From contig CAPI01000123.1 in assembly GCA_000333815.1 (NCBI GenBank), positions 1 through 35,186 of the forward strand: a stretch of DNA of 35,186 nucleotides. Reading direction: 5' to 3'. Source of the stretch: [Collinsella] massiliensis (GTDB lineage Bacteria > Actinomycetota > Coriobacteriia > Coriobacteriales > Coriobacteriaceae). Below are positions 1 through 35,186 of the stretch, one piece after another; the stretch's first letter is position 1, and every line of letters starts with the position of its first letter. The notes below the pieces were generated by a model that saw only the letters and a list, made by a program, of their open reading frames with translations, had not been told where the DNA came from and searched no databases. Position numbers and translations under genes: made by a program.

Positions 1-9732: not shown

Positions 9733-10209
9733 ATGCTGCGCATCGGACACGGATACGACGTTCACCAGCTCGTCGAGGGGCGGCGCTGCATCATCGGCGG
9801 CGTCGACATCCCGCACGAGCGCGGGCTGCTCGGCCATTCGGATGCCGACGTGCTCGCCCACGCGCTCGCCGACGCGATCCTCGGCGCGTGCCGGGGCGGC
9901 GACATCGGCAAGCTCTTCCCCGACACCGACCCGGCCTACGAGGGCGCGGACTCGCTCAAGCTGCTCTCCGCCGTCATGGGCTACGCGCGCGAGCGCGGGT
10001 ACGAGTTCGTCGATGCGGACTGCACCATCGCCTGCCAGGAGCCGAAGATCAGCCCGTACCGCGACGCGATGCGCGCGAACCTCAGCGCGGCGCTCGGCGT
10101 GCCTGTGGAGAGCGTGGGCGTGAAGGCCACAACGACCGAGCACCTGGGCTGGGAAGGCGAGGGCAGGGGCATCGGCGCCTGGGCGGTCTGCCTCCTCGAC
10201 CAGCGCTAA
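9733..10209 (+). CDS. ispF: 2-C-methyl-D-erythritol 2,4-cyclodiphosphate synthase
   Basis: IspF converts CDP-methylerythritol 2-phosphate to the cyclodiphosphate and CMP in the MEP isoprenoid pathway. The 158 residues match the normal family length. Visible motifs are GHGYDVH with metal ligands Asp9 and His11, the third ligand His43 in SDADVLAHALADAILGA, the GDIGKLFPDTDP loop, and the C-terminal TTTEHLGWEGEGRGI cytidine-site segment. I chose the ATG at 9733, which follows a GGAGAGGAG ribosome site; upstream in-frame starts lack one. A TATCAT -10-like hexamer is at 9670-9675. The gene stands alone here (ispD is not adjacent) and two hairpin repeats that may act as terminators follow directly. 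Confidence 0.96.
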   Translation: MLRIGHGYDVHQLVEGRRCIIGGVDIPHERGLLGHSDADVLAHALADAILGACRGGDIGKLFPDTDPAYEGADSLKLLSAVMGYARERGYEFVDADCTIACQEPKISPYRDAMRANLSAALGVPVESVGVKATTTEHLGWEGEGRGIGAWAVCLLDQR

Positions 10210-10210
10210 T

Positions 10211-10241
10211 TGATAAAAACCAGACAGGCTGGTTTTTATCA
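10211..10241. repeat. Palindromic repeat family A, copy 1
   Basis: A 31-bp inverted repeat with arms TGATAAAAACCAG and CTGGTTTTTATCA starts one base after the ispF stop. The A and T tracts on either side of a GC stem give it the form of a bidirectional terminator. Confidence 0.8.
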
Positions 10242-10257
10242 CGCGACCGCCGCCAGA

Positions 10258-10288
10258 TGATAAAAAGCAGACAGGCTGGTTTTTATCA
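10258..10288. repeat. Palindromic repeat family A, copy 2
   Basis: 31 bp, the same layout as copy 1, which lies 16 bp upstream. One arm carries AGCAG in place of ACCAG, leaving a single mismatch in the stem. Together the two copies form a doublet between ispF and the thiamine operon. Confidence 0.8.
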
Positions 10289-10349
10289 TTTTGGCATTGG
10301 TATGCCGTTCTGTAACATTTCGCCCACGCCCGTTGCCCGCGCGCGTGGG

Positions 10350-10358
10350 TGCTATCAT
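10350..10358 (+). promoter_or_regulatory. Extended -10 promoter element of the thiamine operon
   Basis: TGCTATCAT matches an extended -10 box (TGnTATAAT) and lies about 10 bp before the start of the TPP aptamer. No good -35 hexamer sits at normal distance. TATCAT-like boxes also precede ispF and the ubiquitin-like gene. Confidence 0.5.
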
Positions 10359-10365
10359 GAACCAC

Positions 10366-10465
10366 GATGCAGGGGTACCCGCGCGGCCTGTGCTGCCGCG
10401 CGAGTTGAGAGGGCATGCGCCCAACCCTTCGAACCTGTCAGGTAATGCTGTCGTAGGGAGCATGC
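10366..10465 (+). promoter_or_regulatory. TPP riboswitch (THI element)
   Basis: The leader carries the thi-box elements in order: GGGGTACCC, GTTGAGAGGG (the CTGAGA-type pyrimidine sensor), ACCCTTCGAACCTGTCAGG, and TAATGCTGTCGTAGGGA, closed by GCATGC. It binds thiamine pyrophosphate and represses the downstream genes when TPP is abundant. The roughly 100 nt between the aptamer and the thiM start should hold the expression platform. I see no clear U-tract terminator there, so control of translation start is more likely. Confidence 0.93.
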
Positions 10466-10563
10466 GTGCAAGCAAGGATGTCCGCTCGCAGGCGCGCCGT
10501 CCGATACGGGCTCGGCGCGGCATCACGCGGCACCGCTGCGCTTGCGCTCCAGGAGGGAACAAG

Positions 10564-11403
10564 ATGATCGAGAAAGCCGATCTGCAGGAGCAGGTTCGCG
10601 CGGCGGCCGCCCAGGTGCGCGCGACGAACCCCATGGCGCCGTCCATCACGAACACCGTCACCATCAGCTTCGTCGCAAACGCGCAGATCGCCGTCGGCGG
10701 CTCCGCCGCGATGGTCTACCTGCCGGACGAGGGCGAGGCCATGGCCGCCGCCGGCCCTGCCATGTACATCAACGTGGGCACGCTGCTGCCCATCTACGAC
10801 GAGACGCTGCCGCGCACGGCCGCGCGCCTCGCGGAGCTCGGTAAGCCCTGGGTGCTCGACCCGGTGGCCGTGGGCATCGGCGAGATGCGCACGCGCCTGC
10901 TCGCCGGCTTCAAGGAGCAGAAGCCCACGATCATCCGCGGTAACGCGTCCGAGGTCATCGCCCTCGCCGCCCTGTGGGGGCTCGAGGGCGCCGGCAGCCA
11001 GAGCCAGGTGCGCGGCGTCGACTCCACGCAGGAGGTCGACGAGGCGCGGGCTGCCGCCGTGGCGCTCGCGCGCTACACGGGCGGCGCCGTCGCCGTTTCC
11101 GGCGCGGTCGACCTCGTGACCGATGGCGAGACCGTGGCGCTCTCGCACGGTGGCTCGCCCTTCATGGCGCAGATCACGGGCTCCGGGTGCAGCCTGGGCG
11201 GCGTGTGTGCCGTGTACGCCGCGTGCGCGGAGACCCCGCTCGCCGCGGCGCTCGCCGCCGTGAACGTCTACAACCTCGCGGGTGCCCGTGCCGAGGCGCG
11301 CGTGAACGCGCCGGCGAGCTTCCAGGTGGCGTTCCTCGACGAGCTCTACCTCGCCACGCCGGAGGACATCGCGGCGAACCCGTTCGACCTCGAGGAGGCG
11401 TAA
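10564..11403 (+). CDS. thiM: Hydroxyethylthiazole kinase
   Basis: ThiM phosphorylates 4-methyl-5-(2-hydroxyethyl)thiazole with ATP in thiamine salvage. The 279 residues match the ribokinase-like ThiM family. Signature pieces are NPMAPSITNTVT (substrate site), VLDPVAVG, TIIRGNASEV, and ITGSGCSLG near residues 203-211, which holds the catalytic cysteine and anion hole. The ATG at 10564 follows AGGAGGGAAC. It is the first gene after the TPP riboswitch and ends three bases before the next gene, so the two are co-transcribed. No thiD is in the window, so pyrimidine phosphorylation must be encoded elsewhere. Confidence 0.96.
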   Translation: MIEKADLQEQVRAAAAQVRATNPMAPSITNTVTISFVANAQIAVGGSAAMVYLPDEGEAMAAAGPAMYINVGTLLPIYDETLPRTAARLAELGKPWVLDPVAVGIGEMRTRLLAGFKEQKPTIIRGNASEVIALAALWGLEGAGSQSQVRGVDSTQEVDEARAAAVALARYTGGAVAVSGAVDLVTDGETVALSHGGSPFMAQITGSGCSLGGVCAVYAACAETPLAAALAAVNVYNLAGARAEARVNAPASFQVAFLDELYLATPEDIAANPFDLEEA

Positions 11404-11406
11404 GGC

Positions 11407-11709
11407 ATGAACACCCTGGTAGCTGTTGCGATCGCGCCCGTGGGCGTGGGCGATGAGCTCAAGGAATACGTCGCCGACGTGGTGCGCGTGATCCGCGAGA
11501 GCGGGCTCTCGTGCCGCACGAACTCGATGTTCACCGAGATCGAGGGCGAGTGGGACGACGTGATGCGCGTCGTGAAGGACGCGACGTTCGTGCTGGCGGA
11601 GCGTGGCATCCGCACCGAGGTCGTGCTCAAGGCCGATATCCGCCCCGGGTTCGAGAACATGATGGAGCGCAAGGTGCGCGTGGTGGACGAGATCCTCGAC
11701 CAGGAGTGA
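11407..11709 (+). CDS. Thiamine-binding MTH1187/YkoF-type protein
   Basis: This 100-residue protein belongs to the MTH1187/YqgV (old DUF77) family, small ferredoxin-like-fold proteins that bind thiamine or hydroxymethylpyrimidine. Visible family features are the N-terminal strand VAVAIAPVGVG, the SGL-x-x-RTNSMFTEIEGEWDDVM central segment, and KADIRPG-x-ENM near the C-terminus. It begins three bases after thiM and shares its riboswitch, so a role in binding or delivering thiamine precursors is likely. The exact ligand cannot be told from sequence. The gene is full length. Confidence 0.88.
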   Translation: MNTLVAVAIAPVGVGDELKEYVADVVRVIRESGLSCRTNSMFTEIEGEWDDVMRVVKDATFVLAERGIRTEVVLKADIRPGFENMMERKVRVVDEILDQE

Positions 11710-11723
11710 TACGCAGGCGCCGG

Positions 11724-11754
11724 TGATAAAAAGGTGTCAGTCACCTTTTTATCA
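11724..11754. repeat. Palindromic repeat family A, copy 3
   Basis: 31 bp, with arms TGATAAAAAGGTG and CACCTTTTTATCA around TCAGT. It lies 14 bp after the stop of the MTH1187-type gene, inside the presumed thiamine operon. Confidence 0.85.
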
Positions 11755-11768
11755 CCTTGCGCAGTGAG

Positions 11769-11799
11769 TGATAATTTGGTGTCAGACACCTTTTTATCA
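11769..11799. repeat. Palindromic repeat family A, copy 4
   Basis: 31 bp, with left arm TGATAATTTGGTG and right arm CACCTTTTTATCA around TCAGA. It is 14 bp after copy 3. The left A-tract is altered, so as a terminator it would work best in the + direction. Confidence 0.85.
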
Positions 11800-11812
11800 C
11801 CCCGCGCGATAA

Positions 11813-11874
11813 GTCAATTGAACCCGTCCCCATTGTCTCGGTGAGTCAATTGAACCCGTCCCCAATGACTCAAG
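11813..11874. repeat. Direct repeat pair (family C) before thiE
   Basis: GTCAATTGAACCCGTCCCCA occurs twice in direct orientation, about 30 bp apart, followed by TTGTCTC in one copy and ATGACTC in the other. The CCCGTCCCC core is like that of many REP sequences. The second copy ends just before the thiE ribosome site. Confidence 0.75.
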
Positions 11875-11888
11875 GAAGGAAGCTGCAT

Positions 11889-12587
11889 ATGAGCATCCGT
11901 GAGAAGCTGGACATCTCGGCATACCTGGTGCTCGGGCCGGAGAACACGCTCGGACGCCCGGTGGCGGACGCGGTGCGCGCCGCGCTCGACGCCGGGTTCA
12001 CCATCGTGCAGGTGCGCTCGAAGGTGGCGGGTGCGCGCGAGCTCATGGAGTGCGCGCGGTCCGTGGCGGACGTCATCGCCGAGGCGGGCAAGGCCGACAC
12101 GGTGCCGCTGCTCATCGACGACCGGCTCGACGTGGCGCTCGCCTGCCGCGACGCCGGCATCAAGGTGGACGGCGTGCACGTGGGCCAGAGCGACATCCCG
12201 GTCGAGGTGTGCCGCCGCTACCTGGGCGAAGATTCCATCGTGGGGCTCTCCGCCGCAGCGCACGAGATGCGCCGCTACATCGAGACGGCGGATACCTCGC
12301 AGGTCGATTACCTCGGCGTGGGTCCGCTGCACGAGACGGCGACCAAGCCGGACTGCGGGCTCGACGATGATGGCCATGTCATCACCCGCAGCCTCGAGGA
12401 GCTCGCCGAGCTGCGGCGCGTGAGCCCGAAACCCATCGTCGTGGGCGGCGGCGTGAAGGCGGCGGACATCCCCGCGCTCGCGAAGACCGGCGTCGACGGG
12501 TTCTTCGTGGTCTCCGCCGTGGCGGGCGCGCCGGAGCCCTACGCTGCGGCGAAGGAGCTCGTCGACCTGTGGCGCGCGAACGCGTAG
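11889..12587 (+). CDS. thiE: Thiamine-phosphate synthase
   Basis: ThiE joins hydroxymethylpyrimidine pyrophosphate and thiazole phosphate to give thiamine monophosphate. The 232-residue TIM barrel carries QVRSK (canonical QlReK), LLIDDRLDVAL, VDGVHVGQSD, SAAAHEM, DYLGVGPLHETATKPD and VVGGGVKAADI. I chose the ATG at 11889 because AAGGAAGGAAG precedes it; the earlier in-frame GTG at 11841 lies inside a repeat. It belongs functionally with thiM but is separated from the two upstream genes by about 180 bp of palindromic and direct repeats. It may therefore be read at a reduced level or from its own start. A terminator follows at 12621. Confidence 0.95.
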   Translation: MSIREKLDISAYLVLGPENTLGRPVADAVRAALDAGFTIVQVRSKVAGARELMECARSVADVIAEAGKADTVPLLIDDRLDVALACRDAGIKVDGVHVGQSDIPVEVCRRYLGEDSIVGLSAAAHEMRRYIETADTSQVDYLGVGPLHETATKPDCGLDDDGHVITRSLEELAELRRVSPKPIVVGGGVKAADIPALAKTGVDGFFVVSAVAGAPEPYAAAKELVDLWRANA

Positions 12588-12620
12588 GGACGCGAGGCCG
12601 GACAACGTGCGAACGCCGTG

Positions 12621-12660
12621 GGGCGCGGGCGAGCTGTGAGGGCGTGCCCGCGCCCTTTTC
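12621..12660 (+). terminator. Rho-independent terminator after thiE
   Basis: Arms GGGCGCGGGC (12621-12630) and GCCCGCGCCC (12646-12655) form a 10-bp GC stem with a 15-nt loop, followed by TTTTC. Confidence 0.8.
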
Positions 12661-12662
12661 TT

Positions 12663-13315
12663 GAGAACGCTCAGGTGGGCGTTTGTCCGCGGCTTTGATT
12701 ACGCATCTTTCGGAAAGCCGGGATGTGATTTGTCCGATGCGGGATGCTTGTCAGCTTTACTACGGCCACGTCTGCTCCTCATCCGGAATGCTTGGGTCAA
12801 AAACCAAGATCACAGAATTTGATCGTCTGAGGCGCGTGATGCTGTATTCAGTGCACTCTGTGTGTATGCCGACTTATTGATTGATATATACGCTAAGGCA
12901 CAATCACCAACGCAGCGCCTTATGCCACCTTCTATGGACACGGATACCTATTGCCGGTCAGCTGACGAAATGATGCCATCCAGCTATTGAAACCGACCGT
13001 TTATCGGAAGGTAACTGCGCTCTGACACAAGAGAAACGCGTATGTAATATTTTGGAGTAAACTCCAACTAAGAAAATAAATCAGAAGTTTACGCCAAACC
13101 TGATGTAAACCCTTGTATTTGCATAGCCAGTTTGCGATGAAAGGGGGTGAAAGCAATCGATATGGCATATGACAGAGCTATGGATAGGCCTGCGAACGGT
13201 TTCGCGTTGTCGCGAGAACCGATGCGCTCTCCACCCTGACGGGACAGAACGGATTTTGTTCGCCGTCATAGGTTGAGTGCTCGAGTACTGGGCGCGATTG
13301 AGATGAGGTGGGGCA
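12663..13315. other. Long A+T-richer intergenic region upstream of the PTS operon
   Basis: About 650 bp without a convincing gene, clearly more A+T-rich than the flanks. A 65-codon frame with a TTG start at 12683 has no ribosome site and no family resemblance. A CGGCTTT/AAAGCCG hairpin lies at about 12690-12720. The last 270 bp hold the operator-like repeats listed separately and must contain the PTS promoter, though I cannot fix its -35 and -10 boxes. Confidence 0.5.
13052..13110. promoter_or_regulatory. Operator-like inverted repeats upstream of the PTS operon
   Basis: TTGGAGT-AA-ACTCCAA at 13052-13067 is a perfect 7-bp inverted repeat. Within it and just downstream the hexamer GTAAAC/GTTTAC recurs at 13057-13062, 13087-13092 and 13105-13110, the last two as an inverted pair. 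This is a plausible binding site for the RpiR-type regulator at the end of the operon; the link is inference. Confidence 0.4.
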
Positions 13316-13798
13316 ATGATTGTACTTGTGCGTTGCGATGATCGCTTGATCCACGGTCAATGCATGACCGTTATCGTCAAGGAATACGACATCAAAACCA
13401 TTCTGGTTGTAGATGACACCACGGCAAGCAACCCGATTCTAAAGTCAGTGTTCTCGGCAGCCGTGCCAAGCAATATGAAGGCACGGGTGGTGACGGTCGA
13501 CCAGGCCGTTTCAAAGATAAAGGCTGCAGCAGAGAACGATGTGCGCACCATGGTGCTCATGAAGTCGCCTGAGGTGTACTACCAGCTCCTGGAGAAATCA
13601 CCGGAACTTCCGCGGGATTTGAACATCGGCCCCATGTCCGCACGCAAGGGAGCTATCGATGTGCACCCCGCCATCCATCTGCTCCCCCAGGAGGGCGAGG
13701 CAATCAAGCAGGCGGTTGCCGCTGGAGCTCATGTGTGGTTCAGGCAGGTGCCCGGCCAGCCGATTATCGAATGGGACGAAGTGAAGGATCGCTTCTAG
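13316..13798 (+). CDS. Mannose-family PTS enzyme IIB
   Basis: 160 residues, the full length of a man/fru/sor-type IIB domain. The RCDDRLIHGQ motif holds the phosphorylated histidine, His13. IIB passes phosphate from IIA to the incoming sugar. The ATG at 13316 follows GAGGTGGGG. It is the first gene of an operon with IIC, IID, nanE, nagA and a Nif3-like gene. No IIA domain is fused or nearby, so a IIA encoded elsewhere must serve it. Given nanE and nagA downstream, the substrate is probably an N-acetylated amino sugar, most simply N-acetylmannosamine; this is inference. Confidence 0.93.
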   Translation: MIVLVRCDDRLIHGQCMTVIVKEYDIKTILVVDDTTASNPILKSVFSAAVPSNMKARVVTVDQAVSKIKAAAENDVRTMVLMKSPEVYYQLLEKSPELPRDLNIGPMSARKGAIDVHPAIHLLPQEGEAIKQAVAAGAHVWFRQVPGQPIIEWDEVKDRF

Positions 13799-13893
13799 AG
13801 CCGTCATCAGACAGTTGGTTCATAGAGCGAATCGAGAACGGACGGCGCATCGCGCTTTGTCCGCGCATCGGGATTCGAATGAGGAGGGAACGC

Positions 13894-14667
13894 ATGACAG
13901 TCTTTCAAGCACTCTTACTCGCGTTATTTGGATGGATGAGCTCCATCTACTCACCGGTGCTCATCGGCGGCCTGCTTGGATGGTATACCATCGGGCGTCC
14001 GCTCGTTTCTGGCGCGATTATCGGTTTCATCATGGGCGATGTCACCACGGGCGTCATCATGGGCGCTGCTATCCAGATGCTCTACATTGGCCTCGTGACC
14101 CCTGGCGGGTCGATGCCGGCGGACGTGAACTATGCGTCGTGGATCGGCATCCCGCTTGCCATGGCAGCGGGCGCGGGCGAGGAGTACGCCCTTGCGCTCG
14201 CCGTTCCGCTGAGCACGCTCGGTGTCCTCGCCGTGTACGGTTTGTGCGCCATCAACCTGTTCTTCGTGCACATGCAGGATAACGCCATTGACAAGGGCAA
14301 CCTCAAGCTTGCAGCACAAGTGCCCATCATCGGCCAGGTGACGAATTTTGTTTTGCGCTTCATTCCGATTTTCGTGATCGACCTGTTCGGCGCAGACCTC
14401 ATCACGCAGATCGTGAACATGATGCCCGTGCAGGTGACCGATATCCTGCAGATCTTTGCCAACATGCTCCCGCTCGTGGGCTTCATGCTTCTCATGCGGG
14501 TGCTTTGCAAGGTCGATTTCGACCTCATCTATTTCTGCATCGGCTTCTTGCTGGTCGCTGTGGGCGGTATGGCGATGATCCCGGTCGTCATCATCGCGCT
14601 CGCCATCGCATATGTGGGGTCGAAGGGTGATTTCAATGCGAAGAACGCTGAAGAGGAGGTCGAATAA
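13894..14667 (+). CDS. Mannose-family PTS enzyme IIC
   Basis: 257 residues, almost entirely hydrophobic segments, matching the EII-Sor IIC channel family. Typical pieces are the start TVFQALLLALFGWMSS, the GRPLVSGAIIGFIMGDVTTGVIMGAAIQMLYIG stretch (residues 35-68, recognised as a family signature) and GGSMPADVNYASW. It is the membrane transport subunit that works with IID. I chose the ATG at 13894 after GAGGAGGGAACGC; upstream in-frame starts overlap the IIB gene and lack a ribosome site. It ends one base before the IID start codon. Confidence 0.94.
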   Translation: MTVFQALLLALFGWMSSIYSPVLIGGLLGWYTIGRPLVSGAIIGFIMGDVTTGVIMGAAIQMLYIGLVTPGGSMPADVNYASWIGIPLAMAAGAGEEYALALAVPLSTLGVLAVYGLCAINLFFVHMQDNAIDKGNLKLAAQVPIIGQVTNFVLRFIPIFVIDLFGADLITQIVNMMPVQVTDILQIFANMLPLVGFMLLMRVLCKVDFDLIYFCIGFLLVAVGGMAMIPVVIIALAIAYVGSKGDFNAKNAEEEVE

Positions 14668-14668
14668 C

Positions 14669-15511
14669 ATGGCAGAGAACGCAACCGAAACCAAGCTGAG
14701 CAAGAAGACCATTGCTAGGGCATATTGGAGCTGGATGTTCTTCAATCTGTCCGTTCAGAACTTCGAGCGCATGCAGGGGCCAGCCGTTGTCAAGATGCTC
14801 GGCGATGTGCGCGAGGATTTGTATCCCGGCGATCCTGAAGCGCAGAAGAAGATGCTTGCGCGCCATGCCAACTTCTTCAATACCGAGCCCTATCTGGGCA
14901 GCCTCGTTCCCGGCGTGATCCTGGGCATGGAGGCGAGCAAGGCTGAAGGCGCTGATGTGCCTGACGAGCTTATCGACTCGATCAAGACGGCGCTTATGGG
15001 ACCGTTCGCGGGTATCGGCGACTCGCTGCTTCCCGGTACGATCATTCCCATCCTGCTTTCCATCGCGCTCGGCCTCTCCCCGAACGGAGAGCTTCTTGGA
15101 CCGATTTTCTACGTGGTCGTGTTCCTCGCCATCATGTTGCCGCTCACACGGTTCCTATTCACCTATGGCGCGCGTACCGGAGCATCTGCGGCATCGGCGC
15201 TCTTGGAAAGCGGCATCAAGGACAGGATCGTCTCTATCGCCCAGACTGTCGGACTGGTAGTCGTGGGTGCGGTGACCGCATCCTACACGCAGGTGAACAT
15301 CGGTCTGGTGTTTACGAGCGGCGACCTCACGATCGATATCGCTTCGATTTTCTCGACGCTCATGCCGGGTCTGCCCGTGCTGCTTATGGCGTTCCTTGCG
15401 TACTTCCTTATGGTCAAGAAGAAGTGGAGCGCCAATAGGATGATCCTGTTCTTCCTGATTGTTGCCATCGTGGGTTACTTCACGACGATCCTGACCGTTT
15501 CCGCTGCATAA
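14669..15511 (+). CDS. Mannose-family PTS enzyme IID
   Basis: 280 residues. The family signature NFERMQGPAVVKML at about residues 31-44 is clear, followed by GVILGMEA, GPFAGIGDSLLPGTIIPILLSIALGL and several membrane segments toward the C-terminus. IID pairs with IIC to form the sugar channel. The ATG at 14669 is right after the IIC stop, preceded by GAGGAGG inside the IIC coding end, so the two are translationally coupled. nanE starts 12 bp after this stop. Confidence 0.95.
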   Translation: MAENATETKLSKKTIARAYWSWMFFNLSVQNFERMQGPAVVKMLGDVREDLYPGDPEAQKKMLARHANFFNTEPYLGSLVPGVILGMEASKAEGADVPDELIDSIKTALMGPFAGIGDSLLPGTIIPILLSIALGLSPNGELLGPIFYVVVFLAIMLPLTRFLFTYGARTGASAASALLESGIKDRIVSIAQTVGLVVVGAVTASYTQVNIGLVFTSGDLTIDIASIFSTLMPGLPVLLMAFLAYFLMVKKKWSANRMILFFLIVAIVGYFTTILTVSAA

Positions 15512-15523
15512 GGGGGCAAGGCC

Positions 15524-16234
15524 ATGAAGGACGTGGTCAAGAGCCTCCTGGGAGGCGTGGTCATATCGTGCCAAGCCTATGAGGATTCGCCCATGTATGG
15601 GGCGGATGTGATGGCGCGGATGGCTCGATGCGCCGAGGTGGCAGGCGCTGCCGGCGTGCGCGCGTGCTGGCCGCAGGATGTGCGCGCCGTTCGCGCGGCG
15701 GTGGATCTTCCCATCGTGGGTATCAACAAGCGTTTCGGAACGGGCGATCCCCTCGATGACATCTTCATCACGCCAACGGTGGAATCTGCTGCAGAGGTCA
15801 TCGAAGCGGGTTGCGATATCGTGGGCATCGATTGCACGATTCGCCCTTCCCGTTCATTTGACGAGCTTGTGGCGCTGCTCTCAGAGGTTAAGGAGCGCTA
15901 TCCCGATATCGCCATCATGGCGGATCTCGCCACCGTCGAGGAGGCCGTGGCGGTTGCCGAAACCGGACTCGTGGATATCATCTCCACGACGCTTGCGGGC
16001 TATACGCGCCAGTCACTTGGACGTGCAAGCGAAGGTCCCGACCTTGAGACCTTGCGCGAGGTGAAGGCTTCCGTCGATTTGCCGGTGAACGGCGAGGGTC
16101 GCATCTGGGAGCTTGCGGACCTCAAGGCGGTTATCGACGCGGGTGCGGATATGGTGACGATTGGTTCTGCGGTAACGCGGCCGAATCTCATCGCAGAGCG
16201 GTTCGTTTCGGCCAACCGCCGCATGCGCTCATGA
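15524..16234 (+). CDS. nanE: N-acetylmannosamine-6-phosphate 2-epimerase
   Basis: NanE converts ManNAc-6-P to GlcNAc-6-P. The 236-residue TIM barrel shows VVISCQA near the start, GINKR with the likely catalytic Lys69, the FITPT segment, DIVGIDCTIRPSRS, and NGEGRIW with Glu191, then the phosphate-binding IGSAVTRP. It lies 12 bp after the PTS IID gene. No sialate lyase (nanA) or ManNAc kinase (nanK) gene is present, which fits ManNAc arriving already phosphorylated through the PTS. A few positions, such as Cys for Ala in the DATLRP motif, differ from better-known NanE proteins. Confidence 0.93.
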   Translation: MKDVVKSLLGGVVISCQAYEDSPMYGADVMARMARCAEVAGAAGVRACWPQDVRAVRAAVDLPIVGINKRFGTGDPLDDIFITPTVESAAEVIEAGCDIVGIDCTIRPSRSFDELVALLSEVKERYPDIAIMADLATVEEAVAVAETGLVDIISTTLAGYTRQSLGRASEGPDLETLREVKASVDLPVNGEGRIWELADLKAVIDAGADMVTIGSAVTRPNLIAERFVSANRRMRS

Positions 16235-16247
16235 TGCGCGTAGGCAC

Positions 16248-16313
16248 ATAGAGATTATCGTGGCGCCGATAGAGATTATCGTGGCGCCGATGCTCCCGTG
16301 GGGCATCGGCGCC
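16248..16313. repeat. 21-bp tandem duplication and hairpin between nanE and nagA
   Basis: A 21-bp unit beginning ATAGAGATTATCG and ending GGCGCCG is present twice, end to end (16248-16268 and 16269-16289). The second copy runs into a hairpin with perfect 11-bp arms GGCGCCGATGC (16283-16293) and GCATCGGCGCC (16303-16313). No T-run follows, so it is more likely an mRNA stability or processing element than a terminator. Confidence 0.75.
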
Positions 16314-16333
16314 CACTCTGTTAGAGGTGAAAC

Positions 16334-17476
16334 ATGGCTCGATGCATTCAAAGCAATAACGTGTGGTATCGGGGGCGCCTGCAACCTGCGTGGCTGGTAG
16401 TCGAGGATGGGAAGATCGTGCAGATCGGGGAGGGTACGCGCAAGCGGGCCGATGCGGATTACGGAGACCTGCTCGTGCTGCCCGGCTTCATCGATGCACA
16501 TACCCATGGGAACAACGGCGTGTCAACGGAGACCGCTGACGAGCGGGAGATGGAGCGCTGGCAGCGAGAGATTGCGGCTGAAGGCGTTACGTCGTTTGCT
16601 GCAACGACCGCGAGCTTTCCCTTCGAAGAGAATGTTGCAATTTTCGGACGCCTTGCGTCGTGCGTCGGTCGAGACGAGGGAGATGTACCTGGGGCAGAGG
16701 TGCTGGGAATCTACGTCGAGGGTAATTTTATCGACCCGGATCATCGAGGCGCCCAGGACATCGAAGCCATCGTGGAGCCGTCCATCGAGGTTCTCCAAAG
16801 GTACATCGAAGCGTCGCGGGGGACAATCATTCGCATGGTGCTTGCAATCGAGCACGATAGAGACCTTGCCGTGCTCGACTATGCGCGCTCGCAAGGAATC
16901 GGTGTGAGCGTTGGGCATAGCGCGGCGACGTACGCCGAGGTGCTCGATGCCTGCTGCCATGGGCTCGATGGCGTGACGCATACCTATAACGGGATGTCGC
17001 CCATGCATCATCGCGAGCCGGGCATCGTGGGAGCGGCGCTCGATATTCGCCAGCTCTATGCGGAAATCATCGCCGATGGCCATCATGTCAGCTGGCCTGC
17101 GGTGCGCCTGCTCGGCCGGATGAAAGGTATCGACCGTCTTGTGCTGGTGAGCGATGCAAGCCCGCTCAAGGGATTTGACGGAGCGCTTCCTTCGGGGATA
17201 CATATCGACGAAGAGGGCCAATTCCGCACCGATTCCGGGGCGCTCGCAAGCTCCTCCATGCGCATGTGCGACGGCGTGCGCAATTTGATGCTTCGCGCTG
17301 GATTGCCGTTTGCAGATGCGGTATGCGCGGCGACCATCAACCCAGCGCGCCTGCTCGGATGCGAGGCGCGCAAAGGGTCGCTTGAAGTGGGCAAGGATGC
17401 CGATATCGTTGTACTTGACCACACGTTCAATGTAGTGCAGACACTCTGCCGCGGTAGAGCGATGTTGATCGAATAG
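16334..17476 (+). CDS. nagA: N-acetylglucosamine-6-phosphate deacetylase
   Basis: NagA removes acetate from GlcNAc-6-P to give glucosamine-6-phosphate. 380 residues, normal length. Metal and catalytic residues of the amidohydrolase fold are visible: DAHTHG (His56, His58), Glu129 in YVEGNF, His195 in GHSAATYAE, His216 in HTYNGMSP, His250, and the catalytic Asp274 in VSDA. The usual EGPF at the metal Glu reads EGNF here. The ATG at 16334 follows GAGGTGAAAC. It acts directly after NanE and supplies glucosamine-6-phosphate to NagB, which is not in the window. Confidence 0.95.
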   Translation: MARCIQSNNVWYRGRLQPAWLVVEDGKIVQIGEGTRKRADADYGDLLVLPGFIDAHTHGNNGVSTETADEREMERWQREIAAEGVTSFAATTASFPFEENVAIFGRLASCVGRDEGDVPGAEVLGIYVEGNFIDPDHRGAQDIEAIVEPSIEVLQRYIEASRGTIIRMVLAIEHDRDLAVLDYARSQGIGVSVGHSAATYAEVLDACCHGLDGVTHTYNGMSPMHHREPGIVGAALDIRQLYAEIIADGHHVSWPAVRLLGRMKGIDRLVLVSDASPLKGFDGALPSGIHIDEEGQFRTDSGALASSSMRMCDGVRNLMLRAGLPFADAVCAATINPARLLGCEARKGSLEVGKDADIVVLDHTFNVVQTLCRGRAMLIE

Positions 17477-17487
17477 GAGGTAATCTC

Positions 17488-18270
17488 ATGCAGGCCCAGG
17501 AAGTTATCGACCATCTTGAGGCGCTGGGAACGTGGGTCGATTGGAACAAGACCCGGGACATCGTGCTCGCGGGCGATGTGACACGCGAGATTGAACGTGT
17601 GGGCGTGACGTGGGTCGCCACGATGGCATGCGTACACGACGCGGTTGCGCACGGCATCGATCTGCTCATCACGCACGAAAATCCATTTTATGCCCCCTCG
17701 ACCGATCCGCACCGCCTCGTATATCGACAGCGGGAAGAGAAGCGCGCGCTTATAGAAGAGAACGGCATGGTCGTTTATCGGTGTCATGACGTGTGGGACA
17801 AGGTTCCCGGCGTGGGCGTCGCCGACTGTTGGGCGAAGATTTTGGGTCTGCCGTGCACCCGGAAGGTCGAATCGTATATCCAGCACGCGCGTGTTGAGCC
17901 TGTGAGCGTCCGAGATTTTGCGCGCCGGGTGGCCGCCGCCCTTGCGCCGTATGGTGAGGAATCGGTTTGGGTGGTAGGCGATCTTGACGCTCAGGTACGC
18001 GAAGTAGGTCTAGGTACGGGCGCGGCGACTGATGTCTGCAGGATGCTTGAGCAGCCGTGCGACGTTTGCATTGTTGCCGATGACGGCATCAGCAATTTCC
18101 ATGACGTGCAGCTGGCGATAGATGCGGGGGTGCCGCTGATCGTAGTGAACCATGCGTGCTGCGAGAAGCCGGGTATTGACGCGATGGTCGCGTATCTGGC
18201 GGACGCGTTTCCCGGATTGGATGCGGTGCGTTTGAGCGAGGGCTACGCCATTCACGCCATTATGGGCTGA
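17488..18270 (+). CDS. Nif3-like dinuclear-metal protein
   Basis: 260 residues resembling the NIF3/YqfO/DUF34 family (often labelled GTP cyclohydrolase I type 2-like). The N-terminal metal motif, usually THHP, reads THENP at His63-Glu64; HDVWD at 100-104 supplies the family Asp; and NHACCE (His222, Glu226) matches the C-terminal GH-x-x-TE ligand pair. A hydrolase-like role on a small metabolite or cofactor is suggested for the family, but no reaction is firm. It begins 11 bp after nagA with GGAGGTAATC as ribosome site, so it belongs to the amino-sugar operon. Its role there is unknown. Confidence 0.8.
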   Translation: MQAQEVIDHLEALGTWVDWNKTRDIVLAGDVTREIERVGVTWVATMACVHDAVAHGIDLLITHENPFYAPSTDPHRLVYRQREEKRALIEENGMVVYRCHDVWDKVPGVGVADCWAKILGLPCTRKVESYIQHARVEPVSVRDFARRVAAALAPYGEESVWVVGDLDAQVREVGLGTGAATDVCRMLEQPCDVCIVADDGISNFHDVQLAIDAGVPLIVVNHACCEKPGIDAMVAYLADAFPGLDAVRLSEGYAIHAIMG

Positions 18271-18327
18271 TTCTCGCTGTGCTTTGCGAGCGGGGTACTG
18301 CTTGCGAGGCGTACACGCTTATCCTAT

Positions 18328-18366
18328 CGCCTCCTGCGCCCCGCACGCCGCGGTGCGCAGGAGGCG
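18328..18366. terminator. Strong hairpin after the amino-sugar operon
   Basis: Perfect 12-bp arms CGCCTCCTGCGC (18328-18339) and GCGCAGGAGGCG (18355-18366) enclose a 15-nt loop. There is no T-run on either side, so it may slow or end transcription only weakly, or act as an mRNA end-stabiliser. Confidence 0.5.
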
Positions 18367-18450
18367 GCGTGATGATACACTGCAAGGCGCGACGAGCTTA
18401 TAAGAGCTTGTCCAGGTGGTATGCCATCCGGTTGATTCTACGGAGTGCCC

Positions 18451-19263
18451 ATGCAGGTCATAGCCCAGACGAAGACGCTTTATCCCTCCCTGACCAAATC
18501 CGAGCGCAAAGTCGCCGATTTCGTTCTCGAGCACGGGGGCGAATTGGTGCATATGACGCTCTCGGAGCTTGCGCGGCGCATCGGGGTGGGCGAGGCGACG
18601 GTGGTGCGCTTTTGCCAGAAGATTGACCTGGGTGGATTTCAGGAGCTCAAGTTCTACCTGGAACTTGAGATTGACGAGTCAAAGCAGGATGCCGGCGAGG
18701 GGCCTGAGGGTATCAAGCAGAATCTTATCGACAATATCGAATTCACCTATTCGATGCTGTCTCAAGGCGAGCTTGAGCAGGTGCTCGATGCCATCCACGA
18801 TGCTGAGGAGGTTTTTTTCTACGGCATCGGAACGAGTGGCCTGTCCGCTTCGATGGGCGAGGCGCGCCTGTTCCGTTACGGCAAGCGAACTCGTGCCGTC
18901 ACCGACTCGCATGTTCAGATGATGCAGTCGAGTCTGTGCGATTCGTCGAGTCTGCTTATCGCCGTATCGGTTTCGGGTGAGACGAAGGACCTCATCGAAT
19001 CGGTCGGGGCCGCGCGGAGCGCCGGCGCCCAGGTCGTCGCAATCACCAGCTACGCGAACTCTTCTCTTGCAAAACTCGCTGATCACGTGTTCATCACGTA
19101 TGACAAGATGAGCTTTCTCGAGGGCGGTACGTTCTCGAGCGCGGTATCGCAAATCTACGTGCTCGATGTGATCACGACGAGCTATGCCCTTCGCTATAGC
19201 GATGATGTTGCGCGGGTGCAGGAAAAGATTGGCTGGTCGATGATGAGCAAGGTGAACGTGTAG
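18451..19263 (+). CDS. RpiR-family sugar-phosphate-sensing regulator
   Basis: 270 residues. The N-terminal HTH_6 domain shows LTKSERKVADFVLEH followed by the helix-turn-helix TLSELARRIGVGEATVVRFC (residues 36-55). The SIS domain at about 105-240 includes FYGIGTSGLSA and AVSVSGETKDLI, the sugar-phosphate-binding loops. Proteins of this type sense phosphosugars and usually control adjacent amino-sugar genes. The ATG at 18451 has CGGAG six bases upstream; the in-frame GTG at 18445 is too close to it. It is downstream of the PTS-nanE-nagA operon in the same direction, and a GlcNAc-6-P, ManNAc-6-P or GlcN-6-P ligand is a reasonable inference. Confidence 0.92.
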   Translation: MQVIAQTKTLYPSLTKSERKVADFVLEHGGELVHMTLSELARRIGVGEATVVRFCQKIDLGGFQELKFYLELEIDESKQDAGEGPEGIKQNLIDNIEFTYSMLSQGELEQVLDAIHDAEEVFFYGIGTSGLSASMGEARLFRYGKRTRAVTDSHVQMMQSSLCDSSSLLIAVSVSGETKDLIESVGAARSAGAQVVAITSYANSSLAKLADHVFITYDKMSFLEGGTFSSAVSQIYVLDVITTSYALRYSDDVARVQEKIGWSMMSKVNV

Positions 19264-19442
19264 CAGCTTGTTGCCGCCGGCGTTTCGATAGATGTGCATC
19301 TGCGGCTGTGATTGCATACAGTTGTTAAGGAGCCGTGCCTCCGATTCACGCGGGGTGCGAGGCTCCATGTCTATCGCTACAATCTTCTACGAACAGCAGT
19401 CTTCCGGCGCCGTGCCCGCCGATTCGAATCGAAGGAGCCCCC

Positions 19443-20909
19443 ATGCTCATCTACAACAGCGCTACGCACGCGAAAGAGGAGTTTCAGCCCATCGAGGCCG
19501 GCAAGGTGCGCATGTACGTGTGCGGCCCCACAGTCTACGACAACATCCACATCGGCAACGCGCGCACGTTCATCTCCTTCGACGTGATCCGTCGCTGGCT
19601 CATCGCGAGCGGCTACGAGGTCACGTTCGCGCAGAACCTCACCGACGTGGACGACAAGATCATCAACCGCGCGAATGAGCAGGGGCGCACGGCCGCCGAG
19701 GTCGCCGAGGAGTTCTCGAAGAAGTTCATCGACGTCATGCACCGCGCGAACGTGCTCGACCCGGACGTGCGCCCGCGCGCTACGAAGGAGATCGGCCCCA
19801 TGATCGGCATGATCAAGAGCCTCATCGAGCAAGGGCACGCCTACGCGGCCGACAACGGCGACGTGTACTTCTCGGTGCGCAGCGATCCCAGCTACGGTGA
19901 GGTGTCCGGTCGCAAGATCGACGACCTCATGGTGGGCGCGCGAATCGAGGAGAACGAGGACAAGCGCGATCCGCTCGATTTCGCGCTCTGGAAGGCCGCG
20001 AAGCCCGGCGAGCCCAGCTGGCCGAGCCCCTGGGGCGACGGCCGCCCCGGCTGGCACACCGAGTGCGCCGCCATGGTGCATCGCTACCTGGGCGTGCCGA
20101 TCGACATCCACGGCGGCGGCTCCGACCTGGCCTTCCCGCACCACGAGAACGAGTGCGCCCAGGCTACGTGCGCGTGGCACGAGGGGTTCGCGAACACGTG
20201 GATGCACACGGGGATGCTGCTCGTGGACGGCGAGAAGATGTCGAAGAGCCTCGGCAACTTCTTCACGCTCGAGGAGGTGCTCGAGAAGCACTCCGCCGCG
20301 GCGCTGCGCCTGCTCATGCTGCAGACGCACTACCGCTCGCCGCTCGATTTCTCGTGGGAGCGCCTCGAGGGCGCGGAGAACTCGCTCGCGCGCATCGCGG
20401 GCACGGTGCGGAACCTCAAGTGGGCGGCCGACCACGCTGAAGGGGAGCCGGACGCCGAGCTCGCGGCCGGTCTCACGGCTGCCATGGAGCGCGCCGCCGC
20501 CGAGTACGAGGCATGCATGAACGACGACTTCAACACGGCGGGCGCGGTCGCCGCGTACTTCCAGCTCGTGACCGAGGCGAACACGTACCTCGACCAGGCC
20601 GCGGGCGCTGTCGACCCTGAAGCTGCGCGCGTGTGCGGCGCCGTGATCGCGGGCGCCCTCGCGCAGCTCGGCGTCGAGCTGCCGCAGCAGGAGGAGCCGC
20701 TGCCCGTTGGGCTCTTGGGCGTCGCCGCGGGGCTCGTGGGCTACACGGGCGACGATGTGGACGAGGCCGCCGAGCGCATCCTCGCCGCCCGCGCCGAGGC
20801 CCGCGCCGCCAAGGATTGGGGAACGGCCGACGCCATCCGCGACCAGCTACGCGACATGGGCCTCGTCATCGAGGACACCGCCGCCGGCAGCCGCATCAAG
20901 CGCGCCTAG
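19443..20909 (+). CDS. cysS: Cysteinyl-tRNA synthetase
   Basis: CysRS charges tRNA-Cys. 488 residues, full length. Residues visible include CGPTVYD with Zn ligand Cys27, the HIGN signature at 36-39, GWHTECAAM and FPHHENE (further Zn ligands), KMSKSLGN, and the C-terminal DALR-type helical region. The ATG at 19443 follows AAGGAGCCCCC; the earlier in-frame start at 19335 would add a leader with no similarity. A TACAAT -10-like box lies at 19378-19383, so the gene probably has its own promoter. In Bacillus cysS is followed by mrnC, rlmB and rae1/yacP; here rlmB and rae1 follow but Mini-III is missing and other genes intervene. Confidence 0.97.
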   Translation: MLIYNSATHAKEEFQPIEAGKVRMYVCGPTVYDNIHIGNARTFISFDVIRRWLIASGYEVTFAQNLTDVDDKIINRANEQGRTAAEVAEEFSKKFIDVMHRANVLDPDVRPRATKEIGPMIGMIKSLIEQGHAYAADNGDVYFSVRSDPSYGEVSGRKIDDLMVGARIEENEDKRDPLDFALWKAAKPGEPSWPSPWGDGRPGWHTECAAMVHRYLGVPIDIHGGGSDLAFPHHENECAQATCAWHEGFANTWMHTGMLLVDGEKMSKSLGNFFTLEEVLEKHSAAALRLLMLQTHYRSPLDFSWERLEGAENSLARIAGTVRNLKWAADHAEGEPDAELAAGLTAAMERAAAEYEACMNDDFNTAGAVAAYFQLVTEANTYLDQAAGAVDPEAARVCGAVIAGALAQLGVELPQQEEPLPVGLLGVAAGLVGYTGDDVDEAAERILAARAEARAAKDWGTADAIRDQLRDMGLVIEDTAAGSRIKRA

Positions 20910-20913
20910 ATGT

Positions 20914-20948
20914 AATGGGTTGGTTGGGGACGTGTTCTTTTCAACCCA
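20914..20948. repeat. Palindromic repeat family B, copy 1
   Basis: ATGGGTTGGTTGGGGACGTG followed by TTCTTTTCAACCCAT, with outer arms ATGGGTTG/CAACCCAT. It is nearly identical to two copies at 26405-26509. It lies a few bases after the cysS stop. Confidence 0.85.
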
Positions 20949-20951
20949 TTT

Positions 20952-21017
20952 TGCAAAATAACCCCAGGGGTAATTTTACATTCGACATGAAGACCGCCTC
21001 TTGTTAGGGGCGGTCTT
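20952..21017. repeat. Left direct repeat bracketing the DUF1016 gene (family D palindrome plus terminator)
   Basis: These 66 bp match 22122-22187 without gaps at an offset of 1170 bp, with ten differences by eye. The core 20973-20998 is identical to 22143-22168. The first part is an imperfect palindrome around CCCCAGGGG; the second is the terminator hairpin listed separately. Confidence 0.85.
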
Positions 21018-21020
21018 TTT
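20991..21020 (+). terminator. Rho-independent terminator after cysS
   Basis: Arms AGACCGCC (20991-20998) and GGCGGTCT (21009-21016), followed by a T-tract that runs to 21020. Confidence 0.85.
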
Positions 21021-21108
21021 GGTCAGGGCTCTTGCACGGTATCGAACATATGTCCGTACGTGGTCGTAGCATACGTGCATGGTGAAACCCACGGGGTGGG
21101 AGGCGCGT

Positions 21109-22107
21109 ATGCTGGAAAATGGGAGCGACTATCTGCTGGTGTTGAGCCAAGTGAAACGGGAGATCGCGCAAACGCGGGCACGGGCTGTGAGCCGTGTCAA
21201 CTCGGAACTGATCTGCATGTATTGGAGGATCGGGACTCTATTAGACGCGCGGAGCTTCTGGGGATCCAAATCAATTGAAACGCTCTCTCAAGATATACGT
21301 ACAGCTTTTCCAGGGATCAGGGGCTTTTCCGTACGCTATTTGAAATACATGATGAAATTCGCGCGTGAGACCGAGTGGGAAATTGTGCAAACAGTGTTTG
21401 CACACATTAGCTGGTCTCACAACATCGCATTGATGAATAAAACGCAAAGCTCCGATGAATGTCTCTGGTATGCGAAAGCCTCTATCGCAAATGGCTGGTC
21501 ACATTCGGTGCTCATCCACCAAATCGAGTCTCATCTGTATGAGCGCCAAGCGCTATCGACCTCGTTGAACAATTTCAATCGCACGCTGCCGGAACCCGAA
21601 AGCGAGCTTGCACAGCAGGCGCTCAAGGATCCATTCATCTTCGATTTCATCACAGCGCAGCAAAGCCGGACCGAGCGCGATATCGAAGAGCAGATGGTTG
21701 AGAACGTGACGAAGGTGCTCCTTGAGCTGGGAACCGGCTTCGCATTCATGGGCAACCAGTATCACCTTACCGTGGGCGGCGATGATTTCTATATCGATTT
21801 GCTGTTCTACAACGTGCGACTGCATTGCTATTTGGTAGTTGAGCTTAAGAACGAGAAGTTCAAGCCGGAGTTCACGGGCAAGCTCGGGTTCTATGTATCG
21901 GTGGTGGACGATATGCTGGCAGGTGAGCTCGATAATCCCACCATCGGACTTGTGCTCTGCAAGGAGAAGAACGATGTGGTGGCGGAGTACGCGTTGCGCA
22001 GTATCGACCAGCCCGTGGGCATCAGCGCGTATCGTTTGGGGGATGAACTGCCCGAAGGCTATCGGAATGTATTGCCGACCCCGGAGGACTTGCAGACAAG
22101 GCTGTGA
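21109..22107 (+). CDS. DUF1016/YhcG-like PDDEXK nuclease
   Basis: 332 residues. The N-terminal DUF1016 helical domain (about 1-155) includes LCMYWRIG-like ICMYWRIG, GFSVRYLKYMMKFA and SWSHNIALMNK. The C-terminal PDDEXK-type nuclease domain shows FYIDLLFYN (Asp230) and VVELK (Glu245, Lys247). Family members are linked to restriction, DNA repair and mobile DNA, but the substrate of this one is unknown. I prefer the ATG at 21109, which follows GGGTGGGAGG; the ATG at 21079 is upstream in frame. Codon and base use are clearly more A+T-rich than the neighbours. With the direct repeats on both sides this points to a transferred cassette. Confidence 0.88.
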   Translation: MLENGSDYLLVLSQVKREIAQTRARAVSRVNSELICMYWRIGTLLDARSFWGSKSIETLSQDIRTAFPGIRGFSVRYLKYMMKFARETEWEIVQTVFAHISWSHNIALMNKTQSSDECLWYAKASIANGWSHSVLIHQIESHLYERQALSTSLNNFNRTLPEPESELAQQALKDPFIFDFITAQQSRTERDIEEQMVENVTKVLLELGTGFAFMGNQYHLTVGGDDFYIDLLFYNVRLHCYLVVELKNEKFKPEFTGKLGFYVSVVDDMLAGELDNPTIGLVLCKEKNDVVAEYALRSIDQPVGISAYRLGDELPEGYRNVLPTPEDLQTRL

Positions 22108-22120
22108 GCGCGGGGCACCC

Positions 22121-22151
22121 ATGTAAAAACACCCTAGGGGTTATTTTACAT
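22121..22151. repeat. Palindromic repeat family D, copy 2
   Basis: 31 bp starting ATGTAAAAACACCCTAGGGG, an imperfect palindrome centred on CCCTAGGGG. It is the first part of the right-hand direct repeat and is also inverted relative to copy 3 at 22193-22223 (one mismatch). Confidence 0.85.
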
Positions 22152-22187
22152 TCGACATGAAGACCGCCCCTCACCAGGGGCGGTCTT
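22122..22187. repeat. Right direct repeat bracketing the DUF1016 gene
   Basis: Counterpart of 20952-21017, with ten differences over 66 bp by eye and a perfect 26-bp core at 22143-22168. It contains a hairpin with perfect 11-bp arms AGACCGCCCCT (22161-22171) and AGGGGCGGTCT (22176-22186), which may terminate the nuclease transcript, although the T-run seen on the left copy is missing. Confidence 0.85.
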
Positions 22188-22192
22188 GTGCT

Positions 22193-22223
22193 ATGTAAAA
22201 TAACCCCTGGGGTGTTTTTACAT
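22193..22223. repeat. Palindromic repeat family D, copy 3
   Basis: 31 bp starting ATGTAAAATAACCCCTGGGG. It is the reverse complement of copy 2 with one mismatch, so the two form a 31-bp inverted repeat around a terminator hairpin. The stop codon of ogt lies inside it. Confidence 0.85.
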
Positions 22224-22721
22224 GCGGGGATGGATGCGCTCGTGTTCTAGCAGCTTGAGCTTGCGTTCAATGCCTCCGGCGTAGCCAGTGAGGCTGCCGT
22301 CCGCTCCGATGACGCGATGGCAGGGGATGATGATCGATACGGGATTGTGCCCCACGGCGCCGCCGACCGCCCGAGCGGAAACGCGGTCGACGCCGCGCTG
22401 CGCCGCGAACCGTTGGGCGATTACGCCGTAGGTGGTCGTCTCGCCGTACGGGGTTTGCAGAAGAATCGCCCACACGTCCTGGCGAAATGCCGAGCCAGCA
22501 GGATGCAAGGGCGGCAGCTGCTCGGGGCGCTCGCCTGCGAAGTACGCATCGAGCCAGAAGCGCGCCTGCATGAGAACGGGGGTCTCGCATTCCGCGTGCT
22601 CGGAAGGTAGAGCCGCGCCGAAATACTTCTGCCCGACGAACCACGCGCCGGTGAGTCCGAGCTCATCGGCGGCGAGCAGCATGGTGCCCAGGGGAGATTC
22701 GTACTGTTGGATTGCAACCAT
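22218..22721 (-). CDS. ogt: Methylated-DNA--[protein]-cysteine S-methyltransferase
   Basis: This suicide repair protein moves alkyl groups from O6-alkylguanine to its own cysteine. 167 residues. The active-site motif IIPCHRVIG and the preceding RAVGGAVGHNP (Asn-hinge/arginine-finger region) are plain, as is the helix-turn-helix part around FRQDVWAILLQTPYGETTTYG. I start at 22721 because GGAGGCGCC precedes that ATG on the minus strand; longer in-frame starts have no similarity. It is convergent with the nuclease gene and divergent from rlmB. The short name ogt is used because no Ada domain is present. Confidence 0.94.
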   Translation of the reverse strand: MVAIQQYESPLGTMLLAADELGLTGAWFVGQKYFGAALPSEHAECETPVLMQARFWLDAYFAGERPEQLPPLHPAGSAFRQDVWAILLQTPYGETTTYGVIAQRFAAQRGVDRVSARAVGGAVGHNPVSIIIPCHRVIGADGSLTGYAGGIERKLKLLEHERIHPRM

Positions 22722-22887
22722 GGCGCCTCCGGATCCGCAGCCAGCTTTATCTGCATGATACGCCGTGCGTCGTGTCGCGCACGGCACGCGATGGCATGGA
22801 GAACGGCGCGCCGAGCGCGTCCGGGCTATGCGGGTGCCGGGCAGTTCCGTATACTTACGGTTCATACGCAATCGTGAGGAGTGGAAC

Positions 22888-23805
22888 ATGGGTCGTCAGC
22901 GGCGAGAGCAGCGTCAGCAGTCCGATGCGGGAAGGTCGCGTCGGGAGGCGGGGCGCGCGCAATCGTCCCAAGGCCGCCGCGGAACGACGGGCGCGCGGCC
23001 AGATAAGCGCGCTGTCGGTACGCCCGAGCGCCACCCCTCCGCCCGAGCCCAGCAGCCTGCGCCCACCCGCCCCGCTGGCGCCTACATCGAGGGCCGCCGC
23101 GCCGCCGCGGAGGCGCTGCGCACGGGCTTCCCCGTGAAGCGCGCGCTCGTGGCGGAGGGCGAGGGGCGCGACGCCGCGCTTGTCGCGCTCGTGGCGGACG
23201 TCCAGGCTGCCGGCATCCCCGTGCGCCGCGTATCGCGCGCGGAGCTCGACGCGCTTTCCGCGCACGGTGCGCACCAGGGCATCGCGCTCGAGGTCGGGGC
23301 GTTCCCGTACGCTGACCTCGCGGACGTGATCGCGCGCGCAGGCGACGGCCCCGCCCTCGTGGTGGTGCTCGACCACGTGACCGACGCGGGCAACTTCGGC
23401 GCCATCGTGCGCTCGGCCGAGGTTGTGGGCGCGGCGGGCGTGGTCATCGCGAGCAAGCGCGCCGCCGAGGTGACCGTCGCGACCTACAAGACCTCCGCCG
23501 GAGCCGTCATGCACCTGCCCATCGCGCGCGTGCCGAACATCGCGCGTGCACTCGAGGATCTGAAAACGGCGGGCTTCTGGGCGGTTGGAGCGAGCGAGCA
23601 TGCCGACGCCGTGTGCTGGGAGACGCCGCTCGCCGGGCGCATCGCGCTCGTGATGGGTTCCGAGGGCGACGGTATCAGCCGGCTCGTGCTCGAGACCTGC
23701 GATGACCTCACGCGGCTGCCGCAGCGCGGGCAAACGGAGAGCCTGAACGTGGCGCAGGCCGCGACGGCGCTCTGCTACGAATGGCTGCGCCAGAACCAGG
23801 CGTGA
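22888..23805 (+). CDS. rlmB: 23S rRNA (guanosine-2'-O-)-methyltransferase, SpoU/TrmH family
   Basis: 305 residues. Residues 1-65 are a basic Arg/Gln-rich extension; 66-140 form the substrate-binding domain starting YIEGRRAAAEAL. The SPOUT methyltransferase domain shows the three motifs: LDHVTDAGNFGAIVRSAEVVGA, LVMGSEGDGISRLV, and LPQRGQTESLNVAQAATALCYEW. It methylates a guanosine ribose in 23S rRNA, or a related target; the RlmB assignment rests on family resemblance and its place near cysS and rae1. The ATG at 22888 follows GTGAGGAGTGG. A TATACT -10-like box lies at 22850-22855, facing away from ogt. Confidence 0.92.
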   Translation: MGRQRREQRQQSDAGRSRREAGRAQSSQGRRGTTGARPDKRAVGTPERHPSARAQQPAPTRPAGAYIEGRRAAAEALRTGFPVKRALVAEGEGRDAALVALVADVQAAGIPVRRVSRAELDALSAHGAHQGIALEVGAFPYADLADVIARAGDGPALVVVLDHVTDAGNFGAIVRSAEVVGAAGVVIASKRAAEVTVATYKTSAGAVMHLPIARVPNIARALEDLKTAGFWAVGASEHADAVCWETPLAGRIALVMGSEGDGISRLVLETCDDLTRLPQRGQTESLNVAQAATALCYEWLRQNQA

Positions 23806-23900
23806 GGCGGTCTCGCGTCTACGCTTTCACCGGTTGCGCGGGCATACAAGCCTCCGCACCCGAGACGGGACGTGCGTTTTTTCTTCGCGAGCCCAAATAA
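23806..23900. other. Short spacer after rlmB
   Basis: No gene. A weak GTCTCG/CGAGAC pair spans about 23810-23866 and a run of six T follows a GTGCG stem end near 23875-23882, so rlmB transcription may end here. The evidence is weak. Confidence 0.3.
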
Positions 23901-24082
23901 TGGTGGTCAAATTCAGATATGCACGATTCGTCGCGTGCGGAGGGCGCTTGATCGAAGCAAATATGGTCTGAACGCCGTAAAATAAGGGCAAAATGGCGGG
24001 AAAACCGGCCATTTTGGAAGGTTTGCGGATGATCTGCGGCACATCGCGGCGCCTCCATCGTGCATATCTGAATTCCACCACC
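23901..24082. mobile_element. MITE-like element with 27-bp terminal inverted repeats
   Basis: Left end 23901-23927 (TGGTGGT...AATTCAGATATGCACGAT) and right end 24056-24082 are reverse complements with two mismatches in 27. The 182-bp element has no coding frame. Inside is a second hairpin with AAAATGGC and GCCATTTT-like arms near 23990-24015. It could be a miniature transposon derivative or a transcribed hairpin RNA. I cannot identify a target-site duplication. Confidence 0.6.
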
Positions 24083-24130
24083 ACAAAACGCTGCCGCGCG
24101 ATGAAAAACGCGACGCGCGCCAGGGGATGC

Positions 24131-24159
24131 ATGTAAAATAACCCCTGGGGTAATTTTAC
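24131..24159. repeat. Palindromic repeat family D, copy 4
   Basis: ATGTAAAATAACCCCTGGGG followed by TAATTTTAC, the same imperfect palindrome as near the DUF1016 gene. It ends 20 bp before the rae1 start codon. Confidence 0.85.
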
Positions 24160-24179
24160 CTTGAAGCAAAGGGGGCGAG

Positions 24180-24884
24180 ATGGGCAAGAAGAGCAGGCAA
24201 AAGGCGAAGGCGAAGCGCTTCGGCGAGGGCTCGGCCAAGCCCATCGTGAGCGCGAGCACGTACGGCGCGGGCAACGCGTTCGCCTCGGCGTTCGCACCGG
24301 CGAGCATCGTCGACCCGGCGCGGGGCACCAACGCGCGCGGCCAACTCGAGCTGCTCGTCGTCGACGGCTACAACGTCATCCATGCGAGCCCGCGCTACGA
24401 GCGCCTCGTCTCCGACCATTCGGACGACCCCTATTCCCGTGACGTGCACGAACGTGCCCGCACCGCTCTCATAGCCGACGTCGCCGCCTTCGCGCAGCAC
24501 CGCTACGAGCCGGTGATCGTGTTCGACGGCGCGGGCAACGTCTCGGCCGACCGCCCGAACCTCCCGCAGGCGGGCGTGCGCATCGAGTTCTCGCCCACGG
24601 GCGTCTCGGCCGACACCGTGGTCCAGCGCCTGTGTACGGAGGCGCGCGAAGCCGGGCGCGCATGCTCCGTGGTGACGAGCGACGGCACCATCCAGGCGAC
24701 GGTCATGGGCAAGGGTGTCACGCGCATCTCGGCGCGCATGTTCGTGGAGGAGATGCAGCTCTTCGACGCCGATGTCAAGGAGGCCGAGGAAGCTCCGGAC
24801 ATCAAGCTCACGCTCGGCAGCCGCCTCTCACCCGACGCCGTGGCGAAGCTCGCGGCGCTGCGCGACGCCACCCTGCGCGGATAG
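24180..24884 (+). CDS. rae1: NYN-domain ribonuclease of the YacP/Rae1 family
   Basis: 234 residues. An N-terminal basic extension (MGKKSRQKAKAKRFGEG and onward to about 55) precedes the PIN-like NYN domain. That domain shows LLVVDGYNVIHASPRY at about 60-75, VIVFDGAGN with further acidic residues, VEFSPTG-type IEFSPTGVSADTVVQRL, and VVTSDGTIQ. In Bacillus subtilis Rae1 is a ribosome-associated endoribonuclease encoded just after cysS-mrnC-rlmB. The gene order here fits, and the symbol is given by that analogy. The ATG at 24180 follows AAGGGGGCGAG. The basic tail is longer than in Bacillus and could aid ribosome binding, which is a guess. Confidence 0.85.
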   Translation: MGKKSRQKAKAKRFGEGSAKPIVSASTYGAGNAFASAFAPASIVDPARGTNARGQLELLVVDGYNVIHASPRYERLVSDHSDDPYSRDVHERARTALIADVAAFAQHRYEPVIVFDGAGNVSADRPNLPQAGVRIEFSPTGVSADTVVQRLCTEAREAGRACSVVTSDGTIQATVMGKGVTRISARMFVEEMQLFDADVKEAEEAPDIKLTLGSRLSPDAVAKLAALRDATLRG

Positions 24885-25017
24885 CCGGCGCCTATCGCGG
24901 CGACCAAGCGGCCCGTGAGCACCTCCGCACCTCGTGTCCCGCACCCCGTTCCCGCATGCTGCCGTGTCGTGCCATACTAAGGGCACAAGCGGGCAAATGC
25001 GAACGAAGGGGGCGGCG

Positions 25018-26169
25018 ATGCGCTATCGCAAGCTGGGAAACACGGGGCTCGAGGTCAGCGAGATCGGGTTCGGCGGTGAGTGGGTCGACGGCACGCCGGA
25101 GGAGGCGCTCGCCATGGTGCGCACCGCGGACGAGGCGGGCATCAACATCCTCGACTGCTGGATGCCCGACCCCACGCGCCGGTCGAACCTGGGCGATGCG
25201 CTCGCCGAGCTCGGTGCGCGCGACCGGTGGGTCATCCAGGGGCACCTCGGGTCGACCTGGCAGGATGGCCAGTACGTGCGCACGCGCGACCTCGCGCACG
25301 TGAAGCCGGCGTTCGAGGACCTGCTCGCGCGCTTCCACACGAGCTACATGGACTTGGGCATGATCCATTACGTGGACAGCCCGGCGGAATACGAGGAGGC
25401 CACGTCCGGCCCGTTCATGGACTACGTGCGCGAGCTTCACGCGGCGGGTACCATTCGCCACATCGGCCTCTCCACGCACAACCCGAAGATCGCGAAGCGC
25501 GCCGCCTTAAACCCCGAGATCGAGATGATCCTCTTCTCGGTGAACCCCGCGTTCGACATGATGCCGGCGACCGAGAACCTCGACGACTACTTCGGCGAGG
25601 CGGGCGAGCAGTCCGCGCGCGACGGCATGACGCCCGAGCGCGCCGAGCTCTACGCGCTCTGCGAGGAGACGGGCACGGGCATCACGGTGATGAAAGGCTT
25701 CATGGGCGGCCGCCTCTTCGATGCCGCGCAGTCGCCGTTCGGCGTGGCACTCACGCCCGTGCAGTGCCTGGAGTACGCGCTCACGCGCCCGGCCGTGGCG
25801 AGCGTGATGGTGGGGTTCTCCGCGCCGGAGCACGTCGCGGACGCCGTCGCGTATGAGACGGCCACCCCGGAGGAACGCGATTACGCGCGCGTGCTCGCGG
25901 GGGCGCCGCGCCACGCCTATATCGGCCAGTGCACCTACTGCGGCCACTGCGCGCCCTGCCCCCAGGGCATCGACATCGCGAGCGTGAACAAGTTCTACGA
26001 CCTCGCGACGATGTACGACGAGGTGCCGGATTCCCTGCGCGAGCACTACCGCGCGCTGGGGACGACGGCGTCGGCGTGCGTCGCGTGCCGCGCGTGCGAG
26101 CGGCGCTGCCCCTTCGGCGTGGGTATCGCGGACAAGATGGCCGCCGCGGCCGAGCTCTTCGGCTGCTGA
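25018..26169 (+). CDS. Aldo/keto reductase-like protein with two [4Fe-4S] motifs
   Basis: 383 residues. An aldo/keto-reductase TIM barrel (1-290) carries KLGNTGLEVSEIGFGGEW at the start, NILDCWMPDP, VIQGHLGSTWQ and MDLGMIHYVD. It is followed by a ferredoxin-like tail with Cys305-308-311-314 and Cys354-357-360-364, spaced for two [4Fe-4S] clusters. Of the usual Asp-Tyr-Lys-His tetrad only Asp46 and His117 can be matched; Tyr is absent and the Lys position is Gln74. It is probably an oxidoreductase that couples barrel chemistry to electron transfer. The substrate is unknown. The ATG at 25018 follows GAAGGGGGCGGCG. Confidence 0.9.
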   Translation: MRYRKLGNTGLEVSEIGFGGEWVDGTPEEALAMVRTADEAGINILDCWMPDPTRRSNLGDALAELGARDRWVIQGHLGSTWQDGQYVRTRDLAHVKPAFEDLLARFHTSYMDLGMIHYVDSPAEYEEATSGPFMDYVRELHAAGTIRHIGLSTHNPKIAKRAALNPEIEMILFSVNPAFDMMPATENLDDYFGEAGEQSARDGMTPERAELYALCEETGTGITVMKGFMGGRLFDAAQSPFGVALTPVQCLEYALTRPAVASVMVGFSAPEHVADAVAYETATPEERDYARVLAGAPRHAYIGQCTYCGHCAPCPQGIDIASVNKFYDLATMYDEVPDSLREHYRALGTTASACVACRACERRCPFGVGIADKMAAAAELFGC

Positions 26170-26200
26170 TGATAAAAAGGTGTCAGACACCTTTTTATCA
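26170..26200. repeat. Palindromic repeat family A, copy 5
   Basis: 31 bp with perfect arms TGATAAAAAGGTG and CACCTTTTTATCA around TCAGA. It begins at the base after the reductase stop and is likely to serve as its terminator. It also faces the tRNA gene transcribed toward it. Confidence 0.88.
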
Positions 26201-26233
26201 GAAACGGGCTCGGAGGTGCGTCCCCCGAGCCCG
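26201..26233 (-). terminator. Terminator of tRNA-Thr
   Basis: Read on the minus strand, CGGGCTCGG and CCGAGCCCG (26225-26233 and 26205-26213) form a 9-bp stem followed by TTTC, just downstream of the tRNA 3' end. Confidence 0.75.
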
Positions 26234-26242
26234 CATGTGTCA

Positions 26243-26317
<75 letters not shown>

Positions 26318-26334
26318 GCTTTGAAGCGTGTCCT

Positions 26335-26363
26335 AGGATACTGAAACCGCCCGGCTGGCGCAA
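26335..26363 (-). promoter_or_regulatory. Promoter of tRNA-Thr
   Basis: On the minus strand, TTGCGC (26358-26363) and TATCCT (26335-26340) are separated by 17 bp. The -10 box ends 17 bp before the tRNA 5' end, the right distance for a short leader. Confidence 0.6.
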
Positions 26364-26403
26364 GGCGACTCACTGCGGGCGGGTGGGGTGGACGGCGCTG
26401 GCC

Positions 26404-26509
26404 GATGGGTTGGTTGGGGACGTGTTCCTTTCAACCCATTCGCGCGATTGCGGCGTCTCCCGCAGAATCCGAATGGGTTGATAGGAACACGTCCCCAACC
26501 AACCCATCC
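26404..26509. repeat. Inverted pair of family B repeats (REPIN-like)
   Basis: Copy 2 at 26404-26442 (ATGGGTTGGTTGGGGACGTG and onward) and copy 3 at 26470-26509 are reverse complements over about 39 bp with few differences. Each copy has its own ATGGGTTG/CAACCCAT stem. A pair of REP units in inverted orientation is the usual form of a REPIN. No RAYT transposase is in the window. Confidence 0.8.
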
Positions 26510-26528
26510 CACTTCGCCGAAATTCTCG

Positions 26529-26557
26529 CGTATCTTCGCCCGCGATGGGGGTATAGT
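26529..26557 (+). promoter_or_regulatory. Promoter region of candidate RNA copy 1
   Basis: TATAGT at 26552-26557 is a good -10 box. The stretch before it (TTCGCCCGCGATGGGGG) closely matches the one before copy 2 (TTCGCCTGCGGCGGGTG). There is no standard -35 hexamer, so the conserved upstream part may be bound by another factor. Confidence 0.5.
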
Positions 26558-26563
26558 ACGCAT

Positions 26564-26966
26564 ACACTTTTTTCTTCCGTAACCAGCTCCGCTTCGGGCG
26601 GGGCGCCGAGCACATCAGATACGAGTTCTAGCGAGTACGAGGTAACGGCATGCAGTGGAGTAAGGCCATCTAACAACTTAATAGCGCGTGATGTATGTGG
26701 TCCAGCAGTCCCTAGGCGGAGCTGTCTCTATTCGAGGAGCTGCGCCCCGGGTCCCTGCCCCCTGTCCCGTCTCGGCGTGGTCGTTCCTGCGCCGGGCGGA
26801 ACCGACAGGGCTGTCACCTTGATAACCGCATACACGCCAACCTCCCTTCGGCGGGGCGCGCCCGGCGCTGCCCCGTCCCGCGGCGAGCGCACCCCGAGTG
26901 CGCGACGACCTGCGGAAGCGAGCCCGCCGGGGCGATGACCTTGTGGGGAGGGCGGCGCGACCCATT
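26564..26966 (+). ncRNA. Candidate large structured RNA, copy 1
   Basis: A non-coding stretch that matches a second one at 28354-28745. Blocks shared exactly include 26609-26627 (19 nt), 26666-26686 (21 nt, containing CTAACAACTTAATAGCG) and 26708-26728 (21 nt, containing CCTAGGCGGAGCTG). They are followed by GGTCGTTCCTGCG at 26779, a CTTGA-AACCG-ATAC block at 26818 and hairpin loop CCCCGAG at 26892. Distances between blocks differ by only 0-2 nt between copies. A hairpin can be drawn at 26716-26747 (GGCG-AGCT-CTC paired with GAG-AGCT-CGCC). The true 3' end is unknown, and the transcript may run on to 27120. It is not assigned to any known RNA class. A mobile-element RNA of the GOLLD/ROOL kind is only an analogy. 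Confidence 0.65.
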
Positions 26967-27147
26967 CGTCCGGTGGCAGCGGCCACAAGGAACGAGCGCG
27001 GCGGCCGACGGGCCGCGCCGACGCACGAACGTCGGGCACCGGACGGGGAAAGTCGGCTGGGCACCCCCCATCGCGGGCGGTGCCGGCCGGCACACACGGC
27101 ACCAGCCGCACAACGACATCACGCGTTATCAACTAAGGGAGATTCGC

Positions 27148-28296
27148 ATGGACGAAGATGTTCCGACGCTCGAAGATCTGATTGAAGAACTGACGGCAAC
27201 GCCCGTCGAACCGACCGTCGAGCAGCTCGCATGGAAGGCAGAGCAAGAACGCATCGCGCGGGAGCAGAAGGCCCGCGAGGATGAGTTCAACCGGCTCCGC
27301 CGTCCCTACCACGATCGCGTCTTCAGCGCGTTCGCAGCGTTCGCCCGGATTCCGCTCGCGCACCTGGCAGGGGGCTCCGGACGCGTCGCGGAGGCGACCC
27401 GTGCGCGCATCGATGGCTACCTGAAGCGGTTCGGGCCGGGGCTCTGGGATCACTGGGGCAAGACGCTCGGCTCTGCTGCGTGCCTCATCACAGAGGACTA
27501 CTTCGACCTCGAGGAATACCAGCCCAAGCTCATGAAGCAAAAAGACGATGACGAGTTGAACATCGTGCCCTGGGAGCAGCCCTATGAGCCGCCGGCCGAG
27601 GGCTATTACCCTGACGATACCGCCATCGGAGCCGCGCCCGATGCGCCCGAGCGCGACGCCAAGATCAAGGAGGGCCTCGCCCGCATCATGCCCTGCATGA
27701 CCGAGCTCGTCGCCACGGCGATCGACGTGCTCGAGCTGCACGGCGTCGACACGCACCGCGCCGATGCTTACGAGCAGGCGCCGAGCTTCGGCGAGGGGTA
27801 CTACGCAAAGCCTCTCTACGCCGGCATGCTCAAGCTGCCCGCCGCCGCGCGGGAAGACGCCATCGACCGTTTCACGCTCATGGGCATGACGGAGGACGAG
27901 GCGCGCACGACGGTCTCCGTCCTGCTCGAGATCCCGTTCTGCGAGCTCGAGGCCGTCGTCTGGTTCTTCTACGACGACGAGGAACCCTACGGCTTCTCGA
28001 AAACGACCTTCATGCTCGATCTATCCGAGGGCGAGGGTAAGATCATCGACGGGATCGAGTTGTCTCGCCAGGAGCTCATCAACACGATTGACACCGTCGC
28101 CTCCGACACCGTCTGCCACATCAAGACGGCGCACGTGAGCGCAGACGATAGCCAGCCCATCGCTGCTGTCGTGCGCGACCTGGCGGCAGGCGCGCGCACC
28201 GACGATGAGTACGAGGCGCTGCTAGCCATAGGGACGTACAACAAGCTGCTCCACCCGCTCTCCATCATGGCCGACTACCGGATTCCGCGCTGCTGA
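27148..28296 (+). CDS. Unknown protein between the two candidate RNAs
   Basis: 382 residues, acidic, no signal peptide or membrane span. I do not recognise a family. Residues 1-50 are charged and helical (VEQLAWKAEQERIAREQKAR), and 52-100 contain FSAFAAFARIPLAHLAGGSG, which might be a DNA- or RNA-binding helical bundle. A variable acidic loop lies around 125-170. The C-terminal 120 residues are mixed alpha/beta (LDLSEGEGKIIDGIELSRQEL). The ATG at 27148 follows AAGGGAGATTCGC, and frames starting further upstream overlap the candidate RNA. It lies directly after RNA copy 1 and could be read from the same promoter or bind the RNA; both are inference. Confidence 0.75.
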   Translation: MDEDVPTLEDLIEELTATPVEPTVEQLAWKAEQERIAREQKAREDEFNRLRRPYHDRVFSAFAAFARIPLAHLAGGSGRVAEATRARIDGYLKRFGPGLWDHWGKTLGSAACLITEDYFDLEEYQPKLMKQKDDDELNIVPWEQPYEPPAEGYYPDDTAIGAAPDAPERDAKIKEGLARIMPCMTELVATAIDVLELHGVDTHRADAYEQAPSFGEGYYAKPLYAGMLKLPAAAREDAIDRFTLMGMTEDEARTTVSVLLEIPFCELEAVVWFFYDDEEPYGFSKTTFMLDLSEGEGKIIDGIELSRQELINTIDTVASDTVCHIKTAHVSADDSQPIAAVVRDLAAGARTDDEYEALLAIGTYNKLLHPLSIMADYRIPRC

Positions 28297-28318
28297 GCGA
28301 AAAAACTCAAAATTCCTG

Positions 28319-28347
28319 AGCACGTTCGCCTGCGGCGGGTGTATAGT
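28319..28347 (+). promoter_or_regulatory. Promoter region of candidate RNA copy 2
   Basis: TATAGT at 28342-28347, with the upstream block TTCGCCTGCGGCGGGTG shared with copy 1. The distance from the -10 box to the first conserved block is 47 nt here and 53 nt in copy 1. Confidence 0.5.
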
Positions 28348-28353
28348 GAAGCC

Positions 28354-28745
28354 CACCCGTTAAAGAGTTCTGTACCCACAGGCTCGCCGCCAAGCACATC
28401 AGATACGAGTTGTAGCACGTAAGAGGTAATGGCAAGCATGAGCAAGACCATCTAACAACTTAATAGCGTTGGTTGCACGTCGTGGTTCGTCCCTAGGCGG
28501 AGCTGTCTCGATTTGAGGCGTTTGCGCTTGCGGACGTTCCCAGCCCTGCCCCATCGGCGCGGTCGTTCCTGCGTCGTGGGCGCATGGGTCATGGTAGCTT
28601 GACAACCGTATACGCGCTGCTTTCCAGCGGCGTGGTTGCGCCTTGCGCGCAATCGCGCTCCCCGACGAGCGCGCCCCGAGCGCGCGATGACCCGGGGAAG
28701 AGAGCCCGGCATGGCGATGACCTCGCGGGGGAGCAGCGCGATTCC
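28354..28745 (+). ncRNA. Candidate large structured RNA, copy 2
   Basis: Counterpart of 26564-26966. Shared blocks are at 28393-28411, 28448-28468, 28489-28509, 28561-28573, 28598-28617 and around 28669-28733, where GATGACC occurs twice, as in copy 1 (once as GACGACC). The hairpin at 28669-28685 is GCGCG-CCCCGAG-CGCGC, against GCGCA-CCCCGAG-TGCGC in copy 1; this is a compensatory change that keeps the pair. The remaining sequence between blocks differs strongly, as expected for RNA structure rather than coding. The gap to the next gene (28746-28971) shows little similarity to copy 1. Confidence 0.65.
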
Positions 28746-28971
28746 ACATCCTGCACGGCATCTGAAAGGAGCGCGTGGGCAGCAGACGCAACCGCCCCGC
28801 CGCTGAGCACTCGATGTCGCGCAGGGAAACCACACGACGACCGCCAGCTCAAGGCGGTCAAACAAACACGTATCCATAACGCAGTCCTCCGTGCGCCCAC
28901 ACGCGGCGCACGGCCCCACCCTCGAGCACATCACGATGGAAACCACACGTATCAGACGGGAGAGGAACCAC

Positions 28972-29271
28972 ATGGCACACCCTACGGCGCAGCAAACCTT
29001 TTTCGATTCGAACCCTGAATACGCGACGCTCGTCTACGCGGCGCAGGACGCGCGGGCGGCACTCGGTATGGCGCTTTCCGGCGAACTCGACGCGCTGCTC
29101 GCGCATGAGGGAGGCGTCGAGTACGAGCGGTACGGCCGCCCGAGCGATGAGGAGATGCTCGCAACCTATCTTTCCTCCCTGCAGCGCGTCTGGGCGTATG
29201 AGGAGGAGCACCGCGAAGAGGTGCGCCGCTGCCAGGATCTATTCGGTTCCGAGACGTGCGTGGAGGCGTAG
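28972..29271 (+). CDS. Small acidic protein of unknown function
   Basis: 99 residues, acidic, predicted mostly helical, no membrane span. No family recognised. Residues 20-45 (LVYAAQDARAALGMALSGEL) and 60-85 (EEMLATYLSSLQRVWAYEEE) would form amphipathic helices. The ATG at 28972 follows GGGAGAGGAACC. It is the first gene after RNA copy 2 and its stop is one base before the next start, so the two are coupled. Confidence 0.7.
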   Translation: MAHPTAQQTFFDSNPEYATLVYAAQDARAALGMALSGELDALLAHEGGVEYERYGRPSDEEMLATYLSSLQRVWAYEEEHREEVRRCQDLFGSETCVEA

Positions 29272-29272
29272 C

Positions 29273-30196
29273 ATGAACACGCGAACTACCGTACTTGCCG
29301 GCCGCATCGACGCGGCGCTTGACAGCATGGTTCCGCCCGAACTGATCGCTGCCAGCCTCTCCGTCCTTGCGCGTGCCCCCTGGGAGCGCTACTGCGGAGA
29401 CGCGAAGGCGCGCCGCATGTGTCACCGCATCGCTACGTCGGGGATGACCGGGCTGTACCTCGAGAGCTATGGCGCGGAGCTGCCCGAATGGACAGGCGAT
29501 GTCGGCGGCATCGCGCGCCTCGCGATGATCCTCGACGACGCCGTCCGCCGCGCGCAGGATCACAACGCCCTCGTCGCCCTCACCGCGAGTCGGGAGGCGC
29601 TCGTAGACGGCCTGCTCGACCCGATCCGCAAGTACACGATGTGGAACAGCAAAGCCCGTGAGCAGAAAGAGACCGGCCAAGCGTCTGACGATACGGGCAG
29701 GGAGACATCTCGTTCGCAGCGCCGGCGCTCGCCCCGATACGATTTCGCTCACATGGCACGGAAGTACTGTGGCAACGACCTCAATGCTGCCGAAGCGCGT
29801 GCGCTGTTCTATGCCTTCTGCTTTTCCACGGCGGGCGACATCCTCGAAGCCGTCAGGTCGTCGCCTGAACTCTCCAAGGGCCCGGCAGCGCCGGACTTCA
29901 AGCAGTATTCCGCACGGGCGACCGGGGCGCTCGGGGAATCGCGCGACTGCTCTGCCGAGGTCATGTGCGAGCACTTCGCGAAGAAGCGAGCGTGTATCGA
30001 TGAGGCCTGCGAGGACGAGGACTATCCCTGGTGGGATGAGGATCCGGAGAGTCCCGAGGAACGCTTGCAGCGCTTGGCCCTGCCCCTGTTCTTCGAACCC
30101 CTGGCGCTTGCGAGGTGCTATGGAACCGGGGCAGCGTGTGCTCGCACACAGGCACGCCGCAATCCCACGCTCTCTGCCCGCCTCGCTGCCGCCTGA
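29273..30196 (+). CDS. Unknown protein, coupled to the small acidic gene
   Basis: 307 residues with no family I recognise. The N-terminal 125 residues look helical (VLAGRIDAALDSMVPPELI, GGIARLAMILDDAVRRAQD). Residues 126-152 are a hydrophilic Ser/Arg/Gln linker. The C-terminal half contains MARKYCGNDLNAAEARALFYAF and a Cys- and Asp/Glu-rich stretch (CEHFAKKRACIDEACEDEDY) that might bind a metal, followed by a basic Arg-rich end. It starts two bases after the upstream stop and precedes the ATPase gene by 51 bp. A partner role for the ATPase is possible from position only. Confidence 0.7.
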   Translation: MNTRTTVLAGRIDAALDSMVPPELIAASLSVLARAPWERYCGDAKARRMCHRIATSGMTGLYLESYGAELPEWTGDVGGIARLAMILDDAVRRAQDHNALVALTASREALVDGLLDPIRKYTMWNSKAREQKETGQASDDTGRETSRSQRRRSPRYDFAHMARKYCGNDLNAAEARALFYAFCFSTAGDILEAVRSSPELSKGPAAPDFKQYSARATGALGESRDCSAEVMCEHFAKKRACIDEACEDEDYPWWDEDPESPEERLQRLALPLFFEPLALARCYGTGAACARTQARRNPTLSARLAAA

Positions 30197-30247
30197 TGCA
30201 AGGGCGCGCCAGACCAAAACCAATACGTTTCAGAAGGGATGCTGCTC

Positions 30248-31654
30248 ATGTCCACGGACTTGCCGAACGTCATCGACCGCACCGCTTACCAGAGCCAGAC
30301 CATCGTCGGCCGCAACCGCACCATCGAGACCGACTCCTTCCAGACGGGCATCAACAACAACATGCTCGTCATCGGCCCATCAGGCGCGGGCAAGACGCGC
30401 CACGTGCTCAAGCCCAACCTGCTTCAGATGGGCTCGAGCTTCATCGTGCTCGACACCAAGGGCACGCTCTGCCGCGAGATGGGCACGATGCTCGCTGGTG
30501 CAGGCTATACGGTCGAGTGCCTCGACTTCGCGAACATCTGCGAAGAGCCGCGACCGCTTCCCGCCGGAGCCGCGCACGTGGGCTACAACCCGCTCTCGTT
30601 CATCCGTCGAGACTCCCACGGCCGCCCCAACCAGCAGGACATCCTCTCCATCGCTGTCGCACTCTGCCCTGTCGAGAACGGGAAGGAGCCGTTCTGGGAC
30701 CGCGCCGCGGCAAACCTCCTTGCCGCGCTCATCGCATACGTGATGGAAGAGCTGCCACGCGAGGAGCAGACGTTCGCTGCGCTGGTCGAGCTTGCCGAGC
30801 ACCTGAATGACGGTGCGACATTCCGCTTGCTCGATGACCTCGAGGTGAGCGACCCCGATAGCCTCGCATCCTCGCTGTACCTGCGCTACGCCTCCACGCG
30901 CGATGCCGAGAAGATGAACGCGAGCATCATCGGCATCATTGCCGAGAAGCTCATGTGCCTGGGGTTCGACGGGGCGCTCAGACTCTACACCGCCTCCCGC
31001 CAGGTCGATTTCGCCCGCTTCGGCCACGAGCGCCGCGCGCTCTTCGTGACCATGAGCGACATCGACCGCGCGCTCGATCCACTCACGAGCCTCTTCGTCG
31101 ACCAGGCCTTCAAGGCGCTCCTGCGCGAAGCGGACCGTTGCCCGGGCGGCCGCATGCCCGTTCCCGTACGGCTCTTCCTCGACGACTTCGCGAACCTCTA
31201 CATCAACAACATCGACGACCTGCTCGCCGTCGCACGCAGTCGAGAGATCTGGGTCACGCTGCTGCTGCAGTCTGTGAATCAGCTCGAGGCACGCTACGGC
31301 CGGTCGCGCGCCATGTCCATCATGGGCAACTGCGACGTGCAGCTCGCGTTGGGCTTCCAGGACCTCGACACGGCGCGTTGCTTCTCCGAGCGTGCGGATC
31401 GGATGCCGAAGACCCTGCTCGAGCTGCCCTCCGGTCGCGCCTGGCTCTTCGTACGCGGTCGGCGTGCCGAGGAAGTTGAGAGCTACCGCCTAGAGGAACA
31501 CCCGCGCTACGCAGAGCTCGTCACTGCGGCTGCCGCTCCGTTCGAGACGTCGGGGCAGAGGGCTCCGGAAGCAGCGCCCGCGCGTGAACCCGTCGATCCC
31601 GTTTCCATGGGGGAGGCGTGTTCGTTCACGCTCGACGAGGAAATTCCGTTCTAG
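30248..31654 (+). CDS. VirD4/TraG-like coupling ATPase without membrane domain
   Basis: 468 residues. Walker A GPSGAGKT at 43-50 is followed by KPNLLQMGSSFIVLDTKG, typical of conjugative coupling proteins. Walker B RLFLDDFAN is at 308-316 and the LLQSVNQLEARYG motif at 339-351. Normal VirD4/TraG proteins have one or two N-terminal membrane spans and are about 600 residues; this one starts only 42 residues before Walker A, so the membrane part is absent. I chose the ATG at 30248 over 30239 because AGAAGGG sits 9 bp upstream. It may be a soluble DNA pump or belong to a mobilisable element. No relaxase or T4SS channel gene is visible. Confidence 0.88.
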   Translation: MSTDLPNVIDRTAYQSQTIVGRNRTIETDSFQTGINNNMLVIGPSGAGKTRHVLKPNLLQMGSSFIVLDTKGTLCREMGTMLAGAGYTVECLDFANICEEPRPLPAGAAHVGYNPLSFIRRDSHGRPNQQDILSIAVALCPVENGKEPFWDRAAANLLAALIAYVMEELPREEQTFAALVELAEHLNDGATFRLLDDLEVSDPDSLASSLYLRYASTRDAEKMNASIIGIIAEKLMCLGFDGALRLYTASRQVDFARFGHERRALFVTMSDIDRALDPLTSLFVDQAFKALLREADRCPGGRMPVPVRLFLDDFANLYINNIDDLLAVARSREIWVTLLLQSVNQLEARYGRSRAMSIMGNCDVQLALGFQDLDTARCFSERADRMPKTLLELPSGRAWLFVRGRRAEEVESYRLEEHPRYAELVTAAAAPFETSGQRAPEAAPAREPVDPVSMGEACSFTLDEEIPF

Positions 31655-31714
31655 CCCCGCCCCAGCACCTGTCTAGTCTGTTCAAACCGTGTAGCCCAAG
31701 AGAGAGGAATCTTC

Positions 31715-32311
31715 ATGGAACAACGCATCATCAGTCCCCGCACCATGCGCGAGACGGCGCGCGGCATCGCGCTCACGAGTATCTACGACGAGATGCTCTC
31801 CCGCCGCGAGCTCTCCGTGACCGGAGCGATCGATGCCGCCATGGCGTTCGACATCTGCCAGCAGCTGCTCCAACTCGAGCACGATGACACCTCCGCCGAG
31901 GTCACGCTCTATGTGGCGAGTCCGGGCGGCAGCGTCTCCGCCGGCCTCGCCATCGTGGACACCATGCGCACCATCGCATGCCCCGTGCGCACCGTGTGCC
32001 TCGATACCGCCGCGTCCATGGGCGCGATTATCTTCGTTTCCGGTGACCGCCGCGAGATGTTCCCGCACGCCGAGCTCATGATCCACGACCCGCTCATCCA
32101 GAACGCCGGCGGCTCGGCGCTCTCCGTGCAGGAGACGAGCCGTCGCCTCATGGGGCTTCGCCGCACCCTCAGCCAGATTCTGGCTGACCGCAGCGGCCTT
32201 ACCGTCAAGCGCGTGCAGGCGCTCACTGCCAAGGACACCTTCCTCACTGCCGAGCGCGCCGTGGAGCTCGGCTTCGCCGACGCGATCGTCGAGCCGCGCA
32301 AGGCGGCATAG
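31715..32311 (+). CDS. ClpP-type serine protease
   Basis: 198 residues of ClpP fold. The oxyanion loop SPGGSVSAG is at 69-77. The nucleophile Ser101 is in AASMGA, His124 in LMIHDPL (usually MIHQP), and Asp174 in TAKDTF matches the last Asp of the ERDTERD stretch of E. coli ClpP, so the triad is complete. Such isolated ClpP paralogues occur in phages and other mobile elements, where they process capsid or partner proteins. Here it follows the ATPase gene by 60 bp. No ClpX or ClpA partner is present, and no capsid genes are visible. The ATG at 31715 follows AGAGAGGAATC. Confidence 0.9.
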   Translation: MEQRIISPRTMRETARGIALTSIYDEMLSRRELSVTGAIDAAMAFDICQQLLQLEHDDTSAEVTLYVASPGGSVSAGLAIVDTMRTIACPVRTVCLDTAASMGAIIFVSGDRREMFPHAELMIHDPLIQNAGGSALSVQETSRRLMGLRRTLSQILADRSGLTVKRVQALTAKDTFLTAERAVELGFADAIVEPRKAA

Positions 32312-32407
32312 AGGAGGGCGTGCCGGGTCGCGCCCGAGCAGCGTGCTTGCGCGCGTCCCGGCTTGTTTCGCCATTGCAGGTCGACGTCGAGAGGGAAGGA
32401 GACGCGC

Positions 32408-33214
32408 ATGTTTCGCATCCTGTTCAAGTTCATCATCCGAATGCTCCTGGTTTGCTTCATATTGCTCTGTCTGATGGCCTACTGCACCGCTCACGTTCCC
32501 GACCCAAACACCGGTTTCAACCCTATGGGCGAGCAGGTGTTCGTCCCCGAGGGCAAGGCCTATATGGGCGAGGTGGTCGAAATCAACGAGGGATCTCAGC
32601 TTGAGGAATGGGCACACTCGTTCGACCCGGGGCAGTATCCGGATTACGTCCGCGTCGTCAGCGCGTATCCGGACGAACTGCGCACCGAGCTCGATAACGG
32701 CATCTTGTACGGAGAGGTCGATGACCTCGGACGCCTGCCGGGTGCTGCCGGTTGGATCACGAACGACATGCGCTCCGATGCACCGGATGCAGAGGCGGAC
32801 ATCATGGATATGAAGGGTAACGTCTGGGCGAAGGTGCCCGGCACGCCGGGGCGCTACGGCTTCGAGGGCAACTTGTTCAAGCCCGTGAATCTCATTCCTC
32901 CGTCGCTCGGTGGCGACAACGCGAGCCACAACATCGTGCGCGGCACTGTGATGCTCGATGAGGGCGACGGTCACACCCCGGGTGGCCTCTCCTATACCGA
33001 GAGCCTTGTCAACGACTACCTCGATACGCATCCGGACGGGCGCGTATGGTACAACGTCGTGCCGGTCTACGGCGCGGGCGAGGTCATCCCGCGCGCCATC
33101 GTGGTCGGCATCGCTACCGAGGACGGTGAGTTGAGCGTGCGTGCGGTCGTGTTCAACGCCGCGAACGGCCTCGACATCGACTACAAGACCGGTGAGGTGA
33201 GCATGGTGAGGTAA
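32408..33214 (+). CDS. EndA-like nuclease-fold protein lacking the DRGH motif
   Basis: 268 residues. The N-terminus (about 8-26) is a hydrophobic segment, either a signal peptide or a membrane anchor. The C-terminal half resembles the DNA/RNA non-specific endonuclease family: NLIPPSLGGDNASHNIVRGT (161-180), then YTESLVNDYLDTHPDGRVWY, VVPVYGAGEVIPRAIVVGI and VVFNAANGLDIDYKTGEV. In active EndA/NucA members the stretch before this reads DRGHL; here residues 157-162 are FKPVNL, so the catalytic His is absent. The Asn that helps bind the metal (Asn175) is kept. It is probably inactive as a nuclease, or uses another mechanism. The ATG at 32408 follows GGGAAGGAGACG. Confidence 0.7.
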   Translation: MFRILFKFIIRMLLVCFILLCLMAYCTAHVPDPNTGFNPMGEQVFVPEGKAYMGEVVEINEGSQLEEWAHSFDPGQYPDYVRVVSAYPDELRTELDNGILYGEVDDLGRLPGAAGWITNDMRSDAPDAEADIMDMKGNVWAKVPGTPGRYGFEGNLFKPVNLIPPSLGGDNASHNIVRGTVMLDEGDGHTPGGLSYTESLVNDYLDTHPDGRVWYNVVPVYGAGEVIPRAIVVGIATEDGELSVRAVVFNAANGLDIDYKTGEVSMVR

Positions 33215-33253
33215 CGCCGGGCGAGCTTGCCGGGAAGAGGGGGGTCGGTTCAC

Positions 33254-33284
33254 TTGATATTCTGTCCGCAGGGGGCGGTATACT
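33254..33284 (+). promoter_or_regulatory. Promoter upstream of the coiled-coil protein gene
   Basis: TTGATA (33254-33259) and TATACT (33279-33284) with a 19-bp spacer, about 150 bp before the next start codon. The spacer is slightly long but both hexamers are good. Confidence 0.45.
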
Positions 33285-33430
33285 TGCCAGAAACAGCATT
33301 GCCGGTTTTGACGGCGCAGGAGGGGCGGTTCCCTGTCGTTGAGCGAGGAAGTAAAGGGCGACCACGTTTGCAGTTCTGACGAGCAACAGGCTGATTGACG
33401 ATGATGTATTTATAGGAGCGAGGAGAGCAC

Positions 33431-35186
33431 ATGAGCAGTCAAGATCGTATCGATATCGGCAACGAGAACGTCAATGCAAAGGGTGCATCTGAATGGCGCG
33501 AGGCCGAGCAGAAATGGGAGGCGCGGGAGAAGCTCTTGGGCTGCGACCCGTACTCCATTGCTGGCGGCACCACAAGCGATGTGATTCGGCAGCTTGCTGA
33601 CATGGGGCTCTTGGGCAAGAACGCAAACGTCCAGGTGATGACGCGAGTAGTGGATTCGATTCTCAAAAAGGCCAAGGTCATGCGAGATTCCAATACGCCC
33701 ACTGACCTCGGCCGCACCTACGGTATTTCTGATGACCCGAAGAAGCCCTTCGGCGGACAGGCCATCAAGCCGATTCTGATCGTGCTCAACCAGCTTAATC
33801 TGATTACGGTAGCCACGAGAAGGAATGCAGCTCCACGGATGACTTGGGAAGAGGCTGAGCGGGCGTGGCTTAAGCTGTACCGTACGGCAGAGGGGCGCAG
33901 GATTCTTCAATTCATGAAGGGTGGGACAATCAAGGATCTTCTGCGTGAGCTCGTGGAGAAAGGGCATCTTTCCGAAGAAACCCATGTCAATGCGATTAGC
34001 AAGCGCGTTCTTACTGTTTTGCGAGATGCGGGGTTTATTGAGCTCAACCCAGACTACTCATTTAGCGTTACCGACCAAGGAAGGAAGCGCGGAATTGTCC
34101 GTGCCGAAGGGTCGGAGTTTGATGGTAGGATCGTGATGGACAAGACTCCTTCCCGGTGGAATCGCAAGCACCGGTTCTTCGAGTTTTTCACCTCATCTGA
34201 TAGTGAAGGGCTAGTACTTACCGCGCTTATACAGCTGGATTTGTTTCTAGCTGATTCAAAAGCCGAGCTTCAGCGGCGCAAGACGGAAAGATACAACCGC
34301 TCTAAAACTAAATGGCTCAAAGCACAGTTAAACTGGGAAAAGAAATGCGGTGCGCTTGAGGGTCTTGACGATATCGAAGGCGGAACTCTCTACCACGTGC
34401 TTTATCAACTTGCCGAGAGGGGTTTTCTCTCGGTTGCGAGCTGGGATGAGTCGAATGGTGCCGATGAGCATCGGGACGAAAGCCTGTGTTCATCTGACCA
34501 GGTATCCAGCATGATAGACAATCTTAAAAAGCCGATCGAATCGCTTCAAAGTGGCCAGATCGGTCGCTATGTGGATAAAAAAGATGACCAGCTATCGATT
34601 GCCGCTCGCGTTAAGAAAGCCTTCCCCGAAGCGGGTTTGGTTGACTTCATTGCAGGAAGACCGGCTAGTTCTAGTTTGTCTCGCTATTTGACCAGTGACT
34701 TTGGCCGGGAGCGCGGAGTTATCTACCATGATGGGTCTCTAAAAATAGGGAGGGTTGACGTTAGCGCAGATGGTGTGGAGACAATTCTTGTGCTACTTGA
34801 TCATCTGGGTCTACTCATCACTGACCGAAAAGCTATCCAGAGGGAGCGCGAGAAGTTTGAGGCAAAGAAGCGTTCAATAGGGAAGAGGATTAATGAGCTG
34901 GAAGCAGTGAGGGCGCAGCTGGAGGAAGAGGAGCGCAAGAAGAGAGAAGAGCGGGAGGCAGAAGAAAAGCGACGCAAGGCAGAAGAAAAGCGGCGCAAGG
35001 CAGAAGAAAAGCGGCGCAAGGAAGAAGAGGAACGCCGCAAAGCAGAGGAGATTAAGCAAAAACAGGCCGAATGGTGCGAGCTAGAACAAAGGTGGCGAGA
35101 GAGCGTCAAGCAGCAACATGGTATTCAAACCATTCGGGGCGGAGCGCTCGGACGCGTATTGAGAGAATGCAAACAGAAGGGGTTCC
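33431..35186 (+). CDS. Large coiled-coil protein of unknown function (3' end outside window)
   Basis: The frame runs from ATG 33431 (ribosome site GGAGCGAGGAGAG) to the window edge, 585 codons without a stop, so the gene is incomplete. No family is recognised. The first 330 residues hold several short alpha/beta stretches that look like winged-helix repeats: IKPILIVLNQLNLITV, AISKRVLTVLRDAGFIEL, HVLYQLAERGFLSV. A long charged coiled coil rich in Glu, Lys and Arg begins near residue 475 and includes the heptad AEEKRRK three times, encoded by near-identical 21-bp tandem repeats at 34958-35020. Base use is more A+T-rich than the genes before it. It could be a DNA-binding scaffold, but no function is assigned. 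Confidence 0.8.
   Translation, partial: MSSQDRIDIGNENVNAKGASEWREAEQKWEAREKLLGCDPYSIAGGTTSDVIRQLADMGLLGKNANVQVMTRVVDSILKKAKVMRDSNTPTDLGRTYGISDDPKKPFGGQAIKPILIVLNQLNLITVATRRNAAPRMTWEEAERAWLKLYRTAEGRRILQFMKGGTIKDLLRELVEKGHLSEETHVNAISKRVLTVLRDAGFIELNPDYSFSVTDQGRKRGIVRAEGSEFDGRIVMDKTPSRWNRKHRFFEFFTSSDSEGLVLTALIQLDLFLADSKAELQRRKTERYNRSKTKWLKAQLNWEKKCGALEGLDDIEGGTLYHVLYQLAERGFLSVASWDESNGADEHRDESLCSSDQVSSMIDNLKKPIESLQSGQIGRYVDKKDDQLSIAARVKKAFPEAGLVDFIAGRPASSSLSRYLTSDFGRERGVIYHDGSLKIGRVDVSADGVETILVLLDHLGLLITDRKAIQREREKFEAKKRSIGKRINELEAVRAQLEEEERKKREEREAEEKRRKAEEKRRKAEEKRRKEEEERRKAEEIKQKQAEWCELEQRWRESVKQQHGIQTIRGGALGRVLRECKQKGF
34958..35020 (+). repeat. 21-bp tandem repeats encoding AEEKRRK
   Basis: Three units at 34958-34978, 34979-34999 and 35000-35020, with a degenerate fourth after them. 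Units differ by one base. They keep the reading frame and extend the coiled coil by whole heptads. Confidence 0.9.

What the first reader, a model, noticed from the sequence alone, without database searches (positions are those of the whole stretch)
26564..28745. Two copies of an undescribed large structured RNA candidate
Intergenic stretches at 26564-26966 and 28354-28745 share six or more conserved blocks, three of them identical over 19-21 nt. Block distances differ by 0-2 nt over more than 280 nt (for example 57/55, 42/41, 184/185), while the sequence between blocks differs strongly. That is the pattern of a folded RNA, not of coding or recent duplication. Each has its own TATAGT box and each precedes an unknown gene. 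I cannot match it to a known class; large phage or mobile-element RNAs such as GOLLD and ROOL are the closest idea.
Basis: partly seen in the sequence, partly recalled or inferred. Interest (0 to 1): 0.9.

Follow-up and report, generated by a model that had tools for sequence, protein, structure and literature searches.

The report
Duplicated leader RNA with tiny ORF
Two related stretches of folded RNA sit in front of unknown genes on what looks like a mobile DNA island; they appear to be long control leaders containing a tiny protein-coding start, found so far in only three genomes and absent from the RNA family catalogue.

Summary
The two intergenic stretches are 73% identical over about 355 nt, each has a matching promoter, and neither matches Rfam. 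A third copy lies in another genome of the genus. Two more lie in a genome of another family of the order; one of these was found by a model not trained on it (E about 1e-11). All five point towards a gene with no terminator between. In the genus copies the fold is supported on the plus strand only (13 pairs with two-sided change against 4.8 in shuffles).

The GOLLD/ROOL idea is not supported. The part conserved between families is the first ~100 nt: promoter, 5' hairpin, GCCRAGCACAUCA block, purine-rich GUAAGAGGUAANGGCA, then a tiny ORF always ending in UAA (MQWSKAI, MSKTI, MRNTV, MITKESIF, MITNTTTI). I read it as a duplicated promoter-leader cassette with a regulatory uORF, serving several transcription units of an island that carries a conjugation-type coupling protein and a ClpP-like protease. 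Translation-sensing attenuation is the likeliest mechanism; RNA-only antitermination (like canT of Tn916) is the main rival. Neither is shown. It is a new leader class of a known kind, rare in the genomes searched, and of moderate interest.

The parts
26522..26557 (+). promoter of copy 1: ATTCTCG-N5-CTTCGCCCGCGATGGGGG-TATAGT
   Evidence: same motif before copy 2 and in G004, related one before both G172 copies; transcription start ~26563 inferred
26585..26604 (+). 5' hairpin of copy 1 (GCUCCGCUUCGGGCGGGGC)
   Evidence: a hairpin at this position can form in all five copies with different sequence, but only the G004 one clearly beats shuffles
26605..26617 (+). block A GCCGAGCACATCA
   Evidence: conserved in all five copies
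26635..26650 (+). purine-rich SD-like block GTACGAGGTAACGGCA
   Evidence: conserved in all five copies
26650..26673 (+). uORF of copy 1, MQWSKAI*, stop TAA
26604..26960 (+). leader RNA copy 1, conserved structured region (P1, central hairpins, 3' domain)
27148..28296 (+). 382-aa protein behind leader 1; no known family; 72% and 53-54% relatives in G004 only
28312..28347 (+). promoter of copy 2: ATTCCTG-N5-GTTCGCCTGCGGCGGGTG-TATAGT
28365..28385 (+). 5' hairpin of copy 2 (GAGUUCUGUACCCACAGGCUC)
   Evidence: not better than shuffles on its own
28389..28401 (+). block A of copy 2 GCCAAGCACATCA
28419..28434 (+). SD-like block of copy 2 GTAAGAGGTAATGGCA
28438..28455 (+). uORF of copy 2, MSKTI* (or MASMSKTI* from the in-frame ATG at 28429), stop TAA
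28388..28741 (+). leader RNA copy 2, conserved structured region; absent in G004 (28297-28912 replaced by ~46 nt)
28972..29271 (+). 99-aa protein, first gene behind leader 2; 58% relative in G172
29273..30196 (+). 307-aa protein; 98% in G004, 29% in G172
30239..31654 (+). VirD4-like coupling protein, CD1115 family
   Evidence: NCBIfam NF045973 above cut-off; Pfam T4SS-DNA_transf
31715..32311 (+). ClpP-like serine protease; 87% identical in G172

Best explanation
A promoter plus long 5' leader cassette, duplicated within a mobile-type island, that controls the genes downstream in cis. Transcription starts just after TATAGT. The nascent RNA forms a hairpin, exposes the GCCRAGCACAUCA block and a purine-rich ribosome-binding-like block, and a ribosome reads a tiny uORF ending in UAA. 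Whether ribosomes start, stall or finish on this uORF decides how the rest of the leader folds, and so whether polymerase or ribosomes go on to the island genes (382-aa protein; 99-aa, 307-aa, VirD4-like, ClpP-like). Shown computationally: homology of five copies, shared promoter, orientation, uORF in all five, plus-strand fold support in the genus copies. Inferred: transcription start, translation of the uORF, the sensing step and the output.
For: Five copies in three genomes of two families, all in the sense direction directly before a gene. Copy a of G172 was found by model R2 without being in its training set (61 bits, E 3e-12 to 1e-10). Copies a and b of G172 are 87% identical over 214 nt covering promoter, hairpin, block A and SD-like block, and the match ends at the uORF, so the duplicated unit is promoter plus leader. 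All five have ATG shortly after the SD-like block and UAA after 5-8 codons, ATG included; the chance per sequence is 5-7% for any stop and 2-3% for TAA. The uORF differences among the three genus copies fall on codon positions 1 and 3, none on 2. Alifold z -2.85 on the + strand against -0.87 on the - strand; 13 pairs with two-sided change against 4.8, 0 of 500 shuffles. No terminator-like site between RNA and gene. Precedents: uORF toiL sensing translation stress (PMC12121999); tet(M) and tetQ leader attenuators of mobile elements (PMC5418344).
Against: The uORF peptides differ, so no stalling peptide is conserved. SD-like block to ATG is 7, 11, 11, 14 and 14 nt, long in G172. A duplex between the region after the uORF and the downstream ribosome-binding site is better than shuffles only in copy 1 (-29.2 kcal/mol, 3/300), not in the other four. 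No terminator/antiterminator pair is visible. Only three sequences support the long fold, and the structure was derived from them. No expression data.
Confidence: 0.45

Rival explanations
1. RNA-only processive antiterminator: the nascent leader binds RNA polymerase and makes it resistant to termination along the island operon, like canT of Tn916 or put/EAR; the uORF is incidental.
For: Similar length (canT active fragments 341-452 nt), position at the head of transfer-type genes, cis orientation (PMC11658703); conserved block near the 5' end.
Against: No sequence match of model R2 to pCF10, whose Tn916-like element should hold canT (best E 1.2, inside mobT). Terminator-like sites in the window's island are no more frequent than in shuffles (5 against 6.8). 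The uORF is kept in all five copies.
Confidence: 0.2
2. Free-standing structured non-coding RNA (GOLLD/ROOL-like) that happens to be encoded before genes.
For: Strong conservation of blocks and spacing; compensatory changes; association with a mobile-type island.
Against: No Rfam match; no terminator at the end of the blocks; always directly before a gene in the same direction; 3' domain not recognisably kept in G172 (best match at the expected place E 1.1); copy a leaves only about 270 nt between block A and the gene.
Confidence: 0.13
3. Cis leader controlled by a protein or small molecule binding block A and the SD-like block (riboswitch or protein-binding leader), with the uORF incidental.
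For: The 13-nt block A and the GUAAGAGGUAANGGCA block are the most conserved parts across families.
Against: uORF present in all five with UAA stop; no conserved junction is evident between families.
Confidence: 0.12
4. DNA feature: duplicated promoter/operator or transfer origin with no RNA function.
For: The promoter itself is part of the duplicated unit; coupling-protein gene nearby.
Against: Conservation extends 350 nt downstream of the promoter with pairing support on the + strand only; no relaxase found beside it.
Confidence: 0.1

Closest known systems
Leader-peptide (uORF) attenuators of mobile elements and stress genes: tet(M) leader, tetQ/CTnDOT, toiL-topAI
   Same: short ORF in a structured 5' leader upstream of the controlled genes; mobile-element context for tet(M) and tetQ
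   Different: no conserved peptide, no identified terminator or RBS-sequestering hairpin common to the copies; long leader (300-620 nt); no sequence relation tested
canT antiterminator RNA of Tn916
   Same: ~350-450-nt RNA at the head of transfer-type genes, acting in cis (by hypothesis here)
   Different: no sequence match; uORF present; no excess of terminators in the window's operon; GC-rich host
conAn (ConAn1 protein + conAn2 RNA) of pLS20
   Same: RNA near the start of conjugation genes (PMC8955417)
   Different: the island shows only one conjugation gene, not a >30 kb operon with many terminators; ConAn1 homologues and conAn2 not specifically searched
GOLLD / ROOL / OLE ornate RNAs
   Same: large, structured, mobile-element association
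   Different: no Rfam match; leader position; core conserved across families is only ~100 nt

Membership tests
Rfam RNA family of any kind | covariance-model match at gathering score | tested here: not met
   no match; best sub-threshold 13.6 and 21.3 bits against cut-offs 42.5 and 36
Leader-peptide attenuator | short ORF with ribosome-binding site in the leader | tested here: met
   5 of 5 copies, 5-8 codons including ATG, UAA stop; translation itself not shown, SD spacing 7-14 nt
Leader-peptide attenuator | alternative structures linking uORF position to a terminator or to the downstream RBS | tested here: inconclusive
   no terminator; long-range pairing to RBS significant only in copy 1
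Leader-peptide attenuator | response to translation inhibitors or charged tRNA | not testable with these tools
   needs reporter assay
canT / conAn processive antiterminators | sequence homology to a known member | tested here: not met
   R2 gives no match near the excisionase end of the Tn916-like element in pCF10 (L134); conAn2 not tested
canT / conAn processive antiterminators | intrinsic terminators inside the downstream operon | tested here: inconclusive
   5 sites against 6.8 +/- 2.8 expected in the window; 8 against 3.7 +/- 1.9 in the G172 locus
canT / conAn processive antiterminators | terminator read-through in cis | not testable with these tools
   needs reporter assay
GOLLD / ROOL | match to the family model | tested here: not met
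   (that both families are in Rfam is from memory)
GOLLD / ROOL | independent large transcript | not testable with these tools
   no transcript data; genomic position argues against it

The most novel reading that the evidence does not exclude
The 350-400-nt fold is a new class of RNA machine carried by mobile islands of one bacterial order: an RNA antiterminator or ribosome-interacting leader whose uORF loads a ribosome to license transcription of the whole island.
Probability: 0.15. Interest if true: 0.7.

Novelty: new variant of a known kind. Interest (0 to 1): 0.42.

Why it matters
If confirmed, this is a leader class not in Rfam that controls a little-known module (VirD4-like coupling protein, ClpP-like protease, two unknown proteins) shared between families of one bacterial order. 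A uORF in front of such genes would tie activity of a mobile island to the translation state of the host, as tetracycline-induced transfer does in other elements. The duplication of the same promoter-leader in front of different genes in both islands gives a natural experiment for what the leader does.

Tried and rejected
Coding explanation of the blocks: rejected, because frames differ between copies, indels are not multiples of three, and substitutions in the 3' blocks show no codon-position bias (inspection). tRNA/tmRNA: none but a tRNA-Thr outside. Guanidine-III (21.3 bits) and COG3860 (13.6 bits) hits: far below threshold, and in one copy each. Viral scans with block patterns: no hit, a chance hit in coding sequence, or phages with no model match. 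Genome-contig scan with a 19-mer: four hits in unrelated phyla, judged chance. blastn of copies 1 and b against phages and plasmids: nothing. blastn and model R1 over the order found only the genus copies; G172 was missed by both and found through its neighbour gene. Profile of the 99-aa protein over 232 genomes gave no new island. Long-range pairing to the RBS as the general switch: not conserved. Fold prediction of the 382-aa protein from a single sequence: useless (pLDDT 41).

Full report
What was checked. The two stretches share a 357-nt region (26604-26960 with 28388-28741, 73% identity, E about 2e-48). The core 20-mer occurs only twice in the 2.33-Mb genome. Rfam has nothing.

More copies. 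Among five genomes of the genus one other, G004, carries a copy (86% to copy 1), again before a relative (72%) of the 382-aa protein. blastn and a model of the 5' half (R1) found no more in 395 genomes of the order. The neighbour gene p307 led to G172, in another family, with the set p307, VirD4-like, ClpP-like (87% identical), p99. The 700-nt gap before p307 there holds a divergent copy b (L122:8319 onwards), recognised by reading the sequence. A model R2 including it then found a fifth copy, a (L122:4877-5017, 61 bits, E 3e-12 to 1e-10). R2 was not trained on copy a, but it was trained on b, which resembles a. The RNA is therefore rare: three genomes found of about 395, with R2 run on only 40 of them plus the loci in hand. 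The tools give no organism names.

Anatomy. All five copies share a promoter region, a hairpin of variable sequence just upstream of GCCRAGCACAUCA, then GUAMGAGGUAANGGCA, then ATG and a short ORF: MQWSKAI (26650-26673), MSKTI (28438-28455), MRNTV, MITKESIF, MITNTTTI, all ending UAA. The chance of such an ORF is 5-7% per shuffled sequence and 2-3% with UAA; the copies are related, so these do not simply multiply. The hairpin is weak evidence: only in G004 does it clearly beat shuffles. Copies a and b are 87% identical over 214 nt, and this identity stops at the uORF. What has been copied is thus promoter plus 5' leader.

Structure. For the three genus copies RNAalifold gives -116.6 kcal/mol, z -2.85 against column shuffles on the + strand and -0.87 on the - strand. 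Of 118 pairs 13 show change on both sides (shuffles 4.8, none of 500 as high; slid controls 0-5), four of them in one helix, columns 213-219 with 257-263. Caution: three sequences, structure derived from them, two of them close. Single-sequence folding is only mildly unusual (z -1.5, -3.0, -0.6). With G172 added the signal falls (z -1.56), and the 3' domain is not recognisable there with confidence (nhmmer E 1.1 at the expected place). The long fold is therefore a property shown for one genus; the 5' ~100 nt is the family.

Surroundings. In the window, copy 1 precedes a 382-aa protein without known relatives outside the genus. Copy 2 precedes p99, p307, a VirD4-like protein of the CD1115 family above NCBI's cut-off, and a ClpP-like protein. 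G004 has a single copy: copy 2 with its flanks (28297-28912) is replaced by about 46 nt. The region from 28913 on is 96% identical between the genomes, whereas leader 1 plus p382 is only 81%, so the two parts have different histories. In G000 the island abuts tRNA-Thr(tgt), and in G004 its other end abuts tRNA-Tyr. In G001 and G002 these two tRNA genes lie some 360-600 nt apart with no island, which suggests a shared insertion region. In G172 copy a precedes a 553-aa protein homologous (37%, E 5e-54) to a 345-aa protein of the G004 island. I found no relaxase or integrase in the stretches examined, so 'mobile' rests on the coupling protein, patchy distribution and mosaicism.

How it probably works. 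A cis-acting leader fits best: sense orientation before a gene in five of five, no terminator-like site between RNA and gene in the window, leader lengths of about 300-620 nt. The uORF makes translation-sensing the likeliest trigger, as in toiL (PMC12121999) and in the tet(M) and tetQ leaders (PMC5418344). But the output step is not identified: pairing between the region behind the uORF and the gene's ribosome-binding site is strong in copy 1 (-29.2 kcal/mol, 3 of 300 shuffles) and not in the other four. The main rival is an RNA antiterminator like canT of Tn916 (PMC11658703). It has similar size and place, but there is no sequence match to the Tn916-like element of pCF10 and no excess of terminators in the window; the G172 locus has a mild excess.

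Verdict. Observation confirmed. The interpretation as an RNA not in Rfam is supported; the GOLLD/ROOL comparison is not. This is a duplicated promoter-leader cassette with a conserved tiny uORF, a new leader class of a known kind, with mechanism inferred.

Noticed in passing
window 26393-26519: Long palindrome (50-nt arms, 88%) upstream of copy 1 is a genome-wide intergenic repeat: GTTGGGGACGTGTTCCTTT matches 84 times in G000 within 2 mismatches.
   Followed up: partly
window 26170-26200: Short palindrome (AAAAAGGTGTCAGACACCTTTTT type) repeated dozens of times in this genome.
   Followed up: no
window 26243-26317; L021:519-746; L049; L050: The island lies between tRNA-Thr(tgt) and the tRNA-Tyr/Thr/Met-tuf cluster region; relatives G001 and G002 have only 360-600 nt there, and G000 has the tRNA-Thr in the opposite orientation relative to its neighbours.
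   Followed up: partly
window 28913-32461 and L021:7961-11507: Module p99-p307-VirD4-ClpP is 96% identical to G004 while the adjoining leader 1 plus p382 is 81%: mosaic island.
   Followed up: partly
window 26537-26551 and 27065-27079: Perfect 15-nt inverted repeat between the promoter spacer of copy 1 and its own leader; by inspection not kept in G004.
   Followed up: no
window 26678-26694 and 27116-27132: 17-nt, 88% complementary arms linking the region just behind the uORF stop with the stretch just upstream of the p382 ribosome-binding site; strong only in copy 1.
   Followed up: yes
L021:4960-5814: DarT-like ADP-ribosyltransferase gene (Pfam 8e-10) in the G004 island, suggesting defence or toxin-antitoxin cargo.
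   Followed up: no
window 66-8126: Very long ORF (2686 aa) with a 2246-aa ORF on the opposite strand; not examined.
   Followed up: no

Follow-up and report, generated by a model that had tools for sequence, protein, structure and literature searches.

A conserved gene pair encoding a VirD4-family ATPase and a ClpP paralog in gut Coriobacteriales

To our knowledge, the only descriptions of ClpP outside the gene pair reported here show it either by itself or together with AAA+ Clp ATPases. VirD4 proteins of the ICE type are ∼590 amino acids (aa) long and carry an N-terminal membrane segment, and their loci are flanked by PcfB, VirB6, PrgI, and VirB4. Among ATPases of the HerA kind, DUF4297-HerA is an established example of a ring in complex with an effector (PMC11291478). 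A search of literature available without subscription found no description of a ClpP-VirD4 system.

The stretch of DNA analysed (the window), 35,186 bp long, is the whole of contig C13 in a Coriobacteriales genome (G000; 2.33 Mb, 135 contigs, 99.65% complete). Ordinary chromosomal genes (PTS, NanE, SpoU methylase, YacP, aldo-keto reductase) are followed by a tRNA-Thr (TGT) gene on the minus strand (26243..26317) and then by the block under study. The original prediction proposed that two large RNAs, an ATPase, a protease, and several further proteins at 27148-33214 form one module. All six open reading frames (ORFs) that it named are present, all on the plus strand, and both RNA copies are real, but RNA copy 1 lies before the proposed start of the block. 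The contig end interrupts a further ORF at 33431-35185 (585 aa, open), in which repeated winged-helix-like segments, GGTxxxLL...GRxRGI, are apparent by eye, and which weakly matches (E 6e-5) a protein encoded downstream of the G002 module. Elsewhere in the window, a gene at 8511-9638, adjoining a 2,686-aa ORF at 66-8126, encodes a surface-type protein that weakly matches an LPXTG anchor and contains, unusually for a bacterium, a ubiquitin-like domain (E 1.5e-15 to Pfam ubiquitin). A long inverted repeat with 50-nt arms (GGGGACGTGTTCCT...) is found at 26393-26519; its arms occur at dozens of sites in the genome, and it resembles a dispersed hairpin or MITE.

The ATPase gene (30239..31654) and the gene of a dedicated ClpP paralog (31715..32311), both on the plus strand, almost certainly belong to a module that exists as a conserved unit. 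When 148 relatives were searched with the ATPase, 30 loci in 27 genomes were recovered, and a ClpP gene adjoins VirD4 in all 30 of these VirD4-selected loci. ClpP is usually directly upstream of the ATPase, and lies downstream in G000, G002, and an independent Olsenella locus (L040). A ClpP profile search uncovered 38 module-type ClpP genes in 35 of 296 genomes of the class, with a clean split between module-type (E <= 3e-74) and housekeeping ClpP (E >= 4e-57). Module-type VirD4 (E <= 1e-139) is present in 11 of 12 further genomes selected by module ClpP, ten of which have it adjoining and one (G228) with a gap of ∼2 kb; in G262 the module ClpP has no adjoining VirD4. Genomes without module ClpP contain only ICE-type VirD4, at E >= 1e-80.

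The carriers are gut bacteria of the order Coriobacteriales, namely Collinsella and its relatives, and a 346-genome sample of the phylum gave no further match outside Coriobacteriaceae. Data on spread outside Actinomycetota come from plasmids and viral contigs only. Viral contigs gave no match to a single ClpP query, and one true pair (L134) when searched with alignments. Its ClpP is 46% identical, and a DUF3991/Toprim gene of the kind found in conjugative elements of Bacillota is close to the pair. Because this viral contig carries the same pair, the pair is probably able to travel. In one Collinsella locus (L028 about 1465-1475, genome G040) the ClpP stop is lost through a one-base deletion, and the ClpP frame runs on into that of the ATPase; we rejected this as a real fusion, the deletion being of one base in a single draft assembly.

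The ATPase scores 257.3 bits against the NCBIfam model NF045973 (CD1115 VirD4; cut-off 250), which bears out the original VirD4-like call, and its Walker A and Walker B motifs are intact. Module ATPases are ∼420-600 aa long, mostly 430-490, and start shortly ahead of Walker A, which is found at residue 35-55 as against 138-159 in ICE homologues. No N-terminal hydrophobic segment of transmembrane strength is present in them (31 module proteins compared with 3 ICE homologues). In an AF2 model of the ATPase (mean pLDDT 85.6), the motor and the all-alpha domain match those of TrwB and Cag-beta; the next fold neighbours are VirB4, HerA of SIR2-HerA, and DndH. By analogy with its coupling-protein relatives, the motor would form a hexamer. 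The gene is under purifying selection (dN/dS 0.26, G000 vs G002). PADLOC gives only a distant, partial match to mad8 (E 3e-10).

The C-terminal tails of module ATPases cannot be aligned and often end in Ala-Ala like the ssrA degron (for example L031, L032, L035, L037). Such ends occur in 7 of 20 representative ATPases and in 3 of 174 other proteins, and a motif L..R[ILV]..A occurs in 7 of 12 partner proteins and in 6 of 174 others; both motifs were counted only after they had caught our attention, so that their p-values are not clean, and we regard them as suggestive. An SSB-like tail, TLDEEIPF, was considered as a general feature of the ATPase and rejected, being found in G000 and G002 only. 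For the Collinsella VirD4 loci L012-L028, search matches run through a TAG near the C-terminus in many genomes, possibly only as a chance artefact of the search.

The protease matches the Pfam Clp protease family (E 2.7e-47), and it has no match to PADLOC defence models. Thirteen module ClpPs were compared with the E. coli protein and with nine housekeeping ClpPs from the class. Catalytic residues S97 and H122 are kept in all 13 module proteins and D171 in 12. In contrast, five other positions are replaced in 12-13 of the 13 and kept or conservatively varied in all nine housekeeping proteins: F82 is lost throughout (A/S/T in 12, L in 1), F112 is a charged or polar residue in 12 (mostly E), S88 is R/H/N/D, R22 is E/Q/A, and E14 is I/L/V. 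F82 and F112 correspond to F87 and F117 of NmClpP, in the pocket to which ADEP and the IGF loops of Clp ATPases bind (PMC6853987). With these pocket residues lost, docking of ClpX/ClpC would be expected to be weakened. The gene is under purifying selection, with a dN/dS of 0.04 between G000 and G002.

The module occupies a chromosomal hotspot between tRNA-Thr and tRNA-Tyr/tuf, of which the tRNA-Thr of the window is the left border. It follows yacP and tRNA-Thr(TGT) in G000, G020, and G060, and in the latter two it is succeeded by tRNA-Tyr, tRNA-Thr, tRNA-Met, and tuf. In G004, of the same genus, the site is empty, with ∼600 bp from tRNA-Thr to tRNA-Tyr. In the Collinsella genomes inspected the module lies beside pgi. 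A cassette of the window (28913..32461, plus strand) is 96.1% identical to the sister genome G002, a value exceeding both the 81-86% of housekeeping DNA and the 81% of the block formed by the RNA and the 382-aa gene, and we therefore regard it as recently exchanged. The near-identical cassette stops 54 bases inside the 268-aa gene, which speaks against the earlier inclusion of that gene in the module.

Neighbours differ among loci, and no effector is universal. Among them are DarT accompanied by a NADAR fragment, as well as MazE/ParE (G002), Abi_2 (G146), Fic (G217), an SF1 helicase like Mokosh proteins (L040, L041, G023, G192), and a TOTE S1/CSD domain protein (G196). A family of 210-280 aa proteins adjoins several pairs (L053:12108-12746, L103, L105, L117, L118, L119); its GIDVV...FQVKT motif resembles that of a PD-(D/E)XK nuclease, and the member tested has no Pfam match.

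The 382-aa protein (27148..28296, plus strand) is an accessory protein of no known family, found elsewhere only in G002, in two copies; neither it nor the 99-aa accessory protein (28972..29271, plus strand) has a Pfam, NCBIfam, PADLOC, or PHROG match. A 59% relative of the 99-aa protein adjoins the pair in Olsenella L040. The partner protein at the window locus is a 307-aa protein (29273..30196, plus strand), whose relatives adjoin the pair in G002 and L040 and which has no match above cut-off in the same four databases. It is fast-evolving (dN/dS 0.86, G000 vs G002, on very few changes) and probably helical, with a low AF2 pLDDT (35.6), and is likely to be a specificity or adaptor subunit. 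The 268-aa protein (32408..33214, plus strand) lies outside the module. It carries an N-terminal hydrophobic segment, and its description as nuclease-fold is weakly founded: that match (E 0.026) is under the Pfam cut-off, and the only other one is to phrog_5170, a phage family of no known function (E 6e-26). The core is a two-gene module made up of the soluble motor of the VirD4 family and the dedicated ClpP, with which one fast-evolving partner is usually found.

RNA copy 1 (∼26560..27147) and RNA copy 2 (∼28350..28971), both on the plus strand, lie 5' of the 382-aa and the 99-aa gene, respectively, and are ∼73% identical over ∼355 nt. Their conserved cores are at 26602-26963 and 28383-28743, with a conserved TATAGT box upstream of each, at 26552-26557 and 28342-28347. 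Together with the G002 copy they align at 78% mean identity, and the consensus fold of these three sequences has 94% of cells paired. In the core, 13 pairs are changed on both sides, compared with a shuffle mean of 4.8 (reached in 0 of 500 shuffles) and with 0-3 for sliding; for three sequences the support is good but limited. Folded singly and compared with shuffles, copy 2 is weakly better (z -2.95) and copy 1 is not (z -1.07). No Rfam 15 family reaches its gathering threshold for either RNA. In appearance the RNAs are structured 5' leaders that have a promoter of their own.

The RNA was searched for by BLAST in 297 relatives, plasmids, and phages, by a pattern scan of viral contigs, and with a covariance model. 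Three copies in two genomes were found in total, two in G000 and one in G002 (L039, the same record), and copy 2 is missing at the matching place in G002. The covariance model, run on 33 loci and 79 genomes, had no match in 77 of the genomes and none at any other module locus tested. The ClpP-VirD4 pair is found in at least 14 genera without the RNA. We rejected the RNA as a core component on these grounds; it is lineage-specific and accessory, and is not needed by the module elsewhere.

The original prediction also noted that the block has no transposase or relaxase gene and suggested that no known conjugation or phage region accounts for it, and on both points our data agree. We saw no transposase, relaxase, or integrase at the block, and queries with VirB4, VirB6, PrgI, PcfB, and relaxase found none in the 30 module neighbourhoods (644 kb). 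VirB4 is missing from the whole G000 genome. Of 17 module genomes, 10 lack it, and seven have it at a site far from the module. At the related G002 locus the sequence runs into toxin-antitoxin genes and the tRNA cluster, where the contig ends at tRNA-Tyr/tRNA-Met. Conversely, none of 15 ICE-type VirD4 loci has a ClpP. The ClpP-VirD4 module is not a conjugation system. As for the single module without mobility genes that had been proposed, the ATPase-protease pair stands, while the RNAs and the nuclease-fold gene are not members.

The best explanation we can offer, which we judge to have an even chance of being right, is that the motor ring docks on or gates ClpP as a conflict or defence protease. 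The VirD4-like ring would take the place of ClpX/ClpC on the dedicated ClpP and would thread a protein, or a DNA-bound protein, into its chamber; alternatively, engagement of foreign DNA by the motor would open the chamber. Selection of the target or the trigger would fall to the variable partner. ClpP and VirD4 are likely to cooperate physically; the docking-pocket argument is drawn from substitutions. A function in conflict or defence against phages or mobile DNA is plausible from context, and is made probable by a mobile and patchy occurrence, a tRNA hotspot, and toxin, Abi, helicase, and nuclease-like neighbours, although defence neighbours in hotspots also arise by chance. The stronger proposal, which we put forward only tentatively, is of a new class of energy-dependent compartmental protease: a ring motor from the coupling-protein family of conjugation, in place of a Clp/AAA+ unfoldase, would dock on a purpose-built ClpP and feed it, as a weapon against phages or mobile elements. 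A minority possibility of similar weight is defence of the HerA kind, in which the ring would sense or travel along invading DNA without being an unfoldase, and ClpP would be the effector that kills or stalls the cell. The nearest non-secretion folds of the ATPase (HerA of SIR2-HerA, DndH), the precedent of DUF4297-HerA, and the neighbouring Mokosh-like SF1 helicase, Abi_2, Fic, DarT, and TOTE-domain proteins all favour it. However, ClpP needs threading in order to degrade proteins that are folded, so that acting as an effector alone would require its gate to be opened, and PADLOC yields nothing closer than the distant mad8 match.

The patchy distribution (27 of 148 relatives, 35 of 296 class genomes), the empty site in G004, and the recent exchange at 96% identity count against a fixed Clp variant that degrades a normal Coriobacteriales substrate and has no conflict role; such regulated housekeeping proteolysis would fit the stable place beside pgi in the Collinsella genomes inspected, but we consider it unlikely. 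Still less probable, and largely refuted, is that VirD4 is a left-over coupling protein of a conjugative element, serving others in trans, with ClpP incidental. The score above the CD1115 family cut-off and the viral-contig copy near DUF3991/Toprim, known from a Bacillota conjugative element, would be explained in this way. Against it stand the missing membrane anchor, the lack of VirB4, VirB6, PrgI, and relaxase nearby and of VirB4 anywhere in G000, an invariant ClpP partner that none of the 15 ICE-type VirD4 loci has, and intact genes under purifying selection. That the entire block and its two RNAs make up a single ribonucleoprotein system, mobile or defensive, is very unlikely: the RNAs are structured and directly 5' of module-adjacent genes, but they are missing from the other module loci tested and from nearly all genomes searched, and the two parts of the block have diverged unequally from G002 (81% against 96%).

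If the docking or gating of ClpP by the motor is true, a new motor would be added to the small list of those driving proteolysis, and HerA-like defence would be extended to protease effectors. With two to three genes the unit is small, and it is common among Coriobacteriales of the gut.

Several known systems share parts with the module. The CD1115 VirD4 of Bacillota conjugative elements has the same ATPase fold and family, the Walker motifs, and the all-alpha domain, but it is ∼590 aa long with an anchor, whereas the module ATPase is mostly 430-490 aa without one, has no linked VirB4, VirB6, PrgI, or relaxase, and is accompanied by ClpP in 30 of 30 selected loci. Canonical ClpP of ClpXP and ClpCP has the ClpP fold and Ser-His-Asp triad in common with the module ClpP, in which the docking pocket (F82, F112, S88) and axial residues (E14, R15, R22) are replaced and whose partner gene encodes a VirD4-type motor in place of an AAA+ Clp ATPase. 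ClpP-type head maturation proteases of phages also have the ClpP fold (phrog_94, E 1.7e-36), but the module partner is a VirD4 ATPase, and no capsid or portal gene was seen in the loci inspected. The MADS component Mad8 is a distant, weak, and partial match of the module ATPase (PADLOC, E 3e-10), while the other module proteins match no MADS component. In SIR2-HerA and DUF4297-HerA, as in the module, a ring ATPase of the HerA/FtsK superfamily adjoins a single effector enzyme; the module, known from sequence, differs in that its motor belongs to the T4CP branch and its effector is a ClpP protease.
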